A stretch of DNA of 64,000 nt from Miltoncostaea marina (GTDB taxonomy: Bacteria; Actinomycetota; Thermoleophilia; Miltoncostaeales; Miltoncostaeaceae). The notes under the pieces are model-generated. The model had not been told where the DNA came from and made no database searches. It saw only the letters and a program-made list of their open reading frames with translations. The stretch covers positions 3,132,501-3,196,500 of the forward strand of contig NZ_CP064655.1 in NCBI RefSeq assembly GCF_018141525.1. The letters run 5' to 3'. Positions 1 to 64,000 of the stretch are shown piece by piece (position 1 is the first letter of the stretch; each line of letters starts with the position of its first letter). Made by a program: the position numbers and the translations under genes.

Positions 1-508
1 GCCCGTGCCAGCCGGTGGACATCACGTCGACCAGCGGCAGCAGCGAGGCCTCGCGGTCCTCGCCGGCCAGCGCCTCGGGCATGCGGTGCAGGGTGGTGGC
101 GGCCAGCGGCACGCGCACGAACTCCGACTGGCCGCCCTGCACGTCGCCGCCGTGGCGCCAGGTGCGCGGCGCCCAGCCGAACATCGACCAGCGGACGCAG
201 GCGTAGGCCTTGCCCTCGCGGCAGAACCCGCACTCGCCGCACATCGTGGAGACGGAGGCCATCACGCGGTCGCCGGGGCGGACCCCCGCCTCCGGGCCGG
301 CCTCCTCGACGGTGCCGATGAACTCGTGCCCCAGGCGCGCGCCCGGCTGGAAGCCGAAGGCCTCGCCCGCGTTGAAGATGTGCAGGTCGGACCCGCAGAT
401 GCCGGCCATGGTGACCCGGACCACCGCGTCGCCCGGGTCGGCGATCCCCGGATCCGGCACGTCGGCGACGCGCACCTCGCGCGTGCCCTGGAAGGTGAGG
501 CCTCTCAT
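1..508 (-). CDS. Zinc-dependent alcohol dehydrogenase (3' part outside window)
   Basis: Medium-chain zinc-dependent dehydrogenase that would oxidise an alcohol or polyol with NAD(P). Only the first 169 residues are present; the gene runs off the left edge. The catalytic-zinc motif AGICGSD is followed by GHEFIG, and the structural-zinc lobe has the four cysteines spaced as CGECGFC...C. The nucleotide-binding domain is missing, so cofactor and substrate cannot be judged. ATG at 508 is preceded by a GGGGGAG ribosome site, and a TATCCT -10 lies further upstream. The OsmC gene is divergent. Confidence 0.85.
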   Translation of the reverse strand, partial: MRGLTFQGTREVRVADVPDPGIADPGDAVVRVTMAGICGSDLHIFNAGEAFGFQPGARLGHEFIGTVEEAGPEAGVRPGDRVMASVSTMCGECGFCREGKAYACVRWSMFGWAPRTWRHGGDVQGGQSEFVRVPLAATTLHRMPEALAGEDREASLLPLVDVMSTGWHG

Positions 509-540
509 CGCTCCCCCGCATCGATGCCCTGGACCGCCGC

Positions 541-546
541 AGGATA
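541..546 (-). promoter_or_regulatory. Probable -10 box of the alcohol dehydrogenase gene
   Basis: On the minus strand this reads TATCCT, about 32 nt before the ATG at 508. This leaves room for a short leader carrying the GGGGGAG ribosome site, unlike the leaderless arrangement seen at other genes here. No convincing -35 is visible. Confidence 0.4.
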
Positions 547-611
547 CGCGCCGCGCCGGGCGTGTGCGGATCGCTACGATCGCCCTCGATGGCCGAGGCG
601 CCGCACGCGGC

Positions 612-1082
612 GTGGCCGCCCGGTACCGGGACGACCCGGACCGGGCGCGGGTCACCGTGCGCGTCGCCACGGAGCTCACCGACGGGATGCGCTGCTCCAC
701 GACGGCCCGCTCGCACGTGGTGCACGCCGACGAGCCCCGCTCGCTCGGCGGCACCGACACCGCCCAGAGCCCCGTGGAGCTCATGCTCACCAGCCTCGCC
801 ACGTGCCAGGCGGTCACCTACCGGCTGTGGGCGTCCGAGCTCGGCATCGCGGTCGGGCGCATCGCGGTCGACGTGGAGGGCGACATCGACCTGCGCGGCT
901 TCCTCGGCGTGGCGGACGCCCCCGCGGGGTACGGCGCGATCCGCATCCGGGTCGCCGTGGAGGGCCCGGAGGCGCCGGAGCGCTACCGCGAGCTCGCCGC
1001 CGCCGCCGACGAGCACTGCCCGGTGCTGGACGTGCTGCGCCGGCCGGTGCAGGTGACGCGCGAGCTGGCGACGCCGGCGTGA
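612..1082 (+). CDS. OsmC family peroxiredoxin-like protein
   Basis: OsmC/Ohr-type proteins reduce organic hydroperoxides with a cysteine pair. Both expected cysteines are present: one in the helix motif SLATC and one in EHCPVLDVL. At 156 aa it matches the family length. The start is uncertain: GTG at 612 gives a normal N-terminus, and GTG at 564 is also in frame. A TACGAT box at 575-580 is placed as if to serve an ATG at 589, but that ATG is out of frame with the gene body. Divergent from the dehydrogenase. Confidence 0.8.
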   Translation: MAARYRDDPDRARVTVRVATELTDGMRCSTTARSHVVHADEPRSLGGTDTAQSPVELMLTSLATCQAVTYRLWASELGIAVGRIAVDVEGDIDLRGFLGVADAPAGYGAIRIRVAVEGPEAPERYRELAAAADEHCPVLDVLRRPVQVTRELATPA

Positions 1083-1088
1083 GCCGGG

Positions 1089-1889
1089 TCAGGTGATGAG
1101 CCGCGCGGTGATCGCGGCCACCGCCAGCCGCCAGGTCAGCAGGCCGAACGCCACCAGCACGCCGAGGTGCAGCAGGTCGACCGCCCCCTCCCAGCCGAAC
1201 ACCGCGTGCCGCACGAGCTCCACGAGGTGGTACAGCGGGTTGAACTGGGCCAGCACGCGGGCCCAGCCGGGCAGCTCGTCGAGCGGGAAGAAGGTGCCGG
1301 CCACCAGGAACAGCGGCGTCAGCACCGCGCTGATGACGTAGTTGAAGTTCTCGATCGCCTTCATGCGGCCGGCGATCGTGATGCCGAAGGCCGACCAGCC
1401 GAGCCCGGCGATGAAGGCGATGAACGGCACCGTCAGCATGCCCCAGCTCGGGTCGAGGCCGAAGACCATGGCGACGACCATCGGCGCGCAGCCGTAGACG
1501 CCCGCCCGGGCGGCCATCCACAGCATCTCGCCGGTGACGAGCTCCTCCGTGTCGACCGGCGCGGCGAGGATCGCGTCGTAGGTGTGCTGGTACTGGTACT
1601 TCACGAACGTGCCGAACATGGCCGGGAAGGCGCTCGAGAACAGGACCGCGGTCGCGACGGTCCCCGTGCCGACGAACTCCACGTAGCGGTAGCCGGCCAC
1701 GGTCGACACCAGCGAGCCGAAGCCGAAGCCGAACGCGAGCAGGTAGATGGTGGGCTCGACGGTCGACGAGAACGTCGTGGAGCGCCAGTACGACGAGAAG
1801 TTGATCACCTCGCGCACGAGCACGCCGGCCAGCGCCGGCCCCTCCAGGCGGCGCAGGCGCCGGCCGCCGGCGACCGGTCGGGTCGTCAC
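1089..1889 (-). CDS. ABC-2 type transporter permease (NodJ/DrrB-like)
   Basis: Membrane subunit of an ABC-2 exporter, 266 aa with about six hydrophobic segments, the usual size for the NodJ/DrrB type. The cytosolic N-terminus is followed by a hydrophobic stretch with GFGFGSLVS; the last membrane pair surrounds PLYHLVELVR, a position conserved in these permeases. It starts at GTG 1889, overlapping the ATPase stop by 4 nt (GTGA), so the two form one exporter. Substrate is unknown; lipid, polysaccharide or drug are typical for the family. Confidence 0.88.
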   Translation of the reverse strand: MTTRPVAGGRRLRRLEGPALAGVLVREVINFSSYWRSTTFSSTVEPTIYLLAFGFGFGSLVSTVAGYRYVEFVGTGTVATAVLFSSAFPAMFGTFVKYQYQHTYDAILAAPVDTEELVTGEMLWMAARAGVYGCAPMVVAMVFGLDPSWGMLTVPFIAFIAGLGWSAFGITIAGRMKAIENFNYVISAVLTPLFLVAGTFFPLDELPGWARVLAQFNPLYHLVELVRHAVFGWEGAVDLLHLGVLVAFGLLTWRLAVAAITARLIT

Positions 1890-2794
1890 GCGATGTCCTC
1901 CCCGGTGAGCAGCACGAAGACGTCCTCGAGGTTGGCCGGGCGGCGCTCCCCGTCGGGCGGCGGCGCGGTGCCGCGCTCCAGGGCGAGCACCGACACCGAC
2001 GTGCCGGTGCGGCGGGTGCGCAGCCCGGCGGCGGCCGCCTCGGCCTCGACCTCGGCCAGCCGGGCGGGCGGCCCGTAGACCTCGACCGCCTCGCCGCCGG
2101 CGTGCTCGCGCACCAGGTCACCCGGGGCGCCGGCCGCCACCGCGCGGCCGTGCGACATGATCGTCACCGTGTCGGCGAGGCGGGCGGCCTCCTCGATGTA
2201 GTGGGTGGACATCAGGATGGACACGCCCTCCGCGCGCAGCGCGCCGATGAGGGCCCACAGCTCCTGGCGCACCTGCGGGTCGAGGCCCACGGTGGGCTCG
2301 TCCATCAGCACGAGGCTCGGCCGGTGCACGAGCGCGCGGGCGATCAGCAGGCGCCGGCGCATGCCGCCCGACAGGGCGTCGACCCGGCTCGCGCGGCGGT
2401 CCGTGAGGTTGGCGATGGCGAGCGCCCGGTCGACCGCGGCGCGCCGCTCGTGGCGCGGCACGCGGTACAGGTACGTGAAGACGAGCAGGTTCTGCTCGAC
2501 GGTCAGCGTGGTGTCGAGGTTGTCGAGCTGCGGCACCACGCCGCACGCGGCGCGCGCCTGCTTCGACTCGCCCGGCAGGCGGAAGCCGAGCACCTCCAGC
2601 TCGCCCTCGTCGGCGATCGCCTGCGCCGTGAGCAGCTTCATCGTGGTGGACTTGCCGGCGCCGTTCGGGCCCAGCAGGCCGACGCACGAGCCGGCCGGCA
2701 CCTCGAGGTCGAGGCCGTCGACCGCCGTGATCGGGCCGTAGCGCTTCACGACGCCGCGCACCCGGATGGCGGGCGCGCCGCCGGGTGCGTGCAC
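1886..2794 (-). CDS. ABC-2 type transporter ATP-binding protein
   Basis: ATPase of the exporter formed with the next gene (DrrA/NodI type), 302 aa. Walker A GPNGAGKS lies at about residues 42-49, the signature LSGGMRRRL near 141 and Walker B LVLMDEP near 166, followed by STHYIEEA with the switch histidine. The C-terminal ~90 residues form the accessory domain typical of this subgroup. GTG at 2794 is chosen because it lies 14 nt after the chdC stop and places the domain normally. It sits in one minus-strand run with the sugar dehydrogenase and chdC. Confidence 0.9.
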   Translation of the reverse strand: MHAPGGAPAIRVRGVVKRYGPITAVDGLDLEVPAGSCVGLLGPNGAGKSTTMKLLTAQAIADEGELEVLGFRLPGESKQARAACGVVPQLDNLDTTLTVEQNLLVFTYLYRVPRHERRAAVDRALAIANLTDRRASRVDALSGGMRRRLLIARALVHRPSLVLMDEPTVGLDPQVRQELWALIGALRAEGVSILMSTHYIEEAARLADTVTIMSHGRAVAAGAPGDLVREHAGGEAVEVYGPPARLAEVEAEAAAAGLRTRRTGTSVSVLALERGTAPPPDGERRPANLEDVFVLLTGEDIA

Positions 2795-2808
2795 CCCCGC
2801 GGGCCCGC

Positions 2809-3576
2809 TCAGCCGGCGGGCTCGAGCACCCCGGCGCGGGCGAAGGCCGCCGCCGGGTCCATGACCAGGCCCACGAAGAACGGGCCGAACTCGCCGTAGC
2901 GGGCGCTCACCTCGTCGAAGCGCATCTCGTAGACGATCTCCTTGAGCGCCGCGGGGTCGTCGGCGAGCAGGGTGACGCCCCACTCCCAGTCGTCGAGCCC
3001 GGTGGAGCCCGTGATGAGCTGCAGCACCCGCCCGGCGTACGTGCGCCCCACCCGGGCGTGGCCGGCCATCAGCTCGCGCCGCGCCTCGAAGGGCAGCGCG
3101 TACCAGTTCTCGCCCGGCGCGCGGCGCTTCGACATGGGGTAGAAGCCGATCGCGGCCCGCCGCGGCAGGCGCGGGTGCAGGCGGGCGTCGTTGTACTTCG
3201 CCATGCGCTCGGACCACTCGGCCAGCTTCGCCTCGACGTCGGGCGCGCCGGCGGCCTCCAGCCGGGCGCGCTCCTGCTCGGCGGTGGAGGTGTACTCGCT
3301 GAGCTCGGTGAGCGAGACGTACGAGTACTCGGCCTCGAAGGGCCCCGCCAGGACCTCCTTCACGAGGCGGTCGATCGCGTCGAGGTCGGGGCCCAGGATC
3401 ATCAGGCCCAGGTCGGCGCTCGCCCCGAGCACCGAGAACGCGATCACCTGCTGGGGGTCCGTGGCCGTGAAGCGCTCGATCGCCGCGAGGGCGTCCGCGG
3501 CGCCGGGCGCGTCCCGGTCGGCGCGCAGCATGAGGTGGACGACGCCCCACCCGGTCGAGGGCCGCACCTCCGCCAT
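2809..3576 (-). CDS. chdC: Coproheme decarboxylase (HemQ/ChdC)
   Basis: Last step of the coproporphyrin-dependent heme pathway of Gram-positive bacteria: oxidative decarboxylation of coproheme to heme b. Chlorite-dismutase fold, 255 aa. The catalytic tyrosine is Tyr146 in GFYPMSK and the proximal heme ligand His173 in AGHARVGRTYAG. The conserved blocks LDDWEWGVTL and YEMRFDEVSARY separate it from true chlorite dismutases. ATG at 3576 overlaps the upstream stop by 4 nt. No other heme gene is in the window. Confidence 0.93.
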   Translation of the reverse strand: MAEVRPSTGWGVVHLMLRADRDAPGAADALAAIERFTATDPQQVIAFSVLGASADLGLMILGPDLDAIDRLVKEVLAGPFEAEYSYVSLTELSEYTSTAEQERARLEAAGAPDVEAKLAEWSERMAKYNDARLHPRLPRRAAIGFYPMSKRRAPGENWYALPFEARRELMAGHARVGRTYAGRVLQLITGSTGLDDWEWGVTLLADDPAALKEIVYEMRFDEVSARYGEFGPFFVGLVMDPAAAFARAGVLEPAG

Positions 3577-4811
3577 CAGGCGCCCAGCCGGTGGAGCGCG
3601 CCGTTGCCGATCACGTACAGGTCGCCGTTCAGGCCCTCGCCGAACGAGGTCACGTTGCCGAGCCGCGCCCCCAGGCGGCCGGTCTCCTCGCGCACCGCGC
3701 CGGGGCGCGGGCCGGCCCGCATGCTCCAGACGCGCCCGCTGCAGAAGTCGGCGTAGACGTAGCGCCCCCGCAGCCCGCCGGCGCGCGGCCCGCGCGCCAC
3801 GTAGCCGCCGGTCACCGAGCAGCCCGACGAGTGGCTGTACTGGGCGACCGGCGCGATCGGGCGCGAGCCCCGCACCGGGCCGCCGCCCGGGTACGGGGAG
3901 CGGCCCTCGAAGGCGTTCCAGCCGAAGTTGGCGCCGGCGCCGCGGCCGCGCGGGCGGAAGTCGATCTCCTCGACGGCGTTCTGGCCCACGTCGCCGATCC
4001 AGAGGTCGCCGCGCGCGCGGTCGAACGAGAAGCGCCAGGGGTTGCGCAGGCCGTAGCTGTAGATCTCGGGCCGCCCGCCGCCGCGCGCGAAGGGGTTGCC
4101 CGCGGGGATGCGGTAGCCCCGGCCGCGGCTGCGCCCGTCCACGTCGATGCGCAGCAGCTTGCCCAGCAGCGTGTCGGTGCGCTGGCCGTTGCCGTGCGGG
4201 TCGCCGCCCGAGCCGCCGTCGCCGGTGGCGATGTAGAGCATCCCGTCCGGCCCGAAGGCCAGGTGGCCGCCGTTGTGGTTGGCGTAGGGCTGGCGGATGC
4301 TCAGCAGCACGCGGGCGCTCCGCGGGTCGGCCCGCCGCGCGCCGGCGCGCCGGAACTCGACCACCCGGGTCGTGCCGGCGCGGTCGGTGTAGTTGACGAA
4401 GAAGCGGCCGGTGCGGGCGTAGCCGGGGTGGAACGCCAGGCCCAGCAGCCCGCGCTCGCCGCCGGAGGAGACGCGCCCGGACACGTCGAGGAAGGGCCGG
4501 GCCGCCAGGCGGCCGCGCTCCAGGATGCGGATCCGGCCGCTCTGCTGCACCACGAAGAGCCGGTTGGCCGCCCCCGGCGCCCCGGTGACGTAGAGGGCGT
4601 CGCCCAGCCCCCCGGCGACGCGGGTGAGGCGCACGCGCCCGGCCTGGTCCTGGCGCGCCGGGGCGCCCGCCGCCGGCGCGGACGCCGTCCCGGCGGTCCG
4701 CGGCGCGCTGGTGGCGGCCGCGGTGCCGCCGTCGTCCCCCGACCCGCAGGCCGCGAGCAGCGCGCCCGCGGCGACGGTCACGGCGACGGCGTGTCGGCCT
4801 CGGAGCACCAC
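3576..4811 (-). CDS. PQQ-dependent aldose/glucose dehydrogenase-like lipoprotein
   Basis: Six-bladed soluble glucose-dehydrogenase-type protein (GSDH family), which oxidises aldoses extracellularly with PQQ. The 411-aa product has a lipoprotein signal peptide with lipobox LLAAC (Cys22), a low-complexity linker, then the propeller: GERGLLGLAFHPGY, NHNGGHLAFGPDG, ATGDGGSGGDPHGNG, YGLRNPWRFSFD and FGWNAFEG are typical blade motifs. It is probably anchored outside the membrane. It overlaps chdC by 4 nt although no functional link is known. Many relatives are annotated only by homology, so cofactor and substrate are inferred. Confidence 0.85.
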   Translation of the reverse strand: MVLRGRHAVAVTVAAGALLAACGSGDDGGTAAATSAPRTAGTASAPAAGAPARQDQAGRVRLTRVAGGLGDALYVTGAPGAANRLFVVQQSGRIRILERGRLAARPFLDVSGRVSSGGERGLLGLAFHPGYARTGRFFVNYTDRAGTTRVVEFRRAGARRADPRSARVLLSIRQPYANHNGGHLAFGPDGMLYIATGDGGSGGDPHGNGQRTDTLLGKLLRIDVDGRSRGRGYRIPAGNPFARGGGRPEIYSYGLRNPWRFSFDRARGDLWIGDVGQNAVEEIDFRPRGRGAGANFGWNAFEGRSPYPGGGPVRGSRPIAPVAQYSHSSGCSVTGGYVARGPRAGGLRGRYVYADFCSGRVWSMRAGPRPGAVREETGRLGARLGNVTSFGEGLNGDLYVIGNGALHRLGA

Positions 4812-4906
4812 GGCGGCGAACGCTATCGCACGTCCGGCCGGGCGCGCGCGCAGGCGGGCCGGCCGCGGCTCGCCGCGGCCGGATCCATCCGTCTGGACCG
4901 CGTGCG

Positions 4907-5161
4907 CTAGGCGGTGGTGACCGGCTCGATCGCCGGCTGCACCGCCCGGCTCACCGTCACCGGCAGGAGGCGCACGAAGGCGTTGAGCTCCGCTGCGGGA
5001 GCGCCCTCGGCGAGACCCGTCACCAGTCGCTGCAGCACGGCCTCCTCGCGGGGGCCGAGCTCGCCGGCCACCGGGCTGAGCGCGTCGGTCAGCCGCTGGG
5101 CCACATCGGGATCGAGGACCTTGAAGGCCTCGAGGAGCTGAGCGGGGATTTCATCGGCCAT
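4907..5161 (-). CDS. Small hypothetical protein (84 aa)
   Basis: Unrecognised soluble acidic protein of 84 residues, predicted mostly helical, with no cysteines or membrane segment. ATG at 5161 is preferred over the in-frame ATG at 5170: a GATAAT box ends 7 nt upstream of 5161, so transcription would begin at or next to that ATG and would exclude the earlier one. It is divergent from the membrane protein starting at 5274. Confidence 0.6.
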   Translation of the reverse strand: MADEIPAQLLEAFKVLDPDVAQRLTDALSPVAGELGPREEAVLQRLVTGLAEGAPAAELNAFVRLLPVTVSRAVQPAIEPVTTA

Positions 5162-5168
5162 ACGGTGC

Positions 5169-5174
5169 ATTATC
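5169..5174 (-). promoter_or_regulatory. -10 box, leaderless type
   Basis: GATAAT on the minus strand, 7 nt from the ATG at 5161. Transcription would begin on or within a base or two of the start codon. It decides the start of the 84-aa gene. Confidence 0.55.
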
Positions 5175-5273
5175 GCACAGGCCGCGGCCGCCGTGCGGCC
5201 GCCGATCCCGCCCCCGTGCAGGGAACCGGGCGGGCCGCCACGAAGAGGGCTCCACCGAGCTTGGAGGCGGTCG

Positions 5274-5648
5274 GTGGACTGGTGGATGGCGGGGCTGGTG
5301 CTGTCGGCGCTGGTGGGGCTCGCGGCGTGGGACGTCGGGCGTCCCGGCCGCGCGTCGCCCGCGGCGCTCGGCACCCTGCGGGCGGTCGGCGGCCTGGGGC
5401 TGCTGGCGATGGCGGCCCTCGCGCTGAGCGCGGGCTCGATCCCCGGCGCCGTGGTCGCCGCCGTCGCGGCGGCGCCGCTGCTCGGCGGGCTGACGGGCCG
5501 GCTCACCCGGCCGCGCGCCGAGCAGGCGCCGGCCGGCGGGGCCCGCACGGCGCCGGCCGCGGGCCCGGGGGCCGCCGGGCAGGTCCCCGCGGCCCCCGCG
5601 ATCGCGGCCCCCGCGATCGCGGCCGAGGCGGAGCGCCGGGCGGCCTGA
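5274..5648 (+). CDS. Small membrane protein with Ala/Pro-rich tail
   Basis: No family recognised. The 124-aa product has two hydrophobic segments (about residues 6-22 and 35-65, the second possibly a hairpin) and an Ala/Pro/Gly-rich C-terminal tail containing a duplicated AIAAPAIAA. GTG at 5274 is chosen because GGAGG at 5263-5267 lies 6 nt upstream; ATG at 5286 is an alternative. The tail may be exaggerated low-complexity sequence, but codon use looks genuine. Confidence 0.55.
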   Translation: MDWWMAGLVLSALVGLAAWDVGRPGRASPAALGTLRAVGGLGLLAMAALALSAGSIPGAVVAAVAAAPLLGGLTGRLTRPRAEQAPAGGARTAPAAGPGAAGQVPAAPAIAAPAIAAEAERRAA

Positions 5649-5655
5649 CGCCCCG

Positions 5656-7416
5656 TCAGGAGCCGGGCACGGGCCGGCGGCCCGGGTCGCCCCGCTGGGG
5701 GCGCAGCAGCCAGCGCTCGATGCGGTCCAGCACCGGCTGGTGGCGCAGGGAGGGGATGGTCCAGCCGATGTCGGCGGTGCGCAGCAGCGCCACCTGCACG
5801 AGCGCGATCGCCTCGTCGAGGTCGACCGGGCCCGGCGGCAGGCCCACCGCGTCCATCGTCGCGAACAGCTCACGGCGCAGCCGCGGCCCGGCCACGTCCG
5901 GCAGGAAGAACGCATCCTTCACCGCGCCGCCGAGGCCGTCGAGGTCGACCAGCACCACGAGCGGCGAGACCCGCCCCTCCTCCTTGGCGACCGTGATCAC
6001 CAACTGCTGCTGGTCGGGCGCGTCGATCGGCGACGTCGCCCAGGCGGCCGCGGGGTGCGCGCCGAGCAGGCCCGCCACCGCCGGCCGCGGGCGCGCGAGC
6101 CGCCCGGCGGCGTCGCGCGCGGCGCGCCCCAGGCCGTGCGGCAGCACCACCGAGAGGGCGAGGCAGGCCTCCCGGCCGTCCTCGCCCGTCGCGGCGAGCG
6201 CCGTCAGCAGGGCCGGGGCGCCGTCGGGGCCCACTGCGGCCGCGACCTCCTCGGCCATCGCCTCGACCAGGTAGGAGCGGCCCGGGGCGACGATCGCGCG
6301 GGCGAGCCGCGACGCGGCCTCCCGGTCGCGCGCGGCCTCGCCGCCCACGACGGCCGCCCGGCCGCGCATGAACGCCGCCTGCGCGTCGAGGTCGCCGGCG
6401 ATGTCGGCCAGGCACTCGGCCACCTCGGCGGCCGGGGCGGCGTGGGCCAGGCCCGACTCGGCCCAGCGCCGCGCGCTGACCTCGTCGCCGCTGCGGAGGG
6501 CGATCAGCGCGGCCTCGTACCAGTTCTCGGGGTCGCCCTCGCCGAACGACGCGCGCAGGTGCCCGAGCGCCTCGTCGGGGCGGCCCGCCCGCGCCAGCAT
6601 CCGCGCCAGCGCCCGGCGCGCCGCGGGCGCCCGCTCGGGGGCGTGGCGGGCCAGCAGCCCCAGCAGGCGGGCCTGGACCTCCGCCGCCTCGTCGGGGCGC
6701 TCGTCGGCCATCAGCTCGTCCACCTCCTGCTCCAGCACGGCCGCCTCCTCGTCGGTGAGGCTCGCCCACGGCGTGCCGCGCGGCCCCACCCAGCCGAGGT
6801 GCACCTCGTAGCCCGCGTCGGCGAGCACGCGGGTCAGCGGCCGGCCGGCCTCGCGCAGGGCGCCGGGCCGGCCCGCCGCCACGCCCGCGACCACCGCGCC
6901 GAGGTGCGTGACCGGCGGCGCCAGGTGGGGGCGCCGCGTGCCCTCGCCGGCCAGGCGCGCCGCGACCGCCGCGACCAGCTCGCGCTCGTCGCCGGGCCGC
7001 GCGGCGGGCGCCGGCCCGCGGGCCAGCTCCACCGTCACCGCCCCCGTCGTCGCGTCGGTGACCCGCACCACCACCGTGTCGCCCGCCCGCGCGTCGCGCG
7101 GCAGCGGCAGCGGCCCGGCGACGCCGGCCACCTCGAGCGGAGCCAGGTCGCGCTCGAGGCACGCGGCGCCCGCCGCCGCGTCGGCCGGGGAGACCTCGGC
7201 CGTGAGCGCCAGCCCGTCGAGCGCCTGGGCGACGCTCGCCAGCCGGCCGTCGGGCAGCTCGATGACGCGCCGGTCGTCGCGGACCGCGCGCCGCACGGCG
7301 CCGGCCGGATCGCGCGCCCGGGTGACGCCGGCGCGCGTCAGCTCGGCCCCCAGGCGGTCCGCCCCGAGCGGCCCGGCGGCGAGGAGCGAGAGCACGGCGT
7401 CGGCGATGCGCCCCAT
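5656..7416 (-). CDS. Hypothetical protein with N-terminal HTH-like domain and helical repeats
   Basis: A 586-aa soluble protein I cannot assign. Residues 1-65 resemble a winged helix (ADAVLSLLAAGPLGADRLG, then a wing-like IELPDGRLASV). The centre is helical and TPR-like, for example ARMLARAGRPDEALGHLRAS and WYEAALIALRSGDEVSARRW. The C-terminal ~120 residues carry a beta segment QQQLVITVAKEEGRVSPLVV and end near RIERWLLRPQRG. No catalytic motif is visible. ATG at 7416 is supported by a TATCCT box 7 nt upstream; the reading frame stays open further upstream but only through the repeat region. Confidence 0.7.
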   Translation of the reverse strand: MGRIADAVLSLLAAGPLGADRLGAELTRAGVTRARDPAGAVRRAVRDDRRVIELPDGRLASVAQALDGLALTAEVSPADAAAGAACLERDLAPLEVAGVAGPLPLPRDARAGDTVVVRVTDATTGAVTVELARGPAPAARPGDERELVAAVAARLAGEGTRRPHLAPPVTHLGAVVAGVAAGRPGALREAGRPLTRVLADAGYEVHLGWVGPRGTPWASLTDEEAAVLEQEVDELMADERPDEAAEVQARLLGLLARHAPERAPAARRALARMLARAGRPDEALGHLRASFGEGDPENWYEAALIALRSGDEVSARRWAESGLAHAAPAAEVAECLADIAGDLDAQAAFMRGRAAVVGGEAARDREAASRLARAIVAPGRSYLVEAMAEEVAAAVGPDGAPALLTALAATGEDGREACLALSVVLPHGLGRAARDAAGRLARPRPAVAGLLGAHPAAAWATSPIDAPDQQQLVITVAKEEGRVSPLVVLVDLDGLGGAVKDAFFLPDVAGPRLRRELFATMDAVGLPPGPVDLDEAIALVQVALLRTADIGWTIPSLRHQPVLDRIERWLLRPQRGDPGRRPVPGS

Positions 7417-7423
7417 GCGTCGG

Positions 7424-7429
7424 AGGATA
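7424..7429 (-). promoter_or_regulatory. -10 box, leaderless type
   Basis: TATCCT on the minus strand, 7 nt before the ATG at 7416. It fits the leaderless spacing seen elsewhere and supports this start over longer readings into the repeat region. Confidence 0.5.
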
Positions 7430-7553
7430 AGGAAGGCCCCGGACCCCCGGCCACGCCCCCGGGGCTCGTCGGCTGCCGCTGTCAGGTCGTGGTGCGGGGC
7501 GGTCCGGGGGTGAGGTGGTCCGGGCGGTTGGGGGGGGTGGTCGCGGTCCGTCC

Positions 7554-7763
7554 TCGGCGAGGTCGTCGACGGACCGGGTCGGCGGGGGCCGATCCGTGGC
7601 GCGGGGCGGGACCCGGCCCGTCCGTTGACGAGGTCGTCGACGGACCGGGTCGGCTGGGGACGATCCTGAGCGCGGGACGGGACCCGGCCCTGCGTTGACG
7701 ACGTCGTCCAAGGACGGTGTCGGCTGGGGCCGATCCATTGCGCGGGCGGGACCCGGCCCTGGC
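7554..7763. repeat. Three tandem ~70-bp imperfect repeats
   Basis: Three head-to-tail copies begin near 7554, 7624 and 7694; anchor positions a7560, a7631 and a7701 give periods of 71 and 70. Each copy has GTCGTC(GAC) near its start, then GGGTCGGC or GTGTCGGC, CGATCC and GGGACCCGGCCC. The third is the most diverged, with a GTCGTCCAAGGACG variant. The period does not favour a peptide repeat and no gene is evident. Confidence 0.75.
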
Positions 7764-7843
7764 GGGCCGGCTCGCGCTGGGCACGTTGTCGACCGCCATG
7801 CCCCGAGCGCGGGGGCCGGCCCACTTGCGGGGCCGGCCACGCG

Positions 7844-7872
7844 GCAAATCGCCCCTGGCCGGGGCGATTTGC
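7844..7872. repeat. Perfect 12-bp palindrome
   Basis: GCAAATCGCCCC and GGGGCGATTTGC pair perfectly around the 5-nt loop TGGCC. The AT bases within the stem are unusual in this GC-rich DNA. No T-run follows on either strand, so a classical terminator is unlikely. Its right arm runs into the dispersed hairpin element. Confidence 0.75.
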
Positions 7873-7912
7873 GGACCGGCGCACCGCCTTCGGCGGGGCG
7901 GGCGCCGGAACG
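7871..7912 (+). repeat. Dispersed hairpin element, copy 1
   Basis: A 42-bp sequence matching 27062-27103 at 39 positions. It folds as an outer stem CCGGCGC/GCGCCGG around an inner hairpin CCGCC-TTC-GGCGG. The inner stem differs from copy 2 by a compensating C-G to G-C swap, so pairing is kept. Intergenic, REP-like. Confidence 0.7.
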
Positions 7913-7961
7913 TGCACCACCGGATCCGTCCGTGGTGCGCGTGGGGTGTGCCCCGCGCCGT

Positions 7962-8028
7962 CGTGGCCGGTTACTGCACGCTCCCGCCTTCGGCGGTCGT
8001 GTCTCGATTACCCCGGATCACGGCCACG
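7962..8028. other. Structured intergenic block with 8-bp closing arm
   Basis: CGTGGCCG (7962-7969) pairs with CGGCCACG (8021-8028), enclosing a CCGCC-TTC-GGCGG hairpin at 7984-7996. The size is close to a tRNA, but no D-arm, anticodon arm or T-loop can be placed on either strand. It could be a small RNA or an extragenic palindrome; nothing indicates which. Confidence 0.4.
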
Positions 8029-8260
8029 TCGTCCGGGACGGATCGCGATCACCCCGCCCAGGACGGATCCGGAGTGCGATCCGTTCGCCGCGCGGCGCGC
8101 CCCGGCGGCGCGTCAGCGCCGACGGAGCCGCGCGGTGAGGGGCAATCTGCCGAATCGGCGCGCCCCGGCCGCCAGGCCGGAGCCGATTCGGCCGGCGCGC
8201 CCGGGGCGTACCCCGCTTCGACGCAGCCCGGGCCGACCGGCGAAGCCGGGCGGCCTGGGC

Positions 8261-8434
8261 GGAGCCCCATGGCTCGCCGCCGCGCGCCCGGGGCGTTCCC
8301 CGGTCCGCCGCAGCCGGGACCTCTCTGCGAAGCCGGAAGGTCCCGGCGGAACGCCCATAGCTCGCCGCCGCGCGCCGGCCGGCGTTCCTCAGCTCGGCGG
8401 AGCCCCATCGCTCGCCGCCGCGCGCCCGGGGCGT
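8261..8434. repeat. Three ~36-bp direct repeats
   Basis: Copies at 8261-8296, 8348-8385 and 8399-8434 share the core GCTCGCCGCCGCGCGCC followed by GGGGCGT or a close variant, preceded by a CCCAT motif. Spacing is irregular (87 and 51), which argues against CRISPR and against a simple tandem array. A weaker relative lies near 8190. Confidence 0.65.
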
Positions 8435-8506
8435 GCCTCGCCTCGGCGCCCCTCCGTGGCATCATCGCCACGTGTCGGGCTCCCGCCCAACCCGCCCGGC
8501 GGCGAC

Positions 8507-9199
8507 GTGACGCTCGCGGCCATCGCCGCGGCGGCGTCCATCGTCGAGACCTTCACGCGGATCGCGGACGACGCGGCGACGTACGGGTACTGGGCGGTCC
8601 TGCTCGTCGTGGCCGGGGACGGGGTCTTCCCCGCGCTGCCGGGCGAGACGGCGATCGTCGCCGCGGCCGTGCTGGCGGCGGAGGGCTCGCTCAGCCTGGG
8701 GCTCGTGATCCTGGCCGGCGCCGCCGGGGCGATCGCCGGCGACTCGACCGCCTACTGGATCGGCCGCGGCGGCGGGGGGCCCATCAAGCGGACGGTGACC
8801 CGCATCGCGGGGGCCGAGCGGCTCGCCGCGGCGGAGCGGATGGTGCGCCGCCAGGGGCCGGCGCTGGTGTTCACGGGGCGGTTCCTGCCCGGCATCCGCA
8901 TCGCCATCAACCTCTCGTGCGGCGCCGGCCAGATGGGCTACGGCCGCTTCCTGCTCTTCGACGCCCTGGGCGCCACCCTCTGGTCGGCGCAGGCGGCGCT
9001 GCTCGGCTACTTCGCGGGCAAGGCGTTCGCCGACCAGCTGTGGGTCGCGTTCGTCGTGGCCTTCGCGGTCACCGGGATCGTGGCTGCTTTCGTTACGGTG
9101 AAAGAGCGCAAGCGAGTGCGCGCCGAACGGGCGGCCGCCGAGGCCGAGCGGCGCGCCGTCGACGCCCCTCCCCAGGGGGGTGGCGGCGGCACAGTGTGA
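8507..9199 (+). CDS. DedA/SNARE-associated family membrane protein
   Basis: DedA-superfamily (VTT domain) membrane protein; relatives support membrane lipid distribution, including undecaprenyl-phosphate recycling, and proton-motive-force homeostasis. 230 aa with about five hydrophobic segments. Diagnostic motifs are FPALPGE, then GDSTAYWIGR, and RFLPGIR with the conserved Gly and Arg. The C-terminal tail is a charged helix rich in Arg/Glu/Ala. GTG at 8507 gives the usual short hydrophobic N-terminus; an in-frame GTG at 8456 would add 17 Pro-rich residues. Confidence 0.88.
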   Translation: MTLAAIAAAASIVETFTRIADDAATYGYWAVLLVVAGDGVFPALPGETAIVAAAVLAAEGSLSLGLVILAGAAGAIAGDSTAYWIGRGGGGPIKRTVTRIAGAERLAAAERMVRRQGPALVFTGRFLPGIRIAINLSCGAGQMGYGRFLLFDALGATLWSAQAALLGYFAGKAFADQLWVAFVVAFAVTGIVAAFVTVKERKRVRAERAAAEAERRAVDAPPQGGGGGTV

Positions 9200-9390
9200 G
9201 TTTTTTGTTGGATCCTGGAGGCCCCGCTGCAGCTTTGGTCAGTTTCCCGCCCCCGATACGCGATTGTGCGGGTTGCGGGCGGGAGGAACCGCGCACAGAA
9301 TCGCGCCATGCCAGGCACGGACAGCCGCCGGGCGGCCCACGATCGCGACCCGGCGGGCCGTCGCCGGCTGCGTGAGGGTGGCGCGCCGCG

Positions 9391-10113
9391 GTGACGTTCG
9401 GCCGCGACCTCCAGCAGGGGGCGACCGAGGAGGCCGGCGCCGAGGCGCGTCCGCGCCCGCCGCACATCGGCCCGCCGCGCCTGCTGTCGGTGTCGGCGGC
9501 CGCGCGCCTGCTGGGGGTCAGCCCGTCCTCGCTGCGGGCGTGGGCGGCGGCCGGCCGGGTGCCGCACGTGCGCACCCCGGGAGGCCACCGGCGCTTCGAG
9601 CTCGACGAGCTGGTGCGCTGGCTCGAGGAGCGCGGCGGCTCGCCGCCCGCGCCGCAGAGCCGCCTGCAGGAGCTCGTGCCGACGCGGCTCGAGGCGATGC
9701 CCGCGACCGCGGACGTGCTCGCCGACGCCGCGCCCGATGTGCTGGCCGCCTTCGACGAGGAGCTGCGGCGGGTGCGCCCGTCCGCGGCCCGCGCGTCGGC
9801 CGCCCGCCACGCCCGCGTCGTGGGTGCGCTCGACTCGCTGATCGAGGCCCTCGAGAGCGGCGACCTCGGCTCCTGCTACCGCGACGCCGAGTGGGAGGGC
9901 TTTCGGCACGGGGCCTCCGGGCAGCCGGGGGACGTGCCCGTGACGGAGGCCCTGGCGCTGCGCCGCGCCGTCGACCGGGTGCTGGGCCCCCTGCTGAACG
10001 GGCGCGCCGACGACCAGCGCGCGCTCGAGCGGGCGCTCGACCGGATGGCGGTGCGCGTCGCGGCGGGCTACGCCGACGGGGTCAGATGCCGGCTGCGGTC
10101 GGCGCTCGAGTGA
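9391..10113 (+). CDS. MerR/excisionase-type HTH transcriptional regulator, paralogue A
   Basis: DNA-binding protein of 240 aa. Residues ~30-70 form a MerR-type winged helix: LSVSAAARLLGVSP (helix-turn-helix), LRAWAAAGRVPHVRT and the wing GGHRRF. The C-terminal ~150 residues are helical with no recognised domain and end in a segment ERALDRMAVRVAAGY shared in pattern with the next gene. No cysteine set for metal sensing is seen. GTG at 9391 leaves a ~30-residue Glu/Ala-rich leader. Followed 19 nt later by its paralogue, so probably co-transcribed. Confidence 0.82.
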   Translation: MTFGRDLQQGATEEAGAEARPRPPHIGPPRLLSVSAAARLLGVSPSSLRAWAAAGRVPHVRTPGGHRRFELDELVRWLEERGGSPPAPQSRLQELVPTRLEAMPATADVLADAAPDVLAAFDEELRRVRPSAARASAARHARVVGALDSLIEALESGDLGSCYRDAEWEGFRHGASGQPGDVPVTEALALRRAVDRVLGPLLNGRADDQRALERALDRMAVRVAAGYADGVRCRLRSALE

Positions 10114-10132
10114 GCGCGGTCGGGGGGCGGCC

Positions 10133-10804
10133 GTGAAGCGGGCGGGGGCGCGGCCGAAGCGATCCGAGGGCCCGTGGCTCTCGGTCTCGGCGGCGGCCCG
10201 CGCGCTCGGGGTCAGCCCCAGCACGCTGCGCCTCTGGGCCAGCGAGGGGCGGGTGCCGCACGTGCGCACGGCCGGCGGGCACCGCCGGTTCGACCCCGAG
10301 GCGCTGCGCCAGTGGCTCGCGCGCCAGCCCGCGCGGCCGGGGCGGCCGGTGCGCCACGGCCCCGTGCACCTCGACTCGTCGCCGGCGCTCGCCGACGCCC
10401 TCCGCCAGCGCGCCGACCTCGTGTCGGACGCGGTCGAGACGCTCGTGGAGGGCCCCGCCGAGGCGGCCTACCGCCGGCTGCCGCCGGTCGAGCGGCGGGC
10501 GGTCGTGCGGGCGTGGGTCGACGCCCTCGCCGACGCCTTCCAGGTGGGCAGCCTGGACGAGGCGCTCGAGCGGGCCGAGACCTACGGGCGCGGCCACGGC
10601 CTGGCCGGCTCGTCGGCCGAGGTGACGCTCGGCGGCAGCCTGGCCCTCGAGCGCGCGGTCGACCGGGCGCTGGCGGCGCCGTCGTCGCCCCTCGACGACG
10701 ACGAGCGCCGCGAGGTGGTCGCGGCGATGGGCCAGCTGACCGTGCGCGTCGCCACGGCCTGGGCCGCCGCGGTGGCCGGCCGCGGGGTGCGCCCGAGCGC
10801 CTGA
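10133..10804 (+). CDS. MerR/excisionase-type HTH transcriptional regulator, paralogue B
   Basis: 223-aa paralogue of the preceding gene. The HTH is nearly identical in layout (LSVSAAARALGVSPSTL, then RVPHVRTAGGHRRF). The C-terminal helical domain is alignable but diverged, ending with MGQLTVRVATAWAAAV where paralogue A has MAVRVAAGYADGV. It starts at GTG 10133. Tandem duplication followed by divergence is the simplest reading; the two may form heterodimers or bind related operators. The ligand is unknown. Confidence 0.82.
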   Translation: MKRAGARPKRSEGPWLSVSAAARALGVSPSTLRLWASEGRVPHVRTAGGHRRFDPEALRQWLARQPARPGRPVRHGPVHLDSSPALADALRQRADLVSDAVETLVEGPAEAAYRRLPPVERRAVVRAWVDALADAFQVGSLDEALERAETYGRGHGLAGSSAEVTLGGSLALERAVDRALAAPSSPLDDDERREVVAAMGQLTVRVATAWAAAVAGRGVRPSA

Positions 10805-10817
10805 GCCGCGGCCCCGG

Positions 10818-11627
10818 CTACGCCCGGGCCGGCACCGTCACCGTCTCGATGGCGCGGCCGCGGGGCGTGATCGCCCGCACGACCGCGCGGCGCGCCGTGG
10901 CCGTGATCACGAGGAAGTGGTGCTCCAGCGCGCAGGCGCGCAGCCCGGCGACCGGCCACACGCACGGGTAGAGCTGCGCGCCGCCGCCCGCCGTGGTGAC
11001 GTAGGTGACGCCGTCGGCCTCGATCCGCTCGTACATGTGGTTGTGGCCCTGCAGCACGAGCGCGACGCCGCCCGCGCGCAGCAGCGGCTCCCAGCGCCGC
11101 TGCGCCGCGGCCGACGCGCCGTGGATGCCGCTCGTGCGCACCGGCTGGTGCACGGCGACGATGCGCAGCGGCTCGCGCGCCCGCTCGAGGGCCCGGCGCA
11201 GGAAGCGGGCCTGGGCGGGGTCGTCGGGCCGGTTGCCGTCGAGCACGACGATCCGCGCCGGGCCCGCGGCGAAGGTGTACCAGCGACGGGCGGCGCCCAG
11301 CACGTCGGCGGTGGCCGTGCCGGCGAGGTCGTGGTTGCCCCACGTCGCCCGCCAGCGCACGCCCATGCGGATGAGGCAGGCCTCGGGCCGGTCCCAGTTG
11401 TCAGGGGTGGCGACGCCGTCGGGCCGCGAGAAGTTGTCGCCCGTCGTCAGCACGAAGGCGAACGGCGCCCGCCGCGCCTCGGCGCACATGCGCCGCGTGA
11501 CCGCCGCCTGGGCCGGCGTGGCGTCGCCCCAGTCGCCCTTCACGGCGAAGCGCACCGTGCCGCCCTCGTCGCCGCCGGGCGCCGCCAGCGCGACGGCGAC
11601 GGCCGCCCCGACGGCGGCGAGGCTCAC
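10818..11627 (-). CDS. Exported or membrane-anchored calcineurin-like metallophosphatase
   Basis: Metallophosphoesterase of 269 aa with a hydrophobic N-terminus (residues ~2-18) acting as signal peptide or anchor. The two-metal motifs appear in order: KGDWGD, TTGDNF, TWGNHD, VAVHQPV and GHNHMYE, as in purple-acid-phosphatase-like enzymes. Substrate unknown. GTG at 11627 overlaps the stop of the upstream membrane protein by 4 nt (GTGA), so the two are translationally coupled. Confidence 0.85.
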   Translation of the reverse strand: MSLAAVGAAVAVALAAPGGDEGGTVRFAVKGDWGDATPAQAAVTRRMCAEARRAPFAFVLTTGDNFSRPDGVATPDNWDRPEACLIRMGVRWRATWGNHDLAGTATADVLGAARRWYTFAAGPARIVVLDGNRPDDPAQARFLRRALERAREPLRIVAVHQPVRTSGIHGASAAAQRRWEPLLRAGGVALVLQGHNHMYERIEADGVTYVTTAGGGAQLYPCVWPVAGLRACALEHHFLVITATARRAVVRAITPRGRAIETVTVPARA

Positions 11628-11929
11628 GCGCCCGCCGCGCCCCCGTCGCCGCCGGCGGGGGCGCCGTCGCCGTCGCCGCCGCCGGCCGACTCGATCTGCC
11701 GGCGCAGCTCGTCGGCCCGGGCGCGCAGGCGGGCGCGGGCGGCGTCGAGGGCGGCCTGCGGGTCCTGCGGGGCGTCGGGCTCCGGCGGGGCCGGCACGAC
11801 CTGCGCGGGGAGGGTCGGCGGCGGCGGGGCCGGGGCCTTCCGGCGGCGCGCCACCGCGAGGCCGGCGCCCGCGCCCACCGCGCCCAGGGCCGACGCGGCC
11901 CACATGCTCCATCTGCGCATCGCGATCAC
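11624..11929 (-). CDS. Small membrane-anchored Pro-rich coiled-coil protein
   Basis: 101-aa protein with one N-terminal membrane segment (residues ~8-26), a Pro-rich spacer, a charged helix (AALDAARARLRARADELRR, likely coiled coil) and a Gly/Asp tail. Unrecognised. ATG at 11929 or 11920 both fit. Coupled by a GTGA overlap to the metallophosphatase, so the two may work together at the membrane. Divergent from rpsF. Confidence 0.65.
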   Translation of the reverse strand: MIAMRRWSMWAASALGAVGAGAGLAVARRRKAPAPPPPTLPAQVVPAPPEPDAPQDPQAALDAARARLRARADELRRQIESAGGGDGDGAPAGGDGGAAGA

Positions 11930-11964
11930 CTCGGTCGGGGTCCGGAGGACGATCCTACCGTTGC

Positions 11965-11970
11965 TATACT
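11965..11970 (+). promoter_or_regulatory. Probable -10 box of the rpsF operon
   Basis: TATACT, the best -10 match near rpsF. It predicts a start near 11977 and a ~57-nt GC-rich leader before the proposed ATC start at 12034. This operon is therefore not leaderless, unlike many in the window. Confidence 0.55.
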
Positions 11971-12016
11971 CCCGCGCCTGCCGGGGCCCGGCGCTCCGGT
12001 GCTCCTGCCTGCCACA

Positions 12017-12028
12017 ACCTCCGGAGGT
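12017..12028 (+). promoter_or_regulatory. Palindromic ribosome-binding site of rpsF
   Basis: ACCTCCGGAGGT is a perfect 12-nt palindrome whose right half is a full Shine-Dalgarno (GGAGGT, 12023-12028), 5 nt before ATC 12034. As an isolated hairpin its loop would be too tight, but the left half could mask the ribosome site within a larger fold or in a dimer. It also decides the start, because no other ribosome site is near. Confidence 0.5.
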
Positions 12029-12033
12029 CCGGG

Positions 12034-12441
12034 ATCGCTCCCTACGAGATCATGATCATCCTCAACCCCGACGCGGATGAGGAGCAGCAGCAGGAGATCC
12101 TCGAGCGGGTCCAGCAGCTCATCCTGGACGGTGGCGGCCGGGTCGACCACGTCAACGACTGGGGCCGCAAGAAGCTCTCCTTCCCCATGGAGAAGCGCGG
12201 CGACGGCCGCTACGTGGTCATCACGTGCGAGGGCGAGCCGACCTCCCTGCCGGAGATCGAGCGCGTGCTCTCGATCAACAAGAACGTCGTGACGCGCGCC
12301 CTGTTCATCCGGCTCGGCAGCCGCGACGCCGAGCGCGCCCGCGCCACCGGCGCCCCGGCGCCGGTGGACGCGCACCCCGAGGGCGAGGGCCGCCCGCAGC
12401 GCGGCCGTCCGGGCGGGCGCGGCAGGCGCGGCCCCCGCTAG
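12034..12441 (+). CDS. rpsF: 30S ribosomal protein S6, apparent ATC start
   Basis: S6 binds 16S rRNA with S18 in the small-subunit platform. The product begins (M)APYEIMIILNPD, matching the family's MRxYEIMxIL exactly when ATC at 12034 is the start codon. The frame has no ATG, GTG or TTG upstream near the conserved N-terminus, and ATG at 12052 would remove most of the first strand. A GGAGGT ribosome site sits 5 nt before the ATC. 135 aa; the last ~30 residues are a Gly/Arg-rich extension. Its stop overlaps ssb by 1 nt. Confidence 0.9.
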   Translation: MAPYEIMIILNPDADEEQQQEILERVQQLILDGGGRVDHVNDWGRKKLSFPMEKRGDGRYVVITCEGEPTSLPEIERVLSINKNVVTRALFIRLGSRDAERARATGAPAPVDAHPEGEGRPQRGRPGGRGRRGPR

Positions 12442-12932
12442 TGCCGGCCGACCTCAACCGCGTCACCCTGGTGGGGCGCCTGACCCGCGACCCCGAGCTG
12501 CGCCACACCGCGGGCGGCGACCCGATCTGCTCGATCCGCCTGGCGGTCTCCAGCCGCGCCCGCGACGAGACGGGCAACTGGGGCGACCGCAGCAACTACT
12601 TCGACGTGACCGTCTTCGGCCGCCAGGCCGAGACGGCCTCAACCTACCTCGCCAAGGGCCGGCGCATCGGCGTCGACGGGCGCCTGTCCTGGCGCGAGTG
12701 GCAGGCCCAGGACGGCTCGAAGCGCCAGTCGGTCGAGGTCATCGCCAACGACGTCTTCTTCCTCGACAGCCGCGGCGAGGGCGGCGGGGGCGGCGGGGGC
12801 GGCGGCGACTACGCCGGCGGGGGGGCGGGCTGGAGCCCGGCCCCGGCGCAGGGCGGCGGCGGCGACCTCCCGGTGGACCGCAGCGACATGCAGCCGGCGC
12901 CGCGCGCCGACGACGACGACATCCCCTTCTAG
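12441..12932 (+). CDS. ssb: Single-stranded DNA-binding protein
   Basis: OB-fold protein that coats ssDNA in replication and repair, 163 aa. Residues ~1-108 are the OB fold (NRVTLVGRLTRDPELR, FDVTVFGRQAE, GVDGRLSWREW). A long Gly-rich linker follows, ending in the acidic partner-binding tip DDDDIPF. GTG at 12441 shares its G with the rpsF stop TAG, implying coupling. In most bacteria rpsR follows; here rplI does. Confidence 0.95.
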   Translation: MPADLNRVTLVGRLTRDPELRHTAGGDPICSIRLAVSSRARDETGNWGDRSNYFDVTVFGRQAETASTYLAKGRRIGVDGRLSWREWQAQDGSKRQSVEVIANDVFFLDSRGEGGGGGGGGGDYAGGGAGWSPAPAQGGGGDLPVDRSDMQPAPRADDDDIPF

Positions 12933-12955
12933 AGCGACAGAGGCAGGCGAGAGAC

Positions 12956-13408
12956 ATGCAGGCGATCCTTCTCAGTGAGGTGGAGGGGCTCGGCGAGGCC
13001 GGGGCCGTGGTGAGCGTCGCGCGCGGCTACATGCGCAACTACCTCCTCCCGCGCGGCCTGGCCGAGGAGGCGACCCCGGCGCGCATCGCCGAGGTGCGCC
13101 GCCGCGAGGAGCAGCGCCGGCAGGCCGAGCTGAAGGCCGTCGAGCAGTCGAAGGAGCTCGCCGACCTGCTCGGGCGCACCATCCTCACGCTCAAGGCCAA
13201 GGCCGGCGACGACGGCCGCCTGTTCGGCTCGATCACGTCCGCCGACGTCGCGCAGGCCATCAAGGAGGCCCGCGGCGTGGACGTCGACCGGCGGCACATC
13301 ACGGTGGAGCCCCCGATCCGGGCGCTCGGCACCTACCAGGTGCCCGTCGACCTCGGCCCCGGTCTGGCGACCGAGGTCAAGACCATCGTCAGCCCGCTGA
13401 TCGACTGA
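12956..13408 (+). CDS. rplI: 50S ribosomal protein L9
   Basis: L9 binds 23S rRNA at the base of the L1 stalk. 150 aa with both domains: N-terminal MQAILLSEVEGLGEAGAVV and GYMRNYLLPRGLA, a long connecting helix (RRREEQRRQAELKAVEQS), and the C-terminal domain (GRLFGSITSADVA). Starts 23 nt after ssb with ATG and a purine-rich ribosome site. There is no room for rpsR between ssb and rplI. Confidence 0.96.
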   Translation: MQAILLSEVEGLGEAGAVVSVARGYMRNYLLPRGLAEEATPARIAEVRRREEQRRQAELKAVEQSKELADLLGRTILTLKAKAGDDGRLFGSITSADVAQAIKEARGVDVDRRHITVEPPIRALGTYQVPVDLGPGLATEVKTIVSPLID

Positions 13409-13443
13409 GCACGGCCCGCCCCGCGGGGCCGAGCACCCCCGTC

Positions 13444-14778
13444 ATGTCCGAGACCGTCTCCCCGCCGCAGAACGCGGAGGCCGAGGCCATGCTGCTGGCC
13501 AGCCTCATGGAGGTCGACGCCTACGTCGCCGAGGCCCAGAGCATCGTCGACGCGGACGACTTCTACCGCGAGGGCCACCGCGCGGTGTTCCGGGCGATCA
13601 ACGACCTGTTCCAGATCGGCGAGCCGGTCGAGCCCATCACCGTGCTCGAGCAGCTCACGAAGAACGGCGAGCTCGAGGTGGCGGGCGGCCGCGTGGCCGT
13701 GCTCGACCTGATGGAGACGCCGTTCATCGCGGCCAGCTACCGCACGTACGCGGAGATGGTGCGCGACGCCGCCACGCAGCGCCGGCTGCTGCGGGTGGGC
13801 AAGGAGATCGAGCGGATGATCGCTCAGCGCGAGGGCGAGACCGCGCGGATGCTCCAGGACGCCGAGACGCTGGTCTACGACCTCTCGCAGAAGGGCGTGC
13901 GCGGCGACTTCACGAGGGCGCACGAGCTGGTCATCAAGGGCATCGAGCGCCTGACCGCGGCCGAGGAGGCCGGCGGCCACGTCACCGGCGTGCCCACCGG
14001 GTTCATCGACCTCGACCGGGTCATCGGCGGCCTGCACCCGGGCAACATGGTCGTGGTCGCCGCCCGGCCGAGCATGGGCAAGACCGCCCTCGCCCTGGGC
14101 ATCGCCGAGCACGCCGCCCTCAACGAGAACCTGGCGGTGGCGGTGTTCAGCCTCGAGATGAGCGGCGACGAGCTGATCCAGCGCCTGCTCGCGTCCACCG
14201 CCGTGGTCGACGCCGGGCGGATCCGCGCCGGCAAGCTCGCCCCCGAGGACTGGTCGCGCATCGGCCGCGCCGCCGACCGCCTGTCGGCCGCCCGCCTCTA
14301 CATCGACGACTCCGAGGGCGTGACCGTCGGCGAGATGCGCACGAAGCTGCGGCGCCTGAAGAGCCGGGACGGCCTCGACCTGCTGGTCGTGGACTACATC
14401 CAGCTGATGGAGGGCAACCGCGGCCGCAAGGACGAGAACCGCGTCCAGGAGATCTCCACGATCTCGCGCAGCCTCAAGATGCTGGCGCGCGACCTGGACG
14501 TGCCGATCATCTGCGTCTCGCAGCTCAACCGCTCCCCCGACGCGCGCAACGACAAGCGGCCGATGCTGTCGGACCTGCGCGAGTCGGGCGCGATCGAGCA
14601 GGACGCCGACCTGGTGCTGATGATCTACCGCGACGACTACTACAACCCCGAGAACTCGGAGGACAAGGGCCTGGCGGAGGTCCTCGTCGCCAAGAACCGC
14701 CACGGGCCGACCGACCGCGTGAAGCTCACCTTCCGCGGCTCGTACGCGAAGTTCGACAACCTCGACAGGGACCACTGA
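13444..14778 (+). CDS. dnaB: Replicative DNA helicase DnaB
   Basis: Hexameric helicase that unwinds DNA at the fork and binds primase. 444 aa: N-terminal helical domain to ~150, linker, then the RecA-like motor with Walker A ARPSMGKT at ~207-214, Walker B LLVVDYIQLM near 320 and the C-terminal LRESGAIEQDAD arginine-finger region. It is intact with no intein, although actinobacterial dnaB is often an intein host. It ends directly against the purA ATG with no gap. Confidence 0.96.
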   Translation: MSETVSPPQNAEAEAMLLASLMEVDAYVAEAQSIVDADDFYREGHRAVFRAINDLFQIGEPVEPITVLEQLTKNGELEVAGGRVAVLDLMETPFIAASYRTYAEMVRDAATQRRLLRVGKEIERMIAQREGETARMLQDAETLVYDLSQKGVRGDFTRAHELVIKGIERLTAAEEAGGHVTGVPTGFIDLDRVIGGLHPGNMVVVAARPSMGKTALALGIAEHAALNENLAVAVFSLEMSGDELIQRLLASTAVVDAGRIRAGKLAPEDWSRIGRAADRLSAARLYIDDSEGVTVGEMRTKLRRLKSRDGLDLLVVDYIQLMEGNRGRKDENRVQEISTISRSLKMLARDLDVPIICVSQLNRSPDARNDKRPMLSDLRESGAIEQDADLVLMIYRDDYYNPENSEDKGLAEVLVAKNRHGPTDRVKLTFRGSYAKFDNLDRDH

Positions 14779-16058
<1,280 letters not shown>

Positions 16059-16062
<4 letters not shown>

Positions 16063-17848
16063 GGGGCCGGCGGGCCTTCCGGCGCCGGCTCGGCCGCCAC
16101 GGCGGCGGCCGGCGCGGGGTCGGCCGGGACCTCCTCGCCGGGCGGCGCGGGGGCGGGCGTGGGCTCGCCGTCGGCCGGCGGCGGGAGCGGCTCCGGCTCG
16201 GGGTCCGGCGTCGGCGGCACCGGCGCGGGGTCGGGCGTCGGCGGCTCGGGCGCGGGCGGCTCGGCTCCGGCGCCTCGGGCGCGGGCGGCTCGGGCGCGGG
16301 CTTGGGCCGCGGGGCTTCGGCCTGCGGTGGCCGCCCGGCGGCTCGGCCAGGCTCGCCGGCCGCGTCGGGCGCGAGCGCGGGGGGCGGCGGCGCGAGCAGG
16401 GCGAACGCCGTCAGCGGCGCGTCGCCGGCGGGGCGGCTCCCGGCGGGCGGCTCCTCGGCGGGCGGCTCCTCGGCCGGCGGCTCCTCGGCGGGGGCTCCTC
16501 GGCCGGCGGCTCTCGGCGGGCGGCTCTTCGACCGGGGGCTCCGCGGGCGCGGCGTCGGGCGGCGGCTGCTCAGGCCCCGGCTGGGACGGCGGCTGCTCGG
16601 CTCGGCGCGGCGGCTCCGGCTCCGGCCCGGGGGCGGGCGGCTCCGCTGGGGCTCCGGTTCGGGCGCGGGGCTCGGGCTCGGGGTCGGGCGGGTCGGGGCG
16701 GCGGGCCGGGCCGGCGCGGCGGCGGCGACTCCGCGGGACGGCGAGGGCGTCGGTGGGGCCCGTGGCCGCGGCGCCGCCACCGGCGCCGGGGGTCGCGCCG
16801 CGGCGCGGGAACGACCGGCACGGCGGCGGCGGCGGCGCGGTCGCGTCGCCCTCCTCGGGCGCCGCCGGGTCGTCGACCACCACGACGGGCACGGTGCCGG
16901 CGCCGCCGGGCGGCGGGTCGGGACCGGCGAGGCTCGGCGGCGGCGGCGCGGCGGCCCGGGGGGACGCCGGCGGCGGGCCGGGGGCGACGCCGATCAGCAG
17001 CTCGACCGGGCCGGGGGCCGGTGCGCGCGACGGCCGGCGCCTGGGCGGCGGGGTCCGCGCCGCCGCCGATCGCGAGGATGAACTGTGGCGCGGCGGCCTG
17101 GGCGGCGACCCGCTCGGGCGCGAGCGCGAACGGGCCCACGCCGTTGACCGACACCACGACCGTCGCCACGGCGCCCGCGGCCACGGCCGTGGCCGTGAGG
17201 ATGCCGCCGACCGACCCGACGGTGAGGCGGCCGGGCCCCGCCAGCCGGGCGACCGCGCCACGGCGGCGCACCGGGCGGCGGGGGCGCCCGCCTCGATCAG
17301 CGCGCGGGCCTCCTCGCGCGTGGTGCCGAGCGCCACCGCCACCCGGCGGGCCGAGAGGCCGGCGGCGTCGTGGAGCGCACGGCGCCGCGCCGGCGCAGGG
17401 TGAGCGCCACGTCCCGCCGGCCTCGCCGGCGGTCGCCGGCCGGGCGCGCAGCAGGTCGGCGCAGCGGTCGTGGGCCACACCGAGCAGCCAGAGGCGCGCC
17501 GGGGGGGCCGGCAGCGCGCCGCGCGCGAGGGCCGCCCCGGCCGCGACCAGCGTCGGCGGGCGCCCCCTCGCCGCCCTCCCGGTCGCCCACCACGGCGGCG
17601 CAGTACCGGCGCACCGCCCCGCCGTGGCGCGCCCAGAGCGCCTCCATCGCCGCCGGGTCGCCCGCGGCCGCGAGGCGGGTGAGCGCCGCGTCCCCCAGGG
17701 CCGCGCTCGGCCGGAGCCGGCCGCGGTGCGCGGCGAGTGGCTCCTCGGAGGGGGCGGGTGCGGACAGCGGGGTCTCCAGGGACGAGGGAGGGACGTGTAT
17801 ACCTCGCCCCCGCTCCGCCCCGCTGACGCGAACCTCAGGAAATCTCAC
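16059..17848 (-). pseudogene. Frameshifted membrane-anchored ECF sigma factor with Pro-rich tail
   Basis: Coding signal on the minus strand jumps frame several times. Reading 5' to 3': sigma region 2 start (LTRLAAAGDPAAMEALWARH, 17.70-17.58 kb); a second frame with VAAGAALARGALPAPPARLW (~17.55-17.42 kb); a third with region 4 (LSARRVAVALGTTREEARAL, ~17.37-17.28 kb); a frame with a membrane segment (VGGILTATAVAAGAVATVVV, ~17.2 kb); then Pro/Glu-rich repeats such as EEPPAEEPPAEEPP and PTPDPEPEPLPPP alternating between frames to a stop at 16059. The intact ancestor was probably an ECF sigma factor fused to a transmembrane helix and extracytoplasmic Pro-rich domain. Either a pseudogene or several indels in extreme-GC sequence. 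The start is uncertain. Confidence 0.65.
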
Positions 17849-17869
17849 ACCGCGCGTTGCAGAGCGGCG

Positions 17870-17889
17870 AAAACCCCCCGTCGGGGGGG
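17870..17889 (-). terminator. Intrinsic terminator of the HD-GYP gene
   Basis: Read on the minus strand: a run of seven C, GAC, six G, then TTTT. This 6-bp G/C stem with a short U-run lies 32 nt after the HD-GYP stop and is one of the few classical terminators in the window. It separates that gene from the broken sigma gene downstream. Confidence 0.65.
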
Positions 17890-17921
17890 CTACGGACGGC
17901 TGGCGGCGCCGGGTCGGAGGC

Positions 17922-18596
17922 TCAGACGGCCGCGGTCATCGCAACGTGCGGCGCGTGCCGGGGCGACGGGATGCGGGGCTCGGCGGCGCGGCGCTCCAGC
18001 GCCTGCTCCAGGGCCGCGACCACGGCCGGCGCGAACTGGTGGCCCGCCTCTCGGCGGCACTCGTCGAGGGCCTCCGCCTCGTCGAGCGGGCGGCCGTTGA
18101 ACGCGCGGTGGCGCATCGCGTCCCAGGCGTCGGCCACGGCGAGGACCTGCGCCCCCTGCGGGATCTCCTCGTCGGCGAGACGGTCGGGGTAGCCCCGACC
18201 GTCCCACCGCTCGTGGTGGTGCCGGATCCACGAGACCTGGTGCCGTCCGAGCACCGCGGCCGCCATCTGGGCACCGACGGCGGCGTGGACCTTCACGATG
18301 TCGTACTCGGCGGGCGTCAGCCGGCCGGGCGTGAGCAGCACGGCCTCGGGCACCGACACCTTGCCGACGTCGTGGACATGACCCGCCTCCCGGATGTCGT
18401 CGACGCTCTGGGGCGTCCATCCCAGCGCGGCGGCGATGTCGGCGGCCAGTTCGGCCACGCGCTCCGAGTGGCCGGCGCCGGCGGCGTCGCGGGCGTCCAT
18501 CGACCGCGCGACGCGGCGGAGGTGCATCGCCCCCTGCCAGCGGGCGAGGCCCTTGGCGGGGTCGGGCGACGAGGTCGGGGGGAACCAGTCGATCAT
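17922..18596 (-). CDS. HD-GYP domain phosphodiesterase
   Basis: Predicted cyclic-di-GMP-type phosphodiesterase, 224 aa and almost only the HD-GYP domain. Motifs: HSERVAEL at ~43, the metal pair in GHVHDVGK (His75-Asp76), HAAVG, then HHHERWDGRGYP with GYP at ~135-137, and VADAWDAM. There is no receiver, PAS or membrane domain, only ~35 N-terminal residues, so control must come from a partner or expression. No GGDEF protein is in the window. ATG at 18596; the terminator at 17870-17889 follows. Confidence 0.88.
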   Translation of the reverse strand: MIDWFPPTSSPDPAKGLARWQGAMHLRRVARSMDARDAAGAGHSERVAELAADIAAALGWTPQSVDDIREAGHVHDVGKVSVPEAVLLTPGRLTPAEYDIVKVHAAVGAQMAAAVLGRHQVSWIRHHHERWDGRGYPDRLADEEIPQGAQVLAVADAWDAMRHRAFNGRPLDEAEALDECRREAGHQFAPAVVAALEQALERRAAEPRIPSPRHAPHVAMTAAV

Positions 18597-18667
18597 GTCG
18601 GGGAGTAGGACCCCCCGACCCGGCCGAAGGTCGGATCTATCTCCGGACGATCTCCCCCGAGGGCCGG

Positions 18668-19033
18668 TCAGGCGGTCGTGAGGGCGATCAGCGCGAGCAC
18701 CCAGATCGCGAGGATCGCGAGCGCCGCCGGCCATCCGCCCGACAGCGCCACGCCCACGATCGCCGTGCCGAGCACCGCGCCGCCGACCACCACCCAGGTG
18801 ACCCAGCGCACCTCGCTCGCCTCCCGCCGGGCGAAGTCGGTCACCGGGGGCTCGCGGGGCGCCAGGGCCGTGCCGCCACCGGCCGACTCCATGTAGGCGT
18901 CGAGCGCGCGCACGACCTCCGCGGCGGCCCCCTCCGGGTCGTCCTCGTCGGCCAGCCGCGCGAGCGCCTCCTGCAGGAGGGCGCGCTGCGCCTCGCGCTC
19001 GGCGCGGGACGGCGGTCGGCGTGGCTCGGTCAT
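18668..19033 (-). CDS. Hypothetical protein with two C-terminal membrane helices
   Basis: 121 aa: a charged helical N-terminus (SRAEREAQRALLQEALARLA), a linker, then two hydrophobic segments (VTWVVVGGAVLGTAIVGVAL and AALAILAIWVLALIALTTA) with a very short turn. No family recognised. ATG at 19033 has a TACCAT box 9 nt upstream. Divergent from purD across ~60 bp; the two promoters lie almost back to back. Confidence 0.65.
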   Translation of the reverse strand: MTEPRRPPSRAEREAQRALLQEALARLADEDDPEGAAAEVVRALDAYMESAGGGTALAPREPPVTDFARREASEVRWVTWVVVGGAVLGTAIVGVALSGGWPAALAILAIWVLALIALTTA

Positions 19034-19042
19034 CCGACCCCA

Positions 19043-19048
19043 ATGGTA
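19043..19048 (-). promoter_or_regulatory. -10 box, leaderless type
   Basis: TACCAT on the minus strand, 9 nt before the ATG at 19033. Spacing is slightly longer than the 6-7 nt of most others here, so a leader of 0-3 nt is predicted. Confidence 0.4.
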
Positions 19049-19092
19049 CCCGCAGCCGGTCCGCCGGCCGCGCGGTGTGCGAGAGTGCCGGG

Positions 19093-20373
19093 GTGAGCCG
19101 CACGGTGCTGGTCGTCGGAGGTGGGGGGCGCGAGCACGCCCTCGTCAGGGCACTCGCCCGTTGTCCCGAGCGACCGCGCATCCTCTGCGCCGGCGGCAAC
19201 GCGGGCATCGCCCGCGACGCGGAGCTCATCCCGCTGGACCTTGCCGACGTGCGGGGCGTCGCCGCGCTCGCGCCGGCCCTCGGCGTCGACCTGGTCGTGG
19301 TGGGGCCCGAGGCGCCGCTCGTGGCCGGCATGGTCGACGCGGTGCGGGCCGCGGGCGTGCGCGCCTTCGGCCCGTCGGCGGCGGCCGCCCGGCTGGAGGG
19401 CAGCAAGGCGTTCGCGAAGGAGGTGATGGCGGCGGCGGGCGTCCCGACGGCGCGCGCGGTCACCGTCACCGACCTCGACGCCGGCCTGGCGGCGGTCGAC
19501 GAGCTGGGCCTGCCGGTGGCCGTGAAGGCCGACGGCCTCGCCGCCGGCAAGGGCGTGGTCGTGGCCCGCACCCGCGAGGAGGCGCGCGACGCGCTCGCGG
19601 CCTGCCTCGTCGACGGCGCGTTCGGCGACGCCGGGCGGGTCGTCGTGGTGGAGGAGGGCATGACCGGCCCCGAGGTGTCGCTGCTGGCGATCACCGACGG
19701 CAGCGCGGTGGCGCGCTTCCCCGCCGCCCGCGACTACAAGCCGATCGGCGAGGGCAACACCGGCCCGAACACGGGCGGGATGGGCTCGGTCTCGCCCGTC
19801 CCCGACATCCCCGACGATCTCGCCGACGAGCTGGTCGACCGCGTGCACCGGCCGGTCATCGCAGAGATGGCGCGGCGCGGCACGCCGGTCTCGGGGGTGC
19901 TCTACGCCGGGCTGATGATGACCCCGGACGGCCCGCGGGTGCTCGAGTTCAACACGCGCTTCGGCGACCCCGAGACGCAGGCCCTGCTGCCGCGGCTGCA
20001 GGACGACCTGCTCGGCCTGCTGACGGCGTGCGCCGACGGCGGCCTGCCCGACCGCCCGGTGCGCGTGCACGACGGCGCGGCGGTCACGGTCGTGCTGGCC
20101 TCGCACGGGTACCCCGGCAGCCCGCGCACGGGCGACGTCATCCTGGGGCTCGAGGAGGCCGCCGCCACGGGGGCGGAGATCTACCACTGCGGCACGGCGC
20201 CGGGGCCGGACGGGACGATCGTCACCGCCGGCGGGCGCGTGCTCGCGGTCAGCGCGCGCGGCGCCGACGTGGCCGAGGCCCGGGCGCGCGCCTACGAGGC
20301 GGCCGGCATGATCACCTTCGAGGGGCGGCAGATGCGCGGCGACATCGCGGCGGGCATGGAGGCGCGGGCGTGA
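19093..20373 (+). CDS. purD: Phosphoribosylamine-glycine ligase
   Basis: Second step of purine synthesis: phosphoribosylamine, glycine and ATP to GAR. ATP-grasp enzyme of 426 aa with N-terminal VLVVGGGGREHAL, ATP-binding VKADGLAAGKGV, and EFNTRFGDPETQ carrying metal ligands. GTG at 19093 gives the standard N-terminus; a weak GAGAGT box 6 nt upstream could drive leaderless transcription. First gene of a run in which each start overlaps the previous stop by 4 nt. Confidence 0.96.
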   Translation: MSRTVLVVGGGGREHALVRALARCPERPRILCAGGNAGIARDAELIPLDLADVRGVAALAPALGVDLVVVGPEAPLVAGMVDAVRAAGVRAFGPSAAAARLEGSKAFAKEVMAAAGVPTARAVTVTDLDAGLAAVDELGLPVAVKADGLAAGKGVVVARTREEARDALAACLVDGAFGDAGRVVVVEEGMTGPEVSLLAITDGSAVARFPAARDYKPIGEGNTGPNTGGMGSVSPVPDIPDDLADELVDRVHRPVIAEMARRGTPVSGVLYAGLMMTPDGPRVLEFNTRFGDPETQALLPRLQDDLLGLLTACADGGLPDRPVRVHDGAAVTVVLASHGYPGSPRTGDVILGLEEAAATGAEIYHCGTAPGPDGTIVTAGGRVLAVSARGADVAEARARAYEAAGMITFEGRQMRGDIAAGMEARA

Positions 20374-21665
20374 TCCCGCGGTACTCGCGGCCGGCGATGG
20401 CCGCGATCTGGACCGAGGAGGCAAAGCTCGCGCGCTGGCTCGAGGTGGAGCTGGCCGTGTGCCGGGCCTGGGCCGCGCGCGGCGTCATCCCGGCCGAGGA
20501 CCTGGTGGCGATCGAGGAGCGGGCGGGCTTCTCGGTGGAGCGCACCCAGGAGCTCGAGAAGACCACCAACCACGACGTGGTCGCCTTCCTGACCGACGTC
20601 AACGAGCGGATCGGCCCCGCCTCGCGCTGGATCCACTACGGCATGACCTCGTCGGACGTGCTCGACACCGGCCTGGCGCTGGCGATCGCGCGGGCCGGCG
20701 ACCTGCTGCTGGCCGAGCAGGCGGCCCTCACACGCACGCTGCGCGACCTGGCGCTGCAGCACCAGGACACCCTCTGCGTGGGCCGCACCCACGGCATCCA
20801 CGCCGAGCCGACCACGTTCGGCCTCAAGCTGGCCGGCCACGCCTTCGAGAGCCGGCGCAACGAGGAGCGCCTCGCCGACGCCCTGCGCGGCGCGGCGGTG
20901 GGCAAGCTGTCGGGCGCGGTCGGCACCTACGCGATGCTCGACCCCGAGATCGAGGCGCACGTGCTCGGCGAGCTCGGCATCGCCGGCGAGCCGGTCGCCA
21001 CCCAGGTCGTCGCGCGGGACCGCCACGCCCAGCTCGTGGCCGCGATGGCGGTGGCCGCCAGCTCGCTCGACCGCCTGGCCACCGAGCTGCGCCACCTGCA
21101 GCGCACCGAGCTGCGCGAGGCCGAGGAGGCGTTCACGGCCGGCCAGAAGGGCAGCTCGGCGATGCCCCACAAGCGCAACCCGATCACGGCGGAGCGCATC
21201 TCGGGGATCGCGCGCGTCGTGCGCGGGCACGCCGTGGCCGCGCTGGAGGACGTCGCCCTGTGGCACGAGCGCGACATCTCCCACTCGTCGGTGGAGCGCA
21301 TCATCCTCCCCGACGCGTTCGTCGCGCTCGACTACATGCTGGCCCGCACCCGCTCGCTGATGGAGGGCCTCGTGGTGCGGCCGGACCGGATGCTCGCGGT
21401 GCTGGAGTCGTCCCACGGGCTCGTCTACTCGCAGCGGGTGCTGCTGGGCCTGGTGGAGCGCGGCCTGACCCGCGAGGAGGCCTACGCCCTGGTGCAGCGC
21501 AACGCGATGCGGGCCTGGGACGAGGGCCGCCCGCTGGGCGAGCTGCTGGCGGCCGACGCCGACGTCGCCGCCCGCCTGCCCGCCGACGAGCTGCGGGCGC
21601 TGCTCGACCCGTCGTGGTACACCCGGTACGTCCCCCAGGTGATGGAGAGGGTGAAGGCCCTGTGA
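20370..21665 (+). CDS. purB: Adenylosuccinate lyase
   Basis: Cleaves fumarate from SAICAR and from adenylosuccinate, serving both IMP and AMP branches. 431 aa; fumarase/aspartase signature GSSAMPHKRNP, with HYGMTSSDVLDT and GRTHGIHAEPT contributing catalytic residues. GTG 20370 overlaps the purD stop (GTGA). Its place between purD and purC suits joint transcription, and purA lies upstream on the same strand. Confidence 0.96.
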   Translation: MIPRYSRPAMAAIWTEEAKLARWLEVELAVCRAWAARGVIPAEDLVAIEERAGFSVERTQELEKTTNHDVVAFLTDVNERIGPASRWIHYGMTSSDVLDTGLALAIARAGDLLLAEQAALTRTLRDLALQHQDTLCVGRTHGIHAEPTTFGLKLAGHAFESRRNEERLADALRGAAVGKLSGAVGTYAMLDPEIEAHVLGELGIAGEPVATQVVARDRHAQLVAAMAVAASSLDRLATELRHLQRTELREAEEAFTAGQKGSSAMPHKRNPITAERISGIARVVRGHAVAALEDVALWHERDISHSSVERIILPDAFVALDYMLARTRSLMEGLVVRPDRMLAVLESSHGLVYSQRVLLGLVERGLTREEAYALVQRNAMRAWDEGRPLGELLAADADVAARLPADELRALLDPSWYTRYVPQVMERVKAL

Positions 21666-22501
21666 TCGACGCCGCGGCCGTGTCGCGGTATCCGCTGGTG
21701 CTCGAGGGCAAGGTGCGGCAGGTGCGCGCCGTCGACGACGAGCGCCTGCTCATCGTGGCGACGGACCGCATCTCGGCCTACGACTGGGTCATGCCCACGC
21801 CCATCCCGGACAAGGGCGCGATCCTCACCCGGCTGTCGGCGTTCTGGTTCCGCCACACCGAGGACGTGGTGCCGAACCACATGATCGAGCTCTGCGGCGA
21901 CCGCGCCATGCTCGTGCGCCGGCTGCGGATGCTGCCGGTGGAGTGCGTGGCCCGCGGCCACCTCGCCGGCTCGGGCTGGCGCGACTACCAGCGCACCGGC
22001 GCGGTGTGCGGGCACGAGCTGCCGCCCGGCCTGCGCCAGGCCGACCCGCTGCCCGAGCCGATCTTCACCCCCGCCACGAAGGCGGTCGAGGGGCACGACG
22101 AGAACATCACCCGCGAGCAGGCGGCCGAGCTGGTGGGCGCCGACCTGCTGCGCGAGGCGGAGCGCATCACGCTGGCCCTGTACCGCCGCGCGGCCGAGCG
22201 CTGCCGCGCCGCCGGGCTGATCCTGGCCGACACGAAGTTCGAGCTCGGCCTGGACGCCGATGGCACACTGTTGCTGGGCGACGAGGCGGTCACGCCGGAC
22301 TCCTCGCGCCTGTGGCCGGCGGACGCCTGGGAGCCCGGCACGAGCCCGCCCTCGTTCGACAAGCAGTACCTGCGCGACTGGCTCGACGCCAGCGGGTGGG
22401 ACCACGCGTCGCCGCCGCCGGAGCTTCCCTCCGAGGTGGTCGCGGGGACCCGCTCGCGCTACGTCGAGGCCTACGAGCGCATCACGGAGGAGGTCTGGTG
22501 A
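21662..22501 (+). CDS. purC: SAICAR synthetase
   Basis: Joins CAIR and aspartate with ATP to form SAICAR. 279 aa, the longer form of the family; motifs EGKVRQVRAV, VATDRISAYDW, VECVARGHLAGSGW and LADTKFELGLD. GTG 21662 overlaps the purB stop by 4 nt. Its substrate CAIR needs PurE/PurK, which are not in this window. Confidence 0.96.
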   Translation: MIDAAAVSRYPLVLEGKVRQVRAVDDERLLIVATDRISAYDWVMPTPIPDKGAILTRLSAFWFRHTEDVVPNHMIELCGDRAMLVRRLRMLPVECVARGHLAGSGWRDYQRTGAVCGHELPPGLRQADPLPEPIFTPATKAVEGHDENITREQAAELVGADLLREAERITLALYRRAAERCRAAGLILADTKFELGLDADGTLLLGDEAVTPDSSRLWPADAWEPGTSPPSFDKQYLRDWLDASGWDHASPPPELPSEVVAGTRSRYVEAYERITEEVW

Positions 22502-22734
22502 CGCAGGTCGTGGTGACGGTGATGCCGAAGGCCGGGGTGCTCGACCCGCAGGGCCAGGCGGTCGCGGGCGCGCTGGCCCAGCTGGGCTTCGACGGGGTCG
22601 GCGAGGTGCGCATCGGCAAGCGCATCGAGCTGGCGATCGAGGGCGACGACCCGGCCGGCCGGGCGCGCGAGATGTGCGAGCAGCTGCTCGCCAACGCCCT
22701 GATCGAGGACTATCGGGTGGAGGTCCCCCGGTGA
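22498..22734 (+). CDS. purS: FGAM synthase subunit PurS
   Basis: Small dimeric subunit that bridges PurQ and PurL in three-part FGAM synthase. 78 aa; VVVTVMPKAGVLDPQG is the characteristic first strand, followed by VGEVRIGKRIEL. GTG 22498 and the next gene's GTG both lie in 4-nt overlaps, so purC-S-Q-L are tightly coupled, which may help set subunit ratios. Confidence 0.95.
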   Translation: MTQVVVTVMPKAGVLDPQGQAVAGALAQLGFDGVGEVRIGKRIELAIEGDDPAGRAREMCEQLLANALIEDYRVEVPR

Positions 22735-23363
22735 GGGTCGCGATCGTCCGCTTCCCCGGCTCGCTCGACCACGACAGCGCGGCGCGCGCCGTGGAGGGCA
22801 TGGGCGCCGAGGCCGTCGAGGCCTGGCACGCCGACGACGAGCTGCCGGCCGGCACCGACGCGGTGCTGCTGCCCGGCGGGTTCTCCTACGGCGACCACCT
22901 GCGCTGCGGGGCCATCGCCAGCCGCGCGCCGGTGATGGAGGCCGTGCGGCGCCACGCCGAGGAGGGCGGGCCCGTCGTCGGCATCTGCAACGGCTTCCAG
23001 GTGCTCTGCGAGGCCGGCCTGCTGCCCGGGGCGCTGCGCCGGAACGCCACCCTGTCGTTCGTCTGCCGGCAGATGGACCTGGAGGTCTGCGACGACGGCA
23101 CGCCGTGGACCGGCGGCCGCGAGCCCGGCGAGACCATCTCCATCCCGGTCAAGAACAACGAGGGCGCCTGGGTTGGCGACCCGGCGAGCGCCCGCGTGGT
23201 GCTGCGCTACCGCGACGACCTGCTCGGCTCGACCGACCGCGTGGCCGGCATCACCAACGAGGCCGGCAACGTCATGGGGCTGATGCCCCACCCCGAGGAG
23301 GCCTGCGACCCGCTCCTCGGCTCCACCGACGGGCGGCTCGTGCTGGGCGGCCTGCTGCGGTGA
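22731..23363 (+). CDS. purQ: FGAM synthase glutaminase subunit PurQ
   Basis: Class I glutamine amidotransferase that supplies ammonia to PurL. 210 aa: VAIVRFPGSLDHD, LLPGGFSYGDHLR, the nucleophile Cys in VVGICNGFQ, and the His-Glu pair in GLMPHPEEA complete the triad. GTG 22731 overlaps purS. Confidence 0.96.
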   Translation: MRVAIVRFPGSLDHDSAARAVEGMGAEAVEAWHADDELPAGTDAVLLPGGFSYGDHLRCGAIASRAPVMEAVRRHAEEGGPVVGICNGFQVLCEAGLLPGALRRNATLSFVCRQMDLEVCDDGTPWTGGREPGETISIPVKNNEGAWVGDPASARVVLRYRDDLLGSTDRVAGITNEAGNVMGLMPHPEEACDPLLGSTDGRLVLGGLLR

Positions 23364-25540
23364 GCACGGTCGACGTCCCCCTCCACCGCCAGCTCGGCCT
23401 GACCGACGACGAGGCGGAGCGCATCCCCCGGCTGCTCGGGCGCGAGCCCACCGACCCCGAGCTGGTCATGTTCAGCCTCATGTGGAGCGAGCACTGCTCC
23501 TACAAGCACAGCCGCCCGCTGCTGAAGGCCTTCCCCACCACCGGCGAGCGGGTGCTGCAGGGGCCGGGCGAGAACGCCGGCGTGGTGGACGTGGGCGACG
23601 GCATCGCCGTGGCGCTGAAGATCGAGAGCCACAACCACCCCTCGGCCGTCGAGCCGTTCGAGGGCGCGGCCACCGGCGTGGGCGGCATCGTGCGCGACAT
23701 CATCGCGATGGGCGCCCGCCCGATCGCGCTGCTCGACAGCCTGCGCTTCGGCGAGCTGACCAGCGCGCGCAGCCGCCACCTGTTCACGCGCGCGGTCGCC
23801 GGCATCGGCCACTACGGCAACTGCATCGGCGTGCCGACGGTGGGCGGCGAGGTGCTGTTCCACGACCGCTACGAGGAGTCGTGCCTGGTCAACGCGATGT
23901 GCGTCGGCGTGGTCGAGGGGCCGCTGCTGCGCGCCGCCGCCTCGGGCGCCGGCAACGCCCTCGTGCTGATCGGCAACCGCACCGGCGCGGACGGCATCGG
24001 CGGCGCCAGCGTGCTGGCCTCCGCCGAGCTCGACGAGGACGAGGACAAGCGGCCCTCCGTGCAGGTGAGCGACCCGTTCACGGAGCGCAAGCTCATGGAC
24101 TGTTGCCTGGAGCTCGCCGCGGCCGGCGCGTTCGTGGCCCTGCAGGACCTCGGCGCGGCCGGCCTGACGAGCGCCGCCAGCGAGATGGCGGCCAAGGGCG
24201 GGGTGGGCCTCGAGATCGACCTCGACCTGGTGCCGCTGCGCGAGGAGCTGCGCCCGGCAGAGATCCTGGTCTCGGAGAGCCAGGAGCGCATGCTCGCCGT
24301 CGTCGAGCCCGCCCGGGTCGACGAGGTGATCGCCGCATGCCGGCGCTGGGACCTCGACGCGACCGCCATCGGCACGGTCACCGAGGGCGGGAACCTGGTG
24401 GCCCGCGCGGGCGGCGAGGTGGTCGTGGACCTGCCGGCGCGCCTGCTCGCCGACGACGCGCCGGTCTACGAGGTGCCGCGCACCCCGGCGCCCGTCCCGG
24501 AGCCGCTCGACCTCGGCACGCTCCCCGAGCCGGCCGACCTGTCGGCGGCCTGGCTGGAGCTGCTGGGGCACCCGAACGTCGCCTCGAAGCGCTGGGTCTG
24601 GGAGCGCTACGACCACCTCGTGGGCGCCAACACCATCCGCCGCCCCGGGGGCGACGCCGCGGTGGTGCGCCTGCCGGGCTCGGAGCGCGCGATCGCCCTC
24701 ACCACCGACTGCGCCGAGCGCCTGTGCGAGCTCGACCCGCGCGCCGGCGGGCGGGCCTCGGTGCTCGAGGCCGCCCGCAACGTGGCGTGCGTCGGCGCGC
24801 GGGCCGTGGCCGCCACCGACTGCCTCAACTTCCCCAACCCGGAGAAGGGCTCGACGGGCTGGCGCCTGGCCGAGGCGATCGCCGGCATGACCGACGCGCT
24901 CGTCGCCCTCGGCGTGCCCGTGGTCTCGGGCAACGTCTCGCTCTACAACGAGAGCGCCACGCGGGCCATCCTGCCGACCCCGGTGGTCGGGATGATGGGC
25001 GTGCTCGAGCGCGCCGACGCGAGCGTGGGCCAGGGCTTCGCCCGCGCGGGCGACCTCGTGCTGCTGATCGGCGACGACGGCGTCCTCGACGGCAGCGAGT
25101 ACGCCGGGGGCGCGGTCGGCCGGGCGCCGGAGGTCGACGTGGCGCGCGAGGTGGCCGCGATCGACCTCGTGGTGCGGGCCGCCGAGGCGGGCCTGCTCAC
25201 GAGCGCCCACGACGTGTCGGGCGGCGGCATCGCGGTCACGCTCGCCGAGAGCGCGATCATCGGCGGCGTCGGCGCCACCGTGGCGCTGGAGCCCGGGCGG
25301 CGTGCCGACGAGGTCCTGTTCGGCGAGGGCGGCGGCAGGATCGTCGTCACCGTGGCCGACGAGGCGGCCGCCGAGCGCCTGCGGGCGCTCGCGCCGGAGG
25401 GCGATGCGGTTCGGATCGCCCGCATCGGGCAGGTGGGCGGTGAGGGCATCGAGCTGCGCGTCGGCGACGCGACCGCGCGGCTCGCAATCGACGACGCGCG
25501 AGCCGCCTACGAGCGGGCGCTGCCGGAGGCACTGTCGTGA
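23360..25540 (+). CDS. purL: FGAM synthase large subunit PurL (small-PurL type)
   Basis: ATP-dependent amidation of FGAR to FGAM with ammonia from PurQ. 726 aa, the shorter form that requires separate PurS and PurQ. Motifs: LVMFSLMWSEHCSYKHSR near the N-terminus, VALKIESHNHPS, GVGGIVRDI, SAHDVSGGG. Two AIRS-like halves are present and the frame is intact. GTG start in a 4-nt overlap, and it ends in a GTGA overlap with purF. Confidence 0.97.
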   Translation: MSTVDVPLHRQLGLTDDEAERIPRLLGREPTDPELVMFSLMWSEHCSYKHSRPLLKAFPTTGERVLQGPGENAGVVDVGDGIAVALKIESHNHPSAVEPFEGAATGVGGIVRDIIAMGARPIALLDSLRFGELTSARSRHLFTRAVAGIGHYGNCIGVPTVGGEVLFHDRYEESCLVNAMCVGVVEGPLLRAAASGAGNALVLIGNRTGADGIGGASVLASAELDEDEDKRPSVQVSDPFTERKLMDCCLELAAAGAFVALQDLGAAGLTSAASEMAAKGGVGLEIDLDLVPLREELRPAEILVSESQERMLAVVEPARVDEVIAACRRWDLDATAIGTVTEGGNLVARAGGEVVVDLPARLLADDAPVYEVPRTPAPVPEPLDLGTLPEPADLSAAWLELLGHPNVASKRWVWERYDHLVGANTIRRPGGDAAVVRLPGSERAIALTTDCAERLCELDPRAGGRASVLEAARNVACVGARAVAATDCLNFPNPEKGSTGWRLAEAIAGMTDALVALGVPVVSGNVSLYNESATRAILPTPVVGMMGVLERADASVGQGFARAGDLVLLIGDDGVLDGSEYAGGAVGRAPEVDVAREVAAIDLVVRAAEAGLLTSAHDVSGGGIAVTLAESAIIGGVGATVALEPGRRADEVLFGEGGGRIVVTVADEAAAERLRALAPEGDAVRIARIGQVGGEGIELRVGDATARLAIDDARAAYERALPEALS

Positions 25541-26967
25541 GCATCGACCTCGACCTCGACGACTTCCCCAAGGAGGAGTGCGGCGTCTTCGCCGTCGCCG
25601 CGCCCCCCGGCCGCGACGTCTCGCGCCTCACCTTCTACGCCCTCCACGCGCTGCAGCACCGCGGCCAGGAGAGCGCCGGCATCGCCGTCCGCGAGGGCGA
25701 GCACGTCACGATCCAGCGCGACCTGGGCCTCGTAAGCGCGGTCTTCGACGAGACCTCGCTGCGCAGCCTGACCGGCGACGCGGCGATCGGCCACGTGCGC
25801 TACTCCACCACCGGCGCCAACAAGTGGGACAACGCCCAGCCGGTCGCGCACACGCGCGGCGACGGCATCGTGGCGCTGGGCCACAACGGCAACCTCACCA
25901 ACACCGGCGAGCTGCGCGCCGAGATGGAGCGGGCCGGCGTCGACCTGCGCGCCAGCACCGACTCGGAGATCATCGCCGCGATGATCGCCGCCGAGCCCGG
26001 CAGCCTGCTGCGGGCGGTCGGCGAGGTGATGCCGCGCCTGGTGGGCGCCTTCTCGGTGGTGGCGATCACCGGCAGCGAGGTGGTGGCGTTCCGCGACCCG
26101 CACGGCGTGCGCCCGCTCGTGCTGGGCCGGCTGCCCGAGGGCGGCTGGTGCGTGGCCTCCGAGACCTGCGCGCTCGACCAGATCGGCGCGGTCTTCGAGC
26201 GCGACGTGCGCCCCGGCGAGTCGCTGCGGCTGACGGCAGAGGGCATCGAGAGCCGCCAGGCGCTGCCGGCCGCCGGCCGCCGGCTGTGCGTCTTCGAGCA
26301 CATCTACTTCGCCCGCCCGGACAGCACGATGGACGGCGAGACCATGTGGGAGTCGCGGCGCAAGATGGGCGCCCAGCTCGCCCGCGAGGCGCCCGTCGAG
26401 GCCGACCTCGTGGTGGGCCTGCCGGACAGCGGCACCCCGGCGGCGATCGGCTTCGCCGGCGAGTCGGGCATCCCCTACGCCGAGGCGGTCGTGCGCAACC
26501 GCTACGTGGGGCGCAGCTTCATCCAGCCCGACCAGGCGCTGCGCCAGCAGGGGATCAAGCTGAAGTTCAACCCGCTCCCGGCGGTGATCCGCGGCAAGCG
26601 CCTGGTGGTGGTCGACGACTCCATCGTGCGCGGCAACACCACCCGGCAGATCGTCGCGATGCTGCTCGAGGCGGGCGCCGCCGAGGTGCACATGCGCATC
26701 TCCAGCCCGCCGGTGATGTGGCCCTGCTACTACGGGATCGACATGGCCGACCGCACCGAGCTCGTGGCGGCCAACCACTCCGTGGAGGAGATCGCCGCCC
26801 TCACCGGCGCGGCGACGCTCGCCTACCTGAGCCTCGACGGCCTGCAGGTGGCCGTGGGCCGGCCGAGCGGCGACTTCTGCCGCGCCTGCTTCACCGGCGA
26901 GTACCCGATCGCCGTGCCGGACAGCTCGCTGAAGATGCGCTTCGAGTCCCTCACGGCCCCGGCCTGA
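25537..26967 (+). CDS. purF: Amidophosphoribosyltransferase
   Basis: Committed step: PRPP and glutamine to phosphoribosylamine. 476 aa. A short propeptide of about 14 residues precedes the catalytic Cys in EECGVF, so maturation by self-cleavage is expected as in Gram-positive PurF. The glutaminase domain has RGQESAGIA and GHNGNLTN; the transferase domain has the PRPP loop VVVDDSIVRGNTT. Cysteines near the C-terminus (CRACFTGEYP) are those that bind the Fe-S cluster in Bacillus-type PurF. Last gene of the overlapping run. Confidence 0.96.
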   Translation: MSIDLDLDDFPKEECGVFAVAAPPGRDVSRLTFYALHALQHRGQESAGIAVREGEHVTIQRDLGLVSAVFDETSLRSLTGDAAIGHVRYSTTGANKWDNAQPVAHTRGDGIVALGHNGNLTNTGELRAEMERAGVDLRASTDSEIIAAMIAAEPGSLLRAVGEVMPRLVGAFSVVAITGSEVVAFRDPHGVRPLVLGRLPEGGWCVASETCALDQIGAVFERDVRPGESLRLTAEGIESRQALPAAGRRLCVFEHIYFARPDSTMDGETMWESRRKMGAQLAREAPVEADLVVGLPDSGTPAAIGFAGESGIPYAEAVVRNRYVGRSFIQPDQALRQQGIKLKFNPLPAVIRGKRLVVVDDSIVRGNTTRQIVAMLLEAGAAEVHMRISSPPVMWPCYYGIDMADRTELVAANHSVEEIAALTGAATLAYLSLDGLQVAVGRPSGDFCRACFTGEYPIAVPDSSLKMRFESLTAPA

Positions 26968-27003
26968 CGGCAGGGGCCGGGAGGGTCTTGCCCCTCGAGC
27001 GCA

Positions 27004-27028
27004 CGGGCGCCCTCTGCCGGGGCGCCCG
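27004..27028 (+). terminator. GC hairpin after purF
   Basis: CGGGCGCCC and GGGCGCCCG form a perfect 9-bp stem around a 7-nt loop, 37 nt after the purF stop. No T-run follows. It may be a weak terminator or mRNA-stabilising hairpin that divides the purD-F and purM-H transcripts. Confidence 0.4.
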
Positions 27029-27061
27029 GGGCGCGCGGCCGGCCTCTGACCGGGGCCGACC

Positions 27062-27103
27062 GCAGACCGGCGCACCGGCTTCGCCGGGGCGGGCGCCGGA
27101 ACG
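27062..27103 (+). repeat. Dispersed hairpin element, copy 2
   Basis: Second copy of the 42-bp element at 7871-7912, 39 of 42 identical. Outer stem CCGGCGC/GCGCCGG is unchanged; the inner hairpin is CCGGC-TTC-GCCGG, with the paired swap relative to copy 1. It lies between purF and the purM promoter. Confidence 0.7.
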
Positions 27104-27140
27104 ATCGGCGCCCGGCCGTCATCTGCCGGTCGGCGACGAT

Positions 27141-27146
27141 TAGGCT
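27141..27146 (+). promoter_or_regulatory. -10 box of purM, leaderless type
   Basis: TAGGCT, exactly 6 nt before the purM GTG at 27153, the same box and spacing as before metH. It indicates that purM-N-H has its own promoter. Confidence 0.6.
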
Positions 27147-27152
27147 CTCGGG

Positions 27153-28124
27153 GTGAGCGAGCCGGAGATCTCATACCGCGACGCGGGCGTCGACCTCGAC
27201 GCGGCCGCGCGCCACACCGCCGCGATCGCCGCCATGGTGGCGGGCGGCCAGACCGGCTTCGCGGCGGCGCACGCGCTGCCCGCCGGCATGCGCGAGCCGG
27301 TGCTCGTCACCTGCACGGACGGCATCGGCACGAAGCTGCTGCTGGCGCAGCAGCTGGGGCGGCTGGAGGGGCTCGGCCAGGACCTCGTGGCGATGTGCGT
27401 CAACGACATGGCGTGCACCGGGGCGCGGCCGCTCGTCTTCCTCGACTACCTCGCCGTGGGCCGGCTCGACACCGACGCGGCGGCCCTGCTCGTGCGCTCG
27501 ATCGCCGACGCCTGCGCGGCCGTGGGCTGCGCCCTGGCCGGCGGCGAGACGGCCGAGATGCCGGGCCTCTACGCGCCGGGGCACTTCGACCTGGCGGGCT
27601 TCGCCGCCGGGGTGGTGGAGCGCGCCGACATGCTCGGGCCGCACCGGGTGCGCGAGGGCGACGCCATCATCGGCCTCCCCTCGTCGGGGCTGCACTCGAA
27701 CGGCTACTCGCTGGTGCGGGCGCTCGTCGAGGCCGGCGCGCTGGCGCCGGACCCCGACCTGCTGCTGGCCCCCACCCGGCTCTACACGCGCGACGTGGAG
27801 CGGGCCCTGGCGGCGGGCGTGGAGCTGCGCTCGGCCGCCCACATCACCGGCGGCGGCCTGCCGGAGAACCTGCCGCGCGCGCTGCCCGAGGGCCTCGGCG
27901 CGGTCCTGCGCGAGGGCTCGTGGGAGCCCAACCCGGCGATGCGCGCGGTGCTCGGCACCGGGCGGGTGGCCGACGAGGAGGCCTGGGCGACGTTCAACAT
28001 GGGCCTCGGCATGTGCCTGGTGGTGGCGCCCGGCTCGGCCGGCGCGGCCCTGACGGCGCTGGGCGAGGCCGGCGCCGTGCGGGTGGGCACGGTGGAGGCC
28101 GGGGCGGGCGTGCGCCGTGCCTGA
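27153..28124 (+). CDS. purM: AIR synthetase (phosphoribosylformylglycinamidine cyclo-ligase)
   Basis: Closes the imidazole ring: FGAM and ATP to AIR. 323 aa; VTCTDGIGTK, GGETAEMPG, PSSGLHSNGYSL and ITGGGLPENLPRAL are family hallmarks. GTG 27153 follows a TAGGCT box by 6 nt, and 185 bp of repeat-bearing DNA separates it from purF, so a second transcript for purM-N-H is likely. Its end overlaps purN by 8 nt. Confidence 0.96.
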   Translation: MSEPEISYRDAGVDLDAAARHTAAIAAMVAGGQTGFAAAHALPAGMREPVLVTCTDGIGTKLLLAQQLGRLEGLGQDLVAMCVNDMACTGARPLVFLDYLAVGRLDTDAAALLVRSIADACAAVGCALAGGETAEMPGLYAPGHFDLAGFAAGVVERADMLGPHRVREGDAIIGLPSSGLHSNGYSLVRALVEAGALAPDPDLLLAPTRLYTRDVERALAAGVELRSAAHITGGGLPENLPRALPEGLGAVLREGSWEPNPAMRAVLGTGRVADEEAWATFNMGLGMCLVVAPGSAGAALTALGEAGAVRVGTVEAGAGVRRA

Positions 28125-28755
28125 GGGGCCGGGGCCGCTGCGCGTGGTGGTGCTCGTGTCGGGCAGCGGCACGAACCTGCAGAGCCTGATCGACGCGGTC
28201 CACGCCCCGGGCGAGGCCGAGATCGTGCTCGTGGTGAGCTCGGCCCCCGGCGTGCGCGCGCTGGAGCGCGCGGAGCGGGCCGGCATCCCGACGGCGGTGG
28301 TGGCGCTCGCCGGCCGCGAGCGCGCCGAGCGCGACCGCGAGCTGGCCGAGGTGGTCGCCGCGGCGGAGCCCGGCCTGGTGGTGCTGGCGGGCTGGATGAG
28401 CATCCTGACCGGCGCGTTCCTCGACCGCTTCCCGGACCGGGTGATCAACCTGCACCCCTCGCTGCTGCCGGCCTTCCCGGGCCTGCACGCGATCCGCCAG
28501 GCGCTGGAGTGGGGCGTCCGATACACCGGCGTCACCGTCCACTTCGCCGAGGAGGTGGTCGACGGCGGTCCGCCGATCGTGCAGGAGCCGGTTCCCGTGT
28601 TGTACGGTGACGACGAGAGGACGCTCACCGAGCGGATCCGCGAGGTCGAGCACCGTCTCGTGCCGGACGCGGTGCGCCTGTTCGCCGCCGGAAGGGTGCG
28701 CCGCGACCCCACCGACCGGCGCAAGGTCCAGATCCTTCCCGTGGAGGTCGAGTGA
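28117..28755 (+). CDS. purN: GAR transformylase (folate-dependent)
   Basis: Transfers formyl from 10-formyl-THF to GAR. 212 aa; LVSGSGTNLQSLID at the N-terminus, catalytic Asn-His in VINLHPSLLPAFPG and the Asp in VDGGPPI. The GTG at 28117 overlaps the purM stop. No purT is in the window. Confidence 0.95.
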   Translation: MPEGPGPLRVVVLVSGSGTNLQSLIDAVHAPGEAEIVLVVSSAPGVRALERAERAGIPTAVVALAGRERAERDRELAEVVAAAEPGLVVLAGWMSILTGAFLDRFPDRVINLHPSLLPAFPGLHAIRQALEWGVRYTGVTVHFAEEVVDGGPPIVQEPVPVLYGDDERTLTERIREVEHRLVPDAVRLFAAGRVRRDPTDRRKVQILPVEVE

Positions 28756-30293
28756 GGGTTTCCCGCGCGCTGCTCTCGGTCTCGGACAAGACCGGGCTGG
28801 AGGAGCTCGCCCGCGGTCTCGCCGAGGCCGGTGTGACGATCATCTCCACCGGCGGGACCGCCGAGGCGATCCGCTCATGGGGCATCGAGGTCGTCCCGGT
28901 GGACGAGGTCACGGGCCACCCCGAGATCCTCGGCGGCCGGGTCAAGACGCTGCACCCGAGGGTTCACGGGGGCATCCTGGGGCGCGCCGGCCACGAGGGC
29001 GACGCCGCCCAGATGCGCGAGGCCGGCATCGAGCCGATCGACCTCGTGGTGGTGAACCTCTACCCCTTCGAGGACTGGGTCGGCCGGCGCGGGGTCTCCG
29101 ACGCCGACCTGATCGAGCAGATTGACATCGGCGGGCCGGCGATGATCCGCGCGGCGGCGAAGAACCACGCGCGCGTGGGCGTCGTGACCTCGCCCGACCA
29201 GTACGCCGAGGTGCTCGCCGCGGTGCGCGGCGAGGAGGGCCTGACGCCCGAGCTGCTGCGGCGGCTGGCCGGCGCGGCCTTCCGCCGCACGGCCCTGTAC
29301 GACGCCGCCATCGCGAGCTGGTTCGGCGAGCAGGAGGGCGACGACTTCCCCGAGGCGCTCATCGTCGGCTTCCACAAGGAGCTGGAGCTGAGCTACGGCG
29401 AGAACCCGCACCAGCGGGGCGCCTACTACTCCCAGCGCGGCGCGCGGACGCACCTGCTCGCGCGCGTGGAGCAGCTGCACGGCAAGGCCCTCTCGTTCAA
29501 CAACCTGCTCGACGTCGAGGCGGCGCGCGGCCTGCTGGCCGAGTTCCAGCTGCCCGCCTGCGTGATCGTGAAGCACAACAACCCGTGCGGCGTCGCCGTG
29601 GCCGGCGACATCCTGACGGCGTACGAGCGCGCCCGCGACTGCGACCCCGTCTCGGCCTACGGCGGCGTGATCGCCGTCAACCGGCCGGTGGACGGCGCCC
29701 TGGGCGAGCTGCTGGCCGGGACGTTCGTGGAGGTGCTGGACGCGCCGGGCTACGACGACGACGCCCTCGCGGCGCTCACCCGCAAGCCCAACACGCGCAT
29801 CATGCGCCGGGCGGAGCGGCGCCGGCCCAACCCGGGCGAGCGCGACGTGCGACGGGTGGTGGGCGGCCTGCTGGTGCAGGACCGCGACGCCGAGAGCGAG
29901 GACCGCGCGACCATGCGCGTCGTCACCGGCCGCGCCCCGACCGACGCCGAGTGGGGCGACCTGCTGTTCGCCTGGCGGGTGGCCAAGCACGTCAAGAGCA
30001 ACGCGATCGTGCTGGCGCGCGACCTCGCGACCGTCGGGATCGGCGCCGGCCAGATGAGCCGGGTCGACTCGGTGCGGCTGTCGCTGGAGAAGGCGCGCGT
30101 GCCGGTGGAGGGTGCCGCGCTGGCGAGCGACGCCTTCTTCCCCTTCGCCGACGGCCCCGAGGCGGCCGTCGCGGCCGGCATCACCGCGATCATCCAGCCG
30201 GGCGGCTCCATCCGCGACGCCGAGGTGTTCGAGGCCGCCGACGCGGCCGGCGTCGCGATGGTGGTCACCGGCCGCCGCCACTTCCGCCACTGA
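28752..30293 (+). CDS. purH: AICAR transformylase/IMP cyclohydrolase
   Basis: Bifunctional enzyme for the last two steps to IMP. 513 aa: N-terminal cyclohydrolase (RALLSVSDKTGLEELARGL, STGGTAEAIR, HPRVHGGIL) and C-terminal transformylase with KHNNPCGVAV and its catalytic Lys-His. GTGA overlap with purN. It ends 17 nt before an SRPBCC gene that may be read through from it. Confidence 0.97.
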   Translation: MRVSRALLSVSDKTGLEELARGLAEAGVTIISTGGTAEAIRSWGIEVVPVDEVTGHPEILGGRVKTLHPRVHGGILGRAGHEGDAAQMREAGIEPIDLVVVNLYPFEDWVGRRGVSDADLIEQIDIGGPAMIRAAAKNHARVGVVTSPDQYAEVLAAVRGEEGLTPELLRRLAGAAFRRTALYDAAIASWFGEQEGDDFPEALIVGFHKELELSYGENPHQRGAYYSQRGARTHLLARVEQLHGKALSFNNLLDVEAARGLLAEFQLPACVIVKHNNPCGVAVAGDILTAYERARDCDPVSAYGGVIAVNRPVDGALGELLAGTFVEVLDAPGYDDDALAALTRKPNTRIMRRAERRRPNPGERDVRRVVGGLLVQDRDAESEDRATMRVVTGRAPTDAEWGDLLFAWRVAKHVKSNAIVLARDLATVGIGAGQMSRVDSVRLSLEKARVPVEGAALASDAFFPFADGPEAAVAAGITAIIQPGGSIRDAEVFEAADAAGVAMVVTGRRHFRH

Positions 30294-30310
30294 CGAGCGC
30301 AGGAGCCGGG

Positions 30311-30718
30311 ATGCCCGCCTGGTCGGTCACGATCGACATCGACGCGCCGCCCGACCGGGTGTGGGCGCTCGTCGGCGACCCCACCAGCGTGCCGCGCTGG
30401 TATCCCAAGTACGCGGCCGCGGAGGTCGACGGCGACATCCGCGTGCTGCGCACCGCCGAGGGCGGCGAGCTGCGCGAGCGGCTGCTGGAGCGCGACGAGG
30501 GCCGGCGCTTCTACTCGTACACCGTGCTCTCGGGCGCGCCGGTGGCGTCGCACTTCGCGAGCTTCGAGGTGGTCGCCGAGGGCGCCGGCAGCCGCGTGCG
30601 CTGGGCCACCCAGGCCGAGCCGAGCGACCCGTCGGCCGACCTGCGGGGCCGCCTGGTCGGCACGCAGACGGAGGCCCTCGAGCGCATGAAGCGGATCGTG
30701 GAGGCGGGCGAGGCCTGA
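30311..30718 (+). CDS. SRPBCC (START-like) family protein
   Basis: Small hydrophobic-pocket protein, 135 aa; polyketide-cyclase/dehydrase-type members bind lipids or aromatic ligands. Features: WSVTIDIDAPPDRVWALVGD at the N-terminus, WYPKYAAAEV, and a long C-terminal helix (QTEALERMKRIVE). ATG 30311 has an AGGAG ribosome site. Ligand unknown; its place after purH may be passive. Confidence 0.75.
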   Translation: MPAWSVTIDIDAPPDRVWALVGDPTSVPRWYPKYAAAEVDGDIRVLRTAEGGELRERLLERDEGRRFYSYTVLSGAPVASHFASFEVVAEGAGSRVRWATQAEPSDPSADLRGRLVGTQTEALERMKRIVEAGEA

Positions 30719-30747
30719 CCGGCGGGCGGGCGGGCCCCGCCGCGTCC

Positions 30748-30753
30748 TACCCT
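30748..30753 (+). promoter_or_regulatory. -10 box, leaderless type
   Basis: TACCCT, 6 nt before GTG 30760 of the protease. It favours GTG 30760 over the GTG at 30754. Confidence 0.5.
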
Positions 30754-30759
30754 GTGGCG

Positions 30760-31956
30760 GTGAGGCCCCTCGCCGCGCTCGTCGCGCTCGCCGCGCTGCT
30801 GACGGCCGCCGTCCCGGCCGCCGCGGCCCCGGCCGACCTGAGCGAGGAGCCCCTCGACCGGGCGACGCTGCTGGCGCTGCCGAGCGTCTACCGCGTCGAC
30901 GCGACCATCCGGGTGGCGGCCCTGCGCACGCGCGACGGCGGGCGCATCGCGCTGCCGCCCGAGGCGCGCACCATCGAGGAGCGGGGCACCGCGTTCGCCG
31001 TCGCGCCGGACGGCTGGCTGGTGACCGCGGCGCACGTCGCCGCGCCGCGGCCGGCGACCGTCGCCCGGATGGCGCACCAGAGCCGCCTGGCCGCCCTGGG
31101 GCGCCCCCACGGCGACGAGGAGGCCGCCCGGCGCTGGGTGGCGCGCACCGGCGCGCGGCCGGTGGGCCTCCGCGTCGTGGGCCTCACCGCCACCCAGGCC
31201 GACGCCGGGGCGGGGGCGGACGCGGCGCGCGCCCTCCCGGTGCGCGAGGTGCGCCGCGACGGCCCCGCCGACCTGGCGCTGCTGCGCATCGGAGCCCGCG
31301 GGGCGCCCGCGCTGGCGCTCGACGAGGCGGCATCGCGCGGCACGCCGATCGTGACGATCGGCTTCGGCCGGGGGTCGTCGCTGCAGGCCGTGCCAGGGGG
31401 CGGCGGCGAGCTGGAGCCGGCCGTGCGGCGCGGCGCGCTGAGCCGCTCGGGCGAGCTGGTGGACGACGGCCCCGGCCGGCGCGCGCTGGCCGTCAGCGCG
31501 CCCGTGATGCAGGGCGACTCGGGCGGGCCGGTGGTCGACGAGGAGGGCCGGGTGCGCGGCGTCGTCACCCGCCGCTTCCCGGGCGGCGGCATCGCCGAGC
31601 CCGCCACGGAGGTGCGCACGCTGCTCGAGGCCGTCGGCGTGACGCCGGGCGAGGGTCCCGCCGGCGAGCGCTTCCGGGGCGCCATGGCGGCGTTCTGGGC
31701 GCTCGACTACGACGCGGCCGCGCGCGGGCTGGCCGAGACGCGGCGCGTCTTCCCGGCGCACGCGCTGGCGGGGCGCGAGGCGGCGCGGGCGGCCGCCCTG
31801 GGGGCCGCCGGCATGGAGCTGTCGGCCACCGGGCGCCGGCGGGGCGCGCTGCTGGCGGTCGGCGCCGTGTCGCTCGCCCTGGCGCTGGGCTGCGCCGCGC
31901 TGCTGGTGGCGCCGGGCCTGCGCGGGCCCGCGGGGCGGCGGCGCGACGGCCGCTAG
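30760..31956 (+). CDS. Secreted, membrane-tethered trypsin-like serine protease
   Basis: 398 aa. Signal peptide (residues ~1-25, ending in an Ala-rich AAAAPA), then an S1-type protease: His in VTAAHVAA, Asp in ADLALLRI and Ser in MQGDSGGPV form the triad. After a ~100-residue helical region, a C-terminal membrane helix (GALLAVGAVSLALALGCAAL) and an Arg-rich tail anchor it. No PDZ domain. Substrate unknown. A MITE-like element begins immediately after its stop codon. Confidence 0.85.
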   Translation: MRPLAALVALAALLTAAVPAAAAPADLSEEPLDRATLLALPSVYRVDATIRVAALRTRDGGRIALPPEARTIEERGTAFAVAPDGWLVTAAHVAAPRPATVARMAHQSRLAALGRPHGDEEAARRWVARTGARPVGLRVVGLTATQADAGAGADAARALPVREVRRDGPADLALLRIGARGAPALALDEAASRGTPIVTIGFGRGSSLQAVPGGGGELEPAVRRGALSRSGELVDDGPGRRALAVSAPVMQGDSGGPVVDEEGRVRGVVTRRFPGGGIAEPATEVRTLLEAVGVTPGEGPAGERFRGAMAAFWALDYDAAARGLAETRRVFPAHALAGREAARAAALGAAGMELSATGRRRGALLAVGAVSLALALGCAALLVAPGLRGPAGRRRDGR

Positions 31957-32118
31957 GACCCTGTCGAAGGACGACGGGCGCGCGGCCCACCGAGCGAGAA
32001 CCGAGCGATCCGGATGGCCGCGGCCGACGCCGATGCTGGTCGCGTCGGCGTCGACGCGGACGGCGGAGCGCGACGGCTTGCGGCCGGTGGACGCGTGGCC
32101 GACCTCTCGGACAGGCTC
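31957..32118. mobile_element. MITE-like element with short inverted ends
   Basis: 162 bp bounded by imperfect inverted repeats: left GACCCTGTCGAAGG, right (reverse complement) GAGCCTGTCCGAGAGG. The flanks are TAG and TAA, reminiscent of the short T-N-A target sites of some IS5-group elements but not identical. A central hairpin pairs CGACGCCGA with TCGGCGTCG. No transposase is encoded. It would be an internally deleted, non-autonomous derivative, old enough for its ends to have diverged. Confidence 0.45.
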
Positions 32119-32153
32119 TAAGGTTCGGCACCGCCCACGACGGAGAGGGGCTC

Positions 32154-33233
32154 ATGAGGATCGGCGTCCCCGCCGAGGTGAAGCCGGACGAGTACCGGGT
32201 GGCGCTGACGCCGGCCGGCGCGCACGAGCTGGTGCGGCGCGGCCACGAGGTGCGCGTGGAGCGGGGCGCGGGGCTCGGCTCGGGCCTCGCCGACGCGGCC
32301 TACGAGCGGGTCGGCGCGGCGCTCGGCGACGCGGCGGACGCCTGGGGCTGCGACCTCGTGCTGAAGGTGAAGGAGCCGCAACCGGGCGAGTTCGGCTTCC
32401 TGCGCGACGACCAGACCCTCTTCACCTACCTGCACCTGGCCGCCAACGCGGGGGTGGCCGACGCGCTGCGGCGCGCCGGCACGACGGCGATCGCCTACGA
32501 GACGGTGGAGGACGCCGAGGGCCGGCTGCCGCTGCTGGCGCCGATGAGCGAGATCGCCGGCCGCCTCGCGGTGCAGGCGGGGGCGCGCTACCTGGAGCGC
32601 CCGCTGGGCGGCCGCGGCGTGCTGCTGGGCGGGGTCGCCGGGGTCGCGCCCGGGTCGGTGGTGATCATCGGCGCGGGCATCGTGGGCGTCAACGCGGCCA
32701 TCGTCGCGGCCGGCATGCAGGCCCACGTCACGGTGCTCGACGTCGACCTCGGGCGGCTGCGGCGGCTCGAGATGACGCTCGCGGGGCGGGTGACGCTGCT
32801 GCACTCCACGCGCCTGGCGATCGAGGAGCTGCTGCCGACCGCCGACCTCGTGGTGGGCGCCGTGCTCGTGCCGGGGGCGCGCGCCCCACGCCTCGTTGAG
32901 CGCGAGGCGCTCGCCACCATGCGGCCCGGCTCCGTGGTGGCCGACGTCGCGGTCGACCAGGGCGGCTGCTTCGCGACGAGCCGGCCCACCACCCACTCGG
33001 ACCCGGTCTTCGTGGTCGACGGCGTGGTGCACTACTGCGTCGCCAACATGCCCGGGGCGGTGCCGGTGACCGCCACCCGGGCCCTCTCGAACGCCACCCT
33101 GCCCTACGTCACGTGGATCGCCGAGGAGGGCGTCGCCGGCGCCCTGCGCGCGCACGCCGGGCTGCGGCCGGGCGTCAACGTGCGCGACGGCAAGATCGTG
33201 AACGCGGCGGTGGCGGAGGCGCTGGCGATCTGA
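32154..33233 (+). CDS. ald: Alanine dehydrogenase
   Basis: NAD-dependent interconversion of alanine with pyruvate and ammonia. 359 aa. Substrate-binding Arg15 (DEYRVALTP), catalytic Lys73 (KVKEPQ) and His94 (TYLHLAAN) sit where expected, and the Rossmann motif is IGAGIVGVNAA near 176. C-terminal VTATRALSNATLPYV is typical. ATG 32154 has GGAGAGGGG upstream; a TAAGGT box at 32119-32124 abuts the right end of the MITE-like element, so the insertion may have shaped its promoter. Confidence 0.95.
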   Translation: MRIGVPAEVKPDEYRVALTPAGAHELVRRGHEVRVERGAGLGSGLADAAYERVGAALGDAADAWGCDLVLKVKEPQPGEFGFLRDDQTLFTYLHLAANAGVADALRRAGTTAIAYETVEDAEGRLPLLAPMSEIAGRLAVQAGARYLERPLGGRGVLLGGVAGVAPGSVVIIGAGIVGVNAAIVAAGMQAHVTVLDVDLGRLRRLEMTLAGRVTLLHSTRLAIEELLPTADLVVGAVLVPGARAPRLVEREALATMRPGSVVADVAVDQGGCFATSRPTTHSDPVFVVDGVVHYCVANMPGAVPVTATRALSNATLPYVTWIAEEGVAGALRAHAGLRPGVNVRDGKIVNAAVAEALAI

Positions 33234-35653
33234 GCGACACCCTGGAGTGGACGCGCCCCCTGCCGGGCGGCGGCGCCGCCGGGCTCTCGCGCGCCGAGGC
33301 GGCGCGGCGGCTGGCCGAGCGGGGCGAGGTCGAGGGCCCCGCCACCAGCCGCTCGTGGGCCAGCATCCTGCGCGCCAACCTGCTGACCGTCTTCAACGTG
33401 ACGCTGCTGATCGTGGGCGTCATCACGCTGATCTTCGGCGACTGGCGGGACGCCCTCTTCCTCGGGATCCTCGTGCTCAACGCCGGCATCGGGATCGTGC
33501 AGGAGTGGCGGGCGAAGGTGAGCCTCGACCGGCTGGCCGCGCTCGTGGCGCCCACGGCCACCGTGGTGCGCGACGGCCAGGCCCTCACCGTGCCCGTCGA
33601 CGAGGTCCTGGAGGGCGACCTGGTGCGCATCGGCGCCGGCGACCAGGTGGTGGGCGACGGGCGGCTGCTGCGCGCCGACGGCCTGGGCGTGGACGAGTCC
33701 ATCCTGACCGGCGAGTCGGAGCCGGTGCAGCGCGACGCCGGCGACGGCGTGCGGGCCGGCTCGTTCGCCGTCGAGGGCTCCGGCGAGTACGTCGCCGAGG
33801 CCGTGGGCGCCGACACCTACGCCGAGCGCCTCGTGGGCGAGGCCCGCGAGTTCCGCCACCCCCGCTCGCCGCTCGAGACCGCGCTCGACCGCCTGATCCT
33901 CGTGCTGGGCGTCTCCATGGTGCCGCTCGGCGCCCTGCTCGGATGGTCGCTGATCGAGCAGGACGTGCCCTTCCGCGAGGCGGTGGGCACCGCGGTGGCC
34001 GGCGTGATCACGCTCGTCCCCGAGGGGCTCGTGCTGCTGACCGGCCTCACCTTCGCGGTGGCGACGCTGCGCATGACCCGCCGCGGCGCGCTCGCCCAGC
34101 AGCTCAACGCGGTCGAGTCGCTGGCCTCGGTCGACGTCATCTGCCTCGACAAGACGGGCACCCTCACCGAGGAGTCGCTGCGCGTGGTGGGAGTGACCCC
34201 GGCCGAGGGCGTCGCCGAGGAGGAGCTGCGCGACGTGCTGGGCCGGTTCGCCGCCGCCTCGCCGGGCGGCACCGGCACGCTCGACGCGATCGCCGCCTAC
34301 GCGCCGGCCGACGAGCCGCCGGCGGCCGAGAGCGTGCCGTTCTCGTCGGCGCGGCGCTGGAGCGGGGTGCGGCTGGGCGGCCGCACCGTGGTGATGGGCG
34401 CGCCGGAGCACTTCGACCTGGGCGGGGCGCTCGGCGCGACCGCCCGCGCCGAGGCGGCGGCCGGCCGGCGCGTGCTGGCGCTGGCGCGCGGCGACGCGCC
34501 GTTGGTGCTCGCCGGCAAGGAGGCCCCGCCGCCGCCCGGCCTGCGGCCGCTCGGCATCGTGACCCTGTCGGAGCAGCTGCGCCAGGACGCGCGCGAGACG
34601 GTGGCCTTCCTGCTGGACGACGGCATCGAGCTGCGCGTGATCTCGGGCGACGCGCCGCCCACCGTGGCGGCCATCGCCGCCGACGCGGGCATCCCGGTGC
34701 AGGGCGACCCGGTCGACGGACGCGAGCTGCCCGAGGGCGAGGCCGAGCTGCGGGCGCTCGCGCGCGAGCGCACCGTGGTCGGGCGCATCTCGCCCGACGG
34801 CAAGCGGCGCTTCGTGGAGGCGCTCGCCGCCGAGGGCAAGCACGTGGTGATGGTGGGCGACGGCGTCAACGACGTGCCCGCCCTCAAGGCGGCGCGCCTG
34901 GCGATCGCGCAGGGCAGCGGCTCGCAGATGGCGCGCGGCATCGCCGACCTGGTGCTGGTGCGCAACGGCTTCGCGTCGGTGCCGCCCATGATCCGCGAGG
35001 GGCGCAAGGTGATGCGCAACCTGCAGCGGGTGGCGAAGCTGTTCGTGACGAAGTCGATGCTGGCGGCGTTCCTCGTCCTGACGGTCGGCCTGTCGTCGGA
35101 GAGCTACCCCTTCCTGCCGCGCCACCTGACGCTCGCGTCCGCGATCACGATCGGCATCCCCGCCTTCGTGCTCGCGCTCGCGCCGAGCGCCGGGCCGTGG
35201 CGACCGACCGCCTTCCTGCGCGAGCTGGCGCGCTTCGCGATACCGGCCGGCACCGCGATGGGGCTCGGCGTGGTCGCCAGCTTCCTGCTCGCGCTGAACC
35301 TCGTGGAGACCGGCGAGCTGCGCGCCCGCACGGTGGCGACCACCGTCCTGGTGGCCGTGGGCCTCTACCTGATCGTGGTGCTCGAGAGCTCCAGCCGGGT
35401 GCGCGGCTGGACCGTGGCCGGCCTGTGCGCGGCGCTGTTCGCGCTCTACCTCGTGGTGCTGGAGCTGCCCGCCTGGCGCGGCTTCTTCGAGGTCTCCGGG
35501 CTCGACGCCGCCGTCGTGATCTGCTCGCTGCTCGGCGCCGGGCTGGCGATCGGGGGGCTCGTGCTCATGGACGAGCGGTTCCTGCCGGGTCCGATCCCGG
35601 CGTGGCTGCATCCGAGCCGGCTCGCCGGCCGGCGAGCAGCGCGACGACGCTGA
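33230..35653 (+). CDS. CtpE-like cation-translocating P-type ATPase, apparent CTG start
   Basis: P-type ATPase of 807 aa resembling mycobacterial CtpE (reported calcium uptake; specificity here is inferred). N-terminal LSRAEAARRLAERGEV, TGES actuator loop, phosphorylation site DKTGTLTE, hinge MVGDGVNDVPALK and about ten membrane helices. The frame has no ATG, GTG or TTG between the ald gene and the first helix except an ATG 121 nt inside ald that would add a basic low-complexity extension. CTG 33230 overlaps the ald stop as CTGA, with GGAGG 10 nt upstream. Confidence 0.88.
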   Translation: MSDTLEWTRPLPGGGAAGLSRAEAARRLAERGEVEGPATSRSWASILRANLLTVFNVTLLIVGVITLIFGDWRDALFLGILVLNAGIGIVQEWRAKVSLDRLAALVAPTATVVRDGQALTVPVDEVLEGDLVRIGAGDQVVGDGRLLRADGLGVDESILTGESEPVQRDAGDGVRAGSFAVEGSGEYVAEAVGADTYAERLVGEAREFRHPRSPLETALDRLILVLGVSMVPLGALLGWSLIEQDVPFREAVGTAVAGVITLVPEGLVLLTGLTFAVATLRMTRRGALAQQLNAVESLASVDVICLDKTGTLTEESLRVVGVTPAEGVAEEELRDVLGRFAAASPGGTGTLDAIAAYAPADEPPAAESVPFSSARRWSGVRLGGRTVVMGAPEHFDLGGALGATARAEAAAGRRVLALARGDAPLVLAGKEAPPPPGLRPLGIVTLSEQLRQDARETVAFLLDDGIELRVISGDAPPTVAAIAADAGIPVQGDPVDGRELPEGEAELRALARERTVVGRISPDGKRRFVEALAAEGKHVVMVGDGVNDVPALKAARLAIAQGSGSQMARGIADLVLVRNGFASVPPMIREGRKVMRNLQRVAKLFVTKSMLAAFLVLTVGLSSESYPFLPRHLTLASAITIGIPAFVLALAPSAGPWRPTAFLRELARFAIPAGTAMGLGVVASFLLALNLVETGELRARTVATTVLVAVGLYLIVVLESSSRVRGWTVAGLCAALFALYLVVLELPAWRGFFEVSGLDAAVVICSLLGAGLAIGGLVLMDERFLPGPIPAWLHPSRLAGRRAARRR

Positions 35654-36164
35654 GCAGGGCGATCAGCACGAAGGCGCTGAGCGCCATCACCGGGATCGTC
35701 ACGTAGCCGAACTCGTCGATCCAGCGCGTGGAGCACGGGACGCCGGCGCGGCACGTGGCGCTCTCCGCGTCCGGGTTGACCTCGATGTAGATGTGGTGGA
35801 TCGAGATGCCGGCGCCCACCAGCGGGAAGACCAGCGCGTAGAGCCCGGCGCGCCGGTCGCGCAGCAGGGCGCCCACCAGGAGGATGATCGCCAGCGGGTA
35901 CATGGCGATGCGCTGGTACCAGCAGAGCGGGCACGGCACGTAGTCCGCGATCTCCGAGAAGTACATGCTGCCGCCCGTCGCGACCGCCGCCACGAACCAG
36001 GCCGCCCAGGTCGCCTGCCGCGACAGCGCGTCCCACGCGCCCACCAGGCGGCCCCGCACCCCCGGGCTCACGAGCGCGGCGACGAGCCCGATCAGGACCA
36101 CCGCGCTCGCGATCTGGGCGACGATCGCGAGCGCGGCGAAGGTCGTGTCGACCGTCCCGATCAC
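35565..36164 (-). CDS. dsbB: Disulfide bond formation protein B (DsbB family)
   Basis: Membrane protein that reoxidises a DsbA partner and passes electrons to quinone. 199 aa, about five membrane helices. The quinone-side pair is CPLCWYQR and the loop pair is in TCRAGVPCSTRW, both intact. GTG 36164 overlaps the DsbA-like gene by 4 nt, a coupled oxidase pair. Its last 89 nt overlap the P-type ATPase gene on the other strand. Confidence 0.88.
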   Translation of the reverse strand: MIGTVDTTFAALAIVAQIASAVVLIGLVAALVSPGVRGRLVGAWDALSRQATWAAWFVAAVATGGSMYFSEIADYVPCPLCWYQRIAMYPLAIILLVGALLRDRRAGLYALVFPLVGAGISIHHIYIEVNPDAESATCRAGVPCSTRWIDEFGYVTIPVMALSAFVLIALLSVVALLAGRRAGSDAATPGSDPAGTARP

Positions 36165-36847
36165 CGCTCGCCGGGGCCGACGGCCGCCACGGCGTCCTGG
36201 AACTCGGACAGGTTGGCGGCGCCGGAGATCGTCCGCTCGCCGCCCGGGCCGCGGACGATGAAGGTCGGCGTCGCGTCGACCTTGTCCTTCGACGCGGCCT
36301 CGGAGCGGTCGAAGAAGCGGCTCGCCACCGCCTCGCCCGCGTAGTCGGCGCGCCACTTCTCGAGGTCGAGGCCGAGCTGGGTGACGACGTCCTCCATCAT
36401 CGCGTCGCTCAGCCAGTCCTGCGTCTCGGGGCCCTGGTTGGCGTAGAGCACCTCGACGAACGACCACATCGCGTCCTGCATGCCGGCGGCCTCCGCGCCG
36501 AGCGCGCCGCGCTCGGAGGAGGCGTTGATGAAGGCGATCGGCCGGAAGGTGAGCTTGGCGTCGCCGTCGCGCACGAACTCGTCGATGAGCTCGATGATCG
36601 TGGTCTCGCTGGCGAGCTTGCACGCCGGGCAGGAGATGTCGCCGTACTCGATGATCTCCACCGGCGCGTCGGCCTCGCCGAGCGTGTTGCCGTCCTGCGG
36701 GATGCCCTCGAGCGTGGTCTGCACCTGCTCGACGCCCTCGATGCCGGACGAGCCGTCGTCGTCCCCGCCGACGACGGTCACGGCCACGAGCACGGCCGCG
36801 ATCACGACCACCGCCGCGATCGCCCCGATGATGTAGCGCTTGTTCAC
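36161..36847 (-). CDS. DsbA-like thiol oxidase, membrane-anchored
   Basis: 228 aa: N-terminal membrane anchor (residues ~5-27), an acidic linker, then a DsbA-type thioredoxin fold with CPAC at 73-76, helical insertion and the cis-Pro segment DATPTFIV. It faces the outside and introduces disulfides into exported proteins, kept oxidised by the adjoining DsbB. The start is GTG 36847; a TATCTT box lies ~60 nt upstream. Confidence 0.88.
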   Translation of the reverse strand: MNKRYIIGAIAAVVVIAAVLVAVTVVGGDDDGSSGIEGVEQVQTTLEGIPQDGNTLGEADAPVEIIEYGDISCPACKLASETTIIELIDEFVRDGDAKLTFRPIAFINASSERGALGAEAAGMQDAMWSFVEVLYANQGPETQDWLSDAMMEDVVTQLGLDLEKWRADYAGEAVASRFFDRSEAASKDKVDATPTFIVRGPGGERTISGAANLSEFQDAVAAVGPGER

Positions 36848-36963
36848 GTGTCCGGCCTCTCTCTCGGTCGCCCCCGGATGGGCCGGGCGGGCGCCCGGCC
36901 ACGCGCGAAGATAGCGTGCCGGGCGGCGGTGGCGCGTCCGGCCGCGGGTCTACAGTCCGTGCG
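36848..36963. promoter_or_regulatory. Divergent promoter region between dsbA-like and nurA
   Basis: Contains a perfect 9-bp hairpin (GGCCGGGCG/CGCCCGGCC, 36881-36900) inside the presumed dsbA leader, a TATCTT box for the minus strand near 36908-36913 and the nurA box at 36951-36956. No known operator is recognised. Confidence 0.45.
36951..36956 (+). promoter_or_regulatory. -10 box of the nurA operon, leaderless type
   Basis: TACAGT, 7 nt before the nurA ATG at 36964. It is the only promoter-like box seen before the nurA-herA-sbcD-sbcC run. Confidence 0.5.
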
Positions 36964-37956
36964 ATGGAGCCCGACCGACACGGCCCGCACGTCCTCGTCG
37001 CCGACCCCTCGTACGGGCAGGGCATCGACCCGGCCGAGGCCGAGACCGCCCCGGTCGACGTCGCGGTGGAGGGCCGCCCCTGGCGGCCGGTGGTGCCCAC
37101 GCCCTGCACCCCGGGCGAGCTGGCGTTCATCGACGGCGCCCAGCAGATCGAGGCCTGGCTCACCGTGACGCCCGACGGCCGCCCCGAGGCGCCGCTGCCC
37201 GCGGCCGCGTTCGCGATCGCCGCCGGCGCCGTGCTGGCCGGGCCCTCCGGCCCCGCCCGCGTGGCCGGCCTGCGCTCGCGGCGGCTGGTGCTGACCGTCG
37301 GCGACCGGCGCCTGGAGCTGCCGCCCGGCGGCGGGTTCGCCTGGGAGGCGCGCTGCGGCGCGCCGGGCGAGGCGGCGGGCATCGCGCGGCGGGTCGGCGA
37401 GATGCGCCAGCAGCTCGAGCTGGCCGTGGCCGAGGAGATCGCGGCACCCGACCGGCTCGTGGTGCTCGACGGCCGCCTCTCGTTCATCCGCGACGCGGGC
37501 GGCCCCGTGGTGGGCGCGATCAAGAGCCACCACCGCATGTACCTGCCGCCCGAGCAGGCGCGCGTCGTGGTGGCGCTCGGCGTTGGGCAGCGCACGCCGC
37601 TGTTCGCGATCGGCGACGACCGGCTCTCCTGGTACCAGCGGCTGCCCGGCGTGGGCACCGCGGGCTGGGCCGGCATCCTGCGCGGCGAGGTCGCGCGCTC
37701 GGCCGGCGTCGCGGAGGCCGTCCGGCTGGCCGACCGCGCCGCCTGCGAGCTGCCCCGCTTCGCGGGGCGCCCCCACCGCGACGCGCGGGCGCCGCAGAAC
37801 CTGTCGCCGATCGCGGCGCTCGAGGCGATCCTGCGCCGGCGCATGGGCGAGCGGCGCCTGGCCCTGCGCGCGGTGCGCCGGGCGGCGCTGCGGGCGCGGC
37901 TCGACGACGTGCCGGCCGGGGTGGGGGTGGCCGAGGCCGACCCGCTGGCGGCATGA
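36964..37956 (+). CDS. nurA: NurA-domain 5'-3' nuclease
   Basis: NurA nucleases pair with HerA hexamers to resect DNA ends. 330 aa. The two acidic motifs of the family are visible: Asp57 in LAFIDGAQQIEAW and Asp169 in LVVLDGRLSF, the latter followed by AIKSHHRMYL. A C-terminal NLSPIAALEAILRRRMG segment resembles the end of known NurA domains. ATG 36964 has a TACAGT box 7 nt upstream. It overlaps herA by 4 nt. First gene of a tight run with herA, sbcD and sbcC. Confidence 0.85.
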   Translation: MEPDRHGPHVLVADPSYGQGIDPAEAETAPVDVAVEGRPWRPVVPTPCTPGELAFIDGAQQIEAWLTVTPDGRPEAPLPAAAFAIAAGAVLAGPSGPARVAGLRSRRLVLTVGDRRLELPPGGGFAWEARCGAPGEAAGIARRVGEMRQQLELAVAEEIAAPDRLVVLDGRLSFIRDAGGPVVGAIKSHHRMYLPPEQARVVVALGVGQRTPLFAIGDDRLSWYQRLPGVGTAGWAGILRGEVARSAGVAEAVRLADRAACELPRFAGRPHRDARAPQNLSPIAALEAILRRRMGERRLALRAVRRAALRARLDDVPAGVGVAEADPLAA

Positions 37957-39704
37957 GCGCGAACGGCCCGGGCGACGCCCGGGTGGGCGTCGTGCTGGGG
38001 CACCAGGCGGCCAGCAGCCAGACCTTCCAGGTGGGCCTCGAGCCCGGCCAGTCGCTGCAGGTCGACGACCTGGTGGCGGTCACGACGCCCGACCCCGAGG
38101 CCGACGTCGTCACCTACGGGGTGGTGGTCGAGTCGCGCGCCCTGCACGAGGGCGCCACCATGCCCTCCGACTCCATGGTCATCGCCGCCGGCGAGATGCC
38201 GGGCGAGCTCGTGCGCACCGCCGAGGTGCAGGTGATGCGCGTCGATCCCGAGCGGTGGATCGCCCCCCACCCCGGCCTGCCCGTGCGCCGCGCGCGCGGC
38301 GCCGAGCGCGAGCACGCGCTGTACGAGGACACCATGGACCGGCGCCTGGCCCTGGGCCTGGGGCGCGACGGCGAGCCGGTCAACCTCGACCTGGACTTCC
38401 TCGACGGCACGAAGGGCGGCCACGTCTCGATCTCGGGCATCAGCGGCGTGGCCACGAAGACGAGCACGGCCCTGGCGCTGATCCGCCTGCTGCTCGCCCA
38501 CCCCGACATGCGCCGCCGCGTGCGGGTGCTGCTGTTCAACGTGAAGGGCGAGGACCTGCTGTTCCTCGACCACCGCAACCGCCGCTACGCCGAGCGGGCC
38601 GCCCGCGACGGCCTCGACGCGGCGTGGGCGCGCCTCGGCCTCGCCGACCCCGGCGGCTTCCCCGACGTGGCCTTCTGGGCGCCGCCGCGCCGCGACGACC
38701 ACACGCTGCCGAGCTCCGAGTCGCGCCACGAGGGGGTGAAGGTGTTCGGCTGGACGCCGCACGCCTTCGTGCTGGAGGGGCTGCTGCGCTTCTGCTTCGC
38801 CGACGCCTCCGACATGCGCAGCCAGCTCTCGTTCGTGGAGGAGCGGGTGCGCGGCGAGCTGCTGCGGCGGGCCGTGCCGGTGGCCGGCCACCCCGGCGCG
38901 GTGGGGCTGCTGTCCGGGCCCGCCGAGGGGCCGCCGCGCCGGCGCGAGCCGCGCGCCGCCGGCGAGCTGATGGCCGGCCCGTTCCACGACCTCGACGGGC
39001 TCGTCGCCTTCCTCGTGGAGGAGCTCGACGCGGAGGAGGGCTTCGGCATGTGGACCGGGCGGGCGGCGCCGGGCACGGTGAGCGCCTTCGTGCGCCGGCT
39101 CGAGAGCGCCGCCGCGCGCCTGCGCGGGCTGGTGCGCTCGGACGCCTCGCCCATCCCGCGCGGCGACGCCGCCGCCGACGAGCCGCCCGTCGCGGTGGTG
39201 CACCTCGCCCGGCTGCACGAGTTCGCCCAGCGCTTCGTGGTCGGCACGCTGCTCGCCCAGACCTTCGCCGCCAAGGAGGCCGGCACGCGCGACCCGATCG
39301 AGTTCGTCGTGCTGGACGAGCTCAACAAGTACGCGCCGCGCGACGGCGACTCGCCGATCAAGGAGACGCTGGTCGACATCGCCCAGCGCGGGCGCTCGCT
39401 GGGCGTGATCCTGGTGGGCGCGCAGCAGCAGGCCTCGCTCGTGGCCCCGGAGATCACCCAGAACGCCGCCATCCGCATCGCGGGCCGCCTGGACGCCGCC
39501 GAGGCCGAGCGCGGCGAGTACGGCTGGCTGGGGCCGGCCCAGCGGGCCCGGGCGCGCCTGCTGATGCAGGGGCGGGTGCTCGTGAGCCAGCCGAGCGTCC
39601 CGGCGCCGATCGCGGTCGAGATCCCCTTCCCACCCTGGGCGACCACCTCGGGCGAGGCCGCGCGCGACGAGGTGGCCGAGCGCGCCCTGCGCGAGTTCGG
39701 GTGA
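37953..39704 (+). CDS. herA: HerA-like DNA translocase ATPase
   Basis: FtsK/HerA-class motor that drives NurA along DNA. 583 aa: N-terminal beta-barrel HAS domain (residues ~8-100), then the motor. The P-loop reads GISGVATKTS at ~162-171, with Thr in place of the usual second Gly. Walker B is EFVVLDELNKYA near 450, followed by DIAQRGRSLGVILVGAQQQ with sensor and arginine-finger candidates. I believe the variant P-loop recurs in bacterial HerA relatives, but this needs checking. ATGA overlap with nurA and GTGA overlap with sbcD. Confidence 0.85.
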   Translation: MSANGPGDARVGVVLGHQAASSQTFQVGLEPGQSLQVDDLVAVTTPDPEADVVTYGVVVESRALHEGATMPSDSMVIAAGEMPGELVRTAEVQVMRVDPERWIAPHPGLPVRRARGAEREHALYEDTMDRRLALGLGRDGEPVNLDLDFLDGTKGGHVSISGISGVATKTSTALALIRLLLAHPDMRRRVRVLLFNVKGEDLLFLDHRNRRYAERAARDGLDAAWARLGLADPGGFPDVAFWAPPRRDDHTLPSSESRHEGVKVFGWTPHAFVLEGLLRFCFADASDMRSQLSFVEERVRGELLRRAVPVAGHPGAVGLLSGPAEGPPRRREPRAAGELMAGPFHDLDGLVAFLVEELDAEEGFGMWTGRAAPGTVSAFVRRLESAAARLRGLVRSDASPIPRGDAAADEPPVAVVHLARLHEFAQRFVVGTLLAQTFAAKEAGTRDPIEFVVLDELNKYAPRDGDSPIKETLVDIAQRGRSLGVILVGAQQQASLVAPEITQNAAIRIAGRLDAAEAERGEYGWLGPAQRARARLLMQGRVLVSQPSVPAPIAVEIPFPPWATTSGEAARDEVAERALREFG

Positions 39705-40882
39705 GGCTCCTCCACACCGGCGACTGGCACCTCGGCAAGCGGCTCTACGGCGCCGACCGCGCCGCGGAGGCCGAGGCCGCGCTCGACGAGCTGGTCGCGC
39801 TGGCCGACGCCGAGCGCGTCGACGCGGTGCTCGTGGCCGGCGACCTGCTCGACCGGCGTCTGGTCGACTCGGCGGCGCTCGGCGCGTGCCTGCGGGCGCT
39901 CGAGCGGCTGGCCGAGGTCGCGCCGGTGGTGGCGGTGACCGGCAACCACGACGACCCCGACCTGTGGACGCATCTGGCGCCCTACCTCGCCGCCCGGCGC
40001 ATCCACGTCTCGGGCAGGGTGCGGCCGCCGGCCGAGGCGGTGGCCACGGTCGCGACCGACGCGGGGCCGCTGCACGCCGCGATGCTGCCGTGGGCCGACC
40101 CCGCGCGCATGCAGCTCGGCGGCGGCGCGGCGGCGCGCGACGCCCGGGTGCGCTGGGCCGACGGCGTGGGCGAGCTGGTGCGGCGCTACTCGGCCGAGGC
40201 CGCCGCGCGGCGGCGCGAGGCGGGCGGCGCGGCGGTGCTCGTGGGGCACCTGATGATCGAGCGGGCCCTCGCCGGCGGCGGCGAGCGCGAGCTGACGATG
40301 GGCATCTCGTACGTCGTCTCGTCGGCCGCGCTGCCGGCGGACCTCGACTACATCGCGCTCGGCCACGTGCACCGCCCCCAGCCCCTGCCCGGCGTGGCCG
40401 CGCCCGGCCGCTACTGCGGCAGCCCCATGGCGCTCGACTTCAGCGAGGACAACCACCCCAAGTCGGCCGTCATCGCCGAGGTGGCGGGCGACACCACGAC
40501 CGTCCGCGAGGTGCCGCTGACGGCGGCGGCCCCGCTCGTGCGCATCCGCGGACCGCTCGGCGGGCTGGGCGCGCTCGCGTCGGCCCACCCGGCCGGCGCT
40601 TGGTTCGCGTGCGAGGTCGAGCTCGAGGGGCCGGTCATGGACCTGGTGCGCCAGGTGCGCGACGCGGTGCCGCGCGCGCTGCGCGTGGAGGCCGTCTACC
40701 CGCAGGCCGCGGCGGCGGCCGGGGACGAGGGCGGCGGCGACGGCGGCGACGGGCCGGCGCGCTCGCTGCCCGACCTGTACGCGGAGTGGGTCGCGCGCGG
40801 GGGGCGGGAGCTGACGGCGGCGCGCGCGAGCGCCTTCGCGGCCGCGATCGCGGGGGCCGGCTCGCCCGACGACGAGGGCTGA
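39701..40882 (+). CDS. sbcD: SbcD/Mre11-type exonuclease subunit
   Basis: Mn-dependent nuclease of the SbcCD (Mre11-Rad50) complex, which cuts hairpins and blocked DNA ends. 393 aa with all phosphoesterase motifs: TGDWHLGK, VLVAGDLLDRR, VTGNHDDP, VGHLMIERA and ALGHVHRPQ. A C-terminal capping region follows, with an acidic Gly-rich insert (GDEGGGDGGDG). GTG 39701 overlaps herA; sbcC begins 4 nt after its stop. Confidence 0.93.
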   Translation: MRLLHTGDWHLGKRLYGADRAAEAEAALDELVALADAERVDAVLVAGDLLDRRLVDSAALGACLRALERLAEVAPVVAVTGNHDDPDLWTHLAPYLAARRIHVSGRVRPPAEAVATVATDAGPLHAAMLPWADPARMQLGGGAAARDARVRWADGVGELVRRYSAEAAARRREAGGAAVLVGHLMIERALAGGGERELTMGISYVVSSAALPADLDYIALGHVHRPQPLPGVAAPGRYCGSPMALDFSEDNHPKSAVIAEVAGDTTTVREVPLTAAAPLVRIRGPLGGLGALASAHPAGAWFACEVELEGPVMDLVRQVRDAVPRALRVEAVYPQAAAAAGDEGGGDGGDGPARSLPDLYAEWVARGGRELTAARASAFAAAIAGAGSPDDEG

Positions 40883-40885
40883 CGG

Positions 40886-43635
40886 GTGCGGCCGCTCGAG
40901 CTGGAGCTGACGGCGTTCCGGTCGTACGACCGGGCCACGGTGGACCTGCGCGGCCACGACCTGGTCGTGATCAGCGGCGACACCGGCGCGGGCAAGACCT
41001 CGCTGCTCGACGCGATCGCGTTCGCGCTCTACGGCCGCACGCCCGAGAAGGTCCCGGCGCGCGACCTGCTCACCCTGGGGCGCACCCACGGCGAGGTGCG
41101 GCTCACCTTCGCGGCGCGCGGCGAGGTCTGGCGCATGACGCGCCGCTACGGCCCCGAGGCGCCCGACCCGGCGCACGTGCTGGAGCGCCTCGACGGCGAC
41201 GGCGGGGCCTCGCTCGAGACGATCGGCGGCGAGGAGGCCTGCGCGGCCCGGCTCGCCGGCGTCGTGGGGATGAGCTTCGAGGCCTTCACGAGCGCCGTGC
41301 TGCTGGCCCAGGGCCGCTTCGCGGCCTTCCTCGGCGCCCGGCCGGCGGAGCGCGACGCGATCCTGCGCGAGCTGTTCGGCGTCGCCTCGCTCGACGGCGC
41401 GCGCCAGGCGGCGCAGGGGCACGCCGCCGCCGCCGAGCGCGCCGCCGAGGTGTGCGAGGCCCAGGCGGCCCACCTGCCCCCCCACGGCCCGGGCGCGCGG
41501 GCCGCGCGGGCGCGCGAGGCGCGGGAGGCGGCGGCGCGGGCCGCCGCGGCGCGGCGCCTGGTGCCGATGGCGGCGGCGGCGCGGCGCGAGGCCGAGCGCG
41601 CCGAGGCGGCGCGCGGCCGGGCCCGCTCCGCCCGGACGGCGGCGCAGGAACTGCCCGACGAGGACGCCGGCCGGCAGCTGCTGGCCCGGCTGGCCGCGGC
41701 CGACGGCGCCGTCGCCGAGGCGCGCGAGCGCCACGCGGCCGCCGAGGCGCGCCGCGAGGCGGCGGCGCGGGCTCGCGCGGAGCTGCAGGCCCGCCACGGC
41801 GGCGCCGCGGCCGAGATCGCGGCGCTGCGCGAGCGGGCGGCGGGGGCGCGCGCCTCGCGCGCGAGCTGCCGGCCCGGCGGGGCGCGCTGGAGGACGCCGG
41901 GCGCGCCCTGGCGGAGCGCCGGGCGGCGCTCGCGGCGCTGCGCGGCGCGCTGGACGCGGCGCGCGCCGAGCGGGCACGGGTCGGCGAGCGCCTGGCGGCC
42001 GTCGAGGCGTGGCGGGCCGAGGAGGCCGCGGCCGCGCGCCGGGCCGCCGCGCGCGCCGACGCCGAGGCCCGGCTCGCCTCGGCCGCCGCGGCGCACGCGG
42101 CGGCCGAGGCGGCGCGGGAGGAGGCCGAGGCCCACGCGCGCCACCTGCACCGCCAGGACCTCGCCGCCGCGCTGCGCGCCGAGCTGGCCGAGGGCGACCC
42201 GTGCCCGGTGTGCGGCGGCACGGTGGGCACCACGGCGGTGGCCACCGGCGACCTGCCGGCCGCCGACCGGTCCCTGGCCGCGGCGCGCGAGCGGGCCGCG
42301 GCGGCCGCGCGCGACCACGCCCGCGCCGAGGAGCGCCTGCGCGCGGCGGCGGCCGAGGACGAGGGCGGGCGGGAGCGGCGCGCGCAGGCCGCGGCCGCGC
42401 TCGAGCGGGCGGGCGTCACCGCCGAGGGGGCGGCCGGGGCCGCAGACGAGGCGGCCGCCCGCGCCGCGCAGCTCGACGCCGCGGTCGCCGAGGCCGAGCG
42501 CGGGCTGCGCGCGGAGGAGACCGCTGTGGCGTCGGAGGACGCCCGCCTGGGCGCGGAGCGCGCCGCCCTGGCGCGCGACGACGGGGAGCTGGCCGGCGCG
42601 CGCGCGTCGCTCGGCGCGTGGGCGGCCCACGAGGACCCCGCGGCCGCGCTCGGCGCGGCGCTCGAGGAGATCGCCGCCGCCGAGCGGGCGGCCGAGGCGG
42701 CGTCGGACGACGCGGCCCGGGCGGCGGCCGAGGCCGGCCGCGCCCGCGAGGTGGCCGACGGCCTGCGCGCGGGCCCGGTGGCCGACCTCCGCACCACGGC
42801 GGCGCGGGTGGCGGCGCGCGGGTCGCTGGAGCCGCCCGCGGCGGGCCTGGACGCCGCTGCGCTCGTCGACGCCGCGGTGCGGCTGCGCCGGGCGGCGCTG
42901 GAGGCGGCGGCGCGGCACGACGCGGCGGCGGCCCGCGCCGACGACGCCGCCGCCGCCGCGCGCGACGACCTGCTGGCCGCCGGCGCCCCGCTCGGCGTCG
43001 GCGACCCCGCGCAGGCGGAGGGCGCCGTGCGCCGCCTGACGGCCGAGCGCGACGCCGCCCGCGCGGGGCTGGCGCGCGCGGAGGAGGCCGCCGCCTCGGC
43101 GCGCCGCCTGGCCGGCGAGGCGGCCGCGGCCCGCGCCGAGGCCGACGTGCACCGGCAGGTGGCGAACGACCTGCGCGCCGACCGCTTCCCGCGCTATCTG
43201 CTCAACCGCTTCGGCGAGCGCCTGGCGGTGGGCGCCTCCGCCCGGCTGCAGGAGCTGACCGCCGGCGCGTACCGCTTCTCGGGGCGCGACAAGGACGCGC
43301 TGGCCGTCGTCGACATGCGCCGCGGCGAGCGGCCGCGCCCGGCGTCGACGCTGTCGGGCGGCGAGCGCTTCCTCGCCAGCCTCGCGCTGGCCCTCGGCCT
43401 GTCCGACATCGCCGCAGAGTCGGGCGGGCGGCTCGACTGCCTGTTCCTCGACGAGGGCTTCTCCACGCTGGACGCCGACTCGCTGGAGCAGGCGCTGTCG
43501 GGGGTGGAGCGGCTGGCCGGCGACGGCCGCCTGATCGGCGTGATCACGCACCTGCCGGGCGTGGCCGACCGGCTCGGCGCGGCGATCCACGTGCGGAAGG
43601 ACCCCGGGGGCTCCAGTCGAATCGTGGAGCCATGA
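40886..43635 (+). CDS. sbcC: SbcC/Rad50-type ATPase, with an apparent frameshift
   Basis: SMC-like ATPase partner of SbcD. Reading from GTG 40886: Walker A SGDTGAGKTS, Q-loop LLAQGRFAAFL, then Ala/Arg/Glu-rich coiled coil. Between about 41846 and 41866 the coding frame shifts by one base; the second frame then continues through the coiled coil, the zinc hook CPVCGG, signature LSGGERF, Walker B CLFLDEGFSTLD and VITHL to the stop at 43635. One missing base would restore a ~916-aa protein. All functional motifs survive on both sides, so I favour a sequence error or a very recent lesion. ATGA overlap with the next gene. Confidence 0.85.
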
Positions 43636-44042
43636 CGCGAGCCTCCCAGTGGATCACCTTCGTCCTGGCGAACCTCGTCGCGATCGGCGTGGTGCTGCAG
43701 GTCTACTTCATCGCCTCGTACTTCTTCGGCGCCGGCGAGGACGCCCTCGACATCCACGAGGGGCTCGGCGGCGCGGTGCACGGGGTGGAGATCCTCGTCT
43801 TCCTCGCCGCCATCGGCGCCTTCTGGAAGCGCTGGGGGCTCGTGGGCCTGGCGCTCGCGCTGCCGGTCGTCGGGACGATCCAGCTCGCCTTCGCGGAGTC
43901 CGACGAGGGCTGGGTCGGCGGCCTGCACGGCCTGTTCGCGGTCGCGGTGCTCGTGATCGCCGCGGTGGTCGGCCACCGGGCGATGCACGCGCTCGGCATC
44001 GGCCGCGGCGCCGGCGCGGACCGCATGCCGCCCGCCGCCTAA
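43632..44042 (+). CDS. Four-helix membrane protein of unknown function
   Basis: 136 aa with four hydrophobic segments: ITFVLANLVAIGVVLQVYFI, HGVEILVFLAAIGAF, LVGLALALPVVGTIQLAF and GLFAVAVLVIAAVVG. The layout resembles DUF6220-type proteins, function unknown. ATG 43632 overlaps the sbcC stop, so it is translated with the resection genes, although a membrane role there is not obvious. The deleted IS481-type element begins 5 nt after its stop. Confidence 0.65.
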   Translation: MTRASQWITFVLANLVAIGVVLQVYFIASYFFGAGEDALDIHEGLGGAVHGVEILVFLAAIGAFWKRWGLVGLALALPVVGTIQLAFAESDEGWVGGLHGLFAVAVLVIAAVVGHRAMHALGIGRGAGADRMPPAA

Positions 44043-44047
44043 ACGTT

Positions 44048-44780
44048 GACCACACACCTGCGCGACACCTGGTCGCAAAGGTCCGGGCCTCCGAGGCAGG
44101 GTTGGGGTGCGAACTCCACCCGGCCCAGAGGAGGCCCGGATGCTCACCGTAACCGAGCGGCCCAGGCGAAAGCGCCCGTCCTGGGAATCGCGCTGCGAGA
44201 TCGTCGCGAAGGTGCGCTCGATGGGATGGCGCGCCGAGGCGGCACGCAGCCAGGAGGTTCACCGGGCGACCGTCTACCGCCTGCTCGCCCGCGATGACGA
44301 GGGCGGTTGGGCCGGCCTGGTCGATCGCCGGCCGGTGCCCCGCCACCAGCCGCGCCGGCTGGCGGCCGAGCTCGCGGGTCGGATCGTGAACGCGCGCCGG
44401 GCGAGTCGGTACGGGGGCCGAGCACTCCTGCGCCTTCCTCGAGCGCGCCGTGGCCTGGTTCGCGGCCGCGCACGGGATCCGCATCGAGCGCGTCCTCACC
44501 GACAATGGGCACGCGTACCGCTCGCACCCCTGGCGCCATCTCTGCCTGGCGCTCGACATCGGGCGCCGGCGCACCCTGCCCTACACGCCCCGCACCAACG
44601 GCAAGGCCGAGGCCTTCATCGGCACCGCCCTGCGCGAGTGGGCCTACCGCTACGCCGATCCGACCAGCGCCCACCGCACCCGGGCCCTCTCAGGCTGGGT
44701 GCGGTGGTACAACCGACGTCGTCCCCAGAGCTCGCTCGGCAACCGGCCGCCGGTCAGCCGTGTCGCGCAGGTCCGTGGTC
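44048..44780 (+). mobile_element. Internally deleted IS481-family element with both inverted repeats
   Basis: 733 bp bounded by 21-bp terminal inverted repeats, left GACCACACACCTGCGCGACAC (44048-44068, shown one base over the core) and right at 44760-44780, identical at 19 of 21 positions. Between them lie the two ends of one transposase gene; the middle is missing. No exact target duplication is visible in the flanks. It cannot make its own transposase but could be moved by an intact relative. Confidence 0.8.
44140..44780 (+). pseudogene. IS481-type transposase remnant
   Basis: From ATG 44140 the N-terminal HTH is readable (KRPSWESRCEIVAKVRSMGW, VHRATVYRLLARDDEGG, LVDRRPVPRHQP) up to ~44415. 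There it jumps frame into the late integrase core: CAFLERAVAWFAAAHGIRIE, LTDNGHAYRSH with the second catalytic Asp, YTPRTNGKAEAFIGTALREW with the Glu, and WVRWYNRRRPQSSLG. About 120-150 residues holding the first catalytic Asp are gone, so it is inactive. The original stop is also lost. Confidence 0.8.
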
Positions 44781-44811
44781 GGATCACCGAGACCGCCGTC
44801 CCGCGCGCCGA

Positions 44812-44847
44812 CCGGGGACGGCGGCGGGCGGGCGGCCGCCGTCCCGG
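44812..44847 (-). terminator. GC-rich hairpin downstream of the cupin gene
   Basis: CCGGGGACGGCGGC pairs with GCCGCCGTCCCGG, 13 bp with one bulged base and a 9-nt loop, 30 nt past the cupin stop on the minus strand. There is no T-run, so a U-less terminator or insulating hairpin. Confidence 0.4.
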
Positions 44848-44876
44848 GCTCGCGGCGGGCATCGCCGGGGTGGGCC

Positions 44877-45236
44877 CTATGCCCTGGCGTACTGCGCGTA
44901 GCCGCCGAAGTCGATCGCGACGCACGGCTCGTCGCCGACAGTCCAGGCATCGTGACCGGGCTCGATCGCGGCCACGTCGCCGGGGCCGAACTCGGCCTCG
45001 GCGCCGTCCGCCATGCGCACGGCCATCCGACCCGAGACGCAGTAGAGCAGGTGGGTCGCCTCGCAGCTCCCCGTGCCCGCGATCGGCTTGACGTGCTCGG
45101 ACCAGCGCCAGCCCGGCTCGAAGACGCCCCGCAGCACGGGGTGCCCGCCGACGGTCACCACCTCCGCCCTGCCGTTGGCGGTGAACGGCCGCGTCTCTTC
45201 CGGCGCCTCGAAGTTCTTGATCTCCATGGTCGCCAT
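44877..45236 (-). CDS. Cupin-domain protein
   Basis: 119-aa single-domain cupin. Motif 1: WRWSEHVKPIAGTGSCEATH; motif 2: GDVAAIEPGHDAWTVGD. The metal-ligand set looks incomplete, with His in SEHV and in PGHDAW, so a binding rather than catalytic role is possible. ATG 45236 has a GGGGGCGAG ribosome site; an internal ATG at 45227 is an alternative. Ligand unknown. It sits alone between the IS remnant and the transporter. Confidence 0.78.
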   Translation of the reverse strand: MATMEIKNFEAPEETRPFTANGRAEVVTVGGHPVLRGVFEPGWRWSEHVKPIAGTGSCEATHLLYCVSGRMAVRMADGAEAEFGPGDVAAIEPGHDAWTVGDEPCVAIDFGGYAQYARA

Positions 45237-45361
45237 GCTCGCCCCCTCGTGCAGCCGAGCGGGCGCGCAGGCCCGCGCGGCGCGTGTCGTCGATCATGCG
45301 CACGACGCCCGGCGGCGCGCAAGCCGGCCCCGTGCGCCCCGGGGGCGCCGTCGCCTGGGCG

Positions 45362-46561
45362 TCAGGACGGGCGCGCGCGCTCGCGCGCCCGCAGCGGGCC
45401 GAGGGCCCACCAGCCGACGAGCGGGCACGCCGCAGCGAGCGCGAACGCGGCCGGCCACTCCACCAGGCCGACCGCCGCGCCGAAGGCCGGCGGGGCCATC
45501 GCCACCGCCACGAACAGGACGGTGTTCTGCAGGCCCAGCGCCGTGCCGACCCGGGCGGGGCCCGCCATCTCGGCGGCGGCCGCGAACGAGACGCCGTTGC
45601 CGGCCATCGTCAGCACGCCGGCCACCACGAGCGCGGCGACCGCGGGCCCGTCGGGCGCCGCCAGGAGCGCGGCCGCCGCCGCCAGGGTCACCCCGCCGGC
45701 GAGGGCCAGCGCGCGCAGGGGGCCGATGCGGCTGCCGGCGCGGTCCGACCACGCGCCGGCCACCACCCGGGCGACCGCCCCGCCCGCCTGCACGCCCGCC
45801 AGGGCGAGCGCGCTCGCGCCAGGCGACCAGCCGCGCTCCTCGTGCAGGTACAGCGCCGTGAACGACAGCAGCGACAGCTGGGCCAGCACGACGGCCGCCG
45901 TGCCCAGCGACAGGCGCCAGATGGCGGGGTCGCGCAGCGGCCCGGCGCCGGGACGCGGCGCGCCGGAGGCATCGGGCGCGGCGGGCGCGCGGCGCAGCCC
46001 GGCCACCGCGGCCAGCGCGCCGCCCAGGCAGGCGGCCGCCAGCGCCAGCAGCGCGGCCTCGAGGCCGCCGGCGTCGGCGGCGAGCGGCAGCAGCGCCGCG
46101 GCCGCCGCGCCGCCGAGCGGCGTCGACATGTGGCGCAGCCCCAGCGCGAGGCCCCGCTCGCCCGGGCCGAACCAGGCGACCACCGCGCGCCCGCTGGCGG
46201 CGTTCGCGCTCGAGCCGAGCGCGCCGGCCAGCACCAGGCAGGCGCCCAGCGCCCCGGCCGACCCGGCCTGCGAGCCCAGCGCGAGCGCCCCCGCGGCCCC
46301 GGTGAGGCCGACCCCGATCACCGCCCGCTCGCCCACCCGGTCCGCGAGCGCGCCCCAGCCGAGCAGCGTGGCGATGATGCCGACCGTGGACGCCGCGAGC
46401 AGGGTGCCGGTGCCCGCCAGCGACAGGCCCAGCTCGTCGCGGATGCGGGGCGCGACCGCGGGCAGGCCGAGCTGCACCGCCGAGATGCCGGCCTGCGCCG
46501 CCATGCCGGCGGCCAGGACCGCCCAGCGGTAGCGCCCGCCGGCCGCGGCCGCCGTCGTCAG
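45362..46561 (-). CDS. MFS transporter, apparent CTG start
   Basis: Major-facilitator protein of 399 aa with about 12 helices; GWGALADRVGERAVIG is the loop 2-3 signature and SDRAGSRIG its repeat in the second half. Substrate unknown; it resembles small-solute or drug transporters. No ATG, GTG or TTG precedes the first helix in frame, and the first ATG would cut that helix (VLAAGMAAQAG). CTG 46561 overlaps the peptidase stop as CTGA, right behind GGAGGG. Confidence 0.82.
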   Translation of the reverse strand: MTTAAAAGGRYRWAVLAAGMAAQAGISAVQLGLPAVAPRIRDELGLSLAGTGTLLAASTVGIIATLLGWGALADRVGERAVIGVGLTGAAGALALGSQAGSAGALGACLVLAGALGSSANAASGRAVVAWFGPGERGLALGLRHMSTPLGGAAAAALLPLAADAGGLEAALLALAAACLGGALAAVAGLRRAPAAPDASGAPRPGAGPLRDPAIWRLSLGTAAVVLAQLSLLSFTALYLHEERGWSPGASALALAGVQAGGAVARVVAGAWSDRAGSRIGPLRALALAGGVTLAAAAALLAAPDGPAVAALVVAGVLTMAGNGVSFAAAAEMAGPARVGTALGLQNTVLFVAVAMAPPAFGAAVGLVEWPAAFALAAACPLVGWWALGPLRARERARPS

Positions 46562-48402
46562 CCCTCCGCCCGGCCGCCCAGGTGGCGGGCGAGGAAGCGC
46601 TCGATCGCCCGGAACGCGTCCATCCGGTTCTCGGGCTTCACGAACCCGTGGCCCTCGTCGTCCTTCACGAGGTACTCCACCGCCACGCCGCGGGCGCGCA
46701 GGGCCTCGACGATCTGGTCCGACTCGGCCTTCGTCACCCGCGGGTCGTTGGCGCCCTGGATCACGAGCAGCGGCGCCGTGATGCGGTCGACCCGGTTGAG
46801 GGGCGAGCGGGCCTCGAGGTCGGCGAGCTGCTCGGGGTCGTCGGGGTCGCCGACGTAGCGGAACCAGGTGCTCGCCAGCAGCGGCCGCCAGTAGGGCGGG
46901 AACGAGCGCACCAGCGTGACGAGGCTCGAGGGGCCCACCATGCTCACGACCGCGGCGAACACGTCCGGCGTGAAGGTGGCGCCGACGAGCGCCGCGTAGC
47001 CGCCGTACGAGCCGCCGTAGATGCCGACGCGGCGCCGGTCGGCGATGCCCTCGCCGACCAGCCACTCCACGGCGTCGATCAGGTCGTCGTGCATCCTCCC
47101 GGCGAACTCGCGCTCGGCGGCGTGCATGAACCGCTTGCCGAAGCCCGTGGAGCCGCGGTAGTTGACCTGCAGCACGGCGTAGCCGCGGTTCGCGAGCATC
47201 TGGGCCTGCGGGTCGTAGCCCCAGGTGTCGCGCGCCCAGGGCCCGCCGTGCACGACGAGCACCGCCGGCAGGTCGCGCGGCTCCGCGCCGAGCGGCAGCG
47301 TGAGGTAGGAGCGCAGCGGCAGGCCGTCGCGCGAGGTGATGGTCACGGGGCGCATCGGCGCGAGCGTCTCCGGGTCGAGCCACGGCCGCGAGCGGTGCAG
47401 CAGGCGCGACGCGCCCGTCGCGCGGTCGTACAGGTAGGCGGCGCCGGGGTCGCGATCGTCGTCGAACGACACGACGAACATGGTCTCGTCGGCGTCCTGG
47501 CCGGTGATGTGCGGGTCGCCCGGGTGCAGGCGCCGGATCGCCTCCCAGTCGCGCGCGAAGCGCTCGTCGAAGGCGTGCAGCACCACCCGGTCGCGCACGT
47601 AGGCGGCGCCGAGCAGCTCGCCGGTGCGGTCGCTGACGAGCGGCGCGGCCAGGTCCACCTCGTCGTCGGCGTCGATCTCGCGCTCGGAGCCGTCGGCAGG
47701 GTCGAGCTCCACGAGCCGCAGCAGGTCGCTGCCGCGGGCGCTGGCCACCCACAGCCGGGCGCCGTCGGGGGTGAACGCGAAGGCGTGTCCGCCGTCCTCG
47801 TTGGCGTACTCGGCCACCACGCGCAGCTCGGCGTCCTCGTGGTCGCGCACCAGCAGCTGGTAGTCGCCGGCGGGCGTCTGCGCCCGGGCGGCGCGCAGCC
47901 GGCCCTCGCGGTCGGCGAGCCAGCCGATGATGTTCCCCGGGTTGCGGCCCACCAGCTCGAGGCGCCCGGTGGCGAGCGTGAGCCGGTACGCGTCGAAGAG
48001 CGTGCGGTCGCGCAGGTTGAGCGTGACCAGCACGTGCCGCGGCGTGGCCCGGGGCACGGCGACGAGGCCCGCGCGCACGCCGGGGAAGGGCGTCAGGTCG
48101 CGCGTCCGGCCGCCGTCGTCGACGTCGACGCAGAGCAGGTGGTGGTTCTCGTCGCCGCCCGTGTCCTGGAGGTGGATGATGCGGCGCGAGTCGCGCGTCC
48201 AGCCGTACGAGCGCACCCCGCGGTCGCGGTCGTCGGTCACCGGGACCGCCTCGCCGCCGGCCACGTCGGACACCCACACGTTGAGGACGCCGTCGCGCGG
48301 GGCGAGCCACGAGATGCGGCGCCCGTCGGGCGAGAGCCGGGCGAGGGCGCGCTCCGGGTTGTCGAAGAAGTGGCGGAGCGGGATGAGCGGCGGCGACGGC
48401 AT
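46558..48402 (-). CDS. S9-family prolyl oligopeptidase/acylaminoacyl peptidase
   Basis: Cytosolic serine peptidase of 614 aa without signal peptide. An N-terminal beta-propeller (repeats such as ARLSPDGRRISWLAPRDG and FTPDGARLWVASARG) leads to an alpha/beta-hydrolase domain: catalytic Ser in GGSYGG, Asp in GANDPRV and His in DEGHGF. It probably trims short peptides. ATG 48402 is taken; the kinase gene is divergent across ~60 bp. Its stop overlaps the MFS start. Confidence 0.9.
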   Translation of the reverse strand: MPSPPLIPLRHFFDNPERALARLSPDGRRISWLAPRDGVLNVWVSDVAGGEAVPVTDDRDRGVRSYGWTRDSRRIIHLQDTGGDENHHLLCVDVDDGGRTRDLTPFPGVRAGLVAVPRATPRHVLVTLNLRDRTLFDAYRLTLATGRLELVGRNPGNIIGWLADREGRLRAARAQTPAGDYQLLVRDHEDAELRVVAEYANEDGGHAFAFTPDGARLWVASARGSDLLRLVELDPADGSEREIDADDEVDLAAPLVSDRTGELLGAAYVRDRVVLHAFDERFARDWEAIRRLHPGDPHITGQDADETMFVVSFDDDRDPGAAYLYDRATGASRLLHRSRPWLDPETLAPMRPVTITSRDGLPLRSYLTLPLGAEPRDLPAVLVVHGGPWARDTWGYDPQAQMLANRGYAVLQVNYRGSTGFGKRFMHAAEREFAGRMHDDLIDAVEWLVGEGIADRRRVGIYGGSYGGYAALVGATFTPDVFAAVVSMVGPSSLVTLVRSFPPYWRPLLASTWFRYVGDPDDPEQLADLEARSPLNRVDRITAPLLVIQGANDPRVTKAESDQIVEALRARGVAVEYLVKDDEGHGFVKPENRMDAFRAIERFLARHLGGRAEG

Positions 48403-48450
48403 CCGGGCATGGTCGCACGTGGGGCGGGCGGCCGGCCGGGCGCCCGCTGG

Positions 48451-48456
48451 TACGCT
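48451..48456 (+). promoter_or_regulatory. -10 box of the kinase gene, leaderless type
   Basis: TACGCT, 6 nt before GTG 48463. Confidence 0.5.
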
Positions 48457-48462
48457 CGGCCC

Positions 48463-50031
<1,569 letters not shown>

Positions 50032-50074
50032 CGGGCGTCGGGGGGGCCCCGGTGAAACCGCTTGACGGCTTCTC

Positions 50075-50080
50075 TATCAT
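50075..50080 (+). promoter_or_regulatory. Candidate -10 box of the fab operon
   Basis: TATCAT; a TTGACG at 50062-50067 is too close to be its -35. A start near 50087 would give a ~50-nt leader before the small reading frame at 50139. Confidence 0.35.
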
Positions 50081-50138
50081 CTGTGGTCTCACGGGTGTGA
50101 GGGCCCGTCCCCGAACGTCGTTGCACGAGGAGCCCGGC

Positions 50139-50186
50139 ATGAGGTCCACCGCACTTCACCGGCGCGGCGCGGAGTCCCCCCGCTGA
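50139..50186 (+). CDS. Possible 15-residue leader peptide of fabD
   Basis: Reads MRSTALHRRGAESPR then TGA. A GAGGAG ribosome site ends 6 nt before its ATG. Its stop (50184-50186) overlaps the presumed fabD start CTG (50183) as CTGA. No run of one amino acid suggests classical attenuation. More likely it delivers ribosomes to a poor start codon. Confidence 0.4.
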   Translation: MRSTALHRRGAESPR

Positions 50187-51103
50187 TCGCGCTCCTCTTC
50201 CCCGGCCAGGGGTCCCAGCAGGTCGGGATGGGCCAGGCGCTCGCCGCCGCGTACCCGGTCGCCCGCCGCACCTTCGAGGAGGCGAACGACGTCCTCGGAT
50301 ACGACCTGGCGCGGCTCTGCTTCGAGGGGCCCCACGAGCAGCTGATGTCGACCGAGCACTGCCAGCCGGCGGTGCTCACGAACTCGGTCGCCGCGTGGCG
50401 GGTCGCTCGCGAGCACGGCATCGAGGGCCACCTGACGATGGGCCACTCGCTCGGCGAGTACGGCGCCCTCGTGGCCTGCGGCAGCCTCTCGTTCGAGTCG
50501 GCCCTGCGCCTGGTGCAGGCGCGCGTCGCCTCCACCAGCGACGTGGTCGCGCAGCGCCCGGGGTCCATGGCCGCGCTGCTCGGCGCGAGCGACGAGGACA
50601 TCGAGGCGCTCTGCCTCGAGGCCGGCGACGTCTGGCCGGCGAACTACAACTGCCCGGGGCAGATCGTGGCGTCGGGCCTCTCGCGCGGCGTCGAGCGCCT
50701 CATCGACCTCGCGCACGCCCGCGGCATCAAGGCCCGCCTGCTCGACGTCGACGGCGCCTTCCACTCGACGGTCATGGCGCCCGCGGCCGAGCGGCTGCGC
50801 GAGGCGCTGGCCGGCGTCAAGCTCAATACGCCGTCGCTGCCCTTCCTGTCGGCGACCTCGGCCGCCGTGGAGCGGGGGGAGCGCCTGAAGGTGATCCTCG
50901 CCCAGCAGCTGACGGCGCCGGTGCGCTTCACCCAGTCGGTGCGCACCGCGCTCGACCTGGGCGTCGACCGCTTCGTGGAGTTCGGCAACCGCCGCGTGCT
51001 GGTCGGCCTCGTGCGCCGCATCCGACCGGGCGTCGAGGCGGTTAACCTCGGCGACCCGAGCGACCTGCCGGCGCTCCTGGAGCTCGCGGGGCGGCCCTCG
51101 TAG
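50183..51103 (+). CDS. fabD: Malonyl-CoA:ACP transacylase, apparent CTG start
   Basis: Loads malonyl onto ACP for fatty-acid synthesis. 306 aa. The essential N-terminal motif LLFPGQGSQ lies only 3-4 residues after CTG 50183, and the next start codon (ATG 50228) would delete it. Catalytic Ser in GHSLGEYGAL, His in AFHSTVMAP, NYNCPGQIVASG and FVEFGNRRVL are intact. Upstream the frame has no ATG, GTG or TTG. It leads a four-gene fab operon. Confidence 0.93.
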   Translation: MIALLFPGQGSQQVGMGQALAAAYPVARRTFEEANDVLGYDLARLCFEGPHEQLMSTEHCQPAVLTNSVAAWRVAREHGIEGHLTMGHSLGEYGALVACGSLSFESALRLVQARVASTSDVVAQRPGSMAALLGASDEDIEALCLEAGDVWPANYNCPGQIVASGLSRGVERLIDLAHARGIKARLLDVDGAFHSTVMAPAAERLREALAGVKLNTPSLPFLSATSAAVERGERLKVILAQQLTAPVRFTQSVRTALDLGVDRFVEFGNRRVLVGLVRRIRPGVEAVNLGDPSDLPALLELAGRPS

Positions 51104-51105
51104 GG

Positions 51106-51837
51106 GTGCCCGTCGCGCTCGTCACCGGAGCGAGCAAGGGGATCGGTGCGGCATGTGCGGTGGCCCTCGCGCGCGGGGGCTGGGACGTCGCGCTGACCTA
51201 CGCCGCCGACCGCGCCGGCGCCGAGGCGACCGCCGCCGAGGTGGCGCGCGCGGGCGCGCGGGCGCACGTGCAGCGCAGCGAGGCCCGCGACCCGGCCGCA
51301 GCGCCCGCGACCGTGGCCGCCGCCGAGGAGGCGCTCGGGCCGCTCGACGCGCTCGTGGCCAACGCCGGCGTCACCCGCGACGGCCCGGCGGTGCGCATGG
51401 ACGGCGAGGCCTGGCGCGCGACGATCGACGTCAACCTGACCGGCACGATGGCCGCCGTGCACGCGGCGCTCGAGGGCATGCTGCGCCGGCGCTCCGGCGC
51501 GATCGTGGCGATCTCGTCGGTGGTGGGCGTGCAGGGCAACGCGGGCCAGGCGAACTACGCGGCGTCGAAGGCGGGCATCATCGGCCTGGTGCGCTCGCTC
51601 GCCCGCAGCGCCGGCCCCTCGGGGGTGCGGGTCAACGCGGTGGCGCCCGGCTACATCACCACCCGGCTCACCGACGTGCTCACCGACGAGCAGCGGGGCC
51701 GGCTGCTGGCGGGCAGCGCGCTGCCCCGGCTGGGCACGCCGGAGGACGTGGCGGGGCCGGTCGCCTTCCTCCTCTCGCCGGCGGCGGGGTACATCACCGG
51801 TTCGGTACTGGCAGTCGACGGGGGCTTGCGGATATGA
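51106..51837 (+). CDS. fabG: 3-oxoacyl-ACP reductase
   Basis: NADPH-dependent reduction of beta-ketoacyl-ACP. SDR of 243 aa: TGASKGIG nucleotide motif, ANAG, catalytic Ser (ISSVVG) and YAASKAG Tyr-Lys, plus the C-terminal ITGSVLAVDGGL. GTG 51106 follows the fabD stop by 2 nt; its stop overlaps the next ATG. Confidence 0.94.
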   Translation: MPVALVTGASKGIGAACAVALARGGWDVALTYAADRAGAEATAAEVARAGARAHVQRSEARDPAAAPATVAAAEEALGPLDALVANAGVTRDGPAVRMDGEAWRATIDVNLTGTMAAVHAALEGMLRRRSGAIVAISSVVGVQGNAGQANYAASKAGIIGLVRSLARSAGPSGVRVNAVAPGYITTRLTDVLTDEQRGRLLAGSALPRLGTPEDVAGPVAFLLSPAAGYITGSVLAVDGGLRI

Positions 51838-53087
51838 GGGACGAACGGCGTGTGGTCGTGACGGGCGTGGGGGCCGTCTCGCCCCTCGGCGCCGACGGGC
51901 GCGCGACGTGGGAGGCCGCCCTGGCGGGGCGCTCGGGCGCGGGGCCGATCACGCGCTTCGACGCCTCGCGGCACGGCTGCCGGATCGCCTGCGAGGTGCA
52001 CGGCTTCGACGGCGAGGCCGAGCTCGGCCGGCGCGCGGCGCGGCGGATGGACCGCGCCAGCCAGTTCGCCGTGGTGGCGTCGCGGATGGCGCTCGAGGAC
52101 GCCGGCCTGGCGATCGAGGACGACGAGGACCGCGACCGCGCCGGGGTGGTGATGTCGACCGGTAACGGCGCCAGCGAGACGTTCGAGGACTTCCACCTCG
52201 ACCTCATGGAGCGCGGCGCCGAGCGCGCCTCGCCGCTCATGGTCCCGATGGCGATCGTCAACATGTCCGCCGGACACGTGGCGATGCAGCTCGGCCTGCG
52301 CGGCCCGGCCTCGTGCGTCGTCACCGCCTGCGCGTCGGGCAACCACGGCATCGGCGACGCGGCCGCGATCATCCGCCGCGGCGCCGCCGACGTGATGGTG
52401 GCCGGCGGGACCGAGGCCGGCATCACGCCCTTCTGCATGGCGGGCCTCGACGCGACCCGCGCGCTGTCGCGGCGCAACGACGACCCCGAGCACGCCAGCC
52501 GGCCCTTCGACCTGGGCCGCGACGGCTTCGTGGCCGCCGAGGGCGCGGGCGTGCTGGTGCTCGAGAGCCTGGAGCACGCGCTGGCGCGCGGCGCCGACGT
52601 CATCTGCGAGCTGCGCGGCTACGGCGCCAGCAGCGACGCCTACCACCTCACCGACCCCGACCCGAGCGGCCGCTGGCAGATCGCGGCCATGCGCGGCGCG
52701 CTCGAGCGGGGCGGCATCGACCCCTCGGAGGTCGACTACGTGAACGCCCACGGCACCTCCACGCCCGCCGGCGACGCCGTCGAGATCGGGGCGATCAGGC
52801 AGCTCCTCGGCGACCGCGCGGGCGAGGTGATGGTGAGCTCCACGAAGTCGATGCACGGCCACGGCATGGGCGCGGCCGGCGGCTTCGAGGCCGTGCTCAC
52901 GGCGCTCGCGGTGCGGGAGGGCCGGGTGCCGCCCACGATCAACGTCGAGGACCTCGACCCGGCATGCGAGGGCGTCGACCACGTGCTCGGCGAGGCCCGC
53001 GAGGCGCCCGTCCGGGTGGCGCTCTCCAACTCGTTCGGCTTCGGCGGCCACAACGCCGTGCTCGCCTTCTCGAGGTACGAGGCGTGA
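51834..53087 (+). CDS. fabF: Beta-ketoacyl-ACP synthase II, copy 1
   Basis: Condensing enzyme of chain elongation, 417 aa. Catalytic Cys in VTACASGNHG, first His in NAHGTSTPAGD, Lys in SSTKSMHGHGMGA and second His in FGFGGHNAV: a full Cys-His-His set. It overlaps fabG (ATGA) and the second synthase (GTGA). About half identical by eye to copy 2. Confidence 0.93.
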   Translation: MRDERRVVVTGVGAVSPLGADGRATWEAALAGRSGAGPITRFDASRHGCRIACEVHGFDGEAELGRRAARRMDRASQFAVVASRMALEDAGLAIEDDEDRDRAGVVMSTGNGASETFEDFHLDLMERGAERASPLMVPMAIVNMSAGHVAMQLGLRGPASCVVTACASGNHGIGDAAAIIRRGAADVMVAGGTEAGITPFCMAGLDATRALSRRNDDPEHASRPFDLGRDGFVAAEGAGVLVLESLEHALARGADVICELRGYGASSDAYHLTDPDPSGRWQIAAMRGALERGGIDPSEVDYVNAHGTSTPAGDAVEIGAIRQLLGDRAGEVMVSSTKSMHGHGMGAAGGFEAVLTALAVREGRVPPTINVEDLDPACEGVDHVLGEAREAPVRVALSNSFGFGGHNAVLAFSRYEA

Positions 53088-54361
53088 GCCGCGACGCGGA
53101 CGGGCGCGTGCGCGTCGTCATGACCGGCATCGGCGTGGTCTGCCCGCTGGGCATCGGCCGCGAGGAGATGTGGCGCTCCGTCGTGGAGGGGCGCTCGGGC
53201 GCCGGCATGATCACCCGCTTCGACGCCTCCGACCTGCCGGTGCGCATCGCCTGCGAGGCCCACGGCTTCGAGCCGGCCGACTTCATGGACCGGCGCGCCG
53301 CGCGGCGCATGGACCGCTACGCCCAGCTGTCGGTGGCGGCGGCGCACCTGGCCGTGTCGGACGCCGGCCTGGCGATCGACCGCGACGGCGAGGGCATCGG
53401 CGCGATCATCGGCAACGGCGGCTCGGGGACGGTGTCGCGCGAGGAGCAGCACCGCGTGATGGTGGAGCGCGGCCCCGACCGGGTCTCCCCGTTCGCGATC
53501 CCCCTGAGCGTGGCCAACATGGGCGCCGGCCAGGTGTCCATCGAGCTCGGGCTGCGCGGGCCGGTGACGGCGGTCTGCACGGCGTGCGCCGCGGGCACCG
53601 ACTCGATCGGCACCGCCGCCGAGATCATCCGCCGCGGCGACGCCCGGGCGATGCTCGCCGGGGGCGGCGACACGCTCATCTCGCCCTACTTCGTCGCCGG
53701 CTTCGACGCGATGCGGGTGCTCTCGCGCCGCAACGACGACCCGGCCGGCGCCGCGCGGCCGTTCGACCGGGACCGCGACGGCTTCCTGGTGGGCGAGGCC
53801 GGCGCAGTGGTGGTGCTCGAGCCGCTCGAGGACGCGCTGGCCCGCGGGGCCACGATCCTGTGCGAGGTGGCCGGATACGGCGCGAGCGCCGACGCGCACC
53901 ACATCACCGACCCCGACCCGAGCGGCCGCGCGCAGGCGCGCGCCGTGCGCGCCGCCCTGGCCGACGCCGGCCTGGAGCCCGCGGAGGTCGACCACGTCAA
54001 CGCGCACGGCGGCGCCAGCAAGCCCGGCGACCCGACGGAGATCCGGATGCTGCGCGACGCGCTGGGCGAGGACATCGCGTCGCGGGTCGCGGTGAGCGCC
54101 ACAAAGTCGATGCACGGCCACTGCATGGGCGCCACGGGCGCGCTCGAGGCGGCCATCACGGCGCTCGCCCTGCGCGAGGGGGTGCTGCCGCCGACGATCA
54201 ACCTGCAGCACGTCGACCCGGCCTGCGAGGGCGTCGACCACGTGGCCAACGTGGCCCGGCCCGCCGACCTGCGCGTGGCGCTCTCGGCGTCGTACGGGCT
54301 CGGCGGCCACAACGCCGTGCTGGCGCTGACCCGGTTCGACGGCGACGGGGGCGGCCGGTGA
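53084..54361 (+). CDS. fabF: Beta-ketoacyl-ACP synthase II, copy 2
   Basis: Second condensing enzyme, 425 aa, adjoining copy 1. Cys in CTACAAGTDS, His in NAHGGASKPGD, SATKSMHGHCMGA and YGLGGHNAV are all present, so it is not a chain-length-factor-like inactive partner. Differences around the first His (GGAS for GTST) may affect acyl specificity. Tandem duplication suggests two chain-length or branched/unbranched preferences, or a heterodimer. Confidence 0.92.
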   Translation: MSRDADGRVRVVMTGIGVVCPLGIGREEMWRSVVEGRSGAGMITRFDASDLPVRIACEAHGFEPADFMDRRAARRMDRYAQLSVAAAHLAVSDAGLAIDRDGEGIGAIIGNGGSGTVSREEQHRVMVERGPDRVSPFAIPLSVANMGAGQVSIELGLRGPVTAVCTACAAGTDSIGTAAEIIRRGDARAMLAGGGDTLISPYFVAGFDAMRVLSRRNDDPAGAARPFDRDRDGFLVGEAGAVVVLEPLEDALARGATILCEVAGYGASADAHHITDPDPSGRAQARAVRAALADAGLEPAEVDHVNAHGGASKPGDPTEIRMLRDALGEDIASRVAVSATKSMHGHCMGATGALEAAITALALREGVLPPTINLQHVDPACEGVDHVANVARPADLRVALSASYGLGGHNAVLALTRFDGDGGGR

Positions 54362-54558
54362 GCTGGATCCGCCGCCTGTCGCCCCGCGCCGAGAAGACGA
54401 TCCGCCTGGTGGTGGCGAGCGCGCTCGCGGGCGCGCTCGGCATCACCGCGGTGGCGATCGAGAGCGAGCCGCTCGCCTACGCGGCGATCGGCGTCGTGCT
54501 CGCGGGCATCCTCGCGGGCCCGCTCGTGGCGCGGGTGCTGTTCCCCCGCGACGGCTGA
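54358..54558 (+). CDS. Small two-helix membrane protein
   Basis: 66 aa, unrecognised. A basic N-terminus (SWIRRLSPRAEK) and two hydrophobic segments (LVVASALAGALGITAVAI; YAAIGVVLAGILAGPLVARVL). GTG 54358 overlaps the second fabF by 4 nt, so it is the last gene of the fab run. A role at the membrane next to fatty-acid synthesis is possible but unproven. Confidence 0.6.
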   Translation: MSWIRRLSPRAEKTIRLVVASALAGALGITAVAIESEPLAYAAIGVVLAGILAGPLVARVLFPRDG

Positions 54559-54574
54559 CCCGGGCCGGCTGGAC

Positions 54575-54580
54575 TAGGCT
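54575..54580 (+). promoter_or_regulatory. -10 box of metH, leaderless type
   Basis: TAGGCT, 6 nt before the metH ATG at 54587; same box and spacing as purM. No cobalamin riboswitch fits in the 28 nt upstream of the gene. Confidence 0.6.
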
Positions 54581-54586
54581 GACCCG

Positions 54587-58306
<3,720 letters not shown>

Positions 58307-58372
58307 CCGCCGGCCCGGCCGGGGAGCACCCCGGGGGACGGCCGGCGCCGCGCCCGCGCGCCCGGCGGGCGC

Positions 58373-58870
58373 CTAGTCGAGGTCGAACTGCTCCTTGGCC
58401 AGGTAGAGGCGCGCTTGGCGGGCGCCCTCGACCAGCACCGCGAGCTTGGCCTCGACCACGTCCTCGGGCAGGGCGTCGAGGCCGGGCGTGGCCGCCACCC
58501 ACAGCGCCGAGGGGGTGCCCTCGCGCGCCGCGTCGAGCGTGCGCCGGGCGACGTCCATGACCTCCTCGACCTCCGCCGAGGCGCCGTCGACGGCCTCGAT
58601 GGCCGCGTCGGCGGCCCCCAGGACGTAGCAGCCCTCCGGCGCCTCGCCGGCGGTCTCGAGGATCAGGCCGGGCGGCGGGTCGCCGAGCTCGGCCGCGTCG
58701 ACGGCCCGCGCCTTCAGCGCGGCGTGCGGCGCCGCGGCGCGGGCGGCGGCGACGGTCTCGGCGGTGTCCTCCTCGGCGCCGCTCGCCACCACGTCCACGC
58801 CGATGCGGGCCAGCCGTGCGGCCCAGCCGGGCGGCCCGGGCAGCGCGCCGAGCACGATCGTCGGCAGCAC
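58373..58870 (-). CDS. Hypothetical protein, possible methionine-synthase/UROD-like fragment
   Basis: 165 aa, alternating beta-alpha pattern. The C-terminal part, SALWVAATPGLDALPEDVVE followed by AKLAVLVEGAR, recalls the last strand-helix of MetE/UROD-type barrels, but the zinc-binding His-Cys set of MetE is absent and the length is under half. It may be a stand-alone minibarrel or a remnant. GTG 58870 is taken; coding character extends ~8 codons further upstream without a clear start. It follows the VOC gene by ~35 nt. Confidence 0.5.
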   Translation of the reverse strand: MLPTIVLGALPGPPGWAARLARIGVDVVASGAEEDTAETVAAARAAAPHAALKARAVDAAELGDPPPGLILETAGEAPEGCYVLGAADAAIEAVDGASAEVEEVMDVARRTLDAAREGTPSALWVAATPGLDALPEDVVEAKLAVLVEGARQARLYLAKEQFDLD

Positions 58871-58904
58871 CGGCAGCTGGACGCCCAGGGCGGCGAGCCG
58901 GTCC

Positions 58905-59690
58905 CTACGGATCGACGGCGCCTTCGAACAGCGCGAAGAACGCGTACTGCGGGTCGTGCGCCACGAGGAAGCGCCCGGCGGGCACCTGCATGGGGGGCAC
59001 GACCACCGCGCCGCCGCGCGCGGCGAGGACCCCCGCCGAGGCGTCGAGGTCCTCCACGGTGAAGTAGACGAGCCAGTGGGGCGGCGCGGGCGCCTGCGGC
59101 TGCAGCGCCATCATGCCGCCGTTCAGGCGGCCGTCGTTCGCGATGCTCCAGAACGGCGCGGCGTCGGTGCCGACCTGCGCGAACTCCCAGCCGAACAGCT
59201 CGGAGTAGAAGGCCTCGGCGCCCGCCGGGTCGGTCGTGTTGAGCTGGTTGATGGTCATGGCGCCGGCGTCGTTGACCAGCTCGGCGCCGGCGAAGCGCCG
59301 GCCCTGCCACAGCGCGAACACCGCGCCCTGGGGATCGCCGATCAGCGCCATGCGGCCGTCCTCGGCGACGTCCTTGGGCCCCATCAGCAGCGCGCCGCCC
59401 AGCTCCTGCGCGCGGGCGGCCGTGGCGTCGGCGTCCTCGACCGCCACGTACGAGAGCCAGGCGGGCGGCACGCCGCGGGCGCGCTGGTCCTCGTCCTGCA
59501 GGTAGACGCCGGCCACCGCCGCGCCGTCGATCGCCATCACGGCGTACTCGTCCGGGTCGGGCGCCGAGCGGGCGGGGTCGGGCTCCCAGCCGAGCAGCTC
59601 GGCGTAGAACGCGCGCGCGCCCGCGGCGTCGGTGGTGCCGAGGTCCGCCCAGCAGAACAGCCCCGGCGCGTAGTCGCTGCGGTGGCCCAC
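58905..59690 (-). CDS. VOC (glyoxalase/bleomycin-resistance) family protein, two domains
   Basis: 261 aa made of two VOC modules: residues ~8-125 (CWADLGTTDAAGARAFYAEL ... GAVFALWQG) and ~135-258 (QLNTTDPAGAEAFYSELFGW ... AFFALFEGA). Such proteins bind or transform small molecules through a metal site; which is unknown. GTG 59690 has a TATCCT box 6 nt upstream. Divergent from the permease. Confidence 0.85.
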   Translation of the reverse strand: MGHRSDYAPGLFCWADLGTTDAAGARAFYAELLGWEPDPARSAPDPDEYAVMAIDGAAVAGVYLQDEDQRARGVPPAWLSYVAVEDADATAARAQELGGALLMGPKDVAEDGRMALIGDPQGAVFALWQGRRFAGAELVNDAGAMTINQLNTTDPAGAEAFYSELFGWEFAQVGTDAAPFWSIANDGRLNGGMMALQPQAPAPPHWLVYFTVEDLDASAGVLAARGGAVVVPPMQVPAGRFLVAHDPQYAFFALFEGAVDP

Positions 59691-59696
59691 GCGCGC

Positions 59697-59702
59697 AGGA
59701 TA
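59697..59702 (-). promoter_or_regulatory. -10 box of the VOC gene, leaderless type
   Basis: TATCCT on the minus strand, 6 nt before GTG 59690. Only 11 nt separate it from the -10 box of the divergent permease gene, so the two polymerase sites must overlap. Confidence 0.55.
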
Positions 59703-59713
59703 CCCGGCGCCAC

Positions 59714-59719
59714 TACGAT
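59714..59719 (+). promoter_or_regulatory. -10 box of the permease gene, leaderless type
   Basis: TACGAT, 8 nt before ATG 59728. Confidence 0.5.
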
Positions 59720-59727
59720 CGCGCGCC

Positions 59728-60921
59728 ATGGGGCGCGAGGGCTGGATCCGGCGGCTGGGACCCTGGGTCGGCATCGGCACCAGCCCGGCGGCGCTCATGA
59801 CCGGCGGCGGCGTGGGCCGTGGGCTGCGCGGCGGCGAGCTGGTGGTCGCGCTCGTGGCCGGCACCGCGCTGCTGGCGGCGCTCGCCGTGACCCAGGGGGT
59901 GCTCGGCCAGCGCACGCGGCGGTCGCTCGGGGCGCTCACGGCCGGGCCGCTCGGCGAGCTGGGCAGCCGCCGCTCGGCATCGGTGGTGATGCTGGCGATG
60001 ATGCTCGGCTGGTTCGGCGTCAACGTGGGCGTGGCCGGCGTCGCGACGGCGCGACTGCTGGGCGTGTCCGACGTCGCCGGCGTCGCGCTGTTCGCCGTCC
60101 TGATGCTGGCCGTCGCGTGGCGCGGCCTCGGCGCGCTGTCGTGGTCGGCGCTGGCCGCGGGGGTGGCGACCGCCGCGATCGCCGCCTACGGCCTGCACCT
60201 GGCGTTCGCCGACCACCCGGTCACCCTGTCCGGCGGCCGAGCCGGCGAGGAGCCGATCGGCCTCGCCGCGGCGGTGGCCCTCGTCGTGGGCTACGGCGCG
60301 GCCTTCTCCCTGCGCACGCCCGACTTCACGAGCGACCTCGCCCGGCCGCGCCAGGTGCTGTGGTGCGCGCTCGCCGGCCTGGCGGCCCCGCTGCTGGCGT
60401 TCGCGCTCGCCGGCGCCGCGCTCCACGCCGCCACCGGCACCTGGGACCTCGCCGACGTGCTGCGCGACCTGGGCAGCGCCGAGGGCGCCTACCTGTTCGT
60501 CGCCGTCGGCTTCACGGGGTCGGTGCTCACCAACATCTGGTCGGGGGCGCTGTCGCTCAGCGACGCGGCGCCGGCGGTGCCCCACCGGGCCGCGATGGTG
60601 CTCGTGGCCGCGGCCGGCGCGGCCATCGCGGCGGGCGGGTTCGCGGACCTCATGCTGCCCTGGCTGACGGTCATGGCGCTGGCCGCGCCGGGCCTCGTCG
60701 CGGTGTGCCTGGTGCACGTCGCCCGCAATGCGTCCCCGGTATCGGGGTACAGACGGGCAGGCCTGTACGCGTGGGCGGCCGGATTCCTGTGCGGGATCGT
60801 GCTCCACGTGGCAGGATCGGCACTAGCGTTGCCCGCCGCGGCCGTCGTCCCGGCGCTGGCGTACTGGGCCTTCGGACCCCGCGGGCAGCGGAACCTGGTG
60901 GACGCGAACGCGGGGGGCTGA
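59728..60921 (+). CDS. NCS1-type (cytosine/purine) permease-like membrane protein
   Basis: 397 aa with about 11-12 hydrophobic segments. [13 protein letters not shown] near the N-terminus and [14 protein letters not shown] match CodB-like NCS1 transporters, as does [16 protein letters not shown]. It is shorter than most relatives, mainly at the C-terminus. Cargo could be a nucleobase, which would fit a genome encoding de novo purine synthesis, but the substrate is inferred. pckA begins 1 nt after its stop. Confidence 0.75.
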
Positions 60922-60922
60922 G

Positions 60923-62494
60923 GTGGCGATCGATCAAGTGGCGAGGCGGGGCGGGGCCGTCGGGCTCGACACCCACGGCATCTCGGCGGAGGGGACCGTC
61001 TGGTGGAACCTGCCGCCCGCCGCGCTCTACGAGCACGCGCTCGCCACCGGCGACGGCCAGATCGCCGAGGGCGGCCCGCTCGTCGTCTCCACGGGCGTCC
61101 ACACCGGGCGCGCGCCGAAGGACAAGTTCGTGGTCCGCGAGCCCGGCTCGGAGGACCGCATCTGGTGGGGCTCGGTCAACCAGCCGATCGACGAGGACAA
61201 GTTCGCCGGCGTCGGCGAGCGGCTGCGCGCGCACCTGGGCGCCGCCCCCGACCTCTACGTGATCGACGCCTTCGCGGGCGCCGACCCCGTCGAGCGGCTG
61301 CCGCTGCGGGTGGTCTCCGAGAGCCCCTGGCACGCCCTCTTCGCCCAGACGATGTTCATCGTGCCCTCCGACGAGGAGCTGGAGCAGCACGCGCCCGAGG
61401 CGCTCGTGCTGCACGCGCCGGGCTTCGAGGCCGACCCGGCCACCGACGGCACCCGCCAGGGCAACTTCGTGCTGCTGCACCCCAGCCGCCAGGAGATCCT
61501 GATCGGCGGCACCTACTACGCCGGCGAGATCAAGAAGTCGATCTTCACCCTCATGAACGACCGCCTGCCGCTGCGCGGCGTGCTGCCGATGCACTGCTCG
61601 GCCAACGTGGGCGAGGACGGCCGGGTGGCGATCTTCTTCGGCCTCTCCGGCACCGGCAAGACGACCCTCTCCACCGACTCGGAGCGCCCGCTGATCGGCG
61701 ACGACGAGCACGGCTGGGGCGAGGACGGCGTCTTCAACATCGAGGGCGGCTGCTACGCGAAGGTGATCAACCTCTCGCCGACCGGCGAGCCCGAGATCTA
61801 CGCGACCACCCGCCGGTTCGGCACGGTGCTCGAGAACGTGGTCATGGACCCGGCCACCCGGCGCCTCGACCTGGACGACTCGTCGAAGACCGAGAACACC
61901 CGCGCGGCCTATCCGCTCGCCTCGATCCCGAACCACGTGCCGAGCAAGCGCGCCGGCCACCCGTCGGCGATCGTCATGCTCACCGCCGACGCGTTCGGCG
62001 TGCTGCCCCCCATCGCCAAGCTCTCCGCCGAGGAGGCCATGACGATGTTCCTGGCCGGCTACACGGCCAAGGTGGCCGGCACCGAGATCGGCGTCGTCGA
62101 GCCCGAGGCGACGTTCAGCGCCTGCTTCGGCGCGGCCTTCCTGCCGCAGCCGCCGTCGGTCTACGCCGAGCTGCTCGGCGAGCGCATCGAGCGCCACGGC
62201 GTCTCGGCGTGGCTGGTCAACACCGGCTGGTCGGGCGGCCCCTACGGCGTCGGCTCGCGCATGCCGATCGCCGCCACCCGCGCCATCGTCCGCGCCGCCG
62301 TGTCGGGCACGCTCGACTCCGCCCCGACCCGGACCGACCCGATCTTCGGCTTCCAGGTCCCCACGGAGATCGCCGGCGTCGACGCCGCGCTGCTCGACCC
62401 GCGCGGCACCTGGGCCGACGGCGAGGCGTACGACGCCTCGGCGAAGGACCTCGCGGCCCGCATCCAGGAGCACGCCGCCAAGATGCGCGCGTAG
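60923..62494 (+). CDS. pckA: ATP-dependent phosphoenolpyruvate carboxykinase
   Basis: Oxaloacetate and ATP to PEP, CO2 and ADP in gluconeogenesis. 523 aa; [27 protein letters not shown], the kinase-1a loop [11 protein letters not shown] with DDEHGW after it, and ENTRAAYPL define the ATP form, whereas most actinobacteria use the GTP form. GTG 60923. A strong hairpin follows its stop. Confidence 0.95.
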
Positions 62495-62504
62495 CACCCC
62501 TCGA

Positions 62505-62536
62505 CCCTCCGGCGGCGCGCCCGCGCCGCCGGAGGG
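62505..62536 (+). terminator. GC-rich hairpin terminator after pckA
   Basis: CCCTCCGGCGGCGCG and its exact complement CGCGCCGCCGGAGGG, a 15-bp perfect inverted repeat with a 2-nt centre (about 13 bp plus loop in practice), 10 nt after the pckA stop. No T-run, so of the U-less kind common in high-GC actinobacteria. Confidence 0.6.
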
Positions 62537-62585
62537 GACGATCTGTGATGATCGGCGCGCACCGCCCGCGTCGAATGGATGACCG

Positions 62586-63404
62586 GTGGGCTTCTTCATG
62601 GACCGGCACGACCTCGAGGGCGCGACGCCGGCCGACGTCGCGGCGGCCCACATGAGCGACCTCGGGGTGCAGGAGCTCCACGGCGTGCGGTTCGTGTCGT
62701 ACTGGTTCGACTACCACCGCGGCGCCGCGTTCTGCCTGGTCGAGGCGCCCGACGCCGAGGCGGCACAGCGGGTGCATCGCGAGAGCCACGGCTCGGTGGC
62801 GAACGAGATCATCCCGGTCGACCCCGACGACGTCGCGCGCTTCCTCGGCCGCATCGACGACCCCCTCGCCGCGGCGCGGCAGGCGGACAGCGCCTTCAGG
62901 ATCATCCTCTTCACGGATCTGGAGGGCTCGACCGAGATGGTGCAGCGGCTCGGTGACGAGCGCGCGGTGGCCCTCCTGCGCCGTCACGACCGGATCGTCC
63001 GCGACGCGCTGGGCCGGACGGGCGGGCGCGAGGTGAAGCACACCGGCGACGGCATCATGGCGTCCTTCGCGTCGGTGCAGTCGGCGCTGCGGTGCGCCGT
63101 CGACGTCCAGCGGGGCTTCGCGGAGCACGCGGCCCGGGACCCCGAGGCCGCGATGCGCGTCCGCATCGGGATGAGCGCCGGAGAGCCCGTGGCCCAGGAC
63201 GGCGACCTCTTCGGCGCCGCGGTGCAGCTCGCGGCGCGCCTGTGCGCTCGCGCCGCGCCGGGCGGGGTCCTGGTCTCGGGGGTCGTCCGCGATCTCAGCA
63301 TCGGCAAGGGCTTCGTCTTCGCCGACCCGCGCGAGGAGGCGCTGAAGGGGTTCCCGGCCCCGGTGACCCTCTGCGAGCTCGTCTGGACGGCGGGCCCGCC
63401 GTGA
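62586..63404 (+). CDS. Class III adenylate cyclase with N-terminal DUF4242-type domain
   Basis: 272 aa. Residues ~1-95 form a small ferredoxin-like DUF4242 domain (FFMDRHDLEGATPADVAAAH, WFDYHRGAAFCLVEAPD). A class III nucleotide cyclase follows: first metal Asp in ILFTDLEGSTEM, second in KHTGDGIMASF, and VRIGMSAGEPV. The fusion suggests a ligand- or metal-sensing cyclase. GTG 62586 or ATG 62598 could start it. Its stop overlaps the next gene's GTG. Confidence 0.85.
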   Translation: MGFFMDRHDLEGATPADVAAAHMSDLGVQELHGVRFVSYWFDYHRGAAFCLVEAPDAEAAQRVHRESHGSVANEIIPVDPDDVARFLGRIDDPLAAARQADSAFRIILFTDLEGSTEMVQRLGDERAVALLRRHDRIVRDALGRTGGREVKHTGDGIMASFASVQSALRCAVDVQRGFAEHAARDPEAAMRVRIGMSAGEPVAQDGDLFGAAVQLAARLCARAAPGGVLVSGVVRDLSIGKGFVFADPREEALKGFPAPVTLCELVWTAGPP

Positions 63405-64000
63405 CCACGAGCGGGCGGCCGGTCGTGCTCGTGATCGAGGGCGACGAGCGGTCGCGGGCTCGCACGCTCGGGGAGCTCCAGCGGCGGTACGGCGCGGACT
63501 ACCGGATCGTCGCGGCGTCCTCGGCCCGGGAGGGCGGCGGCGTCCTGCGCGCGCTGGCCGACGGCGGCGAGGAGCTGGCGCTGGTCCTGGCCGCCCACTG
63601 GCTGCCGGACGGAACGGGGTCGGACCTGCTCGCGGAGGTGCCCGCGCGGTTCCCGCGCGCCCGCCGCGGCCTGATGGTGGACTACGGCGGCTGGGGCGAC
63701 GAGCCGACCGCGGCGGCGATCGTGCGCGCGATGGCGCTGGGGCGCTGCGACTACTACGTGCTGAAGCCGTGGCGCTCACCCGACGAGCTCTTCAACCGGA
63801 CCGTCGCCGAGTTCCTGCACGAGTGGGCCAGGTCGCTGCCGAGCGGGCCGCGCGAGGTCGCGGTCGTCGGGGCCCCCCGCGACCGCCGCGCCCGCGCGGT
63901 GCGCGATCTGCTCGCGCGCAACGGCATCCCCTCGGTGTTCCGGCCGGCGGCGGAGGGCGCCGCGACCCGGACGCGCGTGGAGTTCCACGACGGCCGGGTG
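63401..64000 (+). CDS. Receiver-domain protein, likely fused to a thioredoxin reductase-like oxidoreductase (3' part outside window)
   Basis: The first 200 residues are visible. Residues ~8-125 are a receiver-like fold: PVVLVIEGDERSRARTL, the phosphoacceptor region ALVLAAHWLPDGTGSDLL where the usual Asp appears to be His or Ala, and YYVLKPW with the conserved Lys-Pro. Next comes REVAVVGAPRDRRARAVRDL and IPSVF. This order is found in fused response regulator/thioredoxin-disulfide reductase proteins, so an FAD oxidoreductase probably follows past the edge. GTG 63401 overlaps the cyclase stop; GTGA coupling links it to cAMP production. Confidence 0.6.
   Translation, partial: MTTSGRPVVLVIEGDERSRARTLGELQRRYGADYRIVAASSAREGGGVLRALADGGEELALVLAAHWLPDGTGSDLLAEVPARFPRARRGLMVDYGGWGDEPTAAAIVRAMALGRCDYYVLKPWRSPDELFNRTVAEFLHEWARSLPSGPREVAVVGAPRDRRARAVRDLLARNGIPSVFRPAAEGAATRTRVEFHDGRV

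Follow-up and report, generated by a model that had tools for sequence, protein, structure and literature searches.

The 64,000-nucleotide stretch of Miltoncostaea marina DNA analysed here (the window) carries four co-directional genes at positions 36964-43635, in the order NurA-HerA-SbcD-SbcC, which form a bacterial equivalent of the archaeal HerA-Mre11-Rad50-NurA cluster. The four genes probably constitute one chromosomal DNA-end-processing module, with SbcCD acting before HerA-NurA, beside AddAB and RecJ. The host genome is a single contig of 3.37 Mb (99.4% complete, G+C ~76%). As read, the locus comprises the following features, sbcC being divided over two reading frames.

36964-37956, plus strand: nurA, predicted bacterial (Deinococcus-type) NurA nuclease, 330 aa (DrNurA match, AlphaFold model)
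37953-39704, plus strand: herA, predicted bacterial HerA hexameric DNA translocase, 583 aa (phmmer match to DrHerA)
39701-40882, plus strand: sbcD, Mre11-type phosphoesterase, 393 aa (NCBIfam sbcd_Bac, TIGR00619, Pfam Metallophos)
40886-41845, plus strand: 5' part of sbcC, Walker A head and first coiled-coil arm (TIGR00618 positions 1-205, E 3.9e-30; frame of the GTG at 40886; coding-frame profile)
41845-43635, plus strand: 3' part of sbcC, zinc hook, second arm, signature and Walker B head (TIGR00618 positions 878-1040, E 8.9e-31; Pfam SbcC_Walker_B; frame different from that of the 5' part)

Consistent with the preliminary description of this DNA, the genes are joined by 4-nt overlaps (nurA/herA, 37953-37956; herA/sbcD, 39701-39704) or separated by 3 nt (sbcD to sbcC, 40883-40885). 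Upstream of nurA lies a divergent DsbA-like gene on the minus strand (36161-36847). The 116 bp between the two make a promoter belonging to the quartet itself, as had been proposed, plausible. A sigma-70 scan found none; because of the high G+C content (76%) the scan has little power and its empty result means little. Directly downstream of the quartet, at 44107-45091, lies an apparently degraded transposase remnant, its winged HTH (PF13551) being in a different frame from its integrase core (PF13683).

By sequence and predicted structure, the window's NurA and HerA belong to the bacterial Deinococcus type. Pfam and NCBIfam gave no useful match for either protein; the matches came from solved structures. 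HerA matched DrHerA (7f6d_B) over its full length (phmmer E 9.2e-109). Both its unusual P-loop (Walker A, GISGVATKTS, with K169/T170) and its Walker B residues D455/E456 are identical in DrHerA, in agreement with the motifs first read from the sequence. The DrHerA residues with published roles that align to the window's protein are K175/T176, D487/E488 and D220 (PMC9960219).

NurA matched DrNurA (7f6d_H) more distantly (phmmer E 6.9e-17), and a profile built from 43 NurA homologues recovered both 7f6d_H (E 6.5e-54) and TM1739 of T. maritima (1zup; E 9.7e-23). Its AlphaFold model (pLDDT 90.3, pTM 0.89) had 7f6d_G (DrNurA), 1zup (TM1739), 2ygk and 3taz as top Foldseek matches, which include S. 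solfataricus NurA and a dAMP-bound NurA, and thus the predicted fold is that of a NurA. The two residues previously assigned to the active site, D57 and D169, are invariant across the 43 homologues, and D57 aligns with the catalytic D53 of DrNurA if, as we infer, the structure numbering includes a 20-residue tag. The Pfam NurA model (PF09376) matched neither the window's protein nor any other in the whole genome, so that a check by this HMM formally fails, while the sequence and fold searches name the protein NurA. PF09376 detects just 7 of the 43 homologues of this NurA branch and misses the other 36; therefore, the Pfam miss reflects the low sensitivity of the model and does not define the family. 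The third gene needed no such detour. SbcD has a clean reading frame, carries the phosphoesterase motifs already noted, and is backed by sbcd models (sbcd_Bac, E 1.2e-39; TIGR00619, above cut-off) as well as by Pfam Metallophos.

We then compared the locus across genomes, taking as 80 named loci the best HerA matches to a profile of this HerA family; being best profile matches, they lean towards close relatives. Forty-eight of them had enough flank (at least 1.2 kb upstream and at least 5 kb downstream of HerA), and in 44 of these 48 all four genes lie on one strand. The arrangement is thus kept across relatives rather than being unique to this assembly, and its conservation shows that the cluster is beyond chance. 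The remaining four loci comprise three from Eremiobacterota that have NurA-HerA only and a single locus with a solitary HerA. In locus L074, 4 kb of inserted DNA lie between HerA and SbcD. The quartet occurs in two orders: NurA-HerA-SbcD-SbcC in the window, Acidimicrobiia and Chloroflexota, and HerA-SbcD-SbcC-NurA in Micromonospora, Nonomuraea, Streptosporangium and others. The two main clades of the HerA tree match these two orders, with one exception (L022, nurA first, on a long branch). Metagenome-assembled genomes titled Acidobacteria or Myxococcales group with Acidimicrobiia, and their labels may be wrong.

Of the 396 Actinomycetota genomes sampled, 74 carry a HerA of this family, and SbcD adjoins it in 21 of the 25 testable new loci of this sample. 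The other four loci (L154, L156, L160 and L162) belong to one actinobacterial family, f21, and have neither NurA nor SbcD within ~1.4 kb; SbcD is present at a fifth HerA locus of the same family (L168). Within the host's class, Thermoleophilia, the quartet HerA is rare (16 of 399 genomes), 11 of the carriers coming from the host's order. There, HerA was found in 11 of 42 genomes, with the neighbouring quartet genes present wherever the contig extends. One genome of the order, G007, has HerA-SbcD-SbcC-NurA and a HerA that is 47% identical to that of the window; as its NurA and SbcD are equally distant, it is best read as a transfer of the whole set. Over 66 loci, pairwise distances of HerA, NurA and SbcD correlate with r of 0.92-0.96, uncorrected for the species tree. 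In these comparisons, the genes of the quartet diverge together, and they seem to travel as a cassette.

Archaeal operons run herA-mre11-rad50-nurA, which equals the second bacterial order, HerA-SbcD-SbcC-NurA. The window's quartet resembles the operons of Sulfolobus, Pyrococcus and Thermococcus in that the same four functions are adjacent and co-directional in one cluster. It differs from them in having nurA first and in its bacterial-type proteins: NurA-HerA is published as less than 20% identical between the domains, and SbcD fits bacterial models best. Among bacteria, a nurA-hepA(herA)-sbcD-sbcC cluster was published in 2017 for Oceanithermus profundus of the Deinococcota (PMC5448004). The window shares with it a bacterial HerA (HepA) followed downstream by sbcD and sbcC. 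Whereas that report was one context observation in one thermophile, the loci described here are many, lie in Actinomycetota and include a second order. The D. radiodurans HerA-NurA (PDB 7f6d, 7wrw, 7wrx) is of the same bacterial subfamily and has the same Walker A variant and catalytic Asp; however, no linked sbcCD has been described in Deinococcus, and D. radiodurans lacks RecBCD/AddAB (PMC9960219), while the window has linked sbcCD and its genome AddAB-type genes.

The quartet of the window therefore joins a known bacterial kind, of which earlier mentions are possible; what is added is its breadth, the two orders, the co-existence with AddAB and a caveat about sbcC. Published work confines bacterial HerA-NurA to a small number of bacteria, mostly Deinococcus-Thermus, and what it does in bacteria is disputed. 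Our survey suggests that the quartet is more widespread than these descriptions. With SbcCD-tied HerA-NurA in many actinobacteria, including the culturable Micromonospora, Nonomuraea and Streptosporangium, the question of resection versus defence, with or without Mre11-Rad50, becomes testable in cultured strains.

The caveat concerns the fourth gene. The frame that opens at 40886 has Walker A and stops at 43037-43039, and the zinc hook (CPVCGG), the signature and Walker B all lie outside it. The SbcC hook and ATPase that had been described are thus all there, but divided between two frames, so that the gene as read is not intact. From ~41876 onwards the wobble signal (G+C ~1.0) falls on codon position 2, having been on position 3 until ~41785, and alignment with relatives places one missing base (modulo 3) near 41845, in a pure-GC stretch. 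In five relatives sbcC is one open frame of 905-921 codons. We searched the genome for a second SbcC and found none.

One explanation is that the cluster is decaying in this strain, sbcC being a true pseudogene and the operon in the course of being lost; this would concern a single genome and be compatible with any function in intact relatives. We consider such decay possible, though on the less probable side. It is favoured by the occurrence of a lone shift in an otherwise complete genome, by the degraded transposase remnant just downstream, and by a precedent in T. thermophilus HB27, whose nurA has lost one base in a similar way, as resequencing confirmed (PMC5448004). In addition, comparison of the window with a congener (genome G019) revealed few other shifts in ~37 kb of aligned orthologues, and a generally frameshift-prone assembly was accordingly discarded as an explanation. 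Since very GC-rich genes such as sbcC were filtered out of that scan, it speaks neither for nor against an error in this gene. Against decay, the codon signal remains sharp over all of sbcC beyond the shift, which marks the shift as either young or an error; the shift also falls within a G/C-only run. Furthermore, in three stretches of the same GC-rich coiled-coil arms, sbcC of the congener (L014, 8339-11065) has a codon G+C signal that departs from the frame and later returns, which by sequence would be compensating slips or sequencing errors, and sbcC is also split in two other loci (L065 and L106). Together, these cases make errors in such GC-rich sequence believable, and the frameshift of the window may have arisen either in sequencing or by recent mutation. 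G+C peaks elsewhere in the window, reaching 84.5% at 16001-18000.

The preliminary description had proposed a resection route independent of RecBCD/AddAB. This was not borne out, as the genome encodes AddA, an AddB-like protein, a UvrD-PDDEXK fusion and RecJ. AddA matched TIGR02785 (E 3.3e-75, below the cut-off of the model) and an AddA structure (E 5.1e-45). The AddB-like protein adjoins AddA and has a PDDEXK domain; because no AddB model matched it, its identity is based on position and nuclease domain. RecJ scored above the model cut-off. The fusion, a UvrD-like helicase joined to a PDDEXK nuclease, is ~990 aa long (L038 3186-6155; G000:C1, ~293-296 kb). In most genomes of the host's order, open frames of ~1,000 aa give strong PDDEXK matches, and the encoded proteins may represent a separate, AdnB-like resection enzyme. 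Across the order, AddA was detected (E 1e-30) in 5 of the 11 HerA carriers, one being a fragment and one weak, versus none of the 31 non-carriers. This co-occurrence rules out the quartet as a substitute for AddAB. Two genomes that are 95-96% complete (G011 and G012) have the quartet and no detected AddA. Together, the two observations indicate that the quartet neither replaces nor requires AddAB.

We propose that SbcC-SbcD, the bacterial Rad50-Mre11, would capture and clip double-strand, hairpin or protein-blocked ends, after which the HerA hexamer would drive the duplex into the NurA dimer. The NurA dimer would mainly degrade the 5' strand and so provide a 3' tail for RecA, with the module working alongside AddAB and RecJ and replacing neither. 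If the frameshift in the window's sbcC is real, the SbcC half would be inactive and NurA-HerA would act alone, like the Thermus and Deinococcus loci without linked sbcCD. The HerA-NurA complex, the strand polarity and the hand-over from SbcCD are postulated by analogy with D. radiodurans and archaeal biochemistry: drNurA-HerA degrades the 5' tail while translocating (PMC9960219), the S. acidocaldarius cluster is co-transcribed and its Mre11-Rad50 complex is bound directly by HerA (PMC2288612), and all four genes are essential in S. islandicus (PMC4351679). The mainly metabolic flanks of the loci also fit a chromosomal repair locus. In the literature, we found no experiments on any bacterial quartet.

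Several observations speak against a joint module, namely the patchy spread within the class, the HerA loci that stand alone or with NurA only, and the broken sbcC frame of the window itself. In D. radiodurans, moreover, loss of nurA or herA hardly alters radiation resistance (PMC9960219, PMC4663267). The four proteins might be neighbours that form no joint machine, HerA mainly regulating RecJ or aiding chromosome segregation and SbcCD cleaving hairpins as usual. DrHerA stimulates RecJ and DrNurA blocks this stimulation (PMC4663267), the window's genome encodes RecJ, and linked sbcCD is absent from Thermus and Deinococcus loci (PMC5448004), all of which would accord with such separate roles. 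Yet the four-gene linkage persists across deep divergence, in two orders and with apparent transfer as a unit, which is hard to explain without a shared function, and we therefore regard separate roles as unlikely. Extending the favoured end-processing module beyond the window, we tentatively entertain a widespread four-protein machine of SbcCD and HerA-NurA, borne on a cassette in two orders in Actinomycetota, Chloroflexota and Deinococcota, that could run parallel to AddAB and give these bacteria an archaeal or eukaryote-like resection led by Mre11-Rad50.

A role in defence had also been suggested. Here, the quartet would be an anti-phage module in which HerA-NurA destroys incoming duplex DNA while its ends are supplied or sensed by SbcCD, comparable to Sir2-HerA, HerA-DUF4297 and the HerA/NurA-like TdpAB. 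In those systems, too, an effector or nuclease accompanies a HerA-type translocase; in the window, by contrast, its companions are a canonical NurA and SbcCD, and we saw no effector or modification genes beside the quartet. The NurA model weakly resembles a TdpAB chain (Foldseek E 4e-3) and HerA weakly matches the PADLOC model mad8 of the MADS anti-phage system (5e-12). Defence would also suit a quartet that occurs patchily and seems to have been transferred whole. On the other hand, metabolic proteins (transporters, hydrolases and others) predominate among the ~216 encoded in the flanks of 34 loci, so that the suggestion gains no support from them and is left without positive evidence. Most PADLOC matches in the flanks are protein kinases that this tool classes as PD-T4-6, and one is a DpdF; a defence island was rejected on the basis of these flank scans. 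Relatives of this HerA occurred in just 6 of 72,556 plasmid and 2 of 50,697 phage records, and the DsbA-like neighbour is retained near the locus in three genera of the host's family. We consider an anti-phage function improbable for the quartet, and keep it in play because work on T. kodakarensis HerA-NurA from 2026 argues for antiviral degradation and against end resection (PMC12977600). One locus that favours defence lies on a linear Streptomyces megaplasmid (NZ_CP134205; L173, 2531-15447), where HerA-SbcD-SbcC-NurA stands beside TIGR02680, TIGR02678 and DUF2397 genes and an ImmA/IrrE peptidase. We take the TIGR02680, TIGR02678 and DUF2397 genes to be of Wadjet type.
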